Source: Hyphococcus flavus
GTDB lineage: Bacteria; Pseudomonadota; Alphaproteobacteria; Caulobacterales; Parvularculaceae
Assembly (NCBI RefSeq): GCF_028748065.1
Contig: NZ_CP118166.1
Span: forward strand, 1,937,501-2,001,500
DNA: 64,000 nt
Direction of reading: 5' to 3'
The first letter of the stretch is position 1, and every line of letters starts with the position of its first letter. Positions 1 through 64,000 of this stretch are shown here, piece by piece. The position numbers and the translations under genes are program-made. A model generated the notes under the pieces. The model made no database searches. It saw only the letters and a program-made list of their open reading frames with translations, and was not told the origin of the DNA.

Positions 1-652
1 CAATTGTGAAAAGCTGCATGATCTCACGAGCGTAATTTTCGTCTGGAACGACTTCGCCCTCCTCATCGGCCTTTTGGTTTTGCAAGTACGTTAGCCAGAT
101 CGCCATGGCCGGGCTGTAAGTGATGTTTTCAAGGGTTTGGCGAAAGTTTCCGAAAGCGCCAGCGGACATCATGTCCATATAATTCGCCATCGCGACAGGG
201 CGTTCAGCCAGCATGCCGTCGCTGTAAGAGGCCACGAGGATTTGCGACAAGGAAAATCCGACACGCTGTCGAAGTTGGTCATCGCCGACAATGGCGCGCG
301 TCCAGAATGTTTCGCTGAGCTCATTTTGACCGGCCTCAGCACCGGATGCTTCTACAAGTAACACGCTTTGCAGCAAGGATTCTTGCGGCTTGGCGAACTC
401 GGCTGAGATCCATGCTGCGTAGCCCATAGATTGCAAGCGCTCAATTTCTTCCGCGGTCGCGCCAAAGGTCGCCTGGTTCAAAAACCTGGATGCTTCGGAA
501 GCCGTGATTGACGCCGTGGGGGGCGGCAGCGTGCCTGGAGGCGTCTCCGGCGGCGGCGACTCCTCAGAGCTTGAACACCCCGCGACAAAAAACATGCAAA
601 CCGCAGTTGCGATTGCAGTCCATCCGAATTTGTAAGACATCGCCCGCGCCAT
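1..652 (-). CDS. DUF1800 family lipoprotein, C-terminus cut by window edge
   Basis: About 217 residues are visible; the reading frame runs open to position 1, so the C-terminal part lies outside the window. The N-terminus is a lipoprotein signal (hydrophobic stretch, then FVAGCSS, lipobox VAG-C), followed by a Ser/Pro/Glu-rich linker. From about residue 50 the sequence SRFLNQATFGAT and later NYAREIMQLFT match the start of the DUF1800 family. DUF1800 proteins are exported, often pair with DUF1501 genes, and have no firmly established reaction. The start at 652 is chosen because GGGA lies 7 bases upstream; an in-frame ATG at 640 is the alternative. Family assignment is firm; function is unknown. 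Confidence 0.8.
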   Translation of the reverse strand, partial: MARAMSYKFGWTAIATAVCMFFVAGCSSSEESPPPETPPGTLPPPTASITASEASRFLNQATFGATAEEIERLQSMGYAAWISAEFAKPQESLLQSVLLVEASGAEAGQNELSETFWTRAIVGDDQLRQRVGFSLSQILVASYSDGMLAERPVAMANYMDMMSAGAFGNFRQTLENITYSPAMAIWLTYLQNQKADEEGEVVPDENYAREIMQLFTI

Positions 653-714
653 TTTCTTTTCCCAAAGCACGGGAGGATTGAATTCAGATGCAGGAAAGGC
701 CTTGTGAACATTCA

Positions 715-740
715 ACGGACAATTTGTTTAAACTGTCCGT
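715..740. promoter_or_regulatory. 26-bp imperfect palindrome upstream of the DUF1800 gene
   Basis: Arms ACGGACA (715-721) and TGTCCGT (734-740) are perfect inverted repeats. The TTT/AAA triplets inside are also symmetric, giving 10 of 13 matched pairs. It lies 62 bases before the DUF1800 start and downstream of the adhesin stop. Size and symmetry suit a dimeric repressor operator. A terminator is less likely because no T-run follows on either strand. No regulator can be named. Confidence 0.4.
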
Positions 741-928
741 GACTGCGGAATTAGCCTTTATTTCAAAGGGCTGCAGCCAGTATTGAATTTTTGTCACGTT
801 GCAAAAATGATCATACTTAGCGCATTCGGGTACGATTGAGTGCGCTCGGGATGCATCAAAATTCGTTCTAAATTTTCTAAAATCAATTTAGACGGAGTTG
901 AGCAGGTGCATTTTAAGGGTGGCGGCGT

Positions 929-3900
929 TTAGCCGATGATGCCTTCGAGTTCGGTGAACTGGATCGTTGAGCCATCGTTTAACTCAACAACGCCTGCTGC
1001 ATCGTCGGTAAAGATGATGCCATCTTCATCCGCGGAAACGATAGCCCCTTCTGTTAGGGTTACAGTCCAGTCGGTTCCGAACTCGCCAAGCGATTCCAGT
1101 CCGCCTTCAACCTGAATGAGGTCTGTCCAGCCTTCACCGCCGTTGATTCGGTCAGAGCCATCACCGAGGGCGTAAACAAATATGTCATCGCCATCGCCGC
1201 CATCCATTCGGTCATTGCCTGCGCCGCCGGTGATAACATCATTACCCGCATCGCCACGAATATTGTCTTTTCCGCCGCCGCCGGAAATAATATCATCGCC
1301 ATCGCCGCCACGCTGGACGTCGTTACCATCACCACCGATCAGCGTGTCATCGCCGCCATTGCCGATTTGCGTCGTCTTGCCGGTCATGCCCGTAGCGTCC
1401 ATGAAGTCGTTGCCAGCGGCGCCGTCAACACGTTCCACATTTGAGGAAGTCATGTCGATGGAAAAATCATCGTTACCTTGAACGATGACGCGGTCGTTGC
1501 CTGCGCCTCCATCAATCACTGTATCTTCCGCGTCAGCATAAATTTTGTCATTGCCCGCGCCGCCGTAAAGTTCGTCCGCGCCAGCATTACCGCGAATATT
1601 GTCTTTTCCGCCGCCGCCGGAAATAATATCGTCGCCATCTCCGCCACGCTGGACGTCGTTACCGCCGCCGCCAGTCAATGTGTCGTCGCCGCCATTGCCG
1701 ATCTGAGTTGCTCGACCGCTCATGCCAGTAGCGTCCATGAAGTCGTTGCCGCCGGCGCCGTCAACGCGCTCAACACTAGAGGCGGTCATGTTGATGGAAA
1801 AATCATCGTTACCTTGAACGATGACACGGTCGTTGCCTGCGCCTCCATCAATCACTGTATCTTCCGCGTCAGCATAAATTTTGTCATTGCCCGCGCCGCC
1901 GTAAAGTTCGTCCGCGCCAGCATTACCGCGAATATTGTCTTTTCCGCCGCCGCCGGAAATAATATCGTCGCCATCTCCGCCACGCTGGACGTCGTTACCG
2001 CCGCCGCCAGTCAATGTGTCGTCGCCGCCATTGCCGATCTGAGTTGCTCGACCGCTCATGCCAGTAGCGTCCAGGACGTCATTGCCAGCGGCGCCGTCAA
2101 CGCGCTCAACACTGGATGCCGCCATATTGATAGAAAAGCCGTTATTTCCACGAACGATTACGCGATCATTACCATCGCCGCCGTCGATTACGGTATCTTC
2201 TGCGTCCGCATAGATTTTGTCGTTGCCAGCGCCGCCATAAAGTTCGTCTGCACCGGCCTTACCGATTATACGATCATTGCCTCCGCCGCCGAAAATGACA
2301 TCGGCGCCCGAAGATCCAACAAGCTTGTCGTTCCCATCCGTTCCGTGGATCGTATTTGTTTCATCCACGTCGCTAACGGCGACAGTAAGCGTGTGCATAG
2401 TCGACTCGCCGCCGGCGCCAATGGCCTCGATTGTGACTTCATGTAAATTTTGCGCTTCAAAGTCCGCAGCGGCGCCGTCTTTCAGTTTCAATTGATTGCC
2501 GACCATTTCGAACATGCCGGAGGGATCCTCGGCGATAGCAAAATCGGTGACGGCCTCGCCAGTTTGCGGATCGGTAGCTGAAATTGTACCAACTATTGCG
2601 CCGCTGTGGTTTTCAATAACTGTCGGCGTTCCGCCAAAGTCTCCATCAACGACGCTGGCGCCGCCCTGAAGCTGCAGGTGGTCGATACCAACAAGGTCTT
2701 CAATGGCGCCGTCCGATTGTTCATTCATCACCCAATTGTTGACAAGGCCCGGTTCAGTTCCCGGATCTGAGAACGGGTTGCCTGCATTGTCAGCGATTTC
2801 AGTTTCGCTACGCGCATAGTCGAATATGCGCACTTCCGAAATCTGGCCTTCAAATACTTGCCCGCTATCAAATCGGCCACCCTCACTATCCTGCTCCTGA
2901 CCAAAAACGAGCGTACCGTCGGATTTGAGGTCACGAATGTTGATGCTGGTCGAAAATTCCTGTTCACCGTCTACATAAACTTTCAGTTCATTGCTCGACT
3001 GATCCCACGAAAACGAAACCTGGTGCTGTTCGCCGTCAAGCAAAGATGAGTTCGGTACGCCTGTGTTAATCTTCTGCCCGGCAAGGAAGACATGCAAATT
3101 ACCGCTAGAACCCTCCATCCACAACAACGCCTCGTTGTCGGAGCCGTTGCTTGCAGCATAAGAAAACAGCGGTGTTCCATTGCCGACATCCGTTTGCGAA
3201 GAAACGAATGAGACTTCAACCGTCAGCGCATCGGTCGGGAAACCTTCCATATTCGCGGCTACTGCATAGTCGTCAGTTCCGCCATCTTCATTCAGTGATA
3301 AAATGCCATTGCCGAATGCGGCATCAAATGAAACATCAATCGGCGCCTCATTAACGTCTGCAACGCTAATCGTAACTGTTTGTTGCGTAGCCTCTCCACT
3401 AGAGCCAATTGCCTCGACAGTAACTTCGTAGCTTTGCTGAGCTTCATGATCGAGTGCGGCGCCGTCTCTCAGTCTCAGCTCATTACCGACAACTTCGAAC
3501 AAGCCTGATGCATCATCAACCAGCGCGAAGCTGGATACCGCCTCACCAGTTTCACCATCAATCGCGGATAGGGAGCCGACAACGGCGCCCTCATTATTCT
3601 CGACAACCGTCGGCGTATCAAAACTCTCGCCGCCAATGACTTTGGCTCCATTCGATAACTGAAGGTCGTTGTTGCCGGCGATATCCTCAACCACGCCGTC
3701 TTTCGAAGAACTCATCACCCAGTTTGAAACGACGCCGGTCTGGGCTTCGGGCCCGTTCAACGGCTCACCTGCATGATCAGCGATTTCCTCAGCAGAGCGC
3801 GCATAGTCAAAGATGCGGGCCTCTGAAATCTCTCCTTCGAAGATCTGGTTCGTGTCGAAACGGCCGCCTTCGGCATCCTGTTCCTGCCCAAAGGCAACAG

Positions 3901-6900
3901 TCCCATCTGTTTTAAGGTCGCGGATGTTTACGGACTTGGAAAAGTCTTCCTGACCATCGACATAGACTTTGAGTTCGTTGGACGCCTGATTCCAGGTAAA
4001 GGAAACAGTATGTTGTTCGCCATCAAGAAGTGATGTGTTGGAAATGCCGGTGTTGAATGATTGCCCTGCAAGAAAGATATTGAGATTGCCGGACCCGCTT
4101 TCGAGCCACATCAACGCTTCGTTGTTGGATCCACCGTCTGCTGCATAAGAAAACAATGGTACGCCTGACCCAACATCGGTTTGTGATGACGTGAAAGTCA
4201 CCTCGACAGTCAGGGCCTGCGTCGGGAAACCTTCCATGTTTGCAGCAATTGCTACATCATCGTTGCCGCCGTCCTGGTTTAACGAAAGAACGCCGGACTG
4301 TGAAATCGGCGAAAGTTCGAAATCAACAGGCGCCTCGTTGATATTGTCAACGTTGATGGTGAATGTCTGTTCAGTCGAGAGGCCGCCCTGGTCTGTGGCC
4401 GTAACGGTTACATCGACAGTCTGTGACTGTTCATAGTCGAGACTGACGCCATCCTTCAGTTTGAGCTGGCCATCCGCGACCTCAAACCGGTCATCTGAAA
4501 CAGTAAACGTGACTGTGTCACCTGCGTCAGGGTCATTTGCTGAAAGTGAGCCAATCATCGCGCCGCTTGCGTTTTCAGAAACTGAACCGCCCTCAAGTGC
4601 AATATCCAAAGGACTTTCATTTACATCGGCTACAGGCACAGTCACTGTTTGCACAGAAGCTTCGCCATGAGTGTCCGTCGCCGTAATGTTGACGTTGATT
4701 TCAGATTCCGTTTCGTAGTCGACTGAAGCGCCTTCCTTCAGCTTCAGAGCGTAACCGCTGTCGTTTTCGACGATCTCAAACCTATCATCATCAACCGTGA
4801 GTGTAACGGCGTCACCTTGCGGATCGGAGACCGTAAATAATGCCGCGCCTTCGCCTGCGTTATTCTCTGTCACGCCATAGAGACTTGCATCGTCAACGCC
4901 TGGAAGACGATAAGAACTGCCGCCGATGACTTCTGTGGCGCCATCTGTGTCTGGTCCGGACCATGCGAGTTGCAATGTCTGCGACCCGCCATTTTCGAAG
5001 TAACGGACCTCGATATCATGAGACCCTTCATCAAGGTCCACGGTTACTGTTCGTGTTCTCGTGCTGTGAAGGCCATCATTATCGAGTACTGGCTGGCCGT
5101 CGATAAACAGCATGCTGCCATCATCGCTGGCCATGGAGAATGTGTAGGACCCACCTTCCTCAACCATCAACTGGCCTTCGTATTTCGCAGCGAAATAATC
5201 GCCTGGCGCACCCTCCCAGAATGCATCCTGGCCATTCATATAGTCGATGCTTTCGACTACCGCTTCAGCGTCAGGCGCAGCGTCGAAGTCAATTTGATTC
5301 AAATTACTGATCGAATGACCGACATTATAATATGACGCCTGAAGACCTTCGCCGCCTGTCAGTGTAATCTCAGGAGCGTCATTGCTGTCAGCTACCTTAA
5401 CGGGCAGCGTCATTGAGCTGCTTGCGCCAGAAGCATCGGTTGCCGTCACTGTGACTTCAACAAGGGACTCGGTTTCGAAGTCGAGGATTGCATCGTCGCG
5501 AAGTTTCAGCGCCAGCTCGCCATCCTGTTCGACGACTTCAAAACGCTCATCGCTGACAGTGTAAATATGTGTGTCATCTGCGTCCGGATCGGTGACATTG
5601 AATTTGGCGATCAACGCGCCAGATTCATCTTCCGGCGCTGTCAAATTATCGAGCGTATAGCCGTGCTGATAGCTATCGCCGCTGATAACTTCTTTCGCGC
5701 CATCTGTATCGGGGCCCGACCAGGCAAGCTGCAAGGTCTGGTGTCCGCCATTTTCAAAATACCGAACTTCAATATCATGGGCGCCTTCATCAAGGTTCAC
5801 GGTCACATTGCGGGTGCGCGTGCCATGCAGCCCGTCATTGTCGAGCACAGGTTGGCCGTCGATGAACAACATGCTGCCATCATCGCTGGCCATGGAGAAT
5901 GTATATGAACCGCCTTCTTCGACGACGATTTGCCCCTCATATTTGGCTGCGAAATAATCGCGAGGCGCGCCTTCCCAAAACGCGTCCTGACCATTCATAT
6001 AGTTCAGATTATCAACGACGCCGGCGGCATCTGGGCTAGCGTTGAAATCGACTTCATCCAGATTCCGTATGGCGTGTCCAACATCAAAGTAGGACGCTTT
6101 GAGGCCTGGGCTATTGGCAAGGCTTAGAACAGGGCCTTCATTCACGTTATCGATAGCGATGAAAAAAGATTGTTCGGTTGAAAGGCCACCCTGATCGGTT
6201 GCGGTGACGGTAACATTGACGCTGTTCGCGGCTTCATGATCGAGGCTGACGCCGTCTTTCAGTTTAAGCTCATTGCCAGCGACCTCAAAGCGATCGTCAG
6301 AGACAGTGAATGTATGTGATCCGCCGGAATCTGGATCGATGGCAGTGAGCTTTCCAACAATTGCACCAGAACTGTTTTCCGCGATACTGGCACCGTTCAA
6401 CGAGATATCAACCGGCGCCTCATTAACGTCTGATACGCTTACGGTAAACGCTTGCTCGGTTGAGAGCCCATCCTGATCGGTTGCGGTTACAGTAATGTTG
6501 ATGCTATCGGCGGATTCATGATCCAGACTGACGCCGTCTTTCAGTTTCAACTGACCATCGACGACCTCAAATCGGTCATCAGAGACAGAGAAACTGACTG
6601 TGTCGCCATTATCAGGGTCAGTTGCAGAAAGTGTTCCCGCTGCTGCGCCAGCAACGTTTTCAGCGATACTAGAACCATTTAGCGATATATCGATCGGCGC
6701 TTCGTTGACGTCTGTAACATTGATAGAGAAGTCCTGCTCAGTTGAGAAGCCGCCCTGGTCCGTCGCAGTCACAGTGACGTTGATGCTGTCCGCAACTTCA
6801 TGGTCGAGGCTGACGCCATCTTTCAGTTTCAACTGACCATCAACGACTTCAAACCGATCATCAGAGACAGAATAGGCGACCGTATCACCAGCGTCATGAT

Positions 6901-8116
6901 CAGTAGACGAGAGCGCGCCAACGACCGCACCAGCGCTGTTCTCGGTAATGGCGTTACCATTCAGCGAGATATCGACAGGCGCCTCGTTAACATCGGAAAC
7001 ATTGATCGAAAACACCTGCTCTGTCGATAAACCGCCTTGATCTGTTGCAATCACGGTAACGTCGATGCTGTCCGCAGCTTCATGATCGAGGCTGGCGCCG
7101 TCTTTCAGTTTTAACTGGCCATCGATGACCTCAAATCGGTCATCAGAGACAGAGAAACTGACAGAGTCGCCAGTATCAGGGTCGGAGGCGGATAGCGAGC
7201 CTACCACAGCGCCCGCGACGTTTTCAGAAATGCTGCCGCCACCAAGGGTAATATCGACAGGGTTTTCGTTGACGTCTGTAACATTGATAGAGAAAGATTC
7301 TTGATAGCTGTTGCCTGTGCTATCGGTGACCTGAATCAAAATATCGAATACATTCTGTGCTTCGAAATCGACAGAAACGCCTGGCTTTAAACGCAACTGG
7401 TCACCGACGATTTCAAAAAAACCTGATGAATCGCCGATAATTTCAAACGTCAGAACATCGTCAATGTTGCCATCACTGGCGGAAAGTGTGGCGACGACCG
7501 AACCTTCGACATTCTCGTCCACAGTAGTTTGCGACAGGGCGATATCGTCTGGCGCCAGATTTGGTTCATGGTCGCCTGAAAGTACGCTTGAAGGCTCGTC
7601 AGTTATCCCAGGATTGTCCGCGGCAGAACTCTTAGCGACTGCTCCGGAACGTACGGAATTGCCGTTATCGCTGCTGCCGACGGTGAAGTCTGGCTGTCGT
7701 GTACTGCTTCCTTGAGCAAAAGACGCTTCATTAGTTGTTGCGAAGCGATTTTCAGAACTCTCACGCTCATCAGTCAGATTTTCTTCAACACTTCGTGGCT
7801 TTTCATTTTCGGACGTTCCAACATCAGCGCCGCCCTGCGCGGTGATTGCAGCGCTCGTCTGGTCAGAAGCGCTTGAGTCCTCTGAGTGGTATGACTTTTC
7901 AGCCTCGGCATCCTGTTCGCCGTAATGAAGGTTTCCATATCCGTTGTCGCCTTCATTGTTGTCAAACTTGAAAGTCTCTCCGTCGCGAGCTTTCTTTAAG
8001 TCTTGGCGTTCGCTTTCCGCAGCTGCTTCAGCCTTTGCGTCAAGCGCATCGCTCTCCGAAAAACTCTTGTTTGAAAAGTTCGTTGAACCCTCAGTCGATG
8101 AAGTATCTTTTGCCAT
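929..8116 (-). CDS. giant RTX adhesin with cadherin-like, PA14 and LamG-like domains
   Basis: A 2395-residue secreted surface protein. There is no Sec signal; the first ~190 residues are acidic, Ser-rich and look disordered. Then come five cadherin-like repeats (~190-660), a PA14 module (~670-820), one cadherin-like repeat, a second PA14 module (~920-1070), two more cadherin-like repeats, a LamG-like module (~1270-1510), a cadherin-like repeat, a second LamG-like module (~1600-1830), a last cadherin-like repeat, and RTX GGxGxD repeats (~1910-2330). The tail of about 60 residues is typical of uncleaved type I secretion signals. PA14 modules carry the SDDGS calcium/sugar motif known from lectin-type PA14 domains, so glycan binding is a reasonable inference. 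The divergent exporter genes from 8295 are the likely secretion machinery. No LapG-type TAAG cleavage site was found near the N-terminus. Confidence 0.93.
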   Translation of the reverse strand: MAKDTSSTEGSTNFSNKSFSESDALDAKAEAAAESERQDLKKARDGETFKFDNNEGDNGYGNLHYGEQDAEAEKSYHSEDSSASDQTSAAITAQGGADVGTSENEKPRSVEENLTDERESSENRFATTNEASFAQGSSTRQPDFTVGSSDNGNSVRSGAVAKSSAADNPGITDEPSSVLSGDHEPNLAPDDIALSQTTVDENVEGSVVATLSASDGNIDDVLTFEIIGDSSGFFEIVGDQLRLKPGVSVDFEAQNVFDILIQVTDSTGNSYQESFSINVTDVNENPVDITLGGGSISENVAGAVVGSLSASDPDTGDSVSFSVSDDRFEVIDGQLKLKDGASLDHEAADSIDVTVIATDQGGLSTEQVFSINVSDVNEAPVDISLNGNAITENSAGAVVGALSSTDHDAGDTVAYSVSDDRFEVVDGQLKLKDGVSLDHEVADSINVTVTATDQGGFSTEQDFSINVTDVNEAPIDISLNGSSIAENVAGAAAGTLSATDPDNGDTVSFSVSDDRFEVVDGQLKLKDGVSLDHESADSINITVTATDQDGLSTEQAFTVSVSDVNEAPVDISLNGASIAENSSGAIVGKLTAIDPDSGGSHTFTVSDDRFEVAGNELKLKDGVSLDHEAANSVNVTVTATDQGGLSTEQSFFIAIDNVNEGPVLSLANSPGLKASYFDVGHAIRNLDEVDFNASPDAAGVVDNLNYMNGQDAFWEGAPRDYFAAKYEGQIVVEEGGSYTFSMASDDGSMLFIDGQPVLDNDGLHGTRTRNVTVNLDEGAHDIEVRYFENGGHQTLQLAWSGPDTDGAKEVISGDSYQHGYTLDNLTAPEDESGALIAKFNVTDPDADDTHIYTVSDERFEVVEQDGELALKLRDDAILDFETESLVEVTVTATDASGASSSMTLPVKVADSNDAPEITLTGGEGLQASYYNVGHSISNLNQIDFDAAPDAEAVVESIDYMNGQDAFWEGAPGDYFAAKYEGQLMVEEGGSYTFSMASDDGSMLFIDGQPVLDNDGLHSTRTRTVTVDLDEGSHDIEVRYFENGGSQTLQLAWSGPDTDGATEVIGGSSYRLPGVDDASLYGVTENNAGEGAALFTVSDPQGDAVTLTVDDDRFEIVENDSGYALKLKEGASVDYETESEINVNITATDTHGEASVQTVTVPVADVNESPLDIALEGGSVSENASGAMIGSLSANDPDAGDTVTFTVSDDRFEVADGQLKLKDGVSLDYEQSQTVDVTVTATDQGGLSTEQTFTINVDNINEAPVDFELSPISQSGVLSLNQDGGNDDVAIAANMEGFPTQALTVEVTFTSSQTDVGSGVPLFSYAADGGSNNEALMWLESGSGNLNIFLAGQSFNTGISNTSLLDGEQHTVSFTWNQASNELKVYVDGQEDFSKSVNIRDLKTDGTVAFGQEQDAEGGRFDTNQIFEGEISEARIFDYARSAEEIADHAGEPLNGPEAQTGVVSNWVMSSSKDGVVEDIAGNNDLQLSNGAKVIGGESFDTPTVVENNEGAVVGSLSAIDGETGEAVSSFALVDDASGLFEVVGNELRLRDGAALDHEAQQSYEVTVEAIGSSGEATQQTVTISVADVNEAPIDVSFDAAFGNGILSLNEDGGTDDYAVAANMEGFPTDALTVEVSFVSSQTDVGNGTPLFSYAASNGSDNEALLWMEGSSGNLHVFLAGQKINTGVPNSSLLDGEQHQVSFSWDQSSNELKVYVDGEQEFSTSINIRDLKSDGTLVFGQEQDSEGGRFDSGQVFEGQISEVRIFDYARSETEIADNAGNPFSDPGTEPGLVNNWVMNEQSDGAIEDLVGIDHLQLQGGASVVDGDFGGTPTVIENHSGAIVGTISATDPQTGEAVTDFAIAEDPSGMFEMVGNQLKLKDGAAADFEAQNLHEVTIEAIGAGGESTMHTLTVAVSDVDETNTIHGTDGNDKLVGSSGADVIFGGGGNDRIIGKAGADELYGGAGNDKIYADAEDTVIDGGDGNDRVIVRGNNGFSINMAASSVERVDGAAGNDVLDATGMSGRATQIGNGGDDTLTGGGGNDVQRGGDGDDIISGGGGKDNIRGNAGADELYGGAGNDKIYADAEDTVIDGGAGNDRVIVQGNDDFSINMTASSVERVDGAGGNDFMDATGMSGRATQIGNGGDDTLTGGGGNDVQRGGDGDDIISGGGGKDNIRGNAGADELYGGAGNDKIYADAEDTVIDGGAGNDRVIVQGNDDFSIDMTSSNVERVDGAAGNDFMDATGMTGKTTQIGNGGDDTLIGGDGNDVQRGGDGDDIISGGGGKDNIRGDAGNDVITGGAGNDRMDGGDGDDIFVYALGDGSDRINGGEGWTDLIQVEGGLESLGEFGTDWTVTLTEGAIVSADEDGIIFTDDAAGVVELNDGSTIQFTELEGIIG
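1247..2254 (-). repeat. three tandem 336-bp RTX supra-repeats
   Basis: Units of 112 residues begin at GADELYGG (2254, 1918 and 1582 on the minus strand). Each combines RTX nonapeptides, a non-RTX segment around SINM..SSVERVDGA and a second RTX block. Units two and three are nearly identical in DNA over long stretches; the third diverges at its end into the final RTX block. This points to recent duplication or ongoing homogenisation, and is a likely site of length variation and short-read assembly collapse. Confidence 0.9.
2620..4310 (-). repeat. duplicated LamG-like module pair in the adhesin
   Basis: Two modules of about 230 residues (DNA about 3590-4310 and 2620-3320) share the same blocks: LSLN.DGG, NMEGFPT.ALTVEV, YVDGQ, NIRDLK.DGT, FGQEQD.EGGRFD, EARIFDYARS and NWVM. 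The fold looks like a concanavalin/LamG jelly roll (inference from the VDG and IFDYAR blocks). Each is followed by one cadherin-like repeat, so a composite LamG-cadherin unit was probably duplicated. Confidence 0.7.
4905..6110 (-). repeat. duplicated PA14 module pair in the adhesin
   Basis: Two PA14 modules (about 5660-6110 and 4905-5350) are nearly identical at residue level, sharing MNGQDAFWEGAP, YFAAKYEGQ, ASDDGSMLFIDGQPVLD and RYFENGG. The SDDGS motif is the Asp-Asp calcium/ligand motif of lectin-like PA14 domains. A cadherin-like repeat separates the copies. Confidence 0.85.
6130..7560 (-). repeat. five tandem cadherin-like repeats (~300 bp each) in the adhesin
   Basis: Each unit of about 100 residues follows the pattern DV.EAPVDISL...ENSAGAVVG, DDRFEV..GQLKLKDG and VTATDQGGLSTEQ. 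The unit nearest the N-terminus is the most diverged. Asp/Glu-rich linkers fit calcium-rigidified stalk repeats. Repeats of the same type recur singly elsewhere in the protein. Confidence 0.85.
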
Positions 8117-8294
8117 GACTCTACTTTGAACGCGTTACTACGCATCAGAGAGTATCTTGAGAGGCTTAACTAGAAACTTATCAGCCTGGTTAATATCCGC
8201 TTAAACATAGCCAAAACCATTGGCGATCACGTTTCTGAAAGGATTTAACCCTAAAAAATACTGAATGTATGGCGGGTGAGTTGCGTGCGGTTTA
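8117..8294. promoter_or_regulatory. divergent intergenic region, adhesin / type I exporter
   Basis: This 178-bp AT-rich gap separates the divergent starts of the adhesin and the exporter operon, so it must hold both promoters. No convincing -35/-10 pair or strong ribosome binding site was identified by eye on either side. Confidence 0.4.
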
Positions 8295-10016
8295 ATGCTG
8301 GAAACCATTAAGGAAATATCTTCTTCTTTTTTCGGCGCGAATGGCGAAAATCGGCAGGCGTTTCCAGAACCGCCTATCGGCGCGGAGACCTATGCTGCAT
8401 CCGCTACGGTTAATCTTCTTGCCCTGGCGCTTCCGCTGACCGTCCTTCAGGTCTATGATCGCGTTTTGCCAAACGCAGCATTTGAAACGCTGGCGCTATT
8501 AATAATCATATTATGCTGTGCGGTTTGCATTGACGCAGCGCTTAAATATTTACGATCCAAAGTAGTGAACTGGTCGGCGGCGAGTTTCACACACAAATTG
8601 AGTGTTGATGCGTTTACCTCCATGCTGTCAACAAAGCCCTCCCGGTTCAGTCAAACAACATCAAGTGAGCATCTCGAGCGCTATAATTCGATCTCTGGTC
8701 TTGGCAATCATATTAGTGCGCATTCAAGGATCGTCATTGTCGATATCCTTTTTATTCCTGTTTTCTCAGCGGTTATTCTCCTAATTGGCGGCTGGATCTT
8801 CGCCAGTGTTGTTTTTCTATTCGCCATTTTTGGTTACATGGCGTTGAAGTCTACAAGGTCTATCAACGACTTGATCGCAGAGCGCGAGCAACTCGACTCT
8901 CGGAAACAAGATTTCATTATTGAGATTCTGGGCGCCATTCATACGGTTAAGGCGAATGCGATGGAGCCGTTAATTATGCGGCGGTTTGAGCGATTGCAGT
9001 CGTCAGCGAGTTTGCTGACGCGGCGCATGATTTTGCTTAACGGATATAGCCAGACCTATCAGGCGGCGTACGCATCTCTGTCCACCATTTCTATTGTAGC
9101 AGTTGGCGCTGTACTCGCCATCAACGGCCGCTTAACGTTAGGCGCTTTGGCGTGCTGCATGCTGTTATCATCCCAACTATTGCAGCCGCTTTTGCGTTCG
9201 TTGTCCAGTTGGAATGAGACTAAGCTCGCTAAACATCGCCAAACCCGTGTCGAGGCGTTGTTTGAAACTTGCCCTCATCAATCAAAAGTATCTGAACCGT
9301 TTTTTCCCAAGCGGTTTACGCCCAAATCAGTGCGATTGAAAAGTGTAACAATCCAGCGCGGAGAAGCGCTTCCGCTGTTTGAAGATCTTTCTTTTGATAT
9401 CAAGGCTGGTTCTTTCATAGCGATTAAGGGCGTTGACGGAAGCGGGAGGTCAACACTGCTGCGAGCATTACGCTACGATGCGCCAATCACCAAGGGAGAA
9501 ATTATTTTTGGGGATGGCTCTCTTGCAAAAAATAGCGAGGCCGCTGTTCGTGCTTCAGTTCGCTATGTCGGGCAAACGCCTGTTATTTTCAGAGGCAGCA
9601 TCCTCGACAACATTACTTTGTTTGGCGAAACGCCGGTTCATGTAGCGTTATCTGCATCCAAATTTGTTGGATTAGATGAAGAAATTGCACGAATGCCCCT
9701 TGGGTATGACACGGTATTGAAAAGCAATGTTGCTAGCGACTTGCCGGCGCCGACTGCGCAACGCATTACGCTCGCACGCGCACTGGCGATGCGGCCGTCG
9801 GTTCTGATTCTGGACGAAGCAAACACTTTGCTGGATTTTGCGGGGGAGCAGCAATTTATAAGGGCGCTTGAAAAACTGCGCGGAAAAACAACGATCATCC
9901 TTTCATCTCATAGGCCGTCAATGTTGCGCCTCGCCGACCAAGTTTATGAAATCAAGGGCCTAAAACTTGTGGCGACGAGCGTACCGGATCACTTCAGGCA
10001 GGCGACGGCATCATGA
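8295..10016 (+). CDS. type I secretion ABC exporter subunit 1, degenerate ATPase motifs
   Basis: 573 residues: an N-terminal exporter membrane domain with predicted helices (~30-300) and a C-terminal ATP-binding domain (~345-565). It would form the inner-membrane channel for the adjacent RTX adhesin. Walker A reads GVDGSGRST, so the invariant Lys is Arg385. Where LSGGQ belongs the sequence is SDLPAPTAQR. The Q-loop (GQTP), Walker B with glutamate (VLILDEAN) and the switch His539 (SSHRPS) are kept. The stop overlaps the start of the next gene (ATGA), so the two ABC subunits are translationally coupled and could form a heterodimer. No strong ribosome binding site precedes the ATG. Family call is strong; the unusual motifs make its catalytic competence uncertain. 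Confidence 0.85.
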   Translation: MLETIKEISSSFFGANGENRQAFPEPPIGAETYAASATVNLLALALPLTVLQVYDRVLPNAAFETLALLIIILCCAVCIDAALKYLRSKVVNWSAASFTHKLSVDAFTSMLSTKPSRFSQTTSSEHLERYNSISGLGNHISAHSRIVIVDILFIPVFSAVILLIGGWIFASVVFLFAIFGYMALKSTRSINDLIAEREQLDSRKQDFIIEILGAIHTVKANAMEPLIMRRFERLQSSASLLTRRMILLNGYSQTYQAAYASLSTISIVAVGAVLAINGRLTLGALACCMLLSSQLLQPLLRSLSSWNETKLAKHRQTRVEALFETCPHQSKVSEPFFPKRFTPKSVRLKSVTIQRGEALPLFEDLSFDIKAGSFIAIKGVDGSGRSTLLRALRYDAPITKGEIIFGDGSLAKNSEAAVRASVRYVGQTPVIFRGSILDNITLFGETPVHVALSASKFVGLDEEIARMPLGYDTVLKSNVASDLPAPTAQRITLARALAMRPSVLILDEANTLLDFAGEQQFIRALEKLRGKTTIILSSHRPSMLRLADQVYEIKGLKLVATSVPDHFRQATAS

Positions 10017-12235
10017 TTTATAAAGCCAGACAATCGCCAACTAAGTCGAGTGCTGTTTCCCAATTAAATGGGATAAGCCAGGCTTCCCAGATTACGCATG
10101 TTCATCACTTGCGCGCTAAACTCAGGCAGGCGTTTTCCGCAGATGCGGAAATAAAAAATGCTGTCAACGATGACAGCATGAAAGTGCTTCAAAGGTTTCT
10201 GGAGTTGACTGATTGGGTGCAAGGCCAGAGGCGTATTTTTGAGGCGATGCCCCATGCCGATGATGTCACGACAGTAGCAGCATTCAGAACTGTACTATTT
10301 CGGCTGGGTTTTTCTTCTTCTGTTGAAAAAGCAAGTCGGGAAAATTTAAGAAACGAATACCTTCCGTGTTTTCTGTTTCACGAAAACGGTTCTGTAAAGC
10401 TTGCCGAGCGTGTGGAAAAGAACGGCGACATTGTCATCTTTGACCCATCCGCAAAAACGAATACAAAAATAAACCTGAACGCGCTGGATGCGTACGCCAT
10501 ATTTCCTGAACAGAACAACACAGGGGAAAAAAAAGAAACAGTTACAAGTTCCTGGTCGTCTGAGATACTCAGAATTTTCCGGCCATTGGTTAAGCAGACA
10601 TTCCTGATTAGCTTTTTTGTAAATATTCTTGCTCTGGCGCCGCCGCTGTTTGTCATGATGGTCTACGATAAGGCTGTGGCAACGAAATCATTCGATGTGT
10701 TGATCGGTTTGACTGTCGGGATTTCTATGATTGTCGGCGCGGAATTCCTGCTGAGACAGGTGCGTGTCAAACAGCAATCCTATCTTGGCGCAAGGCTGGA
10801 TGAGCAGTTGAATGAAACTGTCTTCAGGCATCTTTTGCATTTATCTTTATCTCACACTCAGGGTGCGCCAATCGGTTCGCAGTTAACACGGTTGCGGCAG
10901 ATGACGTCGCTTCATGAGGCATTCACCGGACCGCTGGCAAGCGCTTTCTTCGATCTTCCTTTTATCGTACTTTTCTTGACAGTAATTGCGTTTCTCGGGG
11001 GGCATCTCGTTTGGGCGCCGGTGACGCTAATTGTCGTTTATGCGCTAATGGCGGCATGGGCGCTGCCAAAAAACAGCGCTCTTATACGCAAAGCCGGCGA
11101 AGGGAGAGCGCAACTAAACAACCTTGTTGTTGAGGCTGTTTCATCACAGCAAGCGATCAACGATCTTTCGGCAGAACACATCTGGTTACGACGACAGAGA
11201 AAATTATCTGCAGAAGTTTCGATGGCTAATGTAAAAGTACGGCAGTTGAATTTTTTGATGCAGACTTTTTCTCAGTCGATGGTAGCGCTTGCTGGCGTAA
11301 GTGTTTTAGCCATTGGCGTTAGCATGGTGCTTGCTGGTACGTTGTCTGCAGGCGGCCTCATTGCCGTTATGGCGTTATCTTGGCGGGTTTTAGGGCCAAT
11401 CAGAAGCATCTTCCTTACCGGGATGACGCTTGGTCAGACTTTGCAGAGCGTTCAGCAGGCGAACAGACTTGTTAAAATGCCTCTTGAGCGTGATCCGAAT
11501 GCGAGTGCGACTATTCCGAGGACGTTCAAAGGAAATATTGCATTTAACAATGTGACGTTCCGCTATCCGACCCAACGAGAGCCTGCTTTGCGAGGCGTAT
11601 CATTTAACATCCAGCCGGGGCAGGTACTATGTATTTACGGCCAAAGTGGGTCAGGCGCATCTACGATCTTGCGATTACTGCTAGGGCTTGACCAGCAGCA
11701 GGCCGGCGCCATTACTGTTGACGGGCTGGACTTGCGCCAGCTCGACAAGGGTGAGTGGCGCCATTCGATCGGTGTTGGGCTGCAATCGCTTGACCTGTTT
11801 CACGGAACGGTCGCTCAGAATATTCGTTTCGCCAAACCTGACGCCACGAATGAAGAAATAGACGGAATCGTCCGTAAGCTCGGGATCGACAAGTACTTCG
11901 GCAACGCTCTTGATCGGGGCGTGGAGACTGTGTGCAGTACAAGAGCACGAGCAACTTGGCCAGATCCGTTGGTGGCAAGAATTAATCTTGCGCGTGCTTT
12001 TATCAAAGACGTGCCGATTTATTTGCTCGATGAGCCGGCTGCAACGCTTGATGATGGTGGCGAAAGAGCATTGTTGGCGATGATAGAAGAAAAGCGCAAA
12101 ACAAGCGCCATTATCATGACGTCGCAACGGCCAAGTCACATGCGCATTGCCGATCTTGTCGCATGGATGGAGCGCGGTGCACTGCGCGACATGGGGCCGC
12201 CTGAAAAAATCGTTCCAAATGTTCTTGCCGCCTAA
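10013..12235 (+). CDS. type I secretion ABC exporter subunit 2, degenerate ATPase motifs
   Basis: 740 residues: an N-terminal ~170-residue region like the peptidase-dead C39-like domain of RTX exporters (FRTVLFRLGFS), a membrane domain (~190-470) and an ATP-binding domain (~500-735). Walker A is GQSGSGAST, with Ala549 in place of the Lys. No LSGGQ signature is present (region WPDPLVARINLAR). The switch His is replaced by Gln705 (TSQRPS). The Q-loop and Walker B glutamate (IYLLDEPA) remain. In exporters the C39-like domain binds the substrate, so this subunit probably recruits the adhesin. It starts inside the stop of subunit 1 and lies just before the adaptor gene. Both subunits being degenerate is unexpected, because heterodimeric exporters normally keep one good ATP site. 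Confidence 0.85.
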   Translation: MIYKARQSPTKSSAVSQLNGISQASQITHVHHLRAKLRQAFSADAEIKNAVNDDSMKVLQRFLELTDWVQGQRRIFEAMPHADDVTTVAAFRTVLFRLGFSSSVEKASRENLRNEYLPCFLFHENGSVKLAERVEKNGDIVIFDPSAKTNTKINLNALDAYAIFPEQNNTGEKKETVTSSWSSEILRIFRPLVKQTFLISFFVNILALAPPLFVMMVYDKAVATKSFDVLIGLTVGISMIVGAEFLLRQVRVKQQSYLGARLDEQLNETVFRHLLHLSLSHTQGAPIGSQLTRLRQMTSLHEAFTGPLASAFFDLPFIVLFLTVIAFLGGHLVWAPVTLIVVYALMAAWALPKNSALIRKAGEGRAQLNNLVVEAVSSQQAINDLSAEHIWLRRQRKLSAEVSMANVKVRQLNFLMQTFSQSMVALAGVSVLAIGVSMVLAGTLSAGGLIAVMALSWRVLGPIRSIFLTGMTLGQTLQSVQQANRLVKMPLERDPNASATIPRTFKGNIAFNNVTFRYPTQREPALRGVSFNIQPGQVLCIYGQSGSGASTILRLLLGLDQQQAGAITVDGLDLRQLDKGEWRHSIGVGLQSLDLFHGTVAQNIRFAKPDATNEEIDGIVRKLGIDKYFGNALDRGVETVCSTRARATWPDPLVARINLARAFIKDVPIYLLDEPAATLDDGGERALLAMIEEKRKTSAIIMTSQRPSHMRIADLVAWMERGALRDMGPPEKIVPNVLAA

Positions 12236-12241
12236 AGATAA

Positions 12242-13597
12242 ATGAGACGCAACATGTCTGAGCAAAATGATAGAAGTGAAATTCAAAATGTCGGCGAGCG
12301 CCATGCGCTTGCCCTGCCGATTGAATTGGAAGAAGGCGCTCCGCCGCATCTTGCGCGGACTGCGATGGCGATTGTCAGCGGGTTAGTCATTATGCTTCTC
12401 GTTTGGGCGAGTATTGCGAGCATTCGTGAGCTTTCTGTCGCTACGGGCGAAATTGCGCCGCACGGCTCGACCCGGCAGGCGGCCCATTTTGAGGGCGGTA
12501 TTGTCAACGAAGTGTTTGTCGGGCCCGGGGATACTGTCCGTGCAGGCCAGCCGATTGTCGAGCTTAAAAAGGAAAGTGGTGGTGGGGAATTCGCGCGCGC
12601 TTCAGCGCGCAGAGCGGGCCTGGCCATGCGAGCTGAGCGCCTGGAAGCTCAAGCAGCGGAGCGAACTCCCGATTTTTCTCAATGGCAATCTGAATGGCCT
12701 GATCTCGTCATTGAACAGAAAGCTTTGTTTGAGGCGGCGAGCGCTACACATGAAGCAAAAATGGCGGCGGTTATTGCGGGGGAAGCATCGGCTCAGGCGG
12801 AAGTGGAGCGTATGCTTGCGGAGCATAAATCCGAATCAGAGCTCTTAAATTTGGCAAACGAACAACTGGCCATTCAGGAAAAGCTAATCGTCGACGGGTT
12901 TACGTCCAAGCAAAAATATCTCGATGCACGCGCGTCTGTATCTTCAGCGCAAGCGCGCGCAGCCGCGGCAAAATCAAGACTGGCGCAGGCGCGTGAGGCG
13001 AATGAAACCGCTAAAGCTGAACGGGTTGGTTTGGAAGCGGAATATAAGACTGCGCTGGCCGAAGAGCGCTCGCAAGTCGTTTCCGAGCTGGCTGAGCTTG
13101 AGAAACCCTTTGCCTCCTTGCGCGACAGAAGCGACAGGCTGATCGTGCGAGCGCCAATTGCAGGTGTGGTGAATACTGTGACTGTGGATGGCGCCGGTGA
13201 TGTCGTTCGCCCAGGGGAGGTAGTTGCTGAAATCACACCAGTAGGAGCCGAGCTTTTTGCAGAAGTGCGCGTAAAGCCAAAGGATATCGGTCACATTACG
13301 CCGGGACAGAAAACCGAGCTTTCAGTAACGACGTTTGATCCGAACCGCTATGGAAAATTAAGCGGGGTGGTGTCGCATATCTCGCCTGACAGTTTTAAAG
13401 ACGAGAAATCGGATGAAGCATATTATATCGCTTACATCGCATTGGATAATCAGGCTATCGGAAACGGCCGCAACAAACGTATGTTGTCATCCGGCATGGA
13501 AGTGCGGGCTGAAATCGTTACTCAACGGCGCACGGTAATGCAGTATATCCTTAAGCCGGTTGCCCGGTCGCTGGATCATGCTTTTACAGAGAGATGA
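12242..13597 (+). CDS. HlyD-family membrane fusion protein of the type I system
   Basis: 451 residues: a short cytosolic N-terminus, one membrane helix (~40-60), a biotinyl/lipoyl-like half (GGIVNEVFVGPGDTV), a long Ala/Glu-rich coiled coil (~110-290), the second lipoyl half (VRAPIAGVVNTV) and a beta-barrel end. It would bridge the ABC exporter and a TolC-type outer-membrane duct; no TolC-like gene is in this operon. It lies 6 bases after the second ABC gene. The start is uncertain: ATG at 12254 is also possible, and neither has a strong ribosome binding site. Confidence 0.9.
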   Translation: MRRNMSEQNDRSEIQNVGERHALALPIELEEGAPPHLARTAMAIVSGLVIMLLVWASIASIRELSVATGEIAPHGSTRQAAHFEGGIVNEVFVGPGDTVRAGQPIVELKKESGGGEFARASARRAGLAMRAERLEAQAAERTPDFSQWQSEWPDLVIEQKALFEAASATHEAKMAAVIAGEASAQAEVERMLAEHKSESELLNLANEQLAIQEKLIVDGFTSKQKYLDARASVSSAQARAAAAKSRLAQAREANETAKAERVGLEAEYKTALAEERSQVVSELAELEKPFASLRDRSDRLIVRAPIAGVVNTVTVDGAGDVVRPGEVVAEITPVGAELFAEVRVKPKDIGHITPGQKTELSVTTFDPNRYGKLSGVVSHISPDSFKDEKSDEAYYIAYIALDNQAIGNGRNKRMLSSGMEVRAEIVTQRRTVMQYILKPVARSLDHAFTER

Positions 13598-13623
13598 TAT
13601 CGGCGTACGTTGTGGCGCGCTGT

Positions 13624-14421
13624 CTACGCAGGCGAAGCGGTCAGCACCTTTTTTAAGCCAGTAACGTTGCGTCGGCTTATGGGAAACTCTTTGCCATTTG
13701 TAAGGCGCGCCTTGTGTTCCACACCATTGTCCGAGGAAACGCGTTCTACTTTTTCGATGTTTACTATTGTCTGGCGGTGAATCCGATAAAACTTGTCAGA
13801 TAAGAGTTGATTTTCAAAATGCTTGAGCGATTCGCGGACGACAAATGTTTCTGAAGTGGTGTGGACACAGGCGTATTCCCCCGCCGCTTCAATATAAAGA
13901 ACGTCTTCTTCACGTACTCTTGCCACACCGCCGCCGACATTCAGATTCAGCATGTTCACTGATGCCAATGCCTGATTGATAACTGTTTCATTATTTGCGA
14001 TTGCGGATAGAAATTCGGTGGAGAGGTTGAGCTTTCTGCGTTTTTCGAGTTCTTGCAAAACCCGCTGGATACACCGTTCAATGCGGTCCGCTGCAACCGG
14101 CTTCGTTACATAATCAATCGCCTCGGTTTCGAAGGCTTCAATGGCCCGATCGCCATAGGCGGTTAAAAAAACAACAAGCGGAGCTTCTTCACCTGTGAGC
14201 TTCCGGGCAACGTCGAAGCCAGTAGGTCCCGGCATGGAAACGTCCAGAAACACGACATTGGGGGCGAGCGTATCAATCAGCGCCAAAGCGTCTTTGCCGT
14301 TTGACGCCTCGCCGCAAACTTCCACGTTAACAGAAACGGCTTGAAGCCGTTTTGTTAAAGCAAGGCGTGCGGCGGCTTCATCATCAACCAAAAGCGCCCG
14401 AAGTTTAGGGGTTTCGGTCAT
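13624..14421 (-). CDS. LytTR-family response regulator
   Basis: 265 residues: an N-terminal receiver domain (acidic pair in LLVDDE, phospho-Asp in VVFLDVSMPG, Lys in YVTKPV) and a C-terminal LytTR DNA-binding domain (~165-260; YIEAAGEYACVHT, FYRIHRQTIVN). It overlaps the upstream kinase gene by 4 bases (ATGA), so the two are co-expressed partners. It converges with the adhesin exporter operon 26 bases away. Proximity hints at control of that locus, but no binding site was identified. Confidence 0.92.
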   Translation of the reverse strand: MTETPKLRALLVDDEAAARLALTKRLQAVSVNVEVCGEASNGKDALALIDTLAPNVVFLDVSMPGPTGFDVARKLTGEEAPLVVFLTAYGDRAIEAFETEAIDYVTKPVAADRIERCIQRVLQELEKRRKLNLSTEFLSAIANNETVINQALASVNMLNLNVGGGVARVREEDVLYIEAAGEYACVHTTSETFVVRESLKHFENQLLSDKFYRIHRQTIVNIEKVERVSSDNGVEHKARLTNGKEFPISRRNVTGLKKVLTASPA

Positions 14422-15524
14422 TGCGTTGCCCCATGAGAAAGCGAAGGAAATGTAAGTACTACAGAGAATGCAAGTTTTGTATCTTCGGTAATCTCGAGCG
14501 ATGTGTCGCCGTCAAAAAACATATCTAATCGCTCGGCGACATTTTTTAATCCCACACCGAAAGAAGCAGGTTTTTCTGCTGAATAGTCCAAAAGGCTGTT
14601 TTCAGGAATTTCGTTGCGAACAACAATCTGTGTGTGTCCGTCATGCTGACGGGCTGAGACCGTGATTTCACCGCCCTTTGCGCTTCGGGACAGCCCATGT
14701 TTCATAGCGTTCTCAACGAGGGGCTGTAAAAGCAGCGGCGGCAGCTGAATGTTTTTCAGTTCATCAGGAATGATAAAACGAGTTTTCAGATCATCGCCAA
14801 ACCGTGTCCGCTCCACATCAAGATAAAGCCCCACTCTCGCAATTTCCTGCTCGAGCGTAATGCTGGTAGCGTCACCGTCAGATAAACTACAGCGTAATAA
14901 ATCCGACAGGCTTTGAATGGCGCGGTCGGCCGTCTGCATGTCGTTATTTAAGACATGGCCCGATACGGTGTTGAGCGCATTGAATAACAGATGAGGATTA
15001 ACCTGATATCTCAGCATCTCCGAACGCGCCCGCGATGCGGCGGTTTCAAGTTCGCTTAATCTCGCGCGCTGCCTCGCAGCTTCGCCTGCATAAAGTAGAT
15101 ACAAGAACAGGCCCGTCCATATAGCGAGTATAATAAAGCGGGAAGGTGCATACGCACCCCATTTTTTCCAATAGAAAATTTGCGTGCTGTCATAAATTCC
15201 AAAAATATGCTTCAGTTCATAGTGCCCTGCAGCAAAGATGAATGATCCGAGAACGCAGGCAATAAAAGCGACAGTAATGAAGAGTTTTTCATCATAATGG
15301 CGTATGCGAACAAATAAGTAGCGAAAGCAGCTTGTGATCGTCAGGCCCAGGCCGGTCGGCATTAACGATTTCAACAGGGTTGCGGTAACGGCCGGGTCCA
15401 GCTCATTAAGGCGGCGATACTCCAGCCCCTGCAAAACATCAAAAGCCCAGAAGACCGTCCAGAAAATGAGCTGGGCGATCCAGAATCTGCGGCCCGACGG
15501 AATATTTCTGGTGTTTTCTGACAT
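14418..15524 (-). CDS. LytS-type sensor histidine kinase
   Basis: 368 residues with about five N-terminal membrane helices and no obvious large periplasmic sensor. A His_kinase (PF06580-type) domain carries the phospho-acceptor motif YQVNPHLLFNAL, the N box PLVENAMKHG and a G box GVGLKNVAERL. It is expected to phosphorylate the LytTR regulator with which it overlaps. The frame is open to 15656, but the upstream part is Arg/Cys-rich and low-complexity. The ATG at 15524 (MSENTRN), just before the first membrane segment, is taken as the start. Confidence 0.88.
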   Translation of the reverse strand: MSENTRNIPSGRRFWIAQLIFWTVFWAFDVLQGLEYRRLNELDPAVTATLLKSLMPTGLGLTITSCFRYLFVRIRHYDEKLFITVAFIACVLGSFIFAAGHYELKHIFGIYDSTQIFYWKKWGAYAPSRFIILAIWTGLFLYLLYAGEAARQRARLSELETAASRARSEMLRYQVNPHLLFNALNTVSGHVLNNDMQTADRAIQSLSDLLRCSLSDGDATSITLEQEIARVGLYLDVERTRFGDDLKTRFIIPDELKNIQLPPLLLQPLVENAMKHGLSRSAKGGEITVSARQHDGHTQIVVRNEIPENSLLDYSAEKPASFGVGLKNVAERLDMFFDGDTSLEITEDTKLAFSVVLTFPSLSHGATQ

Positions 15525-15854
15525 AGGCTCTGTGGTTGCTCCAGGCGGGTTTTTGCAGAAAAAGCGCGTTGAACATAGTCTTTGGCGCTGCCGCCTATCG
15601 CATGAGCGGCGCCGTTCGCCATGTTTTTTGCTGGAATGCGTCTTTTGGCCCGCCAAAACTTTCTTGCCGGTGTGCCGCTGGCTTCTTTCGGAATTAACTC
15701 TTGTTGTGGAGTTTGTTGCCCCGTGACCTTTTCAGGGTGATGGACTATACTTGCTTTGGCGCCAGGGGAGGCGAGGAAATTAGCTTCAGTTCTTGATTTT
15801 GCGGCCTTAGTGGCTGGTTCCTGATTCGCGTTCTCATTGGAACGGAGATTATTG
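15525..15854. other. 330-bp divergent intergenic region without a supported gene
   Basis: It lies between the leftward kinase gene and the rightward secreted-protein/cyclase operon, so it should contain promoters for both. The open frames crossing it lack ribosome binding sites and recognisable protein features. No clear palindrome or promoter was found by eye. Confidence 0.5.
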
Positions 15855-16577
15855 ATGGTAATGAGAAACAGCAGTTTTGCTTTTGTCGCGTCGCTTATAG
15901 TTAGCGGTTTGTGGTTTGCATCTGGCACGGCATCAGCAGCGAACGACCGTCCCGTCGCAATGGTTGAGCTCATTTCCGACGCGCCGGAAGCGACCGTCTT
16001 CGATTTTGATTATCTCTATAAGGGCGACAAGGTTGACCTCCGCCCGGAAGGACAAATGACCATCGCTTATTTCGACAACTGCATTGTTGAAACTTTTCAA
16101 GGCGGTGTTGTGCGGATGCGTGACGATGACGCGAAAACCAGTCGCGGCGGGACATCGACGACAACAATGCGCGCCTGTCAGACTGCGGCGCTGGCGATAG
16201 ATTCCGAAGCGACCGAAGCTGGTGTTGCTGTAAAACGCGTTGATGACAGTCTGCTGCCGGAAGAAGCCATCAATGAATTAACAATTGCTGCGGAGCGCCC
16301 GAGTTTTGTATGGCCGCGCGAGCGCACACGCGGCGAGCCTGTTACGGTGAGCGTTTATTATCTGGATGCGGAACCGAAGACACTGCTCTGGCAAACAGAA
16401 GTCAATGGCGTGCAGGTCGCCTATCCCGAGGGTGGGCCGGCGCTCGAACGCGGGATGCCATACGAAGTTGTCGTTTCGTTTAGTCGTGGTGATGACATGA
16501 AAACGGTTTTCTCTATCGATCCTGATCTTGAATTACCGGCGTCGCCCTTGACCAGCGTGATCCCGCTTGGCCTTTGA
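15855..16577 (+). CDS. secreted protein of unknown function upstream of adenylate cyclase
   Basis: 240 residues with a Sec signal peptide (hydrophobic stretch ending FASGTASAA). The mature part begins VAMVELISDAPEATVFDF and contains LYKGDKVDLRPEGQMTIAYF, resembling FecR-like periplasmic beta domains that often precede CHASE2 cyclases; this is inference only. ATG at 15855 is preferred over an upstream in-frame TTG (15837) because GGAG lies 7-8 bases before it. The 3' end overlaps the cyclase start, suggesting coupled translation and a shared sensory role. Confidence 0.7.
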   Translation: MVMRNSSFAFVASLIVSGLWFASGTASAANDRPVAMVELISDAPEATVFDFDYLYKGDKVDLRPEGQMTIAYFDNCIVETFQGGVVRMRDDDAKTSRGGTSTTTMRACQTAALAIDSEATEAGVAVKRVDDSLLPEEAINELTIAAERPSFVWPRERTRGEPVTVSVYYLDAEPKTLLWQTEVNGVQVAYPEGGPALERGMPYEVVVSFSRGDDMKTVFSIDPDLELPASPLTSVIPLGL

Positions 16578-18633
16578 TTCAAAATATGCGCGGCTTTTGC
16601 GCCTGCCGGTGATTGCCGCCATGGCAGCGGGACTTGCCGCTGCGGCCTCAGCGCCTTTTTCGGACTACCTCACGCGTCTCGGCATTGATCTGACCTTGCC
16701 TTTGGCTGGCGCGTTCGCCGGTGAACAGAAAGAGGAAGCGGACATTGCGCTCGTTCTGATTGATGAAACGACGCATAATTCTCCGCCGTTCAGTGAAATA
16801 CCAGATGTCGCGTGGACGCCACATCTTGCTGATGTTTTTCAGGCTGTCGACGGCGGTGGGCCGAAGGTCATGGGGCTCGACATGATCTTTCAAAAAACCC
16901 TATCGACGCGCGACCTTATTCCCGGATTTGACCGGCCGTTTCTACGCGCAATTGCCTCCAGCGCCAGGCCGGGTCGGCTGGTGCTTGCGGAAGTTCGGCT
17001 ATCGGAGAACGCCATCACGCCATATCAGGGGCAAATCCTTGCGGCGGGCATTGACAATATCCGGTCGGTGCAGATTATTCCTGATGCGGACAATGTTATC
17101 CGGCGTCACCCTCCGCAATTCGACAGGGTCGATGGTACGGTTACACCGTCATTCGCTGCTGAGCTAGCGAGGCGCGCAGGCGCTGAGGCTGCGCCCGAGG
17201 GTGAGCCGTTTCTGATCGACTTTCTGACGACCGTGGAGACAATCCCCGCCTATCGGGTCGCAGATCTTTATGCTTGTGCGCAAGCTGGCAGAACGGACGT
17301 GTTTGAAGCGTTCAAGGACAAGATTGTCCTGATCGGCACGTCGTTAGATGTTGAAGACCGGCATGTGGCGGCGAACCGGTTTGTGGAAAACCGCCAGCCG
17401 GTTATTCGCTCTCTGGATTGCGGTGTTGCTTCGACGTCGCCTAAAGCCCCGCCACGGGGCACTGTGCCTGGCGTTTTGATCGAAGCGCTTGCAGCTAACA
17501 CGCTGCTGCATGACAGCGACCCTCAAATGATGCCGCGACGAACGAGTTTTGCTGTTTCAGCAGCGATATTCGTTCTGCTTGGCGTTATATTTTTCAGAAT
17601 TCAGCCCGTGATCGGCGTAGTGGTGATATTTGGCGCCGCCGCGCTGATGTGGGCTGCGGGCGCTTTTATGCTCAGCGCTGGTACGGTTACGCCGGTGATC
17701 GCCTGGATGGGCGGCGGCGGCATCATGTACACGGTCGTATACAGCTACCGCACATTTCTCGAGGATCAGGAAAAACGCTGGATCAGGCACGCATTTCAGC
17801 ATTATCTAAGTCCGGCGCTTGTTGATCAGCTTGCGGAAAATCCGGACAGTTTGCGTCTTGGCGGAGAACGCCGTCGCGCCGCTATTCTTTTTGTCGATAT
17901 GGCGGGGTTTTCAAAACTTACCGGCGAACTTGCAGATCGGCCGCAAGTGCTGGCGGCGAAACTCAATGATTTTCTGTCCGCTGTTGCTGACGCGATCGAT
18001 AATCATGAAGGTTATGTGGACAAATTCATCGGCGATGCGGTCATGGGCGTTTGGGGCGCGCCTATTGAAATAGACCGCATGGAGGTGTCCGCCGCGAAAG
18101 CGACGCTTGAATGCAAAAAAGCGGTGGAGAAATTGAGCCGCGAGTCCAAACGTGAGTTTGGTTTGCGCGCCGGCTTAAGCACTGGTGACGTCATTGCTGG
18201 CAATCTCGGCTCGCGCAATCGGTTTAATTACTCGGTAGTTGGCGATTCAGTGAACATCGCGGCGCGGCTCGAGCCTGCGAGTAAGGATTACGGCACGAGC
18301 ATACTTGCAGATGATGATTTCGCCGCTGCGCTTGGCGATGAATTCATTTTAAGGCCTGTCGATATCGTTATCCTGCGGGGTCGTAGTGAGTATTCTGTTC
18401 TCCATGAGATATTGGGCTTGCGTGCGGAAATGACGCCTGCCGATATGGATCATGCGGCGGAGTTTGCGCGGGCTGTTGAATTGTTCCGCAACCGTCAGTT
18501 CAGCAATGCTGCGCAAATGTTCGCAAAGTGGAAAAACGATGATCAGCTTTCAGCGATGTACCATCGGCGCGCAACCGATTTTGCATCTTCGCAACCGCCT
18601 CAAAATTGGAATGGGTCGCTCACGGCATCCTGA
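16567..18633 (+). CDS. CHASE2-domain class III adenylate cyclase
   Basis: 688 residues: an N-terminal membrane anchor, an extracytoplasmic CHASE2 sensor (~40-310; LVLIDETTH, VMGLDMIF, KIVLIGTS), about three membrane helices (~330-395) and a cytosolic class III cyclase domain (~425-610). Metal-binding aspartates sit in FVDMAGFS and FIGDAVMG; the Lys in YVDKFIGD and the Asp in SVVGDSVN are typical of ATP- rather than GTP-selective enzymes. It probably makes cAMP in response to an envelope signal. The start is a TTG overlapping the preceding gene by 11 bases; the next in-frame ATG, at 16621, would cut into the first membrane segment. Confidence 0.9.
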   Translation: MAFDSKYARLLRLPVIAAMAAGLAAAASAPFSDYLTRLGIDLTLPLAGAFAGEQKEEADIALVLIDETTHNSPPFSEIPDVAWTPHLADVFQAVDGGGPKVMGLDMIFQKTLSTRDLIPGFDRPFLRAIASSARPGRLVLAEVRLSENAITPYQGQILAAGIDNIRSVQIIPDADNVIRRHPPQFDRVDGTVTPSFAAELARRAGAEAAPEGEPFLIDFLTTVETIPAYRVADLYACAQAGRTDVFEAFKDKIVLIGTSLDVEDRHVAANRFVENRQPVIRSLDCGVASTSPKAPPRGTVPGVLIEALAANTLLHDSDPQMMPRRTSFAVSAAIFVLLGVIFFRIQPVIGVVVIFGAAALMWAAGAFMLSAGTVTPVIAWMGGGGIMYTVVYSYRTFLEDQEKRWIRHAFQHYLSPALVDQLAENPDSLRLGGERRRAAILFVDMAGFSKLTGELADRPQVLAAKLNDFLSAVADAIDNHEGYVDKFIGDAVMGVWGAPIEIDRMEVSAAKATLECKKAVEKLSRESKREFGLRAGLSTGDVIAGNLGSRNRFNYSVVGDSVNIAARLEPASKDYGTSILADDDFAAALGDEFILRPVDIVILRGRSEYSVLHEILGLRAEMTPADMDHAAEFARAVELFRNRQFSNAAQMFAKWKNDDQLSAMYHRRATDFASSQPPQNWNGSLTAS

Positions 18634-18648
18634 TATGGGAGAAGCAAG

Positions 18649-19563
18649 ATGAAAAAAAATACGCTCGATAAAACACGCCGGCTGATGACGCTTGGTCTTG
18701 TTTCTGCTGGCGTGATGGCGCCTGCCGCTGCACACGCTCAATTCCGGCTCGATCTGGGCAAGATTGTCGATATCGTTAAAACGCTCGAAAGCCTGTCTAT
18801 CGACGAGGAAGATGAGATTCAAATGGGCGAGGGGCTTTACGGATCACTCATCAATGTTTCAGGCGGGCCCTACCGCAACAGCGCAGTTCAAAATGCAGTA
18901 GCGCGCATCGCACAGCCTATTTTCGAAACAAGCGAGCGGCCCGCATTCGCCTGGGACATTGTTGTTCTCGACAACAACGAAGTAAACGCATGGTCTCTTC
19001 CTGGGGGCAAAGTCGCCGTCAATAAAGGATTGCTGCGCTATGTTGCATCAGAAGACGAGCTATCCGCTGTTTTGTCTCATGAGATGGGCCACGCTGAACT
19101 GAGCCACGTCAAACGTGAGATGAAAAAGAAAGCCTTTTACAAAGGATTTTCATCAGCGGCGACGACCGCAGTCGCGCAGGCAGTCGACAATAATAACGTC
19201 AATTCCGCTCTCGGCGCGTTACAGGGACCGATGTACCAACTGGTGACCTCAGGCTACTCTCAGGATTCCGAAGACGAAGCTGATTTGCACATCATTGACG
19301 TGTTCGACAGGACCGGCAGGGACGTTGCTTATGGCGTCGGGTTCTTCAATACCTTGCTTGAGCTCGTGCCAAGCAAGTCAAAACGCACGACGTCATTGTT
19401 TTCCGGCCATCCGGAGACAAAGAAACGGATCGACAATATTCTCGAGGCCGCGCCGGCGGCAGGCACGGGTTCGCCTTCGGCTCCGACGCAGGAGTTCGGA
19501 GATGTCAAAACCGTTTTTCCAACGCGCCAGGTTTACATGCGCCAGCCGGTCGAAGAAGGCTAA
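18649..19563 (+). CDS. M48-family zinc metalloprotease, exported
   Basis: 304 residues with a signal peptide (ending PAAAHAQ) and an M48 peptidase domain. The zinc motif HEMGH is followed by the downstream SEDEAD, which supplies the third ligand glutamate. It is likely a periplasmic housekeeping or quality-control protease of the BepA/LoiP kind. A strong ribosome binding site (GGGAGAAG) precedes the ATG, 15 bases after the cyclase gene, so it may be co-transcribed. It overlaps the convergent phosphorylase gene by 4 bases. Confidence 0.9.
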   Translation: MKKNTLDKTRRLMTLGLVSAGVMAPAAAHAQFRLDLGKIVDIVKTLESLSIDEEDEIQMGEGLYGSLINVSGGPYRNSAVQNAVARIAQPIFETSERPAFAWDIVVLDNNEVNAWSLPGGKVAVNKGLLRYVASEDELSAVLSHEMGHAELSHVKREMKKKAFYKGFSSAATTAVAQAVDNNNVNSALGALQGPMYQLVTSGYSQDSEDEADLHIIDVFDRTGRDVAYGVGFFNTLLELVPSKSKRTTSLFSGHPETKKRIDNILEAAPAAGTGSPSAPTQEFGDVKTVFPTRQVYMRQPVEEG

Positions 19564-20378
19564 TTGATTGACGGCAAGAACCGCAGAATGAGCCGGCTCA
19601 TTTTTTCAAAAGATAGAGCGCCGACTGAAAGCGTTTCGTCATGGGTGATCTTGTGAGCCGCGATACCCGCCGCATGGTTCGTGATTAACGAAACGCCAGC
19701 GACTTTCAGGCCGCAATGAATGGCGGCGATCGCCTCTGGCACGGTTGACATGCCAACGGCGTCCGCCCCGCATTTGGCGAACATGCGAACTTCCGCAGGC
19801 GTCTCAAAACTTGGGCCTGTTGTGTAAAGATACGTTCCGGTTGAAAGGTCAAGAGCTTCTGAAGTTCCCGCCGAGAGAAGCTTCTCCCGCAATTCCGGCG
19901 CATAAACTTCACTCATGTCAGGAAAGCGCAGACCAATTTTCTCGTCATTTTCACCAATCAACGGATTACGGCCTGATGCATTGATATGATCTTCAATCAC
20001 CATTAGCGAGCCGGGCCCCATTTCCTTTTTAAGGCTGCCGGCGGCGTTTGTAAGAATAAGTGTTTCCGCGCCGAGCGCGCGGAATGTTCTGATTGGCAAA
20101 GCCACTTGCTGGATCGGGTGCCCTTCGTAAACATGCAAGCGGCCTTGCATGCAGGCGACGGGAACGGCAGATGCCGTACCGATTAACAGCTTGCCCGAAT
20201 GACCTGAAACCGTTGACACCGGGAAACCCGGAATTTCGCCATAGGGAATAATTGCTTCTATGTCGATTTTATCGCCGAACTCGCCAAGGCCGCTTCCCAG
20301 GACGAGAACGGTTTTGGGGAAGGCGGCGTTAAGTCTGTCGCGGATCGCGTTCGCAGCGGTTTGAATATCGTGGTTCAT
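19560..20378 (-). CDS. punA: purine nucleoside phosphorylase (trimeric PNP family)
   Basis: 272 residues. It cleaves purine (deoxy)nucleosides with phosphate to base plus (deoxy)ribose-1-phosphate. Family motifs: LVLGSGLG near the N-terminus (phosphate loop), GRLHVYEGH, LTNAAGSL and TGPSFETPAEVRM, with SLITNHAAG near the end. It is the last gene of the leftward nucleoside cluster. The frame extends upstream to a TTG at 20414 that overlaps the cytochrome gene; ATG 20378, 14 bases after that gene's stop, is preferred, although no clear ribosome binding site precedes it. Confidence 0.93.
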   Translation of the reverse strand: MNHDIQTAANAIRDRLNAAFPKTVLVLGSGLGEFGDKIDIEAIIPYGEIPGFPVSTVSGHSGKLLIGTASAVPVACMQGRLHVYEGHPIQQVALPIRTFRALGAETLILTNAAGSLKKEMGPGSLMVIEDHINASGRNPLIGENDEKIGLRFPDMSEVYAPELREKLLSAGTSEALDLSTGTYLYTTGPSFETPAEVRMFAKCGADAVGMSTVPEAIAAIHCGLKVAGVSLITNHAAGIAAHKITHDETLSVGALSFEKMSRLILRFLPSIN

Positions 20379-20394
20379 GAATACAGCAGTTTGT

Positions 20395-20739
20395 TTATTC
20401 GTCCTGTTGATCAAGCCATGCGCCCAGAGTTTTGCGTTCGCTGTCGGTCATGCCGGTCGTATTGCCAAGCGGCATGAGATCGCTGTCGACGGTTTGGAGC
20501 CGAATTTCCCAGGCAAAGTTCCGAACACCATCCAATGTTTCGAGGGAAAGTCCGCCTGCCGGATACTGATAAATCGGATCGCTTGGGTTCGCAGCATGGC
20601 ATGATACGCAATGCCGTTCCATCATCGCGGCAATGACATCATCATCAATAATTTCGCTGCTTTCCGCTGCGAGGTTGCTGGCGCAAGCGCAAATCACGAG
20701 AGCTGATGTGAAAAAGACGATTATACTGAACGAACGCAT
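20395..20739 (-). CDS. small c-type cytochrome resembling the PuuD C-terminal heme domain
   Basis: 114 residues: a lipoprotein-like signal (possible lipobox ICAC at Cys19) and one heme c site, CVSCH, with the probable axial Met in LMPLGNTTGM. The run MPLGNTTGMTDSER..LGAWL closely matches the cytochrome domain at the C-terminus of membrane urate hydroxylase PuuD, here as a stand-alone protein without the PuuD membrane part. It sits between the dehydrogenase and purine phosphorylase genes, so it may pass electrons from a purine or aldehyde oxidation to the respiratory chain (inference). Confidence 0.8.
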   Translation of the reverse strand: MRSFSIIVFFTSALVICACASNLAAESSEIIDDDVIAAMMERHCVSCHAANPSDPIYQYPAGGLSLETLDGVRNFAWEIRLQTVDSDLMPLGNTTGMTDSERKTLGAWLDQQDE

Positions 20740-20754
20740 ACCTATTCCTGTCGC

Positions 20755-23133
20755 TTAGTCACCGTAAGGCAGCCAGATGTTTTTAACTTCGCATGCATGC
20801 GAAAGAAACTCACGCCCCTCGCCAATGCGCGGATCAAACCAATTACGGGCGCGGCCGTGATTGGTCCAGACGCGTTTGAGGTTGTCGGCTGAAGCTTCTT
20901 CTACAAACTTGCATTCATCCGCCGGTCCGTGATGCCAGATTGCTTCCACCTGATCGTGTTCGGCCAGCGTCTTGACGAGCGTCGCGCGTTCGCCTGTAAC
21001 GATGTTAATTACGCCCGCCGGAACGTCCGACGTTTCGAGGATCTGATAAAAATCAGTCGCCAGTAACGGATAGCGTTCCGACGGCACGACCACGACGCGG
21101 TTACCCATGGCGACGGCCGGCGCCCACATGGAAACAAACGAAAGAAGCGGCACCGTATCGGGACAAACGGTCGCAACAATCCCGATAGGCTCATTCATGG
21201 CGAGCACGACATTGCGCGACGGCGGCGAGTGCGCGAGGCCATCGTATTTATCGGCCCAGGCGCCGTACGCGAAAAGGCGTGAGACAGTTGCGTCGACTTC
21301 CGCGCGCGCTTTGGTTTTAGTCGCGCCGGTGAGCTGTTGCAGGCGCTTCGTAAATTCATCGGCGCGTTTCGAAAAATTCTCGGCGATGAAATAGAGAATC
21401 TGCGCGCGGGCGTGGCCGGTTGTTGCACCCCAACCCGGCGCCTTGAATGCCGCCTCGACCGCGTCGCGAATATCCTTGCGGTTGCCAAAGGAAACTCGGC
21501 CCGCATAGGTTCCGTCATGGGCTGCGACTGGCATGGTGCGCGCCCAGTCCGGGCGCTTTTGCTTGCCGCCGATAAATTGTTTCGGCGTCTGGTCGATTCC
21601 TTCGACGCCTGAATCTTCTTCGATTTCGACTGCAGGGACAGGTTTTTCAATACCGCCCCATTCCTTGCGCAGTTTTACATATTCATAAATGCCTTCGCGT
21701 CCGCCCTCGCGGCCAAAGCCGGACTCGCGATAGCCGCCGAACCCGCAGGCCGCGTCAAACCCGTTGGTGGTGTTGACCCAGACGACGCCTGTTTTCACCA
21801 TGCTGGCGGCTTCCAACGCGCGGTTGACGTTCTCCGACCAGATGGTCGCCGCGAGCCCGTAGCGCGTATTGTTGGCGAGGTCGATCGCTTCCTTCAAGGT
21901 ACGGAACGACATGGAGGTAAGAACGGGGCCGAAAATTTCCTCGCGTACAGCGACGTTCGATGGCGAGACATTCGAGATTAGCGTCGGCGGGTAGAAACAG
22001 CCGATTTCCGGCACGTCGATCTTCGGGCTCCAGACCTCGCCGCCTTCCTTTTCGCCTTGCTCCACCAATGTCTGAATGCGGTCGCGCTGCACGGGATCGA
22101 CTATCGCGCCCATGTCGATGGCTTTATCGAGCGGGTCGCCGATGCGAAAAGAAGACAGGCGCTTTTTAATCTTTTCTGTGACTTTGCCGGCGACGCTTTC
22201 TTCCACCAGCAGGCGCGAACCGGCGCAACAGACCTGGCCCTGATTGAACCATATAGCGTCGACGAGGCTCTCGACGGCGCCGTCGAGGTCTGCGTCTTCG
22301 AAAATGATGAAAGGCGACTTGCCGCCGAGTTCGAGTGAAAGTTTTTTACCCGACCCCGCCGTTTGGCGCCGGATGATGCGTCCGACTTCGGTCGACCCGG
22401 TGAACGCAATCTTTGCGATATCCTGATGTTTGACAATCAGCTCGCCCGTTTCGCCTTCGCCGGTGACGATGTTGATGACGCCCGGCGGAATTTGAGCTTC
22501 CTTGCACAATTCGGCGAAATAAAGTGCCGTAAGGCTGGTGTATTCCGCCGGCTTCAAAACAACTGTATTGCCCATGGCGATGGCTGGCGCAATTTTCCAT
22601 GCGAGCATCAACAGCGGGAAGTTCCATGGGATGATCTGGCCGACTACGCCAAGTGGTTCGTAATCGGCAAATTCTGTTTCCTGAAGCTGCGCCCAACCGG
22701 CGTGATGATAAAAATGCCGGGCAACCAGCGGAATATCGATGTCACGCGTTTCGCGGATTGGCTTGCCGTTATCAAGCGTTTCGAGAACCGAAAGAAAGCG
22801 GGAATTTTTCTGCACAAGGCGCGCCAGAGTATAGAGATATTTCGCGCGCTCATGGCCGGAAAGTTTTGACCATTTCGGGAAGGTGGCTTTGGCGGCGGTG
22901 ACGGCCGCATTTACTTCTGTTTCACCAGCCGCAGGAAAACTCGCCAATTTCTCACCGGTCGCCGGATTGCGACTTTCAATGATTTTTTGCGATTTGTCGC
23001 CGCTTATAAACTCGCCGTTGATATAGTGTTGAAACCCGCCGGACTTTTCTTTCAGCCAGTCGCGCACATAAGCGGACTCTTCCGGTGCCGGGCCATATTC
23101 CATGGTTTCAAAGATTTCCGCGACATTTGACAT
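20755..23133 (-). CDS. ALDH16-type aldehyde dehydrogenase, two ALDH domains fused
   Basis: 792 residues. The N-terminal ALDH domain (~35-490) is complete: LELGGKSP, catalytic Cys302 in NQGQVCCAG, and EEIFGPV. A second, partial ALDH domain (~515-790) keeps the fold motifs (AMGNRVVVVPSE, VINIVTGE) but lacks the catalytic Cys loop. This is the architecture of ALDH16, whose second domain is a non-catalytic pseudo-domain. It lies 3 bases after deoC, so oxidation of the acetaldehyde released by DeoC is the likely task; the natural ALDH16 substrate is not well established. The ATG at 23133 gives a standard N-terminus. Confidence 0.9.
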   Translation of the reverse strand: MSNVAEIFETMEYGPAPEESAYVRDWLKEKSGGFQHYINGEFISGDKSQKIIESRNPATGEKLASFPAAGETEVNAAVTAAKATFPKWSKLSGHERAKYLYTLARLVQKNSRFLSVLETLDNGKPIRETRDIDIPLVARHFYHHAGWAQLQETEFADYEPLGVVGQIIPWNFPLLMLAWKIAPAIAMGNTVVLKPAEYTSLTALYFAELCKEAQIPPGVINIVTGEGETGELIVKHQDIAKIAFTGSTEVGRIIRRQTAGSGKKLSLELGGKSPFIIFEDADLDGAVESLVDAIWFNQGQVCCAGSRLLVEESVAGKVTEKIKKRLSSFRIGDPLDKAIDMGAIVDPVQRDRIQTLVEQGEKEGGEVWSPKIDVPEIGCFYPPTLISNVSPSNVAVREEIFGPVLTSMSFRTLKEAIDLANNTRYGLAATIWSENVNRALEAASMVKTGVVWVNTTNGFDAACGFGGYRESGFGREGGREGIYEYVKLRKEWGGIEKPVPAVEIEEDSGVEGIDQTPKQFIGGKQKRPDWARTMPVAAHDGTYAGRVSFGNRKDIRDAVEAAFKAPGWGATTGHARAQILYFIAENFSKRADEFTKRLQQLTGATKTKARAEVDATVSRLFAYGAWADKYDGLAHSPPSRNVVLAMNEPIGIVATVCPDTVPLLSFVSMWAPAVAMGNRVVVVPSERYPLLATDFYQILETSDVPAGVINIVTGERATLVKTLAEHDQVEAIWHHGPADECKFVEEASADNLKRVWTNHGRARNWFDPRIGEGREFLSHACEVKNIWLPYGD

Positions 23134-23136
23134 CGT

Positions 23137-24144
23137 TTAACCCATCGGGTGGCGGTTAGCGGCCGAGTAGCGGCCTGTCACATAGTGTTCGAGCTGGCGT
23201 TCGATATCGCCAAGCAGGCGCGAAGCGCCAAAGCGGAACAGCTTTGGCGACAGCCATTCATCGCCCAGTTCTTCCTTTAATAAAACCAGATATTGAAGCG
23301 CGGTTTTAGCGTCAGATATGCCGCCCGCCGGTTTGAAACCGACTTTATGGCCGGTTTGCGTCTGATAATCGCGGATGGCGCGCATCATCACGAGGCTGAT
23401 GGGCAGGGTGGCGTTTACCGATTCCATGCCAGTCGACGTCTTGATGAAGTCCGACCCCGCCATCATGCAGACCATGGAGGCCTTGCCGACCTTGCCGATG
23501 GAGCCAAGCTCGCCCGTTGCAAGAATGGATTTTAGATGCGCTGGCCCGCACGCTTGACGGAAAGCTTTGACTTCGTCGTAAAGTGCCGTCCAGTTCGAAT
23601 TAAGCACATGCTTCCGGCTCACGACAATATCAATTTCCGTAGCGCCGTCAGCGACTGAAAGCTCAATCTCCTTCAGTCTTGTTTCGAACGGCGCTTGACC
23701 GGCGGGAAACCCGGTTGATACTGCTGCGACGTCCACGGATGAACCCTTCAGCGCTTTGACAGCGGTTTTGATAAAGCCATGATAGACACAAACGGCGCCT
23801 ACGGTGATGCCAAGACGGTCAGCGCCAAGCGCCGTTAGAATGTCGGCGCGCACTGGTTGCAGGGCTTTTGCGCAAAGCCGCCGGACCCTTTCATCTGTGT
23901 CGTCGCCTGCAAGCGTCGTCAGGTCCATGCAGGTGACAGCCTTTAACAACCATGCGGCCTGCCAGTCTTTCTTTACAGTGCGGCGCCCGGCGAGTGTGGA
24001 TACCCGGCGTTCCGCAGCGGATTTGTTTATGCGGATCGTATCGATTAAATCGAGGTCGAGCGGTACCCCCGGATTGCGCGCGCCATTGTGATCTGGGCCA
24101 GAATTCCGGCGTTTTCCCAGTTCCATAATGTTTGGCTGGTTCAT
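23137..24144 (-). CDS. deoC: deoxyribose-phosphate aldolase
   Basis: 335 residues. It splits 2-deoxyribose-5-phosphate into glyceraldehyde-3-phosphate and acetaldehyde. The Schiff-base Lys is Lys271 in VGFKPAGGI; other family blocks are DLTTL, EIDIVVSR and FIKTSTGM. It is longer than the ~250-residue E. coli enzyme because of an N-terminal extension typical of the longer bacterial/eukaryotic branch. ATG 24144 is chosen over an upstream GTG (24162) because GAGG lies 7 bases before it. It is positioned between deoB and the dehydrogenase in one leftward operon. Confidence 0.95.
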   Translation of the reverse strand: MNQPNIMELGKRRNSGPDHNGARNPGVPLDLDLIDTIRINKSAAERRVSTLAGRRTVKKDWQAAWLLKAVTCMDLTTLAGDDTDERVRRLCAKALQPVRADILTALGADRLGITVGAVCVYHGFIKTAVKALKGSSVDVAAVSTGFPAGQAPFETRLKEIELSVADGATEIDIVVSRKHVLNSNWTALYDEVKAFRQACGPAHLKSILATGELGSIGKVGKASMVCMMAGSDFIKTSTGMESVNATLPISLVMMRAIRDYQTQTGHKVGFKPAGGISDAKTALQYLVLLKEELGDEWLSPKLFRFGASRLLGDIERQLEHYVTGRYSAANRHPMG

Positions 24145-24164
24145 TGTCGAACCTCTTTCCACCC

Positions 24165-25385
24165 TTATCCCAGAAATGACACGCCATGTTTAAGCGGTGC
24201 GATGCCTAAATGCGAGGCTAAAGACTGCCCAATATCTGCAAATGTATCGCGTTTGCCGATGGAACCGGCAGAGACTTTTTCACCAAAGGCAATCACGGGA
24301 ATGTATTCGCGCGTATGATCGGAGCCTGGCCAGGTCGGGTCACACCCGTGATCCGCACTCAGAATAACCACGTCATCTGGCTTCAGAACCGCCTCCAGCT
24401 CCGGCAAGCGCGCGTCAAAGGTTTCCAACGCTGCTGCGTAGCCTGGAACGTTGCGCCTGTGCCCGTAAAGCGAGTCAAAATCGACAAAGTTGGCGAAGAT
24501 GATCGCGTCATCCGGCGCGGTTTCGATTTCTTTCAGCCATATGTCAAACAGTTCGTCGTTGCCGTGAGCTTTTACCGATTTCGTGATGCCGCTGCCCGCG
24601 AAAATATCGCTGATCTTGCCGATGCCGATGACGGGCCGCCCCATTTCGGCGTAAATATCCAACAGCGTCGGTTCATGTGGCGGCGTCGCAAGGTCGCGGC
24701 GGTTGCCGGTGCGTTCGAATTCGCCCTTGCGTTCGCCGACAAAGGGGCGCGCGATAACCCGACCCACATTGTAATCGTCGACGAGCTTTCGCGCGATCGC
24801 ACAAACGTCATAAAGCCGTTCCAGCCCGAAGTGTTTTTCATGAGCGGCGATCTGAAAAACAGAATCAGCGGAAGTGTAAACAATCGGCTTGCCCGTTTTG
24901 ATATGCTCTTCGCCCAGTTCCTCAATGATGATTGTGCCGGAAGCATGCTTGTCGCCGAGCACGCCGGGAAGGTCCGCTTGTTCTATAAATGCGCGGAGCA
25001 GTTCTTCTGGGAAGCTTGGCGGGCCTTTCGCAAACATGCCCCAGTCAAACTCAACTGGCAGACCCATCATTTCCCAGTGGCCGCTTGGCGTGTCCTTGCC
25101 GTAGCTTTTTTCCGCCGCGAAACCGTAAGCGCCGTCAAAGTGCGATGGCGCGTCTACAGGAACCTGTGCGCCGGTCGCCTCGCGCGCCAGCTCGCCAAGC
25201 CCTAACCGCATCAGGTTCGGAATTTTCAATGGACCCGAACGCAACTCTTCCTTGTCCGCTTCTCCCCGGGCGCAGGCTTCTGCAATATGCGCAAACGTAT
25301 TGGCGCCTTCGTCGCCAAATTTATGCGCGTCTTGCGTGGCGCCGACGCCGAAAGAGTCCAATATGCCGATAAGTGCGCGGGCCAA
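24165..25385 (-). CDS. deoB: phosphopentomutase
   Basis: 406 residues, usual length. It interconverts (deoxy)ribose-1- and -5-phosphate, feeding DeoC. Alkaline-phosphatase superfamily metal motifs are LDSFGVGA at the N-terminus, SADHGCDPT and [10 protein letters not shown] near the C-terminus, plus [11 protein letters not shown]. Translation starts at TTG: the encoded [13 protein letters not shown] aligns with the usual DeoB N-terminus, AGGA lies about 8 bases upstream, and the nearby ATG is out of frame. It is separated from cdd by 142 bases. Confidence 0.95.
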
Positions 25386-25527
25386 GCTTCATTCCTATAG
25401 TTCGTTAAGGCAGGCGGATTTTACTACACGCGTCTTGCGGCAAACCGGACAAGGGTAATTGGGCTGCCGCATATGATGACATGTAATCTACCAATTTCGC
25501 TGTTAAAGCGAAAGCTCCGCGTTCGCT

Positions 25528-25929
25528 TCAAGATTTAAGGCGAAAGCCGTGCGGCAAGAGCTCATTCAAGGTTAGCGATGATGCTGACCCGTCCGTATTC
25601 TTGATAACAACCACCGTATTATCGTCCGAAAATTCCGCGATGGCCTGACGGCAGCCGCCGCAAGGCATGCAAGGTTCGATTGTCTCACCGCCGCCAACAA
25701 CTGCGATTTTTCTGATTTCGCTTCCGCCGCTGGCGATCATGGAGGCGATAGCGGAAATCTCGGCGCAATTGCCAATTGGGTAGGCGGCGTTTTCTACATT
25801 ACAACCAATGTGAAGGTTTCCCTTGTCGTCAATAATCGCCGCGCCGACTTTGAAATTTGAATAAGGCGCATAAGCACGTTCCCGCACACTTGCTGCATGT
25901 TCGATCAGGTTTGCATCCGTACAAGTCAT
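25528..25929 (-). CDS. cdd: cytidine deaminase
   Basis: 133 residues, homotetrameric short type. It deaminates (deoxy)cytidine to (deoxy)uridine. The zinc site is visible as NCAE (catalytic Glu) and PCGGCRQ; CNVENAAYP precedes it. An in-frame TTG at 25950 would overlap deoA by 8 bases; the ATG at 25929, 13 bases after the deoA stop, gives the normal N-terminus (MTCTDANLIEHAA). It supplies uridines to the deoA-deoB-deoC route. Confidence 0.94.
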   Translation of the reverse strand: MTCTDANLIEHAASVRERAYAPYSNFKVGAAIIDDKGNLHIGCNVENAAYPIGNCAEISAIASMIASGGSEIRKIAVVGGGETIEPCMPCGGCRQAIAEFSDDNTVVVIKNTDGSASSLTLNELLPHGFRLKS

Positions 25930-25942
25930 AAACAACTTCGAT

Positions 25943-27259
25943 TTAGGCAACGGTGTTATAAATCAACGGCCGCGCCTCCGGCTTGGTATCTGATATAACG
26001 CATGCATCCGAATAGGCGGCAATTGCTTTATTCAAAGCATCTTTGCTGGCGGCGCGGGCTATCGCTAACGGCCTTTCATTGCCGACAGCCGCGCCGGTGG
26101 GTGCTATATCTGTGAAACCTACTGATAGATCAAGCCTATCGTCAGTGCGTTGACGTCCGCCGCCGAGATCGACAATCGCTTCACCAATACGGCGCGTATT
26201 TATTTCCGAGAGGAAGCCGGTCTTCCCTGGCATCACAACAGCCGCGTATTTTGCATTTGGCAAATATGTTTCATGCTTTTCCATGAAGTCGGCAGGCCCG
26301 CCCAGCGCGGCAACCATTTTTGCAAAAATCTCTGCTGCGCGTCCTGACGTGATTGCACTCTCAATCCGTGTCAGCGCCGTCTCGACGTTTTGTTCGACGC
26401 CAGCACTTGTCAGCATCTCCGCGCACAGGGATTTTATCACTGTATCAAGGCGTTCCTCACGATACTTGTCCGTAAGGTAATGGACAATTTCATCAATTTC
26501 GACGGCGTTTCCCGCAGTTTTGCCTAAAGGCTCGGACATATCGGTAACTAGCGCTCGCGTTTTCAGCTTTGCTTCGTTGCCGGTGGCGACGATGCATTCG
26601 GCAAGCGTGTTCGCTGCTTCCAAGGACGGCATGAATGCGCCAGAACCAGTCTTGATATCCATCACCAATGCCTGATTTCCCGCAGCGATTTTTTTTGACA
26701 GGATTGACGCTGTAATCAGCGGAACGGATTCAATAGTCGCAGTAATATCGCGTAAAGCGTAAAGCTTTCGGTCTGCTGGCGCGAGCTCGCCGGTTTGTCC
26801 GATAATGGCGCAGCCTGTTTCTCTGACGACGCGTTTGAATTCATCAATGCCTGGCTGCACCCGATATCCCGGGATGCTTTCAATTTTATCGAGGGTGCCG
26901 CCTGAGTGGCCAAGGCCGCGGCCAGATATCATCGGGACATAACATCCACATGCGGCCGCAATGGGCGCTAGCGCAAAGCTGACCTTGTCGCCGACACCGC
27001 CGGTTGAATGCTTGTCAACGACAGGGCCGGCAAGATTTTCGCCAGCCCAGTCTATTACGTCACCGGAGCGCGCCATGGCGATGGTCAGCTTACTGATTTC
27101 GTTTTCAGTCATGGAGCGAAAAAAAACCGCCATGGCGAAAGCAGCAGCTTGTTCATTTGGCAATGTGTTATTGGAAAGACCGGAAACAATTCGGTTTATC
27201 TCAGCCTCATCCAGTTCGCCGCCGTCACGCTTTTTTCTGATGATTTCTTCAATCCGCAT
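25943..27259 (-). CDS. deoA: thymidine phosphorylase
   Basis: 438 residues. It releases thymine or uracil and deoxyribose-1-phosphate. Motifs: KHSTGGVGDKVS (phosphate-binding), SGRGLGHSGGTLDK, and MDIKTGSGAFM. An alpha N-terminal domain (~1-70), central glycosyltransferase-like domain and C-terminal domain are all present. It is first of seven leftward nucleoside genes. The ATG is preceded by CAGGAG at 11 bases, a somewhat long spacing. Confidence 0.95.
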   Translation of the reverse strand: MRIEEIIRKKRDGGELDEAEINRIVSGLSNNTLPNEQAAAFAMAVFFRSMTENEISKLTIAMARSGDVIDWAGENLAGPVVDKHSTGGVGDKVSFALAPIAAACGCYVPMISGRGLGHSGGTLDKIESIPGYRVQPGIDEFKRVVRETGCAIIGQTGELAPADRKLYALRDITATIESVPLITASILSKKIAAGNQALVMDIKTGSGAFMPSLEAANTLAECIVATGNEAKLKTRALVTDMSEPLGKTAGNAVEIDEIVHYLTDKYREERLDTVIKSLCAEMLTSAGVEQNVETALTRIESAITSGRAAEIFAKMVAALGGPADFMEKHETYLPNAKYAAVVMPGKTGFLSEINTRRIGEAIVDLGGGRQRTDDRLDLSVGFTDIAPTGAAVGNERPLAIARAASKDALNKAIAAYSDACVISDTKPEARPLIYNTVA

Positions 27260-27316
27260 GTCTTGCGGCGTCTCCTGTACGTGGTGAGTTTAAATATACT
27301 GTTGCATGAAACACAA

Positions 27317-27331
27317 GGCTGCAGATCAGCC
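27317..27331 (-). terminator. weak hairpin between the TetR-fusion gene and deoA
   Basis: GGCTG/CAGCC arms with a 5-base loop directly after the regulator stop, followed on the minus strand by a T-rich but interrupted run. It could partly terminate the regulator transcript or act in the deoA leader; the short stem makes either uncertain. Confidence 0.3.
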
Positions 27332-27333
27332 GT

Positions 27334-28569
27334 CTAGATGTCAGCGAAGAGACCGAACGAAATTGTTGATGCATACATACGGGATGCATCGTCGCGCGGC
27401 AACGGCCCTGCCCATCGCCGCAGTTCATAAGCACCGTTTAAAGTTGACATCATCATCTGGCTGGCGATGAAAGGATCGACAGCACGCACTGATCCTTCAG
27501 CGATCCCGTCCACAAGCATGCCGGCAAAACGCCGTGCTACACGGTTTGAGCGCTCAATAATAGTACTGCGGATATCTGTTGGAAGCGCATGCAATGCAGT
27601 GGTCCGCAATAAAGGAAAGTCACTGTTGAACTGTATATCGATCAGCGTCGCCATGCTGGATGAAAGGCGGAGCCAGTAATCACCTTCCATTTCTAACGCA
27701 CGCAATTGTGTTCTCGAAACGCAGCTATAGCTCATACGAAAACATTCAATGACAAGGTCGTCTTTCTTGTCCAGGTGATGGTAGAAGCTGCCCTTAGTAA
27801 CGTTTAACTTGTCAGCAATTCGATTCACTGATGCGCCGCGATAACCGCGTTCATTTATCAAGTGTGTCGCCGCGCGTAAAAACGCATTTGTCATATCTCC
27901 TGGATGCGTTTCACTAGAATCGGCTGGATTTAATAAAATCGGATCCCAGCCAGAGCTGTCGAAAGCAACTCCTTTATCGAAAACAGAAAACATGCGGTCA
28001 GTTAGGCGGGTAAAATCAGAAATCGAATATTGCGTCACCCACGCGGGCAGCCAGAACATGCTTTCAACGAGCGCATGGGTGCGTGCAACGTTCAAGGCTT
28101 TAAGCCGGTCATCGCTCGTGTCGCCAAAAAACGCCCGCAGTCGGCGAAAAAAGTCGATGTAGCGATTGGAAAGCTCTTTCCTGTATGGGTCTTCGAGCGT
28201 GCGAATGTCAGAAAGGTGCGCCATAGGCGGGCATTCCTGACGTCTGATACGCGCATGTAGATCGAATGACGCACCGATATAATTGGCGACTTTTTCCCGA
28301 GCTGAGGGAGCGGTTTCAGACTGCGCGAGGAGGTTTTCCAACTGCTCTATGGAGCGATGCATGACGGCAGCGGCAAGCTGTTCCTTGCGTTTGAAGTAAT
28401 AAGTGACGCTCGTCGTGTTCAGATCAACAAGCTTTGCAACGTCAACAAACGTCATCCCCTTTACGCCATGAGCGTTGATCAGATGGGTTGCGGCATAGAT
28501 GATACGTTCGCGCTTTTCGTAAAAGCGGTTTGTCGAAGTTGATAAAGGCGGCGCTTCAGTGACGCTCAT
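27334..28569 (-). CDS. transcriptional regulator with two fused TetR units
   Basis: 411 residues containing two TetR-type helix-turn-helix heads: about 17-65 (TFVDVAKLVDLNTTSVTYYF) and about 228-275 (SVNRIADKLNVTKGSFYHHL), each followed by a helical ligand-binding-like region. A normal TetR protein is ~200 residues, so this is a covalent pseudo-dimer, not a sequencing artefact, since the frame is continuous. It lies immediately upstream of deoA and divergent from the beta-oxidation gene, so either may be its target. ATG 28569 is chosen over a TTG two codons upstream. Confidence 0.9.
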   Translation of the reverse strand: MSVTEAPPLSTSTNRFYEKRERIIYAATHLINAHGVKGMTFVDVAKLVDLNTTSVTYYFKRKEQLAAAVMHRSIEQLENLLAQSETAPSAREKVANYIGASFDLHARIRRQECPPMAHLSDIRTLEDPYRKELSNRYIDFFRRLRAFFGDTSDDRLKALNVARTHALVESMFWLPAWVTQYSISDFTRLTDRMFSVFDKGVAFDSSGWDPILLNPADSSETHPGDMTNAFLRAATHLINERGYRGASVNRIADKLNVTKGSFYHHLDKKDDLVIECFRMSYSCVSRTQLRALEMEGDYWLRLSSSMATLIDIQFNSDFPLLRTTALHALPTDIRSTIIERSNRVARRFAGMLVDGIAEGSVRAVDPFIASQMMMSTLNGAYELRRWAGPLPRDDASRMYASTISFGLFADI

Positions 28570-28657
28570 ACACAAAGCTTTGATTTGGGGTCATGACAGG
28601 TCCTGCCCAAAAATGTCGGGCCTTGATTCATCACGCGCCCGGTATTTAAAACCGCTG

Positions 28658-28709
28658 TTCATTTAACATGAAGGTTAGTGTTGAAATCCATATATTACAA
28701 GGCGATAAG
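28658..28709 (+). promoter_or_regulatory. candidate operator and promoter for the beta-oxidation gene
   Basis: A perfect inverted repeat TTCAT-N5-ATGAA (28658-28672) lies just upstream of TTGAAA (28681-28686), 17 bases and GATAAG (28704-28709), a plausible sigma70 promoter reading right. The position between the divergent TetR-fusion gene and the fatty-acid gene makes it a reasonable regulator site. Assigned by eye only. Confidence 0.35.
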
Positions 28710-28816
28710 GCGTATTCCAGTTTCTGCTGCATAGAATTTAGTGCGTAAGGTACGGATTTAATCATTTGGGCGATTGATGCGCTGCACATTCACCCAGCTC
28801 AGGCCAAGAGGGAAAG

Positions 28817-30874
28817 ATGTCTGTTATCACCACACGAAAAGAAGATGGTCTTTTAATCGTATCCTCAAATAATCCGCCGGTTAACGCACTTGGTCAGGCA
28901 GTGAGAGCCGGGTTGGCCGCAGCGATTAAAGAGGCCTCTGGTGATAGCGAAGTAAGAGCAGTTGTTATTCGGTGCGAAGGCAGAACATTTTTTGCTGGCG
29001 CCGATATTACCGAATTTGGCAAACCGCCTGTTGGGCCATCCCTGCCTGAAGTAGTCGATTTAATTGAAGCAAGTACGAAGCCGGTTGTAGCTGCAATCCA
29101 CGGCACAGCGCTTGGCGGCGGCCTAGAGGTGGCGCTTGGGTGTCATTACCGCATTGCAGTTCCCTCCGCGAAGCTCGGTCTGCCGGAAGTCAAACTCGGC
29201 ATCCTGCCGGGCGCCGGCGGCACGCAGCGGCTGCCGCGTATTGTCGGTGTTGGCGATGCTTTGCAGATGATTGTGACCGGCGATCCGATCGGTGCGAAAA
29301 AAGCGGCGGATATCGGACTGGTGGACAGGCTTGCAGATGAAAGCGCGCTTGATGCTGACGCGATCGTGTTTGCAAAAGAGATTGCGGGCAAGGCATCGCA
29401 TCCGAAATCCAGCGAGCGCGCCGATAAGATTTCAGAAGCGGCGGCGAACCCGCAGGTTTTCGAGGATTTCAAGCAAAAGAATGCGAAACGGTTGCGCGGT
29501 TTTGAAGCCCCTGCGGCATGCATAGAAGCCGTGCGGGCTGCGGTTGAACTTCCCTATGCGGATGGCGTTAAAAAAGAACGCACGCTTTTCATGAAGCTTG
29601 TCATGGGCGATCAGTCGAAGGCGCTGCGCCATGTATTCTTTTCTGAGCGTGCGGCGTCAAAGATCGACGATATTCCAGCTGATACGGCTCTTATTCCGAT
29701 CAAAAAAGTCGGCGTTCTCGGCGCGGGCACCATGGGCGGCGGCATTTCCATGAATTTTCTTTCCGCCGGACTTCCGGTGACCATTCTGGAACGGGAACAG
29801 GAAGCGCTTGATCGCGGCGTCGGTATTATCCGCAAGAATTACGAACGCACGGCTTCGCGCGGTAAGATGACAGACGTGCAAGTCGAAAAAGCCATGGGGC
29901 TTTTGACGCCCACTTTATCTTACGATGATCTTGCCGATTGCGATCTCGTGATCGAGGCGGTTTTCGAAAACATGGACGTCAAAAAGGAAGTATTAAAAAC
30001 CCTCGATAGCATTGTAAAGGACGGCGCCATTCTCGCAACGAACACAAGCTATCTGGATGTTGACGAAATCGCTGCCGTGACCAAACGGCCGGAATCGGTT
30101 ATCGGGCTGCATTTCTTTTCACCAGCGAACATAATGCGGCTTTTGGAAATCGTGCGCGGCGATAAGACGTCCGCGTCCGTATTGAAAACGTCCATGGCGT
30201 TATCAAAGCAGATCAAAAAAGTGGCGGTGGTTGCCGGGGTTTGTCATGGGTTTATCGGCAATCGCATGTTGCGCCAGCGTCAGGATCAGGCGCAGGCGAT
30301 TATTCTCGAAGGCGCAAAGCCATGGGATGTTGACCGGGTGCTGACGGAATTCGGCCTGCCCATGGGGCCGTTCCAGATGGCGGATCTCGCTGGCCTCGAT
30401 CTTGGCTGGAGCAAAGAGACGTCTTCAAGTTCCACTGTGCGCGAAGTTTTATGCGAACGCGACCGGCGCGGTCAGAAAACCGGCAAGGGGTTTTATGACT
30501 ACGATGAGAATCGCCGTGGATCGCCATCAGAAGAAGTTGAAGAGATTATTGCTGAATTCGCAGCAAAGTCCGGCAAGGAACAGCGCGACGTTAGCGATCA
30601 GGAAATTCTCGAACGCCTGCTGTACCCGATGGTGAACGAAGGCGCAAAAATTCTTGAAGAAGGAAAGGCGCAACGCGCATCCGATATCGATATCGTCTGG
30701 CTCAACGGTTACGGCTGGCCGGCGTATACGGGTGGGCCCATGTTCTGGGCGGACACAGTCGGATTGCAATCAATCGTTGACGGTCTGAAAAAACACGAAA
30801 CTGCATTCGGGTCAGGCTTTGAAATTTCAAAGCTGCTCAAAGAAAAGGCCGCCAATGGCGAAACATTTAACTAA
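28817..30874 (+). CDS. bifunctional enoyl-CoA hydratase / 3-hydroxyacyl-CoA dehydrogenase
   Basis: 685 residues: an N-terminal crotonase domain (~1-190; oxyanion GTALGGGLE, acidic residue in [16 protein letters not shown]), a linker, an NAD-binding domain (~295-475; [12 protein letters not shown]) and a C-terminal dehydrogenase domain repeated twice (~480-670; catalytic His in [11 protein letters not shown]). It performs hydration and oxidation of enoyl-CoAs in beta-oxidation, with the layout of peroxisomal-type MFE1/FadJ. A good ribosome binding site (GAGGGAAAG) precedes the ATG. It could also process acyl-CoAs from the neighbouring 2-oxoacid dehydrogenase operon. The 3' end overlaps the convergent aminotransferase by 8 bases. 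Confidence 0.93.
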
Positions 30875-32060
30875 GGACTACGTCCTTGTATGCGGCGACG
30901 AGCGCTTCAACATTGCCGGTATTGACGCCGCACATGTTGATGCGGCCGTTGCCGGTCATGTAAACGCCGTGCTTGTCGCGGAATATTTCGGTCTGTTCCT
31001 TCGTCACCGGCAGCATTGAGAACATGCCGCGCTGGCGCGTTATGAAGTCAAGTTCATCGCCGAGCTGCATTTCCTGTGCTGTCTTAACCAGCAGTTCACG
31101 ATTGCCGATCACGGCCTCGCGCATATCCGACAGTTCGCTACGCCACATCGCGCTCAGGTCGATATCTTGCAGTATGCTTGAAACTATCAATCCGCCATGC
31201 CCCGGCGGCATGGAATACATGCCGCGTGCAAGAGAAGTCATGTGGCTGATGAGCGCTTTAGTATGGTCGGCGCTTTCACCGACGGCAATCAGCGCGCCTG
31301 CCCGTTCGCGATATAGTCCGAAATTTTTCGAACATGAATACGAAATAAGCGTTGATGGTAAACGCCGTGCCGCTTCGCGCACCATGTAAGCATCATTATC
31401 AAGGCCTTCGCCAAATCCGTGATAAGCGGTATCGATAAAGACAACAAAATTCTGCTTTTCAGCGGCGTCAAAAATTGTATCGATCTGTTCACGGGTGAGG
31501 TCGGCTCCAGTCGGATTATGGCAACAACCATGCAGAAGCAGAACATCATCAGCCTCAAGCTTTTCAACGCCGCTCATAAAGTCATCAAAGTCGATGACGC
31601 AGTTTTCCTTATTATAAAACGGCAGCGCGATGACTTCGAGGCCCGCCGCACTCAGCAGCGGTTTATGGTTGGCCCAGGTTGGTTCGCCAACATAAACCTT
31701 ATTTGCGCCTGCACGCTTCAACAACTCGCCGCCGATGCGCAACGCGCCACAGCCGCCAGGCGTTTGCACTGCGAGCGCACGTGCGTCTTTCACCGCCGGG
31801 TGTTTTTCGCTGAGCAATAAATTGACGATTGCATCACCAAAGCCTGGCGCGCCCTCGGGCGGCAGGTAACTTTTGGTTGATTCGTTATCGACTATCTGAG
31901 TTTGCGCACGTTTTACGGCTTTCATCACAGGCGTTTGATTATCAGGGGTACGAAAAACACCTACGCCAAGATCGATCTTGTTTTCTCGCGGATCGGCGCG
32001 AAAAGCGGCTGAAAGCCCAAGGATGGCGTCTGGCGCCAAGAGATCCAGATCAGATAACAT
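30867..32060 (-). CDS. aspartate/aromatic aminotransferase (class I, AspC/TyrB type)
   Basis: 397 residues, standard length. It is PLP-dependent; the lysine that binds PLP is in SYSCSKNFGLYRER and the PLP-contact block is LLHGCCHNPTGAD. It transfers amino groups between aspartate or aromatic amino acids and 2-oxoglutarate. It lies 15 bases downstream of the E2 gene in the same leftward operon, so it may generate the 2-oxoacid fed to the E1/E2 complex. Substrate preference cannot be read from the sequence. Confidence 0.92.
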   Translation of the reverse strand: MLSDLDLLAPDAILGLSAAFRADPRENKIDLGVGVFRTPDNQTPVMKAVKRAQTQIVDNESTKSYLPPEGAPGFGDAIVNLLLSEKHPAVKDARALAVQTPGGCGALRIGGELLKRAGANKVYVGEPTWANHKPLLSAAGLEVIALPFYNKENCVIDFDDFMSGVEKLEADDVLLLHGCCHNPTGADLTREQIDTIFDAAEKQNFVVFIDTAYHGFGEGLDNDAYMVREAARRLPSTLISYSCSKNFGLYRERAGALIAVGESADHTKALISHMTSLARGMYSMPPGHGGLIVSSILQDIDLSAMWRSELSDMREAVIGNRELLVKTAQEMQLGDELDFITRQRGMFSMLPVTKEQTEIFRDKHGVYMTGNGRINMCGVNTGNVEALVAAYKDVVLS

Positions 32061-32075
32061 TTACGCCCCTAAAGT

Positions 32076-33305
32076 TTATTGCGGCCAGTTCTCTAGCACT
32101 TCGACGAAGCGAGACAACCACGCATTGGTTTGCGATCCGTCAAGGACGCGGTGGTCTATTGTCAATGTGACGTAGCACATAGGCCGAATTTGCATGGAAT
32201 CAACACCATCGACAGTTTTAACAATTACGCGCTTTTCCAGTTTGCCAACGCCAAGGATCGCCGATTGCGGCTGGTTGATGATGATGGGCGAGGCGACTAG
32301 CGATCCTGATGTGCCATGATTAGAGATTGAAAATGTTCCGCCGCGCACGTCTTCAGGTGCTAAAGCCCCGTTACGCGCTTTTTCGGTGAGGCGTTGCAGT
32401 TCTCCGGCGATATCGAACAGCGATCGGCGCTGGGCTTGTTGCACGACCGGCACGATGAGGCCTTTATCGCCTAGCGCCGTGCCGACACCGATATTTACGT
32501 CTTCAAAGACTTCAAGGCAATCGTCATGCCACTGGCTGTTCACCGTCGGCGATACGCGCATGGCTTCGACCGAGGCGACAAGCATATATGCGGTGTAAGT
32601 TAGGTTGACGCCGCGGCGGGCGTAATCTTCCTTGTTTTTTGCGCGGTGCGCCATGATGGCGGAAAAGTCCGCCTCGAATACAGCCGTCACATGCGGCGCC
32701 GTCGCAACGGAGTGAGACATATGTTCGGCGATTCGCCGGCGCATGCGGTCGTGCGGGATTTTTTCAGAACGACCTGTTCCGCTTGAAGGTGCGCGGGCGA
32801 GCGTCGGCGTCTTCCTCTGTTGTTTCCGGCCGTCGTCTTTCAGATAGGTTTCGACATCGGCGCGCGTAAGGCGCCCATCTTTTCCCGTACCGTCGATTTG
32901 CGCGGGATCAAGATCGTTTTCGAGAACCAGCCTGCGCACCGATGGCGACAGCCGATTTTCTTTATCCGCTACCGCAGCGGCCGCGACTTTCGCCGCGCCG
33001 TTGGTTTTCGGTTTGTGTGTTTCTTGTTTGGGTTCTTCTGTATCCGGTTTCGGCGCCGCGCTCATGGCGCCCTCGCCGATACGGCCAAGGACGGCGCCGG
33101 GTTCCGCTGCGCCGTCTTCGGAGACAACGATTTCTTTCAATACGCCGCTTGCGGGCGCAGGTACTTCGACGGCGACTTTATCAGTTTCAAGCTCGACCAG
33201 CGGATCGCCTTCGGCGACGTTTTCACCGATCTTTTTCAGCCAGCTTCGAACGACGGCCTGGGTGCCTTCCTGTTCGACTGGGGCCAGAACATCAGTATCA
33301 GTCAT
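32076..33305 (-). CDS. dihydrolipoamide acyltransferase (E2) of a 2-oxoacid dehydrogenase
   Basis: 409 residues: one lipoyl domain (~1-78, lipoyl Lys43 in ETDKVAVEV), an Ala/Lys/Pro linker, a peripheral E1/E3-binding domain (~117-153; SPSVRRLVLENDLDP) and a catalytic acyltransferase core (~180-409) ending with the DHRVLDG active site. It takes the acyl group from the fused E1 gene 14 bases upstream. The fused E1 partner favours a branched-chain-type complex over pyruvate dehydrogenase. No E3 (lipoamide dehydrogenase) gene is nearby. Confidence 0.93.
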   Translation of the reverse strand: MTDTDVLAPVEQEGTQAVVRSWLKKIGENVAEGDPLVELETDKVAVEVPAPASGVLKEIVVSEDGAAEPGAVLGRIGEGAMSAAPKPDTEEPKQETHKPKTNGAAKVAAAAVADKENRLSPSVRRLVLENDLDPAQIDGTGKDGRLTRADVETYLKDDGRKQQRKTPTLARAPSSGTGRSEKIPHDRMRRRIAEHMSHSVATAPHVTAVFEADFSAIMAHRAKNKEDYARRGVNLTYTAYMLVASVEAMRVSPTVNSQWHDDCLEVFEDVNIGVGTALGDKGLIVPVVQQAQRRSLFDIAGELQRLTEKARNGALAPEDVRGGTFSISNHGTSGSLVASPIIINQPQSAILGVGKLEKRVIVKTVDGVDSMQIRPMCYVTLTIDHRVLDGSQTNAWLSRFVEVLENWPQ

Positions 33306-33319
33306 ATAAAATCTCTACC

Positions 33320-35428
33320 TTAAAATGCGCAGAGTTCATCTATCTTGGCAGCGATGCGGTCCGCATCCGGAACAACCACATTCAACAAGACAGGGTTATG
33401 GGGGCTCGGTACATCGGGCATGGTGAGGCGAGAAACCGGCGCGTCAAGGTCAAGGAACGCTTCATCGGCGACAACGCCCGCAATCTCACCGCCAAAGCCG
33501 CCGGTCTGCAAGTCTTCATGAACGATCAGGCAACGATGGGTTTTCGCAACCGATGCCAGCACCGTTTCCTTGTCCCACGGCATGAGCGTTCTGAGATCAA
33601 TGACTTCAACGCTGCGGTACGACGCTTCTGCCGCCTTTTCGCAGCGTTCCACCATAGCGCCCCAGGCGACGAGCGTAATGTCGTCGCCTTCCTTCGTCAC
33701 TTTAGCCTTGCCGAACGGCAGCATGTATTTGTCGCCGGGATAGGGTCGGCGCGCCCATGCGGCGTCGAGCATGGCGCGGTGTTCAAGGAACATTACAGGG
33801 TCATCGCCGCGCAGCGCGGTGCGCAACAACCCGACGGCGTCTTCTGTATTTGACGGTACGGCTACCTTCCAGCCCGGCGAATGCACGAACTGCACTTCGT
33901 TGGTCTGGCTGTGCCAGGGATCGCCGCATTTGAAGAACCCAACCGGCATGCGCACGACCATGGGCGCTGCAAAGCGGTTATTCGTCCGCCAGCGCATAGA
34001 GCCGCAATCGTTGATTTGTTCTGTTGCGGGCTCTGCGTATTTGCGGAACTGGATTTCCGGCACCGGCAACAAACCATTCAGCGCCATGCCGACGGCGCGG
34101 CCGATGATCCCTTCTTCGGAAAGCGATGTGTCAAAGACGCGGTCTTCCCCGTATTTGTCCTGAAGACCGAGCGTTACGGCGTGAACGCCACCCTTCGGGC
34201 CGATGTCTTCGCCAAAGATGACCATTTTGTCGTTCAGCGAAAGTTCATGGTCCAGCACTTTACGGATCGCCGTCACCATGTTGATGCGGTTGCCTTCGGG
34301 CGATGGCGCCGTATCGCCTGAAGGCGCGGTGAAACTTCCCCTTAAGCCGCCTTTTTTTTGCGGTTCGTCGCCAGAGAAAACATTCGTCGCCACAGTCGAC
34401 GGATCGGCAACAGGCAGACTTTCCGCCTTTTCTCTTGCGGCTTCCACATCAGCTTGTGCGCGGTTTTCGATCTCGGCCCACTCGGTCTCAGTAACGAGCG
34501 CAGGAACAAGATTTTCCTTCAGCTTTGGCAGCGGATCGCGCGCCCATTCCTTTTCGACAAATTCTTCGGACTTGTATGTCTGCGTGTCCTGAAAGGAATG
34601 TCCTTGAAGACGCGGCACCGTAAGACGGAGGAGAGCGGGGCCCGTTCCCTCTCGCACTGTCCCGACCGCATCTTTAATCAGCATGGCGGCTTCGGCCGGG
34701 TCGGTTCCGTCGCCGTCGAGGACTTTTAGGTTTTTGAAGCTTGCTAGGTTTGCGGCGATGTTCTGTCCCGGCGTCTGGAAATGCGATGGTACGGAAATGC
34801 CGTAGCCGTTGTCTTCTATATAAAACAGCATCGGCAGCTTTAGCGTCGTCGCCATGGTCAGCGCAGACCAGAAGCCGTTTGTGGCGCATGACGCTTCGCC
34901 GCCGAGGACGACGCCGATGGCGCCTTTATACTCAGGATCTTTTAAGGTTTCTGTACGGAACTTTATCGCCTGGGCCCAGCCGGCGGTGGGCGTGTATTGC
35001 GCGCCGACGCCGCCGCACATGGGCAGTGCAGAAGGGCCGTCGGGGTTAGGATAATTGAAAACAACGCCGATATCGCGTCCGTCGGAGTAACCGCCCGCGC
35101 GCGCCAGTGAAGACCCGAGCGCTTCGACGAGGTCAACGCCTAGCGACAACAGGATCGGGCGGGACCGATAGTAACCGCAGATCGCGTCATGCTTATGTGT
35201 AAGCAGAGTACCTAACAGCACCTGCGCCATGTCGTGGCCGCGCGCTGAAAACTGGTAGAGCACCTTCTTTTCGGGAACGAGCTTTGTTTCCTCAAGCGCA
35301 TCGAGAGCGCGTGAGACTTGCGTCACGTAGGCAATGCGCCGCCAGTTGATGGAGGGGTCGATCAGGTTTGAGGTTCGAGAGGCGTTTGAAGACGGCTCAT
35401 AAGCTTGTTGCGCGGCGCTGTTCGGCAT
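33320..35428 (-). CDS. 2-oxoacid dehydrogenase E1, alpha and beta subunits fused
   Basis: 702 residues. The alpha half (~1-340) holds the thiamine-diphosphate region GGEASCATNGF...IEDNGYGIS (~173-210); the beta half (~375-702) begins INMVTAIRKVLDHEL and has FGEDIGPKGGV and DLRTLMPWD. Separate subunits are usual in branched-chain complexes, so this is a fusion with an acidic linker rich in Ala and Pro. The GDG start of the cofactor motif is GGE here, an atypical form. It decarboxylates a 2-oxoacid, probably branched-chain or aromatic-derived. First gene of a leftward E1-E2-aminotransferase operon; AGGGAG precedes the ATG. Confidence 0.9.
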   Translation of the reverse strand: MPNSAAQQAYEPSSNASRTSNLIDPSINWRRIAYVTQVSRALDALEETKLVPEKKVLYQFSARGHDMAQVLLGTLLTHKHDAICGYYRSRPILLSLGVDLVEALGSSLARAGGYSDGRDIGVVFNYPNPDGPSALPMCGGVGAQYTPTAGWAQAIKFRTETLKDPEYKGAIGVVLGGEASCATNGFWSALTMATTLKLPMLFYIEDNGYGISVPSHFQTPGQNIAANLASFKNLKVLDGDGTDPAEAAMLIKDAVGTVREGTGPALLRLTVPRLQGHSFQDTQTYKSEEFVEKEWARDPLPKLKENLVPALVTETEWAEIENRAQADVEAAREKAESLPVADPSTVATNVFSGDEPQKKGGLRGSFTAPSGDTAPSPEGNRINMVTAIRKVLDHELSLNDKMVIFGEDIGPKGGVHAVTLGLQDKYGEDRVFDTSLSEEGIIGRAVGMALNGLLPVPEIQFRKYAEPATEQINDCGSMRWRTNNRFAAPMVVRMPVGFFKCGDPWHSQTNEVQFVHSPGWKVAVPSNTEDAVGLLRTALRGDDPVMFLEHRAMLDAAWARRPYPGDKYMLPFGKAKVTKEGDDITLVAWGAMVERCEKAAEASYRSVEVIDLRTLMPWDKETVLASVAKTHRCLIVHEDLQTGGFGGEIAGVVADEAFLDLDAPVSRLTMPDVPSPHNPVLLNVVVPDADRIAAKIDELCAF

Positions 35429-35522
35429 TGGGCTGACTCCCTTGGCGGCGAAAACCGCGCGAAATTTAGCATTCTCGCTCGGAAATTGTGTTTCAATTCA
35501 AGGCCAGGATGTCCACAATTAC

Positions 35523-35578
35523 GAAATAATTATTTCATAATATATCATATAGTGATAATATTTATTGAATTCTATCAC
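35523..35578. promoter_or_regulatory. AT-rich operator-like repeats between E1 and the Lrp-type regulator
   Basis: This divergent intergenic region holds a perfect 14-bp palindrome GAAATAATTATTTC (35523-35536), the repeat TATCA-N5-TGATA (35543-35557) and GTGATA...TATCAC arms 15 bases apart (35552-35557 and 35573-35578). AT-rich stacked symmetric sites are typical of Lrp/AsnC binding. The adjacent regulator is the natural candidate. Confidence 0.45.
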
Positions 35579-35589
35579 ATAGGTGAAAG

Positions 35590-36054
35590 ATGCAAACCGG
35601 ACCAGACGCTTCTGATTTGAAGCTATTGCGCTTGCTCCAGAAGCACTGCCGCGGTTCTTCCCAGGAATTGGCGGATGAAACGAATATGTCGCCGGCGACC
35701 TGCTGGCGGCGGATGAAGGCGCTCGAAGAACGCGGCTTTATAAAAGAGTATTCAGCAAAACTGGATCGCAAGGCGCTGGGATTTACGCTCAGTGCGTTCG
35801 TGCACGTTTCCATTGACCGGCGTTATTCAGAAGTGGTTGAGGATGTGGCGGTTGAAATCGCCAAACGCCCGGAAGTGCTTGAGTGTTATGCAACAACGGG
35901 CGACTCTGATTTCACGCTGCGTGTCGTCGCGAAAGATATCGAAGACTATGACAATTTTCTTGAGAATTTTCTCTTTCGCTTGCCTGGTGTGGGGCAGGTG
36001 CGTTCTTCAATTGCGCTACGTGAAATCAAACACACTTCGGAATTACCTATTTAG
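35590..36054 (+). CDS. Lrp/AsnC-family transcriptional regulator
   Basis: 154 residues: an N-terminal winged HTH (~8-55; SSQELADETNMSPATCWRRMKALEERGFI) and a C-terminal RAM/AsnC ligand-binding domain (~70-145; PEVLECYATTGDSDF, LPGVGQVRSSIALREIK). Divergent from the E1-E2-aminotransferase operon, like BkdR-type regulators of branched-chain catabolism, so amino-acid-responsive control of that operon is inferred. Ribosome binding site AGGTGAAAG. Confidence 0.92.
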   Translation: MQTGPDASDLKLLRLLQKHCRGSSQELADETNMSPATCWRRMKALEERGFIKEYSAKLDRKALGFTLSAFVHVSIDRRYSEVVEDVAVEIAKRPEVLECYATTGDSDFTLRVVAKDIEDYDNFLENFLFRLPGVGQVRSSIALREIKHTSELPI

Positions 36055-36130
36055 TCTCTACTAACAGGGGTGCATGTTGCTTCAACGACAGCTAGTCATA
36101 CCCTATTGGCGATAGTCCGGAGTTTCAGGT

Positions 36131-37330
36131 TTGATTGAATTTATCCGCAAAAATTTCCGATGGATCGCAGGCGGGTTTTTACTCACCTATTTTTCAAGTT
36201 TTGGTCAGACGTTTTTCATATCTGGGTCTGTGGCGGAATGGCAGGCGAAGTTTGATTTAAGCCATGGTGAGTTTGGGCGGCTGTATATGGCGGCTACTAT
36301 TGGCAGCGCAGCGTGCCTTCCATTTGTGGGCCGTCTCGTTGATATCGTGCCGGAGCATCGTTTGCTGATGATGGTTGTGCCGGCGCTTGCTAGCGCCACA
36401 TTGCTTGCTGCCTTTGCGCCAACTGTCGCCGTGTTGGTTGTTGCGATTTTCATGTTGCGTTTGTTTGGGCAAGGCATGATGACCCATATCGCATTAACCG
36501 CTACGGGGCGCTGGTTCGATGCCATGCGCGGCCGCGCTGTCTCGCTGGTGGTTTTGGGGCACCAGGGCGGTGAGGCGACCCTGCCGCTTTGTTTCGCTGC
36601 CATAGCGATTGCATTTGGCTATCAGACCGGATGGATTTTCAGCGCGCTGGCGTTGTTGTTGATTGGTCTGCCGCTTAGCGTTTGGGCCTACGCGAAGCCA
36701 CGCACGCCAATGGAAGGGGAAAGCGCGCCAGCAGAGACAAGAAGAAGCTGGACACGTGCAGAAGTCTTGCGGGATCCGATTTTTTGGGCGTTGTTGACTG
36801 GGGTTCTGGCGCCGCCTTTTATTGGCACCACTATATTCTTTCATCAGGACTATTTGACGGCGCTGCGTGAGTGGCCGCCGCAACTGTTCGCGCAAGGCTT
36901 ATCGCTAATGGCGATCACAACGGTCGTCTTTGCACTAATCATAGGGTCAGTGATCGACCGTTTTGGCGCCTTGCTTGTTCTGCCTTTCTTTTTGCTGCCA
37001 TTGTCAGCGGCATGCCTTCTCGCATCTGGAGCAACAGGCGCGTTAGGTTTATTTTCCTTTATGGGATGTCTCGGCGTCAGCTACGGCGTTTCATCGACGC
37101 TGTTCGGCGCCCTTTGGCCGGAAGTTTATGGTGTAAAACATCTCGGCGCTGTGCGGTCGGTTATTGTCTCGGCAATGGTGTTGGCGACCGCCGCCGGGCC
37201 AGGGTTAACTGGCACACTCATTGATTCAGGAATTTCCTTGCCGCAACAATTGGCATTCATGTCCGCCTATTGTGTCGGCATCGCTATGCTGATGGCGCTG
37301 GCGACGATATTGTTGCGGCGGCGTGGGTAG
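36131..37330 (+). CDS. MFS transporter, 12 membrane helices
   Basis: 399 residues, almost entirely hydrophobic, with two six-helix halves and the cytosolic loop at about 190-215. The region FVGRLVDIVPEHRLLM after helix 2 is the MFS loop-A motif area. The most similar layout is monocarboxylate/oxalate-type MFS carriers, but the substrate cannot be determined. Translation appears to start at TTG (MIEFIRKNFRW), with GGAG about 9 bases before; no in-frame ATG occurs before helix 2. It follows the Lrp gene by 76 bases. Confidence 0.85.
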   Translation: MIEFIRKNFRWIAGGFLLTYFSSFGQTFFISGSVAEWQAKFDLSHGEFGRLYMAATIGSAACLPFVGRLVDIVPEHRLLMMVVPALASATLLAAFAPTVAVLVVAIFMLRLFGQGMMTHIALTATGRWFDAMRGRAVSLVVLGHQGGEATLPLCFAAIAIAFGYQTGWIFSALALLLIGLPLSVWAYAKPRTPMEGESAPAETRRSWTRAEVLRDPIFWALLTGVLAPPFIGTTIFFHQDYLTALREWPPQLFAQGLSLMAITTVVFALIIGSVIDRFGALLVLPFFLLPLSAACLLASGATGALGLFSFMGCLGVSYGVSSTLFGALWPEVYGVKHLGAVRSVIVSAMVLATAAGPGLTGTLIDSGISLPQQLAFMSAYCVGIAMLMALATILLRRRG

Positions 37331-37335
37331 GTCTG

Positions 37336-38700
37336 CTATTGGGATGATGCAAGGCGGTTATTCTCGGCAGCCCATCCGCCGCCGAGAGCGACAAACAAGT
37401 CAGTTGCAGCAGTCAGGCGGTCGAGCCGACCCTGGGCCAAGCTATCGGACGCATTAAAAAACGTCGATTGTGCATTTAAAAGGCTCGTCAAATTATCCGT
37501 GCCCGCACGATAACGTGCTTCGGAAAGTTCCAACGAACGCTCGGCGGCGGCGTAGGCCACTTCAAGCTGGTCTTCGCGTTGTTCGGCAGTCGCCAAGCCG
37601 CTGAGTGAGACTTCTACGTCGCGCAAAGCCGCTAATGTCGCTTGTCGGTAACGCGCCACTTGTTCATCGACGCGTGCTTCGGCGCTGTCGAGCCCGGCCT
37701 CCAAGCGTCCACCAGAAAAAATCGGCGCTGCGAGCGATGAGGCGAGGGAGCCAATGATGTTTGTCCCGCCGGTGAGCGGTGCTGCCGACAAGCCGGCGCT
37801 TAAATCAATTGAAGGTAAAAACGCCCGTTGTGCGGCGGCGACGCCAGCATCTGCGCCGCGCAAGGAAGCTTCGGCGCTTAAGAGGTCAGGACGGCGCAGT
37901 AACAGATCTGCAGGCAGTCCTGGATCAATCGATGGCGGCGTCAGTGCGAGAATGTCGCCTTCCGGCGCGTCGTACCCTTGCGGCGTTCGTCCAAGCAGAA
38001 CGGCAAGTGCAGTTTCAAACGACACAAGCTGTTGCTCAAGTTGCGGGATACGTGCGCGAGCGTTGGCAAGAGAAGCCTCCTGACTTGAAACATCGAAACC
38101 AGAGACGTCGCCGGCATCGTATCGCACTTTTATGATGTCGTAGATGCGTTCAGAGATTGTGAGATTTGATCGCGCGGTATCCAGTCGCTCACGAAGGGTC
38201 AGTATAGAGAAATAGTTGAATGCAACGTCCGACTGGACCGTGAGTTCCAATCCCTTTTGTGTAAATACCTGTGCATCATAGCCTGCGTGAGCGGCGGCGC
38301 GGTCTGCCTGATTCTGGCCGAAAATATCGAGCTGGTAGGAAGCGGAAAGGCGCCCTGAAGTTGAAATATCACCAAAGTCGCTTTCAGAATTCGATGACGC
38401 TGATGCGCCGCCATTGATCGTCGGGAACAAAGAAGCGTTTGACGACTTAACCGAAGCGCGAGACTGGCGGACACGGGCGATGCCTGCGATTATATCCTGA
38501 TTGGCTGCGAGCGCTTCATTCACAAGTGCATCGAGTTTAGGGTCTGCAAAAGCGCGCCACCATTGAGCGCTAATCGGGTCGCCTTGTTGATCGACATGAT
38601 CATAGGCAAGCGGCATTTCAGTCAGGCCGGAAACCGATGTTTGCGGTGTTGCGCAGGCGGTCAGTGCAGTGCATGTGAGGAGTAATACCATACGTTTCAT
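37336..38700 (-). CDS. outer-membrane efflux lipoprotein (NodT/OprM family)
   Basis: 454 residues with a lipoprotein signal (lipobox LTAC at Cys16) and two tandem OEP domains forming the TolC-like barrel and periplasmic helical tunnel (AARQ-rich helices; NARARIPQLEQQL, DLLLRRPDLLSAEA). It is the outer-membrane duct for the MacAB-type pump encoded immediately upstream (5 bases after macB). It could also serve other pumps; the type I exporter at 8-13.6 kb has no duct of its own. Confidence 0.93.
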   Translation of the reverse strand: MKRMVLLLTCTALTACATPQTSVSGLTEMPLAYDHVDQQGDPISAQWWRAFADPKLDALVNEALAANQDIIAGIARVRQSRASVKSSNASLFPTINGGASASSNSESDFGDISTSGRLSASYQLDIFGQNQADRAAAHAGYDAQVFTQKGLELTVQSDVAFNYFSILTLRERLDTARSNLTISERIYDIIKVRYDAGDVSGFDVSSQEASLANARARIPQLEQQLVSFETALAVLLGRTPQGYDAPEGDILALTPPSIDPGLPADLLLRRPDLLSAEASLRGADAGVAAAQRAFLPSIDLSAGLSAAPLTGGTNIIGSLASSLAAPIFSGGRLEAGLDSAEARVDEQVARYRQATLAALRDVEVSLSGLATAEQREDQLEVAYAAAERSLELSEARYRAGTDNLTSLLNAQSTFFNASDSLAQGRLDRLTAATDLFVALGGGWAAENNRLASSQ

Positions 38701-38705
38701 TTCAT

Positions 38706-40634
38706 CTACTCCGAGGCTAGCGCGATGACGGGGTCGAGCCGGGCGGCCTTCCGCGCGGGCAGGTAGCCGAAGATCAAGCCAATTGCGAGGGCTGAGCCGA
38801 AAGCGAGTATCGCCGGTTCGGGCGTGATAGAAATCGACATGCCGAAGCGTTCGAGCGTCAGTGAAATAGCAAGACCGAGTGCAAGGCCAATGAGGCCGCC
38901 AAGCCCTCCGACCACAAGCGCTTCGGTGTTGAACTGCACCATAATGTCGGACCGTCGCGCGCCGGTCGCCATGCGGACGCCGATCTCGCGTGTTCGCTCG
39001 CTCACGTTGACGAGCATGATGTTCATGACGCCAATTCCGCCGACGAGCAGCGAGATGGCGGCGATGGAGCCGAGCAGCATGGCAAAGGTGCTCTGCGTTT
39101 CCTCGACCGATTCCAGCAGAGATGCTGTGTTGCGGATCTGGAAATCTTCCGTGCCATGGCGGGAGAGAACGAGGGCGTGCGCCGACGTTTCTGTTTCGGC
39201 AATGCGTTTTGTGTCATCAACGGCGATTGTAATGGATGACAAATAATTCTGGCCGAACAGACGCATCATACCGGTGGTAATCGGCACCAGCACCACATCG
39301 TCCATATCCTGCCCCCAGGCGGTGGCGCCTTTGGGTGCGAGGATACCCGCGATCTCAAACGGTGCGCCGCCGATAAAGACGTAATTACCAATAGCATTAC
39401 CATCGGGAAAAAGGTTGTTCGCTACTGTCGCGCCAAGCACGACGACGGCGTGATAGGCGATCTGGTCTTCAGCGGAGAAAAATGTTCCTTCCGCCATTTT
39501 CCAGTTTTGTGCGAGCGGCCAGTCAGCGGATACGCCATCGACTGTGGTTTGATAATCCAGTGCTCCGGCGCGCAATGTTTCGCGCCCGCTTCTCACTGGA
39601 ACCGCCGCCACAACATTGTCGAGTTCAGCAATCGCTTCCGCATCGGCGGTGGTGAGTGTCGCGATTGCCGAACCGCGCATGCGCGTGCCTGGCGCACCGG
39701 GACGCACGAATAAAAGGTTTGAGCCCATGGTTTCTATGCTGGCGACCACCTGCTTCTGACTGCCTTCACCAATGGCGAGCATGGCGACAACAGCCGAGAC
39801 GCCAATGATCACACCAAGCATGGTGAGTGATGTCCGGAACAGGTTCGCCCGGAGAGAACGAAACGCCATTTTCACCGCTTCCCCGATCTGGTCGATGATG
39901 GTGGGGGCCGATTGCTGTTTTTGATACTGCTCGCGAGCCTCCTGCGTCCGTGCTGCGCCAGTGTCAGAGACGATCTTGCCGTCCTTGATTTCGATAATGC
40001 GTTTTGCGCGCGCGGCGACGGACGTGTCATGTGTAATCAGAATGATCGTGCGCCCGGCTGCGTGTAGTTCCTCAAGCAATTCGAGCAGATCGCCGGAGGA
40101 TGATGAGTCAAGGGCGCCGGTGGGCTCGTCGGCGAGAATGACTTCCGCATCGTTCATCAGCGCCCGGGCGATGGAAACCCGCTGCTGCTGGCCGCCGGAG
40201 AGTTCGTTCGGACGATGAGTCGACCGGTCGCCGACGCCGAGCTTGGCGAGTAGCTCTCCGGCCCGCAGTTCCCTTGCTTCGCGATCAACGCCTGCGTAAA
40301 TCGCAGGGATCTCTACATTCTCTAGGGCAGTTGCATTGGCGAGCAAATTGTAGCGCTGAAACACAAAACCAAACGTGTCGCGGCGGAGCGCGGCGAAATC
40401 GTCCGCATCAAGATCGGATATATTGTGTCCGCGAATATTGTATGCGCCGCCGGTCGGTTTATCCAGGCAGCCGAGGATATTCATTAATGTTGATTTGCCT
40501 GAGCCCGACTGGCCTACAATGGCGACAAACTCTCCGGCATTGATGGATAGCGATACCCCATCAAGCGCGCGCACTTGCGTCTCTCCATCACCGTAGACGC
40601 GTTCGGCGTTTTGAAGTTCCAGCAGAGCGGACAT
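38706..40634 (-). CDS. macB: MacB-type ABC transporter, ATPase-permease fusion
   Basis: 642 residues: an N-terminal ATP-binding domain (~1-230) with intact Walker A GQSGSGKST, signature LSGGQQQR and Walker B VILADEPTGALD; helix 1 near 275; a MacB periplasmic domain (~295-520); and three C-terminal helices with the FtsX fold (~520-635). MacB uses ATP to drive mechanotransmission across the periplasm, exporting peptides, siderophores or macrolides. Its start overlaps the stop of the adaptor gene by one base. The intact motifs contrast with the degenerate type I exporter in the same window. Confidence 0.95.
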   Translation of the reverse strand: MSALLELQNAERVYGDGETQVRALDGVSLSINAGEFVAIVGQSGSGKSTLMNILGCLDKPTGGAYNIRGHNISDLDADDFAALRRDTFGFVFQRYNLLANATALENVEIPAIYAGVDREARELRAGELLAKLGVGDRSTHRPNELSGGQQQRVSIARALMNDAEVILADEPTGALDSSSSGDLLELLEELHAAGRTIILITHDTSVAARAKRIIEIKDGKIVSDTGAARTQEAREQYQKQQSAPTIIDQIGEAVKMAFRSLRANLFRTSLTMLGVIIGVSAVVAMLAIGEGSQKQVVASIETMGSNLLFVRPGAPGTRMRGSAIATLTTADAEAIAELDNVVAAVPVRSGRETLRAGALDYQTTVDGVSADWPLAQNWKMAEGTFFSAEDQIAYHAVVVLGATVANNLFPDGNAIGNYVFIGGAPFEIAGILAPKGATAWGQDMDDVVLVPITTGMMRLFGQNYLSSITIAVDDTKRIAETETSAHALVLSRHGTEDFQIRNTASLLESVEETQSTFAMLLGSIAAISLLVGGIGVMNIMLVNVSERTREIGVRMATGARRSDIMVQFNTEALVVGGLGGLIGLALGLAISLTLERFGMSISITPEPAILAFGSALAIGLIFGYLPARKAARLDPVIALASE

Positions 40635-42001
40635 TAGCGAGGTCCCCTGCGGCCCATGCCGCGTGGGCGTCGGCTACGGTCAAAATTTCGCTCTTGAACG
40701 ACAGTTGCAACTTTTTCGTTCGTGATCACGGTGTCGCCTTCGGAAAGTCCGAATAGAATCTCCGCTTGGGCGCGTGTTGAGATACCGACCAGCACCGGCT
40801 GCGGTTGTGGCTCACCGTCGCGTATGACCAGCACGTATTTGCGTTCCGCGTCCGGATTCGCCTCAAGGGCTTCACGCATGCCTTCCCTGCCGGAGCGGTT
40901 CCGCGTACCGCGCCTCGCGCCTCGCGCATTCTCATCATTATTAGCTTCTGGCTCCGCAGCGTTTGCCGCCATCAGGCCCTGACGTTCCTCGCGCTGGTTT
41001 TCGCGATTGCGTCTGCGGTCGCCGCGGCCTTCGCGTGAGGGCCGATCGCGCAATGCGGCGACGGGCGCCAGTACGGCATCTTCTGTCTCGCCCGTAACGA
41101 AAAAGACCTGCGCCGTCATTTCCGGTTTCAAAAGCTCTTCAGGGTTTTCGACGTCGAGCAACACTTTATAGAGTACAACGTCATTTAGAACTTCCGGTTG
41201 CGGCAGCACCTGCCGCACGGTAGTGCGCCACTGATGTTCGCCGCCGCCTAGTGTCGTGAAATAAACATTCTGACCTTTATTAATCCGCAATACATCAGCT
41301 TCCGAAACGTCGGCTTCAATTGTCATGACGGACAAATCGGAAATACGCAAAATGGTTGGCGTTGTTTGATTGGCGTTGAGGGTCTGACCTTCAACAGCGG
41401 CTTGGGAAACAACAGTGCCGCTGATTGGCGCATAAATTTTTGTAAACTCAAGCGTTGCCAGATCCGCTTGCAATGTTGATTGTTGACGTTCTTTTTGAGC
41501 GTCGAGTTGAGCGAGCCGCGCTTCAGCGATTTTCAAATCTGCTGACGCTGCTTCAAATTCCGCACGAGAGATTGCATCAGCTTCATAGAGCATCTGCGCG
41601 CGCGTTGCGTTTGCGCGGGACAGTTCCAGCGTTGCTTCCTGTTGTGTGTAGGAAGCATTTAGTTCCTTTAGCTGCGCTCTGTCGGCTTCAACCTGTGCAG
41701 CGGCCCGTGTTTCGTCGATTTCGGCCAGAAGCTGACCTTTTTCAACCTTGTCGCCGACCTCGATATAAAATTGCTCAAGTTGGCCTGAAACCTGGGCGCC
41801 GACGTCCACGTAATTTTTTGGCTGCACCTTGCCTGCGGCGGAAATCGCCACCTGAAGATCGCCGCGTGTGACGCTGGCGGTCTGGTACTCTGGCGCCTTT
41901 TCACGAGACAGCACCATTGAGCCGGCAACAGCGGCAATGCCAACTGCCCCGGCGATCAGTGCCAGACGCAATGGTTTTATCGATTTCTTTAAAATAGGCA
42001 T
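40634..42001 (-). CDS. macA: MacA-type periplasmic adaptor protein
   Basis: 455 residues: an N-terminal membrane anchor (~10-30), lipoyl halves flanking a coiled coil (~95-165), beta-barrel and membrane-proximal domains, and an unusual Arg/Glu/Asn-rich insertion (~330-390; RDRPSREGRGDRRRNRENQR). It connects MacB to the outer-membrane duct. ATG 42001 is chosen because AGGGG lies 7 bases upstream; the longer frame to 42034 lacks this. First gene of the three-gene efflux operon. Confidence 0.92.
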   Translation of the reverse strand: MPILKKSIKPLRLALIAGAVGIAAVAGSMVLSREKAPEYQTASVTRGDLQVAISAAGKVQPKNYVDVGAQVSGQLEQFYIEVGDKVEKGQLLAEIDETRAAAQVEADRAQLKELNASYTQQEATLELSRANATRAQMLYEADAISRAEFEAASADLKIAEARLAQLDAQKERQQSTLQADLATLEFTKIYAPISGTVVSQAAVEGQTLNANQTTPTILRISDLSVMTIEADVSEADVLRINKGQNVYFTTLGGGEHQWRTTVRQVLPQPEVLNDVVLYKVLLDVENPEELLKPEMTAQVFFVTGETEDAVLAPVAALRDRPSREGRGDRRRNRENQREERQGLMAANAAEPEANNDENARGARRGTRNRSGREGMREALEANPDAERKYVLVIRDGEPQPQPVLVGISTRAQAEILFGLSEGDTVITNEKVATVVQERNFDRSRRPRGMGRRGPR

Positions 42002-42240
42002 GATGGCCCCTGAATGTGTTTTCGCCCTCAGCACGACGACTGTAAGTGATAAACGCGTGAACTATCGGCTTCCGTCGCGAAATAACGCTAATAATTTCAA
42101 CGCGGTGAGAATAAGGCGCGAGCGAGACGACAATGCGGCGCCGTCATGGCAAATCATCTGATTTTGGCAGGACTACGCATCGGGTTGTGAGAATCGGCGC
42201 GCTCTGACACAAAGCAATGAGTCACCATCACGGGGTTGTC

Positions 42241-43434
42241 ATGAAAAAAATTCTCACCGTTTCCATTCTTTCGCTAATGCCTGCGTTAGCCGCTGCCGAA
42301 CCATCGGACCACGCCAAGGAGCTCGCGCAGCAATTCATTATTGTTGATGGTCATATCGATGCGCCTTCAACGATTGCTTCAGCCGGCGCTGACATGGCGA
42401 CAGGTGAGAAATCAATCGATTTTGATTATGAGCGCGCGAGAGTCGGCGGGCTCGATGCGCCGTTCATGTCGATCTATGTGGCGGCGGACTACGAAGATAG
42501 AGGCGGCGCCAAAGCACGCGCTGATATTCTGATCGGCCTCATGGAAGGGGTGGCCGCGCAGTACCCGGATAAATTCGAGATCGCCTATTCCCCCAAGGAT
42601 GTGCGGCGTATTCATGAGGACGGCAAGGTCGCCTTGCCGCTTGGCATGGAAAACGGCTCGCCGGTTGAGGGCGACCTCCAAAACCTCAAGCATTTTTATG
42701 ATCGCGGCATACGTTACATTACGCTCGCGCATTCAAAATCAAATCATATCTCGGATTCTTCCTATGACGAGAACAAGCGCTGGGATGGGTTGTCGCCGTT
42801 CGGTTTTGAACTTGTCCGGGCGATGAACGACCTCGGCATCATTATTGACGTCAGTCACCTTTCCGATGCGGCGATTGTGGATGCATTGGCGACGACACGT
42901 GCGCCAGTGATTGCGTCACATTCTTCGTTGCGTCACTTCACCCCTGGTTGGGAGCGAAACCTTTCCGATGACCTGGTCAAACAGATTGCCGACAATGGCG
43001 GCGTTGTGATGATCAATTACGGCTCGGCTTTCCTTACGGAAGAAGCGAATAAATATTCCGGCCTGAGAAACGCTGCGGTGGACGCCAAGGAAGCAGAGAT
43101 GGGCCGCGCGATGACGAGCGAAGAGCGCGCTGGATTTTATGCTGAATGGGCGGAAGAAAATCCGTATCCATTTGCTGACCTGGAAGACGTACTTAATCAC
43201 ATTGACCGAACGGTCGAACTGGCGGGCGTGGACTATGTCGGGATTGGTTCAGATTATGACGGTGTTGGCGACTCGCTGCCGACGCGCCTTAAGGACGCTT
43301 CGTCTTTTCCAGTCCTCATCGATGGCCTTATCGCGCGCGGCTATGATGACGAAGCGATCGAAAAAATCCTTGGTGGTAATGCGCTGCGAGTCTGGGAAGA
43401 AGTCGAGGACGCGAAGCGCAAACGGAAATGGTAA
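42241..43434 (+). CDS. membrane dipeptidase (peptidase M19), secreted
   Basis: 397 residues with a signal peptide (MKKILTVSILSL...AAAE). M19 zinc ligands are visible: VDGHIDAPS (HxD), bridging Glu in GMENGSP, DVSHLSD and ASHSS. It hydrolyses dipeptides, and some members act on D-residues or beta-lactams. ATG 42241 is preferred over an upstream in-frame ATG (42217) because the signal peptide begins there and CGGGG lies about 6 bases before it. It is divergent from the macAB operon across 239 bp that holds no other gene. Confidence 0.93.
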   Translation: MKKILTVSILSLMPALAAAEPSDHAKELAQQFIIVDGHIDAPSTIASAGADMATGEKSIDFDYERARVGGLDAPFMSIYVAADYEDRGGAKARADILIGLMEGVAAQYPDKFEIAYSPKDVRRIHEDGKVALPLGMENGSPVEGDLQNLKHFYDRGIRYITLAHSKSNHISDSSYDENKRWDGLSPFGFELVRAMNDLGIIIDVSHLSDAAIVDALATTRAPVIASHSSLRHFTPGWERNLSDDLVKQIADNGGVVMINYGSAFLTEEANKYSGLRNAAVDAKEAEMGRAMTSEERAGFYAEWAEENPYPFADLEDVLNHIDRTVELAGVDYVGIGSDYDGVGDSLPTRLKDASSFPVLIDGLIARGYDDEAIEKILGGNALRVWEEVEDAKRKRKW

Positions 43435-43504
43435 TTTCCTTTTGACACTTTTCTTTTCAAGTTCGGCCACGGATTTGCCGGAATAGGGAGCTAGGTCATT
43501 TGCA

Positions 43505-44464
43505 ATGACCGACATCGGCCCGCTTGAATGGATCAAGCTCGCGATTTTTTACGTGAGCTATCTTTACGTTGTAGCTGCCCCCACAGCTTTCTGGTTTGCG
43601 ATCATTAAGGATGGCGTATGGCGTTGGGGCGCTATTCTTTTTCTGATTGTGATTACGCTGTTGGCTTATGGCCGGTTTGTAGAGCCGCGCATATTGCTGA
43701 CGCATGAGCATAATATCGCGCTGGACACGTGTTTTGAGAGCAGCGGAGCTATGCGCGTTGCTGTGTTTTCCGACACGCATAACGGTCTGTTTAAGAACGC
43801 GATGCCGATCAAGCGAATTGTAAAAGCGGTCGAGGCTTCGAAACCGGATTTCACAGTGATTGCCGGCGATTTTATTTATTTTCTCGCTCCGGAATGGTTT
43901 GAAGAAACATTTGGGCCGTTCGCCGATCTTTCAGCGCCGGTGTTCGCCGTGCTTGGCAATCATGATATTGGCTTGCCAGGTCCGGACTTGACGGCGCCAT
44001 TGCAGGCTGCGCTTCCCGTTCACGGCGTCCGTTTAATCGATAACGAAGCTCTAATCTTGTCAAACAGTCAGTTCGCTATTGAGCTGGTGGGGCTTTCCGA
44101 TCAATGGGGACGGCGGCAAGATTTGACTTTGCTCGAACCTGATTTGAACAAGCCGCGCATCGTTCTGACGCACAATCCGGCGACGGTTCGGGACTTTTCC
44201 ACCACAACAAAGACCGACCTGCTGATAGGCGGGCATACGCATGGCGGACAGATTCAGCTCCCTATGGTGACCTGCGTCATGACCGGCGTTTGCGGCGATA
44301 ATGCTTCCGGCCTGCGTATGGAAAAAGGCGTGCTGATATTCACGACTCCAGGAACGGGCATGGTCGGTCTGCCGATGCGGTTTCGCATGCCTCCTCGTAT
44401 CGACATGCTTAATATCAGTTATTCACGTTGCCCCAGCTACGAACGCGATAATTTCAACGATTAA
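43505..44464 (+). CDS. membrane-anchored metallophosphoesterase (YkuE/YaeI-like)
   Basis: 319 residues: two N-terminal membrane helices (~8-30, ~38-58), then a calcineurin-like phosphoesterase with the full metal signature FSDTHNG, GDFIY, GNHD, and GHTHGGQ. Family members cleave phosphodiesters, some from UDP-sugar lipids; the substrate here is unknown. A 16-bp AT-only-core palindrome (GATTAAAATTTTAATC, 44459-44474) spans the stop codon. Confidence 0.88.
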   Translation: MTDIGPLEWIKLAIFYVSYLYVVAAPTAFWFAIIKDGVWRWGAILFLIVITLLAYGRFVEPRILLTHEHNIALDTCFESSGAMRVAVFSDTHNGLFKNAMPIKRIVKAVEASKPDFTVIAGDFIYFLAPEWFEETFGPFADLSAPVFAVLGNHDIGLPGPDLTAPLQAALPVHGVRLIDNEALILSNSQFAIELVGLSDQWGRRQDLTLLEPDLNKPRIVLTHNPATVRDFSTTTKTDLLIGGHTHGGQIQLPMVTCVMTGVCGDNASGLRMEKGVLIFTTPGTGMVGLPMRFRMPPRIDMLNISYSRCPSYERDNFND

Positions 44465-44587
44465 AATTTTAATCAATCTTTATACAGAAAAATTTTCCAC
44501 AAACGCTTAACATCTGTTGCATTGCAGCGGTTTCGGGCTCATCTTCCGCCACGTTCCCGGGGCGCATGTTGATGGAAAGGAAACCGA

Positions 44588-44812
44588 ATGCCTGAAAGCC
44601 GTCAGTTGCCGCCGAACCTACTCAGCATCAAAAATCACATCGACTCGCATGGGTTAGGATGCGTGATTATGGATGATCACGTGGCGGTCGGCGTGTGTGA
44701 GCAATGCGGGGAAGATGGCCGGATCAAGGAAGGAATCAGGCGCGTGAGAACCTTTGACGAGGCGCGGCTCATCATTGGGTGCCGCTGCGGTTTGTCCGAG
44801 GACGGCGCCTGA
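44588..44812 (+). CDS. small zinc-ribbon-like protein of unknown function
   Basis: 74 residues with two cysteine pairs, VCEQCGE and GCRCG, about 26 residues apart, suggesting a structural zinc site. A clear ribosome binding site (GGAAAGGAAA) supports expression. No family recognised. It is followed by the SDR gene with a 64-base gap. Confidence 0.65.
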   Translation: MPESRQLPPNLLSIKNHIDSHGLGCVIMDDHVAVGVCEQCGEDGRIKEGIRRVRTFDEARLIIGCRCGLSEDGA

Positions 44813-44876
44813 CGCTGCCTATTCCGGTTGCGCGCCGAAGCGCTAAGCCCCAATGTGCGCTCAAAAGGAGGCGTTC

Positions 44877-45761
44877 ATGGCTGATCTTAAAAACAAAACG
44901 CTATTTATCACGGGTGCGTCTCGGGGCATTGGTCTGGCGATTGCGTTACGGGCTGCAAAAGACGGCGCTAATGTTGCGATCGCGGCAAAATCGGCGGAAC
45001 CACACAAACATCTGCCAGGCACGATTTATACGGCTGCGGAAGAGATAGAGGCGGCTGGCGGCAAGGCGCTGCCGCTTGTCTGCGACATCCGATATGAGGA
45101 GCAGGTGCAGGCTGCCGTTGACGAGACAGTCAAAAAATTCGGCGGGATAGATATCTGCGTCAACAACGCCTCGGCGATTTCGTTGACCGGCACGGAAGCA
45201 ACAGAGATGAAGCGCTGGGATTTGATGCACTCCATCAACGCGCGCGGAACGTTTTTGACCTCCAAGACTTGTATTCCGCATCTTAAAAAATCCGATAATC
45301 CGCATGTTTTAATGTTGTCGCCGCCGCTTGACATGAGCCCGAAATGGTTCGCCGGGCACACCGCCTACACCATGGCGAAATACGGCATGTCTATGTGCGT
45401 TCTTGGCATGGCGGCGGAATTCAAAAACGCCGGCGTCGCGTTTAACGCGTTGTGGCCGCGCACGGCGATCGCCACGGCGGCGGTGAAGTTTGCGCTGGGC
45501 GGCGACGCCATGATGCAGGCGTCACGCAGTGTCGATATTCTTTCCGATGCGGCCCATATGATTTTCACAAAACCGGCGAAGGAGTTCAGCGGCAACTTTA
45601 TAATTGACGATACGTTTCTTTACGAGAATGGCGTTACGGACTTCGAAAAGTATCGTGTTGATGCGTCCAAAAAACTGGCGCCGGATTTCTTCGTGCCGGA
45701 TTCATCAACGCCGCCACCAGGCGTTGCGGAAACCCTGATGGAAGGTATGCTCGGCGGCTGA
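44877..45761 (+). CDS. short-chain dehydrogenase, HSDL2-like
   Basis: 294 residues. Rossmann start ITGASRGIGLAI, then NNASAI, and an active-site Tyr/Lys in YTMAKYG. The Lys-His-rich KSAEPHKHLPGTIYT and the C-terminal INPFPGVAE-like tail resemble hydroxysteroid-dehydrogenase-like protein 2; the substrate of HSDL2 is not well known, though lipid metabolism is likely. ATG 44877 is chosen over 44853 because AAGGAGG lies 5-6 bases upstream, a near-perfect ribosome binding site. Confidence 0.9.
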   Translation: MADLKNKTLFITGASRGIGLAIALRAAKDGANVAIAAKSAEPHKHLPGTIYTAAEEIEAAGGKALPLVCDIRYEEQVQAAVDETVKKFGGIDICVNNASAISLTGTEATEMKRWDLMHSINARGTFLTSKTCIPHLKKSDNPHVLMLSPPLDMSPKWFAGHTAYTMAKYGMSMCVLGMAAEFKNAGVAFNALWPRTAIATAAVKFALGGDAMMQASRSVDILSDAAHMIFTKPAKEFSGNFIIDDTFLYENGVTDFEKYRVDASKKLAPDFFVPDSSTPPPGVAETLMEGMLGG

Positions 45762-45764
45762 CCT

Positions 45765-46601
45765 GTGAAAGTTTCCTCGCTACATTATTACCCGGTCAAA
45801 GGTGTGCGCGGAGTAGCTTGCGAGCGAGCAGCATTCGATGAGCGCGGTCTTGTCAATGACCGCCGCTGGCTTGTGACAAGCGCAGAAGGGCAGTCGCTTA
45901 CGCAACGCGATCATCCGGTGCTTGCGCAAGTTGAAGCTAAAGTGACAAGCGATGGTCTTCGTCTGAGCTGCAATGGCGCCGAATGTGATGTTGCCCTTCC
46001 ACCACGAGCATCGCGGCGCCGGATTAAGGTGTGGCGCGACGAGGTTGATGCGATGGATGCAGGCGACAAGGCGTCGTCGTGGTTTTCAACTTTGTTGGAT
46101 CGTCCGGCCCGGCTTTATTTCATGGATGAAGAAGCGGAACGGATGACAACGGCGAAATGGTCGCCAGTATCGACGGTCAGCTTTGCCGATATGCACCCGT
46201 TCCTCATCGCAACAACTGAGTCGCTACAGGCATTGAACGATTCAATTATAGCCAATGGCGGCGAGGCGGTGGGAATGGAGCGATTCCGGCCCAACATCGT
46301 CATCGACGGCGCCGAAGCATGGGCGGATGATAGCTGGCTTGTCATCAAAATTGGCGATTACGTCTTTGACGTTATTATTCCGTGCGACCGGTGCGTGGTC
46401 ACGACGAAGGATCAAATGACTGGGGAATCGGCGGGCAAGGAACCGCTGCGCACGCTGGCTAAAATCCGAAAATCCGCCGACGCCAAGATAACGGGCGCGC
46501 TTTTTGGCTGGCGATGTTCGCCACGCGGGAGCGGGGAATTGAAAGTCGGTGACAAGATAGAGGTGCTTGAAAGACGCGCCGAGCCCTGGCCAATAGTATA
46601 A
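45765..46601 (+). CDS. MOSC-domain protein with MOSC N-terminal beta barrel
   Basis: 278 residues: a MOSC_N domain (~1-115; HYYPVKGVRG, RRWLV) and a MOSC domain (~125-270; RFRPNIVIDG, and IIPCDRCVVTTKDQ with the Cys region expected to hold molybdenum cofactor). Family members (YcbX, mARC) reduce N-hydroxylated compounds using molybdopterin. Starts at GTG, 3 bases after the SDR stop, so the two genes are co-translated. Confidence 0.92.
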   Translation: MKVSSLHYYPVKGVRGVACERAAFDERGLVNDRRWLVTSAEGQSLTQRDHPVLAQVEAKVTSDGLRLSCNGAECDVALPPRASRRRIKVWRDEVDAMDAGDKASSWFSTLLDRPARLYFMDEEAERMTTAKWSPVSTVSFADMHPFLIATTESLQALNDSIIANGGEAVGMERFRPNIVIDGAEAWADDSWLVIKIGDYVFDVIIPCDRCVVTTKDQMTGESAGKEPLRTLAKIRKSADAKITGALFGWRCSPRGSGELKVGDKIEVLERRAEPWPIV

Positions 46602-46603
46602 TC

Positions 46604-46831
46604 CTAATGGTGATGAGGTTCCGTATTCACCTTGCCGCATTTCCCGCATTTGATGACAACGCCATGAGCGTCATGATGGGCGACACTTACTAACAGCTTG
46701 GTTTTGCAGCAACCGCAACGATAAGTCTCGTCCCCGCCGCCTTCGCGTAAGGGCGTACCGGCCGTGTGCTGTTCAATGTTTACATCCTTGGCGCGTTCCG
46801 GATCGATCACGATCATGTCGAATTGCGGCAT
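46604..46831 (-). CDS. small zinc-ribbon protein with His-rich tail
   Basis: 75 residues. Two cysteine knuckles, YRCGCCKTKL and IKCGKCGK, form a probable zinc ribbon; the tail ends in HHH. ATG 46831 is chosen (AGGAG 7 bases upstream) over a longer frame beginning at 46873. It may be the last gene of the ArsR-AHSA1-YCII-GST operon (65 bases after GST). No known function. Confidence 0.65.
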   Translation of the reverse strand: MPQFDMIVIDPERAKDVNIEQHTAGTPLREGGGDETYRCGCCKTKLLVSVAHHDAHGVVIKCGKCGKVNTEPHHH

Positions 46832-46896
46832 CGGGGCTCTCCTGCAGCAGAATTTTCTGACAGAAGAGCCCAAACCGCAAACGGGTGCAACTGCGG

Positions 46897-47535
46897 TTAT
46901 GCCGCTTCTCTGAAATCGCCGAGCTGACCATCCATGGCGCGCTTAAAAGCCGGTCGCGATGTGCAGCGATCAATATAGGCTGAGAGGTTTTGATGTGTCT
47001 CAGCGATCTCCGGCAGGATGCGTAAAACCGACGACATCATCAGGTCGCCGGCGGTGAAGGCGTCGCCGTCCAGAAAAGGTTTGTAGTCGAGGTTACCGGA
47101 CAGCGCGCTGAGCCGTTTGTGCATAAACTCAACAGCGCTCGGACGCCGAAGCTTGGCCCATTCCTGATCAGCATAAAAAAGATCAATCAATGCTACATTC
47201 ATAACGAACGGCTCAATTGAGTTGACTGCGGCGACAAGCCATTGCTGGGCTTTTGCCCGCGCGTCCTTATATTTGGGCAACAGGTATTCGCAACGCTCGC
47301 CTATATGCAATACGATCGCGCCGCTTTCGAACAAGACTAGGCCGTCTTCCTCAAAAATCGGCACCTGTCCGAATGGTTGCAGCGCGCGGTACTCAGGACT
47401 GTCCTGTTCGCCCTGTTCAAGAAGGCGTGTTTTATAGGGTAGTCCTGCTTCTTCCAAGGCCCAACGTACGCGCAGGTCGCGCACCTGGCCTTTAGCGAAA
47501 TCCGGTACGGAAGCAAAAGCGGATACTGTTATCAT
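46897..47535 (-). CDS. glutathione S-transferase
   Basis: 212 residues: a thioredoxin-like N-terminal domain (~1-78; GQVRDLRVRWALEE, cis-Pro in FGQVPIFEEDG, FESGAIVLHI) and an all-helical C-terminal domain with FTAGDLMMSSVL. It conjugates or reduces with glutathione; substrate not evident. ATG 47535 has GGAG 8 bases upstream; the longer frame to 47586 was rejected. Downstream of the YCII gene by 26 bases in a stress-type operon. Confidence 0.92.
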   Translation of the reverse strand: MITVSAFASVPDFAKGQVRDLRVRWALEEAGLPYKTRLLEQGEQDSPEYRALQPFGQVPIFEEDGLVLFESGAIVLHIGERCEYLLPKYKDARAKAQQWLVAAVNSIEPFVMNVALIDLFYADQEWAKLRRPSAVEFMHKRLSALSGNLDYKPFLDGDAFTAGDLMMSSVLRILPEIAETHQNLSAYIDRCTSRPAFKRAMDGQLGDFREAA

Positions 47536-47561
47536 TTGGGTTTCTCCTTTTCTTGTTTTGT

Positions 47562-47912
47562 TTACATGCCAGGGATAGGCAGGCATTCCATGATCTCGAC
47601 GGCGTCGCCGGGGAAAATCGTAAAATGTGGATGGTTTTCGAACATCTTTGCTGCTTCGTCATGGGATGCCGCTTCAATGACGATGTAGCCCGAAAGGTTG
47701 TTTTTGATATCTGTTATACCATCCGTGCTGGCGCGTTTGGTTTTGCCTAGCGGACCGCCCTCGACAACAGTGGCGCTTGCATGTGTTGCGCCCCAGTCCA
47801 TCCATGCTTTCATTCCTTTTTCTTCACGCTTTTTGCGTTCGGCCTCGTCCATGGTTTTCCATTTTTCAAACGATGCCGGTGTGCCGGTATAAACCGCGAG
47901 AAATTGTTTCAT
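47562..47912 (-). CDS. YCII-related (YciI-like) small protein
   Basis: 116 residues. The pattern MKQFLAVYTG, a central GGPLGKTK block, and GYIVIEAASHDEAAKMFENHPHF fit the YCII/DGPF dimeric alpha-beta barrel family, often encoded beside ArsR and AHSA1 genes. No enzymatic activity is established for this type. Good ribosome binding site (AAAAGGAGTAAAAG). Confidence 0.82.
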   Translation of the reverse strand: MKQFLAVYTGTPASFEKWKTMDEAERKKREEKGMKAWMDWGATHASATVVEGGPLGKTKRASTDGITDIKNNLSGYIVIEAASHDEAAKMFENHPHFTIFPGDAVEIMECLPIPGM

Positions 47913-47915
47913 CTT

Positions 47916-48386
47916 TTACTCCTTTTCTACTTTCACAAATTGCATGAGATATGCGTGCTCCTTCTCAAATGCGCTTGACCAGCCGCCAAATTGAGAATCG
48001 CGCCGGTCGGCGTTGAGGATGCCTGCTTGATGAAATATCTGCTCGGTTTTGCCGCCAGTTTCACGGAACAGAATTGTTACCGTTGTTTCAACGCCGTCGG
48101 ATGGACCGCCGCTATCCCATATGAAAGTGAAGACGAGACGCGAGTAGCGTTCAATTTCTTTGTAAACACCGCCGAACCAGTTTTCTCCGTGTTCGTCGGA
48201 GCGGATCATGGCGCGGTAAGCGCCGCCAACCCGGAAATCCATTTCAACGACTGGACAGTCAAAGGTCTCAGGGCCCATCCAGTTTTTAAAGTGTTCGGGA
48301 TCGGACCACATGGAAAAGACGAGCGAGGCTGGCGCGTCAAAAGTGCGGGTTATCAACAGTTCATTGTCGGCGAGTTGTGCGCTCAT
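47916..48386 (-). CDS. SRPBCC/AHSA1-domain protein
   Basis: 156 residues, single START-like fold: LITRTFDAPASLVFSMWSDPEHF at the N-terminus, GGAYRAMI, and FGGVYKEIE are typical of AHSA1 proteins encoded with ArsR regulators. Its start overlaps the ArsR stop by one base, indicating translational coupling. A small hydrophobic ligand is likely, but not identifiable. Confidence 0.9.
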   Translation of the reverse strand: MSAQLADNELLITRTFDAPASLVFSMWSDPEHFKNWMGPETFDCPVVEMDFRVGGAYRAMIRSDEHGENWFGGVYKEIERYSRLVFTFIWDSGGPSDGVETTVTILFRETGGKTEQIFHQAGILNADRRDSQFGGWSSAFEKEHAYLMQFVKVEKE

Positions 48387-48727
48387 CAGGATTTTCCCTT
48401 CTTCTTTTTCTGTTTTTGGATTCGCGCGAGATAGGCGCCCATCTTGTCGAAGCGCTGATCCCAGAAGTGGCGGTAAAATTCGAGCCAGTCATCAATGCCT
48501 TTCAGCGCCTGCGGTTCGAGTTTGCAGGGGCGCCATTGGGCATCGCGCCCACGCGAGATGAGGCCAGCGTTTTCGAGCACTTTCAGATGTCGCGAGATGG
48601 CGGGAAGGCTGATGTCAAATGGTTCAGCAATCTCATTTACTGTCGCCTCATTCTCGGCAAGGCGCGCGATAATCGCCCGGCGGGTCGGGTCGGCGAGGGC
48701 GGAAAAAGCGGCGCTGAGATGATCCAT
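48386..48727 (-). CDS. ArsR-family transcriptional regulator
   Basis: 113 residues with a winged HTH (ALADPTRRAIIARL, EPFDISLPAISRHLKVLENAG) and a Lys-rich end. No Cys pair for metal sensing in the alpha-3 helix, so it belongs to the metal-independent ArsR-AHSA1 branch. It heads the leftward operon ArsR-AHSA1-YCII-GST. A 32-bp palindrome ends 3 bases upstream of the start codon, so it very likely represses itself. Confidence 0.92.
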   Translation of the reverse strand: MDHLSAAFSALADPTRRAIIARLAENEATVNEIAEPFDISLPAISRHLKVLENAGLISRGRDAQWRPCKLEPQALKGIDDWLEFYRHFWDQRFDKMGAYLARIQKQKKKKGKS

Positions 48728-48729
48728 AC

Positions 48730-48787
48730 TTAACCAAATCGTTAATTAATGATTTGGTTAAATAAAAGACCAGCTAAAGAAAGTCAA
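48730..48787 (-). promoter_or_regulatory. ArsR operator palindrome overlapping its promoter
   Basis: TTAACCAAATC (48730-48740) and GATTTGGTTAA (48751-48761) are perfect 11-bp arms. The ten bases between contain the palindrome TTAATTAA, so the whole 32 bp is symmetric except one pair. On the minus strand, TTGACT (48787-48782), 17 bases and TATTTA (48764-48759) form a plausible promoter whose -10 and start overlap the palindrome. A bound dimer would block RNA polymerase. Confidence 0.75.
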
Positions 48788-48843
48788 CCGGGTCTGGTAA
48801 AAGAGCTTAGGGACTTTTCAGCGGTTTCAATGAGGCCAGTGAA

Positions 48844-49593
48844 TTATTCGGCTGCTGGTCTCGAAAATTGTGACGCATCGATGTTATCTACGTTGAGCGT
48901 TCTTGCTGTCACTGTCGTGGTTTGCATCAGCTCGCCGTTTTCAAGATTGCGCGTCTCGGATTTTGATCTAAATAGCACGCCATCGATTTCTTCATATGAC
49001 AGTATGAACGACTCTTGGCGGACCTCCGTCGAATCGAGGTCAGGATGCAGCGCGCTTGTCTCTACGCTGCTGGCTTGCAGGAACGTGTCTTTGTCAAAGA
49101 ATAGATGCTCTGAAAAACCGTCCGGCGCAGTTCTTTCAACTTCCCAAAAGGCCGATCCGTTACGCTCGGCAGATCCGACAAGCTCAAGCTTGTAACCAAG
49201 GCCTGGCAATTCGTGCAGACCGTAAAGGTTGCCGATGACGCCGCGTTTCAAGGCGGCGTCACCTCCCGGCGACAGGTCCGCGACTTCACCATCATTGAAC
49301 ATTTGCCAACCGCCATCAGGGCCCAGCGCTTCGGTAAATACGCGGTTGCCTTCCGCAAAAACATCGATGCGCATGAAACCTTCGCGGGTCGCCCTGTAAT
49401 GACCCGTCACGGTGAAAGACGGCTCCACAATCAAAAGCTCTATATCCACATTGCGAATGCTTTCGATTGCTTCCTTGCCGCCGCGGGCTTCTGCATTCCT
49501 GTCGATCAACGTTTCAAGCGTTATTTCAGATGCTGGAGAGCAGGCGGTAAAAATGATTGAAATCAAAATACTAAAGGCGATACGAACGTGCAT
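48844..49593 (-). CDS. lipoprotein with outer-membrane-lipoprotein-sorting-like fold
   Basis: 249 residues: a lipoprotein signal (lipobox FTAC at Cys18), then ITLETLIDRNAEARGGKEAIESI, the start typical of LolA/LolB-like beta proteins that carry hydrophobic ligands. It has repeated short strands (GHYRATREGFMRIDVF, YEEIDGVLFRSK). The exact role is unknown; it could bind or deliver lipids at the outer membrane. Separated from the ArsR gene by 116 bases. Confidence 0.7.
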   Translation of the reverse strand: MHVRIAFSILISIIFTACSPASEITLETLIDRNAEARGGKEAIESIRNVDIELLIVEPSFTVTGHYRATREGFMRIDVFAEGNRVFTEALGPDGGWQMFNDGEVADLSPGGDAALKRGVIGNLYGLHELPGLGYKLELVGSAERNGSAFWEVERTAPDGFSEHLFFDKDTFLQASSVETSALHPDLDSTEVRQESFILSYEEIDGVLFRSKSETRNLENGELMQTTTVTARTLNVDNIDASQFSRPAAE

Positions 49594-49611
49594 CTAAGGG
49601 AACCCCCATTT

Positions 49612-49631
49612 AATGTTACATATGTAGCATT
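49612..49631. promoter_or_regulatory. 20-bp near-perfect palindrome in the divergent region
   Basis: AATG, one base, TACATATGTA, one base, CATT: symmetric except one mismatched pair. It lies 18 bases upstream of the lipoprotein start and 70 upstream of the divergent deacetylase gene. This looks like a repressor or activator site controlling one or both; no cognate regulator is adjacent. Confidence 0.5.
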
Positions 49632-49701
49632 TCACATTTTGGTTTGATCTGCAAACACAGTTTGCCCAGTTTGCGACACTCTACTCTGGAGACACGGTGA
49701 G

Positions 49702-50631
49702 ATGACAACGCTCCTCTATTCCCACCCGGTATTCGGTCGTCATGAAGTGCCGCCGGGGCATGTCGAACGGCCTGACAGATATGTGGCGGCGGAGAAGTCC
49801 CTGCAGTCGGAAGACTTTGCCGAACTGATCAGGCGCACGCCTCCGCTGGCGACGAAAGAGCATATCGATCGCGTGCACCCGGACCGCTACCGTCAAGCCG
49901 TTGAAGAGAGCGCTCCGTCGGAAGGGCTTGTTCAGTTCGATGCTGACACATTTATGGGCCCGTCATCGCTTGACGCCACATTAAGGGCTGCCGGCGGCGC
50001 CTGCGATGCAATTGATGCGATCTACGCCGGTGACGCAACGAATGCATTCATCGCCGCCCGCCCGCCGGGCCATCATGCGGAACCTGAACGCGCCATGGGG
50101 TTTTGCATTTTCAACGCGGCGGCGATTGCGGCCCAACATGCGCGCGCAGCGCACGGCGCAAGAAGAGTCGCGGTTGTTGATTTCGACGTGCATCATGGCA
50201 ACGGCACTGAGGCAGCGTTCTGGCATGACGAGAATGCATTTTACGCGTCGTCCCATGAATGGCCGCAATATCCGGGCACGGGCCGGAAAAGCGATCGCGG
50301 CGCCTTCGATAATATCGCCAATGCACCGCTAGCAACCGGCGATGACGGAGAAGCTTTCCGCAAGGCATGGGGCGAAGAATTGCTGCCGGCGCTCTCTGAC
50401 TTTTCACCGGACTGCATTATTATATCCGCTGGCTTTGACGCCCATGCTGCAGACCCGCTTGGCGGGCTTAAACTGACTGAAGAAGACTTTTCCTGGATCA
50501 CTGCTGAGATTGCAGCCGTCGCCCAGGACAAATCAGGCGGGCGGCTGGTGTCGCTGATGGAGGGCGGGTATGATCTCGCCGCTCTTGGGCGTTCCGTCGC
50601 GGCCCACGTAAAGACCTTGATGCAGGCCTGA
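49702..50631 (+). CDS. histone-deacetylase-family amidohydrolase
   Basis: 309 residues, bacterial class II-type. Active-site motifs are complete: RPPGHHAEPERAMGFC with the His pair, VVDFDVHHGNGT holding the zinc Asp/His, SSHEWPQYPGTG, and ISAGFDAHAADPLGG with the second Asp. Bacterial members deacetylate acetylated amines or acetoin-type substrates (AcuC/AphA). Good ribosome binding site (GGAGACACGGTGAG). It is followed 41 bases later by the phosphatase gene. Confidence 0.93.
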   Translation: MTTLLYSHPVFGRHEVPPGHVERPDRYVAAEKSLQSEDFAELIRRTPPLATKEHIDRVHPDRYRQAVEESAPSEGLVQFDADTFMGPSSLDATLRAAGGACDAIDAIYAGDATNAFIAARPPGHHAEPERAMGFCIFNAAAIAAQHARAAHGARRVAVVDFDVHHGNGTEAAFWHDENAFYASSHEWPQYPGTGRKSDRGAFDNIANAPLATGDDGEAFRKAWGEELLPALSDFSPDCIIISAGFDAHAADPLGGLKLTEEDFSWITAEIAAVAQDKSGGRLVSLMEGGYDLAALGRSVAAHVKTLMQA

Positions 50632-50672
50632 GAACCAAGCCATAAGTCTTGCTGGGAGCATTCCGAAAGAAC

Positions 50673-51287
50673 ATGAGCGGCCGCATAATTACCGTACGCC
50701 ACGGGCGTCCTGACCTCTCGCGCGAAGTGAATGTTTCCGCGCGAGAATATGGCGACTGGTGGGCGCGATATGATGCGAGCGGCCTTGCACCGGATGAGCA
50801 TCCGCCGGGGCCCTTGACCGAACTGGCAAGCAGTGCGGAGACAGTGTTGTCGTCGACCTTGCCACGCGCCATTGAAACGGCGCGCAAGGCAACCGGCGGT
50901 AAACGTAATGTTCCAGCCGATCCGATGTTCGTTGAAGCGCCGTTACCGCCGCCGCCGTTCCCAGATTTCATCAAACTACGACCGGGCCAGTGGGGAGTGG
51001 TCTCTCGTATCTTCTGGATTTTCGGGTATGCGCCGAGCGGTGTTGAAAATCATCTCGAAACCTGGAAACGGGTCGGGAAAATTGCTGACCGTCTGGAAAG
51101 CTATGCACAAGATGGCGATATTGTTCTATGCGCCCATGGCTATCTCAATTGGATGATCAACAGGAGTCTGAAACGGCGCGGTTGGCCTTGTGTAGAAAAT
51201 GAGGGCGGCAACAAATACTGGTCGTGGCGCATTCACGAACCGGCAGCGGCAAATCGCAAATTAGAAGCTACCGCTGCTGCAGAATAA
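50673..51287 (+). CDS. histidine phosphatase (PGAM) family protein
   Basis: 204 residues. N-terminal phospho-acceptor RHG motif (TVRHGRPDLS), SSTLPRAIETARKA with the second phosphate Arg, and a late catalytic His in VLCAHGYLNW. The RHG-R-H pattern is complete, so it is probably an active phosphomonoesterase; the substrate is unknown. ATG 50673 preferred over an in-frame TTG at 50649. Confidence 0.88.
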   Translation: MSGRIITVRHGRPDLSREVNVSAREYGDWWARYDASGLAPDEHPPGPLTELASSAETVLSSTLPRAIETARKATGGKRNVPADPMFVEAPLPPPPFPDFIKLRPGQWGVVSRIFWIFGYAPSGVENHLETWKRVGKIADRLESYAQDGDIVLCAHGYLNWMINRSLKRRGWPCVENEGGNKYWSWRIHEPAAANRKLEATAAAE

Positions 51288-51288
51288 T

Positions 51289-52017
51289 TCAAATCCCCAG
51301 CCATTTCCTGACCTGCTCCACCCGTGACCGGCCAATCGGCAAGGCTCTGCCGTCTTGCAGCAATAGCTGGTAGCGGCTTCCTGAAAGAGAGAGGAATTCT
51401 TTGACATATGTTCTATTGACGATGTGGGATTTGTGGATGCGGTAAAAATCTGAGCCGAGCAACTTGTCCAGTTCCTGCATCGTCTTCCTGTTGAGCAGTA
51501 CGCGTCCATCATCAAGTTCGATTTCAACGAAATCATCCGCGCCATGTAGCGCAACAACGGAGTTAAGGTCAGCAAACGATACGCCTGATCCCGCTTTTCC
51601 CTGCATGCCGCCGAGATATTCTAAGGGCGGAGCAAGCGGGTTACGGCCGTTGAGAGCGCGTTCCACAGCTTGAAATATCCGTTCCTGCGTAAACGGCTTC
51701 GCTACAAAATCGACAACGCCATGAGAAAAAGCTTCGACCGCGCGGGATTGATCGGCGGAAACGACAATCGTTCTCGCCGGAGACTGCGCATCGACGCCGA
51801 ATACATCGAACCCGTCTGCGCCAAACAGGTTCAAATCCAAAAACATCAGAGCGTGTTCGGAAAGTTGTGAGGCAAGCGGAATGGCTTCGTTCAAGTTTCG
51901 CGCAAATTCAGATTGTCCAAATTGATCGCCAAGAGCGGATTTGGCGAATCGTTCCAGACGCTGAGCGGCGAGCGGCTCATCCTCGACAACCAATATGTCA
52001 ATTAGCTGTCTTGCCAT
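51289..52017 (-). CDS. LytTR-family response regulator (second pair)
   Basis: 242 residues: a receiver domain (LVVEDEPLAAQ, phospho-Asp in MFLDLNLFG, Lys in FVAKPFT) and a LytTR DNA-binding domain (~140-240; FVEIELDDGRVLLNRKT, FYRIHKSHIVN). ATG 52017 overlaps the kinase gene by 16 bases; the longer frame from 52068 is rejected. It has the same architecture as the pair at 13.6-15.5 kb but clearly different sequence. Confidence 0.92.
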   Translation of the reverse strand: MARQLIDILVVEDEPLAAQRLERFAKSALGDQFGQSEFARNLNEAIPLASQLSEHALMFLDLNLFGADGFDVFGVDAQSPARTIVVSADQSRAVEAFSHGVVDFVAKPFTQERIFQAVERALNGRNPLAPPLEYLGGMQGKAGSGVSFADLNSVVALHGADDFVEIELDDGRVLLNRKTMQELDKLLGSDFYRIHKSHIVNRTYVKEFLSLSGSRYQLLLQDGRALPIGRSRVEQVRKWLGI

Positions 52018-53696
52018 GAGGTTTCCGTCTTCCAATGCGCGCCGTCGCGCGCCGAATGCATCTCCCAACGGTCAGCGAAGGCCTCGGTCAGGCGCGCTTT
52101 GACATAAGCCAGCCCGGCGCCGGTATGGCTGCAACTTGCCGCCGTTTCCGCGATGGGCGTTAAACATTGAACGCATACCCTATGCTGATCCCGGTTAGTG
52201 TGGATCTCAAAAACCGCGCCCGAACGATACTCATTATGGGTAAAAGCGTTCTCAATCAGCGTCAGGATGATTGCCGGTGGACAAGTGAGGTCTTTCGTAT
52301 GACCACTTGTAAGCAAAGAGAAGTTTGCATCGGCGCGCAAGGACATCACTTTCAGGTGGTGACGGCACAACGCTAATTCTTCTTCCAAAGGTATGAGTGC
52401 TTTTTCGCTATGATCATAGAGCAGCCGCATTTCCTGACTGAGGGCGTCAATCATAGCAACGCCTGTCTTGGGGTCTTGCTCGATCCACTCGGCCAGGGCC
52501 GTAAGCGTGTTCATCATGAAGTGCGGTTGAATTTGTTTTCGAAGCAGTTCGTGACGCAAGCGAATTGCCTGAAGGGCGGCTTCTTCTTTCTTTATGCGTT
52601 CATGCGTCAGGTTTCTGATTTGTAGAATGAAGAGCGCAAAGACCAACGCCGCCATCATCAGGTAGTAATTGACGTCAAGGAAGTTCCAGGGATCGGCAAG
52701 AAAGACAACAAAGAAGAAAACAATAGCAAGTCCTGTGATTACGGCGCCCTTTCGTTGACTGCGCGCGCCGATGGCTGATGCAATCAACGCCGCCAAAGCA
52801 AACGACAAGATGACAAAGACTGTTTTGCTGTCGTAGCCAGGCAAAAAAACTGAAACTAATGCGAGCCCAGCACCGATGCCGAACACCAAACGCAGGTTTT
52901 TTGGTGCAAATAAATGTGCGGCAAAAACAGACAAAGCGGCGCCAGCGATCAGTGCAAAACCGAGCACGAGCCATAAACGCAGCATATGCAATGGATAATC
53001 ATAGAGATGAAATGCCCGCCAGGCTTCGGCGCTGAGCTGACCAATAATGGCAAGCGCGAGAATGCTGAGCGAAAGGGAAGCGTAGTCACGTCTGTTCAAC
53101 GTAAAAAGACCAAGAAAATAAAAAGCGCCAAGGCCGATAGCGCCGCCGGCGAAGATCGCCGGCAAATATGCTTGCTTTATTAGCGCGTTGGGTTGCTGAT
53201 ATGCAGTGATGAACATGGCGTGAAACGGGGCCATAACGCGTGACGGTAGGTGATGGCTCGAAATCCTTACAGCGATAACATTCTCGCCCGGTTCGATTAA
53301 TCGCTCAGGGATAAAGTAAACCGCATCAACCGCACCTGCCGTTTCTTCGGCTTTCGTTGGTCCGGGACTGCCGGTGGCGCCGATTTTTTCGCCATTGAAA
53401 TAGACCTCCCGTGATGCGAGCGCAAAAAGGAACAGACCGAGCGGATGCGTTTCATTCAATTGCATGAGGTCGCGCCCGTCCACCCGAGCGCGAAACCACA
53501 TGACTTTTCCTTGCGGATCAAAACGGTCCAGTGAAACTTCTTCCCAGTTCGAGTCGTCAAAGCCGGGATCAGCGAAGATAGAAGTATCGGTTTCACTAAC
53601 GAGGCTGCTCGTGAAAACATGAAACGTTTTCGCCTGCGTTTCGCTAACGCCCACAAGACAAAAAAACGAGACTATGAACGCACGCAGCCAGGTCAT
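52002..53696 (-). CDS. LytS-type histidine kinase with extracellular 7TMR-like sensor
   Basis: 564 residues: a signal peptide (~1-22), a periplasmic beta-rich domain (~25-170; DSNWEEVSLD..GKVMWFRARVD) of the galactose-binding/7TMR-DISM kind, about seven membrane helices (~180-380), and a His_kinase domain with phospho-acceptor QIQPHFMMNTL, N box ILTLIENAFTHNE and G box TGAGLAYVKARL. It likely senses a soluble ligand, carbohydrate being typical for the family. Overlaps its partner regulator, so both are co-expressed. Confidence 0.88.
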   Translation of the reverse strand: MTWLRAFIVSFFCLVGVSETQAKTFHVFTSSLVSETDTSIFADPGFDDSNWEEVSLDRFDPQGKVMWFRARVDGRDLMQLNETHPLGLFLFALASREVYFNGEKIGATGSPGPTKAEETAGAVDAVYFIPERLIEPGENVIAVRISSHHLPSRVMAPFHAMFITAYQQPNALIKQAYLPAIFAGGAIGLGAFYFLGLFTLNRRDYASLSLSILALAIIGQLSAEAWRAFHLYDYPLHMLRLWLVLGFALIAGAALSVFAAHLFAPKNLRLVFGIGAGLALVSVFLPGYDSKTVFVILSFALAALIASAIGARSQRKGAVITGLAIVFFFVVFLADPWNFLDVNYYLMMAALVFALFILQIRNLTHERIKKEEAALQAIRLRHELLRKQIQPHFMMNTLTALAEWIEQDPKTGVAMIDALSQEMRLLYDHSEKALIPLEEELALCRHHLKVMSLRADANFSLLTSGHTKDLTCPPAIILTLIENAFTHNEYRSGAVFEIHTNRDQHRVCVQCLTPIAETAASCSHTGAGLAYVKARLTEAFADRWEMHSARDGAHWKTETSWQDS

Positions 53697-53845
53697 GATC
53701 CATGTTTAGCGGTATTTTGCCGGTTTGACGATCATTGCTGCGATGCAGATGTCGCCGTTCGCCGTCAGAGAGAGACGTTCGCCGATCTAAGACTGAAATA
53801 TGAGCGGGCTTTGTCTAATGAGGTTGCAGGCAAGGGAGATTTTTT

Positions 53846-55312
53846 ATGTTGCAAAAAACCGGGATCGCGCTGCTTACGGGGGCGTCTTTGGCGATATCAG
53901 CCTGCGTTACGGCTGCGCCGCCGCCTCAACTGGCTGCCGAGGAACCCTATCTGTTCGAACCGCGCAATGGCGACCGTGTTGAAGCGTTCAAGGGAACTTT
54001 CGAGGTTCCGGAAAACCGGGCCGACCCAAATTCGCGTATGATTACGCTCGGTTATGTGAGATTTCCATCGACGAACCCCAATCCAGGCGCGCCTATTGTG
54101 TATCTTGCCGGCGGTCCGGGGGGCACAGGTGTCGGGACAGCACAGGGAAGGCGGTTCCCCCTATTTATGAAGCTGCGGGGCGTCGCTGACGTCATCGCAT
54201 TCGATCAGCGTGGTACAGGGCTGTCAAATCACCTGCAAGATTGCGAAACGGATTTGGCGTATCCACTGGACAAGCCGCTTTTTGAAGACGCCATCACCGC
54301 GCTTTATCAACATGCAGCGCGACAATGTAAGGAATTCTGGGCGGCAAATGATAATGACATCAGTGCGTACAATACGCTGGAAAGCGCGCGGGACCTTGAT
54401 GATCTGCGCGCCGCACTGGGCGCGGAGAAAATAAACCTCTGGTCGATCAGTTACGGCACGCATCTCGCCATGGCGGCAGTCAAAATCATGGATGAGCGGG
54501 TCGACCGGATCGTTATGACGGGTGCTGAAGGCCTGCACCAGACCGTCAAACTTCCCAAGCGAACCGATGAATTTTATGGCCGCATCCAATCGGCTATTGA
54601 TCAGGATCCCGCCGCAAAGGCCGTTTACCCCGACATTGCGGCGATGATGCGCCGTGTTCATGCGAAACTAGATGCAGACCCAGCAGTGGTGGAGATTGAG
54701 GGGGAGGGCGGCGCGCCAATAACCCTTGTGTTTGGCAAGGCTGACATGCAATTGCTTTCAGCCTTTTCAAGCGCAGACCCCCGCAACGTAGCGCAAGTGC
54801 TCGCGCTATATTTAGCAGTTGATGCCAGACAGTACGAACCGGCTGCGGCGCTCCTTTATCGTTACCTGCGCAGCGGCACGCTGGAATTGTCGCCCATGTC
54901 CACGGCAATGGATATTGCGTCGGGAATTTCTGATGACCGTCTTGCTTTGGTGCGCGAGCAGGCGAAGGCAGGCCTTGTTGGCTCGTTCCTGAACTTTCCC
55001 ATGCCGCATATAAAGGATGCGTTGCCTGAGCTCGATTTGGGTGAAGAGTTCAGGTCGCTTCCCTATTCCAATACGCCGACGCTCTTGCTGACCGGCATGC
55101 TTGATGGACGCACCTATCCGGATAGTCAGGCAGAAGCGGTGGCCGGTTTTTCGGATGTAACGCAAATCTATGTGGAAAATGCCGGACATAATTTATTCAT
55201 GTCGGACCCGGAGATCGGCGAGCGCATTTTTCAATTCCTGAGCGGCGAGCAAGTCAGTGAGGGGACCATCGTGCTGCCGTTGCCGGATTTTACCGCGCCG
55301 CTGCAAAACTGA
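53846..55312 (+). CDS. TAP-like alpha/beta-hydrolase, lipoprotein (peptidase S33)
   Basis: 488 residues with a lipoprotein signal (lipobox ISAC). Oxyanion region VYLAGGPGGTGVGT, nucleophile Ser202 in WSISYGTHLA, Asp in TGMLDGRTYP and His in ENAGHNLFM give a full triad. It resembles the secreted proline iminopeptidase/TAP family that trims N-terminal residues from peptides. GGGAG lies 8 bases before the ATG. Followed 9 bases later by the amidohydrolase gene, with which it probably forms an operon. Confidence 0.9.
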   Translation: MLQKTGIALLTGASLAISACVTAAPPPQLAAEEPYLFEPRNGDRVEAFKGTFEVPENRADPNSRMITLGYVRFPSTNPNPGAPIVYLAGGPGGTGVGTAQGRRFPLFMKLRGVADVIAFDQRGTGLSNHLQDCETDLAYPLDKPLFEDAITALYQHAARQCKEFWAANDNDISAYNTLESARDLDDLRAALGAEKINLWSISYGTHLAMAAVKIMDERVDRIVMTGAEGLHQTVKLPKRTDEFYGRIQSAIDQDPAAKAVYPDIAAMMRRVHAKLDADPAVVEIEGEGGAPITLVFGKADMQLLSAFSSADPRNVAQVLALYLAVDARQYEPAAALLYRYLRSGTLELSPMSTAMDIASGISDDRLALVREQAKAGLVGSFLNFPMPHIKDALPELDLGEEFRSLPYSNTPTLLLTGMLDGRTYPDSQAEAVAGFSDVTQIYVENAGHNLFMSDPEIGERIFQFLSGEQVSEGTIVLPLPDFTAPLQN

Positions 55313-55321
55313 AGGCCAGAC

Positions 55322-56674
55322 ATGACTACAATGCGATGCTTGTTTGCAGCGTTGATTGTGCTGATTGGGTGCGATCAATCTCTGCCGGCTACCGGAAAGG
55401 ACGCACTACCCGTCGCGCAAACGCATTTCGTTAACGGCTTTTGGTTTGAGGCGGGGCGTTTCATTGAACGGGATATGTATGCCGGCAGCGGTGTTTTTAC
55501 CGAGCCGCCAGCCAGTGGGTCTTCTTTACATGTTGTCGATTTGAATGGCGCTTATGTTGTCCCGCCATTCGCAGAAGCGCACCATCACATGGTGTTATGT
55601 GAACCAGGGCGTATCGAGCAGTTTATTGAAGCCGGTATTTTCTACGCGCAAATTCTGAATGCTCGCGTTACGCAAAAATCTTGCGAAGAAGAGATGCACA
55701 GCGACTTTGGCGCGCCGGAAATCGCTAACGCATATGCAGGGCTGACTGCGTCGGATGCACATCCGAGCCAAATTGGAGAGTATTTTTTAAGCCCCGAAGC
55801 GATCGACGGAGAGTGGGTTCATTACATCGATTCATTGAGCGACCTGGAAGAAAAATGGCCGGCTATTGAAGCGATGGACGGCGACATTCTGAAAATATTT
55901 TTATCTTACAGTGAGGATTTTGAATTTCTGCAGGGAAACACTGATGTTTCGAGCTGGTACAAGGGACTAAATCCGGCGCTCGTTCCGGCGGTTGTTGAAA
56001 AGGCGCATTCGAGCGGCTTGCGCGTATCGGCCCACGTGATGTCAGCGCAAGATTTTCATGTGGCGGTATCCGCGGGCGTTGACCAGATTGCCCATATGCC
56101 GGGTTTTGCGCCGGGTCCTAGCCTGACCATGGCTTTTGATAATCCGTGGCTCTTGTCACTGCTTGATGATGCCGCCCGATATCAGATCTCCCGCGAGGAT
56201 GCCGAAAGCGCGGCGCAGTCGGGTATCGACGTCGTCACGACACTAAGCGGAATGGATGAAATTCTAGCGGACCCGGATGGGTTCGCAAGGCAATTGAACG
56301 GCTCAGAGGCGCCGTCTATAGCTGCTGCAGAAACGGCCCAACGGTTCATCAGCGTTTGGCAAGCGGCAGCACGTCACAATATGGAAGTCTTGAAGGACTC
56401 AGGCGTCACGATTCTCATTGGTTCTGACCGTGGTGAGTTTAATAGTATTGATGAGTATCTGTTTCTTATTGATCAAGGCTTGATGACGGCGTCGGACGCG
56501 CTTTATTCGTTAAGTGTTGCAACGCCAAAGGCTATCTTTCCGGATAGGCGGATAGGCGAGCTGACGCCGGGTGCTGAGGCGAGTTTTGTAGCACTTAATG
56601 GCAATCCACTTATCGATATGTCGGCGATCAGAAGCCTCGATATTATGTATAAAAAGGGTCAGAGGATTGAATAG
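55322..56674 (+). CDS. amidohydrolase-family lipoprotein
   Basis: 450 residues. Signal ends in lipobox LIGC at Cys17. Amidohydrolase metal ligands: FAEAHHHMV (HxH motif), [15 protein letters not shown], and [11 protein letters not shown] with the final Asp. The late block [35 protein letters not shown] is typical of imidazolonepropionase-like enzymes. The location outside the cytoplasm, beside a TAP-like peptidase, suggests peptide or amide processing; substrate unknown. Confidence 0.88.
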
Positions 56675-56727
56675 CGTGGCGATCGCTTGTCCTTGCGTTC
56701 TCCGCCGTTCCGCCGCAAATAGGGCGT

Positions 56728-56985
56728 ATGGCCAAGAAACCCGACGACATTTCCACCCTGTCCTTTGAAAAAGCGCTCGCCGAGCTAGAAGAGATTGTTC
56801 AGAAACTCGAAAGCGGGCAGGCCGCGCTTGAGGACTCCATCGCCCTTTATGAACGCGGCGCGGCCCTCAAAGCCCATTGCGAAAAGACGCTGAAATCCGC
56901 GCAGGAAAAGATCGAGAAGATCGTAGTCAGCCCAAATGGCGATACTGGCGGAAAACCGAAGGCCGAGAAGGCGAGTTTTGACTGA
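56728..56985 (+). CDS. xseB: exodeoxyribonuclease VII small subunit
   Basis: 85 residues, normal length. The family block [28 protein letters not shown] covers the helical core and [13 protein letters not shown] follows. With XseA it degrades single-stranded DNA; xseA is not in the window. In many proteobacteria it is followed by ispA and dxs, here interrupted. Confidence 0.95.
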
Positions 56986-57134
56986 GTGTCATAGACCGCC
57001 CTGCCTTGAGAGCGGGCTGTGTGTTTTGGTCTAGCAATGAGTTACGGCAAACAGAGGCTATTTTGCGGTAAGCGGCGTTGCCTTAGCCAATATGGGTACG
57101 GTTAACATACTATTCGATATAAATGGGGTGGCCA

Positions 57135-58340
57135 ATGTTCTTCTCGAAGCGCATGCTTTTGTTGTTCATATCGATTTTTGAGCTGTCCGGTTGCTCAACT
57201 ATTCCTATACAAGGACCGAGGCTTGATGATGCGCAGCGCGCTTCGCTCGAATCAGCCCTTTCAGAATCAGTTTCTTCCGGTTCAGTTGGGCTCGCCTTGG
57301 GTCTCTTGGCGAACAGTGAAGGCGTGGTGTTTGAGTATGCTGCTGGCGAGAACGCGCCAGGCGTCGCAGCTACCACGGACACCATTGTTCGTCTCGATTC
57401 CCTAACAAAGCCGCTCACTGCAGCGGCGGTGATGCTGCTTGTGGATCAGGGAAAAGTTTTGCTTGCTGATCCTGTTTCCAAATATATTCCGTCTTTTAGC
57501 CGTAGTTGCGTACAAAGCAGCAAGGCGGACAAAGCTTCCTCAGCGTGTGTTCCCGTGGTCAGGGAAATGACAATTGCGCATTTGCTGACGCATACGGGTG
57601 GTCTAGCTGGCTACTCCGAAGCGGTTGACGCCCTCTGGGACAGCGAATCGAATATGCAGTTCGCCGAAGGTATAGCGAAGCTGCCTTTGCGCCATCAGCC
57701 TGGTGAAGGGTTCCAGTATGGCAATGCTTACGAGGTGTTGCCGGCGGTGATTTCGGCAGCGAGCGGAATGTCGTTCGATGCCTTTCTTCATCAATACTTA
57801 TTCAACCCGATGAAGATGAACGACACCTATTTTGTCGTTCCTGATAGTAAGCGAATGCGGTTTGCAGCGCTCTATACACGTGATGATAATGGTGCGCTCA
57901 CAGTTATGTCGTCTCCCTACGATCCGGAAACAGAAACTTTTCCGTCTGGCGGAGGCGGCGTAAAGAGCACTTTGCACGATTATGCTCGTTTTGCCCGGAT
58001 GCTGCTCGGTGGCGGCCAGTTGGATGGCATACGGATATTGTCAGCGGAGGCGGTGAACCTAATGACGCGGCCACACGTGGAAAAATCCGTCGCTGATTCG
58101 TGGCAGGGCGATTATGCATGGGGTTACGGCCTGAGCGTCAGAAGAACTATGCTTGAACGCCCAGACGACAAAAAATCTGTTGGCTCGTTTGGCTGGAACG
58201 GTGGTTATGGAACTTTGTTTTTCGTTGATCCGTCGCTCGATCTCATAGGCATCACCTTCACGCAAATGCATTGGCGTGACGATCATGACATGCGTGCAAG
58301 GTTTGAGAAGGCAGCGCTTGCCGTATGGGGTCAGAGATAA
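57135..58340 (+). CDS. beta-lactamase-family serine hydrolase, lipoprotein
   Basis: 401 residues. Signal with lipobox LSGC. Class C-like motifs: SLTK (SxxK nucleophile), YGN (YxN) in FQYGNAYEVL, and a late GSFGWNGGYG block standing for KTG. Such proteins act as esterases, peptidases or D,D-carboxypeptidases rather than necessarily as beta-lactamases. ATG 57135 (with a GGGG run upstream) chosen over 57123. It sits between xseB and dxs, an unusual place. Confidence 0.88.
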   Translation: MFFSKRMLLLFISIFELSGCSTIPIQGPRLDDAQRASLESALSESVSSGSVGLALGLLANSEGVVFEYAAGENAPGVAATTDTIVRLDSLTKPLTAAAVMLLVDQGKVLLADPVSKYIPSFSRSCVQSSKADKASSACVPVVREMTIAHLLTHTGGLAGYSEAVDALWDSESNMQFAEGIAKLPLRHQPGEGFQYGNAYEVLPAVISAASGMSFDAFLHQYLFNPMKMNDTYFVVPDSKRMRFAALYTRDDNGALTVMSSPYDPETETFPSGGGGVKSTLHDYARFARMLLGGGQLDGIRILSAEAVNLMTRPHVEKSVADSWQGDYAWGYGLSVRRTMLERPDDKKSVGSFGWNGGYGTLFFVDPSLDLIGITFTQMHWRDDHDMRARFEKAALAVWGQR

Positions 58341-58403
58341 GTGAGGGCGATGGAAAACGGAAGGCTGAAATAACGAGTTTTGAGCAGCTGTTACTGCCTG
58401 GAA

Positions 58404-59528
58404 TTAGTGGATAATGAATGAAAACATCGTCAGCCTGTTTTTGCGGCATTGAGGGTCATCGAGAACGGTCGTTTCTAACCGCCAATCTTTCATGCTCTCA
58501 AGCGTGATTTCTCCGAAAACGCCTCGTGGAACTTCCGCGAGTATCCTTGGCTCAAGAACTTTATCGTTATCGTCTAAGCTGTAACCGACAACAATAGCGC
58601 CAATGTACCCTCTCTGAAGCGCTTTGGGCGGATATTTGGGCGGCGATCTGTTGGTCCACTCGATACCGCATTCTTCTGCGGACTTCATTCGAGGTTCAAA
58701 GAGGGTGTATTCATACGAACCTTCGGGGTGCGCTTCCCCTCTATGATCGTCAGACACATAGGCTGCATGTCCCGCATGCTCCCAAGCCAAGGCCTGTGCG
58801 AGTATTTGGTCGAAATCATCAATGCTTTTTTGAGGTGGAAATAGTTCTATCGCGGTTTCAAATAATTCAAGAGAATTTTGAATTTCCCGCCGATGACGCG
58901 GCGTTGGAACGAGCAGTGGAATTCCTTGCAAAATTAGAGTTGTCGCACGCGTACGGTAATCCTCAGGCGATACCGATACAACAGCTGCTTCAGCGCTAGG
59001 GGCGCTTTTCTTGGCGTGGTTGTATCTGCCGTTCTGTACATCGCTCAAGGCGAGCCCCAGCCACATCTTGGCCACATCAGTAGTCGTAGTCGCGCCGCTA
59101 TTTTCAATATCTTCTAGAATGTTGCGCAGATTAGCGGCCCTTCGTCTGGAGCTGTCGTCTATTTCAAAATCTGCATAAGCCAAGAACAGTGCCAGATCGT
59201 CTTTAGGCAACTCGGCGATGCCGGCTTTCGCCAATTCATCTGCACGTCTTAGAGCCTCTAGCGCCGCCTCGGCGTCCGTATACAAAGCTTGCTGGCCGTA
59301 ATTGAAGGCGAGAATGCCGGTGAGGTTATGATCGCCCAGTTCTTCTTCCGCCGCTTGCCAGGCCGCGCGCCCGTGGCGCAGGGCGGCTTCGGGATCGCCA
59401 TCCTCAATGGCCTGTTGATAAAGCTTGTATTCGTCGAGATAGGTTTGCGCGGATGCCGGGGCCGAGAAAAACAGCAATATAGTGATGCTTGCGCCGCTAA
59501 CTATTTTGGCTATGGATTTGAAGTTCAT
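58404..59528 (-). CDS. secreted TPR-like protein with TonB C-terminal domain
   Basis: 374 residues: a signal peptide ending ASAQ, an all-alpha TPR-like body (~25-280; RHGRAAWQAAEEELG, LEALRRADELAKAG), and a TonB-C-like end (~285-374; SPPKYPPKALQRGYIGAIVVGYSL). There is no inner-membrane helix and proline stem as in real TonB, so it probably uses the TonB-C fold to bind something in the periplasm. Opposite strand to the flanking xseB and dxs, sharing a bidirectional gap with dxs. Confidence 0.8.
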   Translation of the reverse strand: MNFKSIAKIVSGASITILLFFSAPASAQTYLDEYKLYQQAIEDGDPEAALRHGRAAWQAAEEELGDHNLTGILAFNYGQQALYTDAEAALEALRRADELAKAGIAELPKDDLALFLAYADFEIDDSSRRRAANLRNILEDIENSGATTTTDVAKMWLGLALSDVQNGRYNHAKKSAPSAEAAVVSVSPEDYRTRATTLILQGIPLLVPTPRHRREIQNSLELFETAIELFPPQKSIDDFDQILAQALAWEHAGHAAYVSDDHRGEAHPEGSYEYTLFEPRMKSAEECGIEWTNRSPPKYPPKALQRGYIGAIVVGYSLDDNDKVLEPRILAEVPRGVFGEITLESMKDWRLETTVLDDPQCRKNRLTMFSFIIH

Positions 59529-59632
59529 GAGCCCGCCCCGAATAGAGTGTGCGAAAGTCTGGCATGGGGTCTATGGCCCGGTCCACCGCAGGGCGTTTAT
59601 TCCGCGTCCGTTAAGCAACAATCTGCCCCAAA

Positions 59633-59661
59633 TTGACCCTTGATTGCCGCGATTTTACACT
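59633..59661 (+). promoter_or_regulatory. candidate sigma70 promoter of dxs
   Basis: TTGACC (59633-59638), a 17-base spacer and TACACT (59656-59661) match five and four of six consensus positions. It would start transcription about 80 bases before the dxs ATG. Found by eye. Confidence 0.5.
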
Positions 59662-59750
59662 GAAAGGGGTGGAGAAATCGCGCCGAGGCGCTAGAACGGG
59701 GCCTTCGCCCGGATAAGGGTGGAAAAACCGTATTTTACGAGGGGTTCCCC

Positions 59751-61664
59751 ATGGCCGTAGAAACGCCGTTGCTAGATACCGTCAACCTGCCGTCTGACTT
59801 GCGCAAGCTTGAGAAAAGCCAGTTGCGCCAGTTCGCTGATGAACTGCGCGCGGAAATGATCGACGCGGTCTCGGTCACTGGCGGCCATTTGGGGTCTGGT
59901 CTTGGCGTTGTCGAGCTGACGACGGCCATCCACTATGTGTTCAACACGCCGGAAGACAAGCTGGTCTGGGACGTGGGACACCAGTGTTACCCACACAAGA
60001 TTATCACCGGTCGTCGCGATCGCATCCGCACCCTGCGCCAGGGCGGCGGTCTTTCCGGTTTCACCAAACGCTCTGAGAGTGAGTACGATCCTTTTGGCGC
60101 GGCCCACGCAGCGACATCTATATCGGCGGCGACAGGGTTTGCCGAAGCGGCGCGTCATCAGAAGAAAGACGCAACCGCGATCGCCGTTATCGGCGACGGC
60201 TCGATGTCAGGCGGCATGGCCTATGAAGGGCTCAATAACGCCGGCCATCTTGGGAGCAAGCTGGTGGTGATCCTCAACGACAACGACATGTCAATTGCGC
60301 CGCCTGTTGGCGCCATGAGCGCCTATCTCGCTCGCGCGTCGTCATCCGGCGTTTATCAGGGCTTCCGTTCTTTCGGTAAACAGCTCGCAAAGCGTTTGCC
60401 GAAAGCTGTCTACAAACAGCTTGCCAAAGCGGAAGAATACGGTCGCGGCATGGTGACTGGCGGGACTTTGTTCGAAGAACTCGGCTTTTACTATGTGGGT
60501 CCGATTGACGGCCACAATGTCGATCAGCTTGTGCCGGTGCTCGAAAACGTCCGCGATATGAAAGAGGGCCCAGTACTGGTTCACGTGGTGACCCGCAAAG
60601 GCGCCGGTTATCCGCCTGCGGAAGAATCCGCTGACAAGTATCACGGTGTCGCCAAATTCGATGTCGTTTCGGGCAAACAGAAAAAGGGAACACCAAACGC
60701 GCCAACCTATCAAAAGGTGTTTGCAAAATCCCTGATCAAGCTCGCCGAAACGGATGACAGGATCATCGGCATTACGGCGGCTATGCCTTCGGGCACCTCG
60801 CTAGACATGTTTGCGGATGTTTATCCTGACCGCTGTTACGATGTGGGCATCGCGGAACAGCATGCGGTGACGTTCGCTGCAGGCATGGCCGCAGACGGCA
60901 TGCGTCCGTTCGCAGCGATTTATTCAACCTTCTTGCAGCGCGCCTATGACTCTGTTGTGCACGATGTTGCGATCCAGAACTTGCCTGTGCGCTTCCCTAT
61001 GGATCGTGCTGGTCTCGTTGGCGCAGACGGGCAAACTCATGCCGGCGCATTCGATCTCGCCTATCTCGGCTGCTTGCCTAACATGGTTATCATGGCGGCA
61101 GGTGATGAAGCCGAACTCGTTCATATGACAGCGACGGCTAACGAATATGATGAAGGGCCAATCGCTTTTCGTTATCCGCGAGGCGAGGGCGTCGGCGTTG
61201 ATCTACCGGAAAACGGCAAGATCCTCGACATCGGCAAGGGCCGAATTATGCGCGAAGGCACGAAAGTCGCGCTTCTCGCGCTTGGTGGACGGCTCGCGGA
61301 AGCAATGAAGGCCGCCGATACGCTGGAAGCGCAAGGCATCTCGACAACGGTCGCTGATGCGCGCTTCGCAAAGCCGCTCGATCATGATCTTATCATGCGG
61401 CTTGTTCGCGAGCATGAGGCGGTGATTACCATCGAAGAAGGCTCGCGCGGCGGCTTCGGCGCGTTCGTCCTCCATTTCCTGGCCGAGACAGGCTTGCTTG
61501 ATACCGGAGTTAAAATCCGCACCATGCACTTGCCAGATATTTTCCAGGATCAGGATTCACCGGCAAAGATGTACGACACGGCGCAACTCAACGCGGAGCA
61601 TATTGTTGAGCGCGCACGCGAAGCGCTCGGCATGGAATCGAACGTGGTGAATTTGCGTGGTTAA
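59751..61664 (+). CDS. dxs: 1-deoxy-D-xylulose-5-phosphate synthase
   Basis: 637 residues, full length. It joins pyruvate and glyceraldehyde-3-phosphate to start the MEP isoprenoid pathway. ThDP motif [18 protein letters not shown], the [16 protein letters not shown]-terminus, [15 protein letters not shown] in the middle domain and EEGSRGGFG in the C-terminal domain. GAGGGG precedes the ATG. Confidence 0.97.
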
Positions 61665-61666
61665 CG

Positions 61667-62389
61667 ATGGCGATGTTGCGTGACTTCCATGCGGATGCGC
61701 AAGTCAGCACGCATAAAGACGTCGCCGAAGACCCGCTCCACCGACATCGATCCGCTTATGCAGCCATTGTCACTGACGGAGCTTACCTCGAGTTGAGTGC
61801 AGATGGAGTGTTTGCTGTTGAGGCGGGCGACATCGTTATCCATCCCCCATTTCATCGCCATCGAAATATTTTTACGCGCCCCGATACGTGCGTCCTCAAT
61901 GTGCCGTTGCCCTTCTGTGAGGCGCAGCGGATAGGATACAAGGTGCTGAAGCCGGAAGAATTTGATGTTCTTCGGTCTGTGGCGCTTAAAACGCCGGACT
62001 ATGCACCTGCTTTTATATTACAACATGCAAATGGCGTTGAACGGTATGCAAATAATGCTGGCGGCTGTGCGGTTAAGGCTGCAGACCTACTACGCTGCCA
62101 TGCAGAAATCACCATTGCTGAAATTTGCAGAAACTTGAATATTTCGCACGGGCATTTGGCGCGAGCTTTTAAACGCTTTTTCGGCGCTTCGCCGGCGGAG
62201 TTCAGAGGCGAACTCAGATTTCGCAGAGCATTAAGCTCGATATTGTCCCAAGCGGCGCTGACTGATGCCGCGCATGTGTCAGGTTATGCTGATCAAGCGC
62301 ATATGACGCGCGACTTTAAACGTCGCACTGGCGTATCGCCTGGCGCGTTACGGCGTGATGTCAGATTTGTTCAAGCGTCGACAGGCTAG
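61667..62389 (+). CDS. AraC-family transcriptional regulator with cupin domain
   Basis: 240 residues: an N-terminal cupin (~20-80; GDIVIHPPFHRHRN) and a C-terminal AraC double HTH (~138-235; ITIAEICRNLNISHGHLARAFKRFFG, AAHVSGYADQAHMTRDFKRRTG). It begins 2 bases after the dxs stop, so it is probably transcribed with it, though its target is unknown. The sensed ligand presumably binds in the cupin. Confidence 0.9.
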   Translation: MAMLRDFHADAQVSTHKDVAEDPLHRHRSAYAAIVTDGAYLELSADGVFAVEAGDIVIHPPFHRHRNIFTRPDTCVLNVPLPFCEAQRIGYKVLKPEEFDVLRSVALKTPDYAPAFILQHANGVERYANNAGGCAVKAADLLRCHAEITIAEICRNLNISHGHLARAFKRFFGASPAEFRGELRFRRALSSILSQAALTDAAHVSGYADQAHMTRDFKRRTGVSPGALRRDVRFVQASTG

Positions 62390-62429
62390 CACATTTATCA
62401 TACCCGCGTGTCATAAAGCTGAGGGCGGC

Positions 62430-63569
62430 ATGCGTAGACTGGCGATCATTTTCTTTTTTCTGGTTACGGCCTGTTCGCATGGGCCCTATCAAACACAGGC
62501 CGGAATACCGGTGACCGAATGGGCGGTTAAACCCGCACCGGGTCTTGATGCAGTGCTGCTCATCGGCGCTATGTCTGGCGACAAATTGCAGAGCAGTCAC
62601 TATCCAGATGAAATCGCGAAATACAAAGCCACGCTAAGTGAAGAAGCCGGCGCCGCGCTGGATCGCATTGGTGTTGCTTTCTCTGCGCCTGGCCAAGGGC
62701 TTGCCGGTCCAAGCTTCGCCTTTCCGCTAGGGGCGGTGTCCGATCTTTCCGTAGACGGTGTTTACGCTGTGCTTGCTGATCCCAAACCATTTTTTCAGGG
62801 TTTGAATAGAGAGTTGAGTGATGAACGCTTGAGGCAACTTGGTGATCTGCGAACAGTTTATGATGAGTTGCGACAGGCAGGTTTTGCAGCGGACTGGGAA
62901 AATGAAGTCAAGCCGGTAGCAGAAGAGCGCGCTTCTTTATTTCGTAATTATCTTGCCGGTTACGATATCATCCCGGAACAGGAGCGGTATTTAGGCCGCT
63001 CACTTGAAAAGCGAATTGAAGTCTTGTTGCTACACTATAATCGCCCTTATGGCATTCGTGTACACGGTCAGCGCTTTGCGACCTATCACGGCTGGGATGA
63101 AGCGGATACGTTGCGTGTCGCCGTGCATGAGATGTTTCACCCGCCTTTCGACGGAAATAATGCGACGCTCAGACAAGCTGGCGCGCGTATCGCTGTTGAT
63201 CCGCTTATAAACAATATTATCGACACCGCCGATCCAGCATGGGGTTATTCCAGCTTGGGCCGATTGGTTGATGAAGATTCTACGCAAGCTCTCGATATGA
63301 TCGTGAGCCTTCGATTAGGTCTTGATCGCGACCCGGGAGAATATTGGCGAGAGCAGGACAACGGCATGCATTTGCTGGCTGCAGCGATGTATGACGCAAT
63401 GGTCGAAACTGGTTTTGCTGAAACCGGCGGCGTTTATGAAGAATGGCTCATCGAGGCCTTAAGCAGCGAAATACTCTCGCCCGCAGCGGTCGAGCGCAGG
63501 GCTCGCAAGGTTGTCGGGGATGCGGCTGTCGATAAATGGTTGCCTGATAATTCAAAAAGCGGATCATAA
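62430..63569 (+). CDS. lipoprotein of unknown family with HExxH motif
   Basis: 379 residues with a lipoprotein signal (lipobox VTAC). The only recognisable motif is HEMFH in VAVHEMFHPPFD (about residue 234), a gluzincin-like zinc signature. A later Glu-rich segment, VDEDSTQALDMIVSLRLG, could provide the third ligand. It may be a zinc peptidase, but no family could be named. ATG 62430 (GAGGGCGGC upstream) is chosen over a longer frame from 62355 that overlaps the AraC gene by 35 bases. Confidence 0.7.
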   Translation: MRRLAIIFFFLVTACSHGPYQTQAGIPVTEWAVKPAPGLDAVLLIGAMSGDKLQSSHYPDEIAKYKATLSEEAGAALDRIGVAFSAPGQGLAGPSFAFPLGAVSDLSVDGVYAVLADPKPFFQGLNRELSDERLRQLGDLRTVYDELRQAGFAADWENEVKPVAEERASLFRNYLAGYDIIPEQERYLGRSLEKRIEVLLLHYNRPYGIRVHGQRFATYHGWDEADTLRVAVHEMFHPPFDGNNATLRQAGARIAVDPLINNIIDTADPAWGYSSLGRLVDEDSTQALDMIVSLRLGLDRDPGEYWREQDNGMHLLAAAMYDAMVETGFAETGGVYEEWLIEALSSEILSPAAVERRARKVVGDAAVDKWLPDNSKSGS

Positions 63570-63686
63570 TTCCAAAATATGCCTTTGCAAGAAATTGTGT
63601 GGATTGCGGATCCATTTCCATAATCACAAACTATGAGCGCCAATTAAGCTATTGCAAGCATAAGACGAAAATGATCATTTCGCTTT

Positions 63687-64000
63687 ATGCGTCTTGATCA
63701 ATATCTTGTTCAACACCGGCTGTCTCTAAGCCGGACGCGTGCGCAGGAATCGATTGCAGCGGGCCTGGTTCACGTGAATGGCGTACCTGCAACGAAACCA
63801 GCGCACAAAGTAGGCGAAGCTGATGAAGTTGTTTTAACTGGTGCGACGCATCCATTCGTGTCGCGCGGCGGCGTGAAACTCGAAGCCGCGTTGTGTGCGT
63901 TTGACGTTGACCCCGCTGGCAAGGTTTGTCTTGACCTAGGCGCGTCTACGGGCGGTTTTACGGATGTGCTTCTCAGAAACGCCGCTGAAAAAGTCTATGC
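63687..64000 (+). CDS. tlyA: TlyA-type rRNA methyltransferase, 3' end beyond window
   Basis: 104 codons visible. An S4 RNA-binding domain (~1-60; MRLDQYLVQHRLSLSRTRAQ) is followed by the start of the FtsJ-like methyltransferase (SRGGVKLEAAL, SAM motif CLDLGASTGGFTDVLL). TlyA 2'-O-methylates cytidines in 16S/23S rRNA and is commonly encoded after dxs. A 12-bp palindrome, AAATGATCATTT, lies at 63669-63680, close to the start; no clear ribosome binding site. Confidence 0.92.
   Translation, partial: MRLDQYLVQHRLSLSRTRAQESIAAGLVHVNGVPATKPAHKVGEADEVVLTGATHPFVSRGGVKLEAALCAFDVDPAGKVCLDLGASTGGFTDVLLRNAAEKVY

What the first reader, a model, noticed from the sequence alone, without database searches (positions are those of the whole stretch)
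8295..12235. Type I exporter with two ABC subunits, both with broken ATP-site motifs
Seen: subunit 1 has Arg385 for the Walker A Lys; subunit 2 has Ala549 for it and Gln705 for the switch His. Neither has LSGGQ; both keep the Q-loop and Walker B glutamate. Known: heterodimeric exporters keep one consensus site. Two impaired subunits beside an intact giant cargo imply either an unconventional ATP cycle, another ATPase, or a cargo-holding device. The frames are intact, so simple decay is unlikely.
Basis: partly seen in the sequence, partly recalled or inferred. Interest (0 to 1): 0.8.

Follow-up and report, generated by a model that had tools for sequence, protein, structure and literature searches.

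The report
Protein exporter without normal ATP sites
A two-part bacterial protein exporter, kept by natural selection next to the giant surface protein it probably exports, has lost the normal ATP-using residues in both halves, so it may run or hold its cargo without ordinary ATP hydrolysis.

Summary
In detail: Arg385 in ABC1; Ala549 and Gln705 in ABC2; no LSGGQ in either. It is not decay. ABC1 orthologues occur in 24 of 28 genomes of the genus (Parvularculaceae/Marinicaulis group), with ABC2 beside them in 26 of 26 loci; NBD dN/dS is 0.02-0.14 in five close pairs. In 22 of 23 complete genus pairs neither subunit has the Lys/Glu/His triad. ABC1 has Arg for Lys in 24 of 25. In ABC2, Lys and the catalytic Glu never occur together: basal members keep Lys and His with Asn or Asp for Glu; one derived clade, the window's, lost Lys and His. 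Distant relatives in the phylum are split or fused ABC1+ABC2 exporters that also lack LSGGQ in both halves (0 of 84, 0 of 81) but mostly keep the triad in ABC2 (48 of 56). Genus cargos carry an N-terminal NLH[YF]G module, one per exporter. Best reading: a dedicated T1SS conduit that does not cycle by normal ATP hydrolysis and may hold its adhesin by this tag. Energy source and holding are unproven.

The parts
929..8116 (-). Giant cargo, 2395 aa: N-terminal module, linker, cadherin repeats, PA14, LamG, RTX repeats, C-terminal end
   Evidence: Pfam scan; a divergent ORF with the module stands beside the exporter in 24 of 26 genus loci
7895..8089 (-). Cargo N-terminal module ERxxLKKARD...GYGNLHYGEQ, one per exporter in the genus
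8295..10016 (+). ABC1, 573 aa: TMD + NBD, no room for a C39-like domain; Walker A Lys->Arg385, signature LPAPT, Glu508 and His539 kept
   Evidence: AlphaFold model best matched by HlyB
10013..12235 (+). ABC2, 740 aa: N-terminal region covered by the LssB profile (where HlyB-type exporters carry the C39-like domain), TMD + NBD; Walker A Lys->Ala549, signature WPDPL, Glu674 kept, His->Gln705
12242..13597 (+). HlyD-family type I adaptor, 451 aa
   Evidence: TIGR01843 above cut-off; third gene of the operon in relatives

Best explanation
ABC1 and ABC2 form the heterodimeric inner-membrane part of a dedicated type I secretion system that exports, C-terminus first, the divergently encoded giant RTX/cadherin adhesin through HlyD and a TolC-like protein encoded elsewhere. 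In this genus both composite ATP sites have been altered and kept altered, so the pair does not run a normal two-site or one-site ATP hydrolysis cycle. Most likely the NBDs bind nucleotide weakly or stably and act as a closed or slowly gated platform; export of the unfolded chain is driven mainly by something other than repeated ATP hydrolysis (membrane potential, folding of the exported chain in Ca2+). Export probably ends with the cargo's conserved N-terminal module docked at the exporter, which would leave the adhesin attached to the cell. Shown: gene content, motif states, their conservation and branching, purifying selection, one-to-one exporter/module co-occurrence. Inferred: heterodimer (supported by natural fusions), cargo identity, catalytic inactivity, energy source, retention.
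For: Neither subunit has K/E/H in 22 of 23 complete genus pairs, against 5 of 40 other class-level pairs and 0 of 16 pairs from outside the class. ABC2 Lys and Glu co-occur in 0 of 23 genus pairs but in every readable relative; on a well-supported tree the Asn rows are the basal grade, Asp is one clade, and Glu (Ala in L068) with Lys and His lost is another, so no sampled member has the consensus site. NBD dN/dS: ABC1 0.11-0.14, ABC2 0.02-0.14 in five pairs. The replacement signatures are conserved: Pro484 and Gln489 of ABC1, Trp649, Leu653 and Arg656 of ABC2 have zero entropy in 23 rows. Heterodimer: ABC1 and ABC2 are one chain in 9 loci (L164, L203-L210). Cargo link: 26 modules for 26 exporters in the same 24 genomes, none under E 0.05 in the 38 family genomes without the exporter; in G013 the cargo lies about 110 kb away and still has the module. 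Precedents: Walker A Arg with a changed signature in the degenerate site of ABCG5/G8 (PMC7756269, section 7); proton-coupled transport by LmrA lacking its NBD (PMC2704374, passages); an abstract start that calls T1SS a Brownian ratchet (PMC8486122, search listing).
Against: HlyB H662A (switch His) abolishes surface exposure of HlyA, and that paper found no Ca2+ pulling force for HlyA (PMC5018854, passages): a known T1SS does need hydrolysis. ABC1 keeps Glu508 and an invariant His539, which argues for some catalysis there. L080 keeps Lys in ABC1, a full triad. Motif reading is not an ATPase assay. The module could be a targeting rather than a holding signal, and a looser form of it occurs where the triad is intact. 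The Lys/Glu exclusion rests on few changes of state. dN/dS for the window's own pair with L062 is saturated. No heterodimer model could be run; the ABC2 model was poor (pLDDT 66).
Confidence: 0.45

Rival explanations
1. Residual ATPase: ATP is still hydrolysed, slowly, at the site made of ABC1's P-loop (Arg385), Glu508 and His539 and ABC2's WPDAL-like loop; the ABC2 site is the dead one. Export is conventional but slow.
For: ABC1 His is H in 25 of 25 genus copies although variable in relatives (21 of 42 and 3 of 17); Glu or Asp in 25 of 25. Arg keeps a positive charge and GxDGSGR[ST] is almost invariant. L080 has a full triad in ABC1.
Against: ABC2 signature lost (W[PS][DEHN][AP]L in 24 of 24 readable copies); Q-loop Gln of ABC1 missing in 6 of 25. 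Arg for Lys in ABCG5/G8 belongs to the degenerate site (PMC7756269, section 7).
Confidence: 0.31
2. Pure anchor: the pair no longer transports; it forms a platform that docks the N-terminal module of an adhesin exported by another T1SS of the genome.
For: One module per exporter; two other ABC+HlyD loci in the genome have consensus or near-consensus P-loop, signature and Walker B (L002/L058, L005/L059).
Against: TMDs are under strong constraint, the cargo keeps its RTX repeats, and the adaptor gene is kept in the operon, which a mere anchor would not need.
Confidence: 0.1
3. Borrowed ATPase: a canonical T1SS ABC protein joins the complex (HlyB works as three dimers) and supplies hydrolysis.
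For: Canonical T1SS ABC proteins exist in the genome; three HlyB dimers per complex (PMC11026475, passage).
Against: Natural ABC1-ABC2 fusions argue for a self-contained dimer. I made no systematic search for a recurring extra ATPase gene.
Confidence: 0.1
4. Pseudogene or sequencing error.
For: A few copies in other assemblies have broken frames (ABC1 of L057, with an ambiguous base; cargos of L074 and L078).
Against: Arg at the ABC1 site in 24 of 25 genus copies, lost triads in 22 of 23 pairs, dN/dS far below 1.
Confidence: 0.01

Closest known systems
LssB/LapB-type and HlyB T1SS exporters (TIGR03375, TIGR01846)
   Same: TMD-NBD architecture, N-terminal extension on one subunit, HlyD partner, RTX cargo; AlphaFold model of ABC1 is best matched by HlyB of the HlyB/D complex
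   Different: Two different subunits, one without the N-terminal extension; no LSGGQ; Lys/Glu/His triad broken in both; scores below the TIGR03375 cut-off
Vibrio MARTX two-ABC T1SS (RtxB/RtxD/RtxE)
   Same: Two ABC proteins plus a HlyD homologue in an operon divergent from a giant RTX cargo, both ABC proteins needed (PMC3034196, passages)
   Different: Not compared by sequence here (named only); state of its motifs not tested
Heterodimeric ABC exporters with one degenerate site (TAP, TmrAB, TM287/288, BmrCD, ABCG5/G8, Pdr5)
   Same: Asymmetric dimer, changed signature, Walker A Arg as in ABCG5/G8
   Different: The reviewed ones keep one consensus site (PMC7756269, passages and section 7); here neither site is consensus
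LapA/LapG retention of RTX adhesins
   Same: Giant adhesin with an N-terminal element expected to leave the cell last
   Different: No LapG-type protease (PF06035) found in the window's genome; the module is short

Membership tests
Type I secretion ABC exporter | ABC_membrane + ABC_tran half-transporter with a HlyD adaptor gene and RTX cargo beside it | tested here: met
Type I secretion ABC exporter | Consensus Walker A Lys, LSGGQ, Walker B Glu and switch His in at least one composite site | tested here: not met
   neither subunit K/E/H in 22 of 23 genus pairs, the window's among them; no LSGGQ
TIGR03375 LssB subfamily | Score above the curated cut-off of 693.1 | tested here: not met
   298 and 440 bits
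Heterodimeric ABC exporter | Two different half-transporters that pair | tested here: inconclusive
   Adjacent in 26 of 26 genus loci and fused in 9 relatives; pairing itself not tested
Heterodimeric exporter with one degenerate site | Exactly one consensus site remains | tested here: not met
LapA/LapG adhesin retention | LapG-type C93 protease in the genome | tested here: not met
   the same search rings in 1 of 14 control genomes, Caulobacter
ATPase | ATP binding and hydrolysis | not testable with these tools
   needs purified protein

The most novel reading that the evidence does not exclude
An ABC-type protein secretion machine that has given up ATP hydrolysis altogether: selection first removed the catalytic Glu and later the Lys and His of one site, and the Lys of the other, turning the NBDs into a static or nucleotide-clamped dock, while a giant adhesin is driven out by membrane potential and extracellular folding and stays held by its N-terminal NLHYG tag.
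Probability: 0.25. Interest if true: 0.9.

Novelty: new variant of a known kind. Interest (0 to 1): 0.64.

Why it matters
What drives a polypeptide through a type I secretion system (ATP per step, ATP as a gate, membrane potential, folding outside) is discussed as open even for HlyA (PMC5018854, passages). A conserved exporter with no consensus ATP site is a natural experiment on that question, with relatives that show other stages of the change. The one-to-one N-terminal cargo module gives a handle on cargo recognition or retention.

Tried and rejected
Pseudogene or read error: rejected by genus-wide conservation and dN/dS. Plasmid spread: no plasmid match for ABC1 at E 1e-40. Lap-type retention: no PF06035 in the own genome. 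An N-terminal module special to the degenerate exporters: my first regex missed a looser motif of relatives; corrected, so the looser motif belongs to a wider set, while the ERxALKKAR...NLH[YF]G form is that of the genus. A class-wide search with the looser alignment A4 was not run, because only three columns are conserved. ABC1 A-loop: alignment ambiguous; no claim made. ABC2 fold: model weak, not searched. Heterodimer modelling: the tool takes one chain of at most 1200 aa and the natural fusions are longer. Vibrio RtxB/RtxE were not fetched or compared. Literature searches listed no paper whose title or abstract start describes a T1SS with two non-consensus sites; the lists were capped (20 of 65, 15 of 39) and the library holds open-licence papers only.
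Full report
Observation. ABC1 keeps its switch His (His539). The four genes are a 2395-aa cargo on the minus strand and, divergent from it, ABC1, ABC2 (4-base overlap) and HlyD (6 bases on). Pfam sees ABC_membrane and ABC_tran in both ABC proteins, and cadherin, PA14, LamG/pentaxin and RTX repeats in the cargo. Both ABC proteins score best with TIGR03375 (LssB), under its cut-off; the adaptor is above the TIGR01843 cut-off.

Distribution. The window's genome is G000 (3,472,649 bases, one contig). A profile of ABC1 (A1, 23 rows) finds the orthologue (690 bits or more) in 24 of 62 genomes of the family, all in the window's genus (24 of 28), and in 0 of 34 genomes of eight other genera. Two genomes hold two copies, so there are 26. 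More distant homologues (307-535 bits, a clear gap) occur in 43 other genomes of 385 in the class and in 49 genomes outside the genus of 398 in the phylum; only three candidates per genome were scored at E 1e-90, so these are lower bounds. I fetched 40 of the 45 class-level matches and a hand-picked 20 of the 77 phylum-search matches, chosen to include fusions. ABC1 and ABC2 are neighbours or fused in 40 of 40 and in 19 of 20 (L196 lacks ABC2); HlyD is present in 36 of the 40, and the other four run out of contig. Nine loci carry ABC1 and ABC2 as one chain of about 1300-1480 aa (L164, L203-L210). One genome (G470, single contig of 4,719,581 bases) has what I recall as the size of Magnetococcus marinus MC-1.

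Motifs. Counts are, on 26 genus loci, 43 other loci of the class and 17 loci from outside the class. Complete pairs: 23, 40 and 16 (dropped in the genus: L054 and L055 with truncated ABC2, L057 with broken ABC1). Triad K/E/H in ABC1: 1 of 23, 16 of 40, 3 of 16. In ABC2: 0 of 23, 32 of 40, 16 of 16. In at least one subunit: 1 of 23 (L080), 35 of 40, 16 of 16. The fifth letter of the signature is Gln in 0 of 84 ABC1 and 0 of 81 readable ABC2 copies, so LSGGQ is absent from all copies examined. Relatives have mostly LPxGxxQR in ABC1 and LPAGF- or LSAGF-like loops in ABC2. In the genus, ABC1 has Arg for Lys in 24 of 25 (also in 3 of 42 copies elsewhere in the class), Pro for the signature Ser in 25 of 25, and His in 25 of 25. 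Genus ABC2 has K in 11, T 7, A 4, V 2, S 1 (one unreadable); Glu 13, Asp 6, Asn 4, Ala 1; Gln for His in 14, His in 10. Five other ABC exporters of the own genome were read as controls: LSGGQ in three, LSGGE in one, and LSAGQ with Lys, Glu and His in the fifth (L005).

History and constraint. On a tree of concatenated ABC1 and ABC2 with the motif columns removed (28 rows, careful search), the 13 rows without Lys form one clade (100/99) and the 6 Asp rows another (100/100), while the 4 Asn rows are the basal grade. Lys loss needs one change and the Glu/Asp/Asn/Ala states four. ABC2 Lys occurs with Glu in 0 of 23 genus pairs. The simplest reading is that ABC2's site was already disabled in a different way before the window's clade lost its Lys and His; these are few events and the tree alone cannot prove direction. 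dN/dS in five close pairs (they share members; NBD dS 0.3-1.3) is 0.11-0.14 for ABC1 NBDs, 0.02-0.14 for ABC2 NBDs and 0.05-0.13 for HlyD; the two wider pairs tried, the window's with L062 among them, are largely saturated. The substituted signatures are themselves conserved (Pro and Gln in ABC1; Trp, Leu and Arg in ABC2: zero entropy in 23 rows). Only small residues (A, T, V, S) replace Lys in ABC2.

Cargo. All 24 genus loci with a divergent ORF of at least 180 aa beside ABC1 have the motif in its first 180 residues (of 26 loci; L070 has no such ORF and L071 is at a contig edge; 0.31 expected by shuffling). The module reads loosely ERxaLkKA[RQ]...[NS]LH[YF]G. A profile of it (A3, built from 22 of the 26 modules) finds 26 modules in exactly the 24 genomes with the exporter; the weakest is E 2.4e-9, a contig-edge fragment. 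The 38 family genomes without the exporter give nothing under E 0.05. Four of the 26 were not in the profile: G013, G014:C70, G019 and G024:C43. In G013 the cargo is about 110 kb from the exporter, 1830 aa, RTX-bearing, with the module, so the link is not mere neighbourhood. A looser motif ([NGS][ILVMT]HxG) stands in the first 180 residues of 17 of 35 divergent ORFs in the 43 other class-level loci (0.53 expected; one of the 17, L148, may be a shadow ORF), and in 1 of 17 loci from outside the class (0.70 expected). So a form of the tag belongs to the class-level branch of the family, including members with intact triads.

Mechanism. The AlphaFold model of ABC1 (mean pLDDT 76) is an ABC exporter half, best matched by HlyB in the HlyB/D complex. 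I infer a heterodimer from adjacency and fusions. A normal cycle is unlikely: one composite site lacks Lys and the signature; the other lacks the signature plus either Lys and His or Glu. The reviewed exporters with a degenerate site keep the other one (PMC7756269, passages and section 7). Against an ATP-free exporter, HlyB H662A abolishes surface exposure of HlyA, and that paper finds no Ca2+ pull for HlyA while naming the proton motive force as a possible early source (PMC5018854, passages). For it, LmrA without its NBD catalyses proton-coupled transport (PMC2704374, passages). The C-terminus-first order, the conserved N-terminal module followed in most cargos by a linker of about 100-190 residues (39 in L080, 272 in L066; the measure failed in L067), and the absence of LapG make a cargo-holding end state plausible but unproven. 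A TolC-like protein is available elsewhere in the genome (OEP family, 15 domain matches).

Verdict. A real, conserved and unusual T1SS: a new variant of a known kind. The anatomy is solid; the energy source and the holding role are hypotheses.

Noticed in passing
L163, L164, L169, L172, L173: Five class-level pairs outside the genus also lack the K/E/H triad in both subunits, through loss of Glu or His rather than Lys; four are ABC1 KND with ABC2 KEY or KET.
   Followed up: partly
L203-L210, L164: Natural fusions of ABC1 and ABC2 into one chain of about 1300-1480 aa; L203, L204 and L210 have two HlyD genes beside them.
   Followed up: partly
L196: An ABC1 homologue (832-aa ORF) with HlyD but no ABC2 beside it.
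   Followed up: no
L039 (G025:C24:209963-211909); G022:C1:120375-122135: A further LssB-like ABC protein (about 785 aa) in two genus genomes; the L039 copy has a normal P-loop, no LSGGQ and Gln at the switch His.
   Followed up: no
L059: Another T1SS-like locus of the same genome: ABC with LSAGQ, HlyD and a 1348-aa protein.
   Followed up: partly
window 13624-15656: LytTR response regulator and His_kinase-family sensor gene pair just beyond the adaptor gene; no match at E 1e-15 in the other 25 genus loci fetched, many with short flanks.
   Followed up: no
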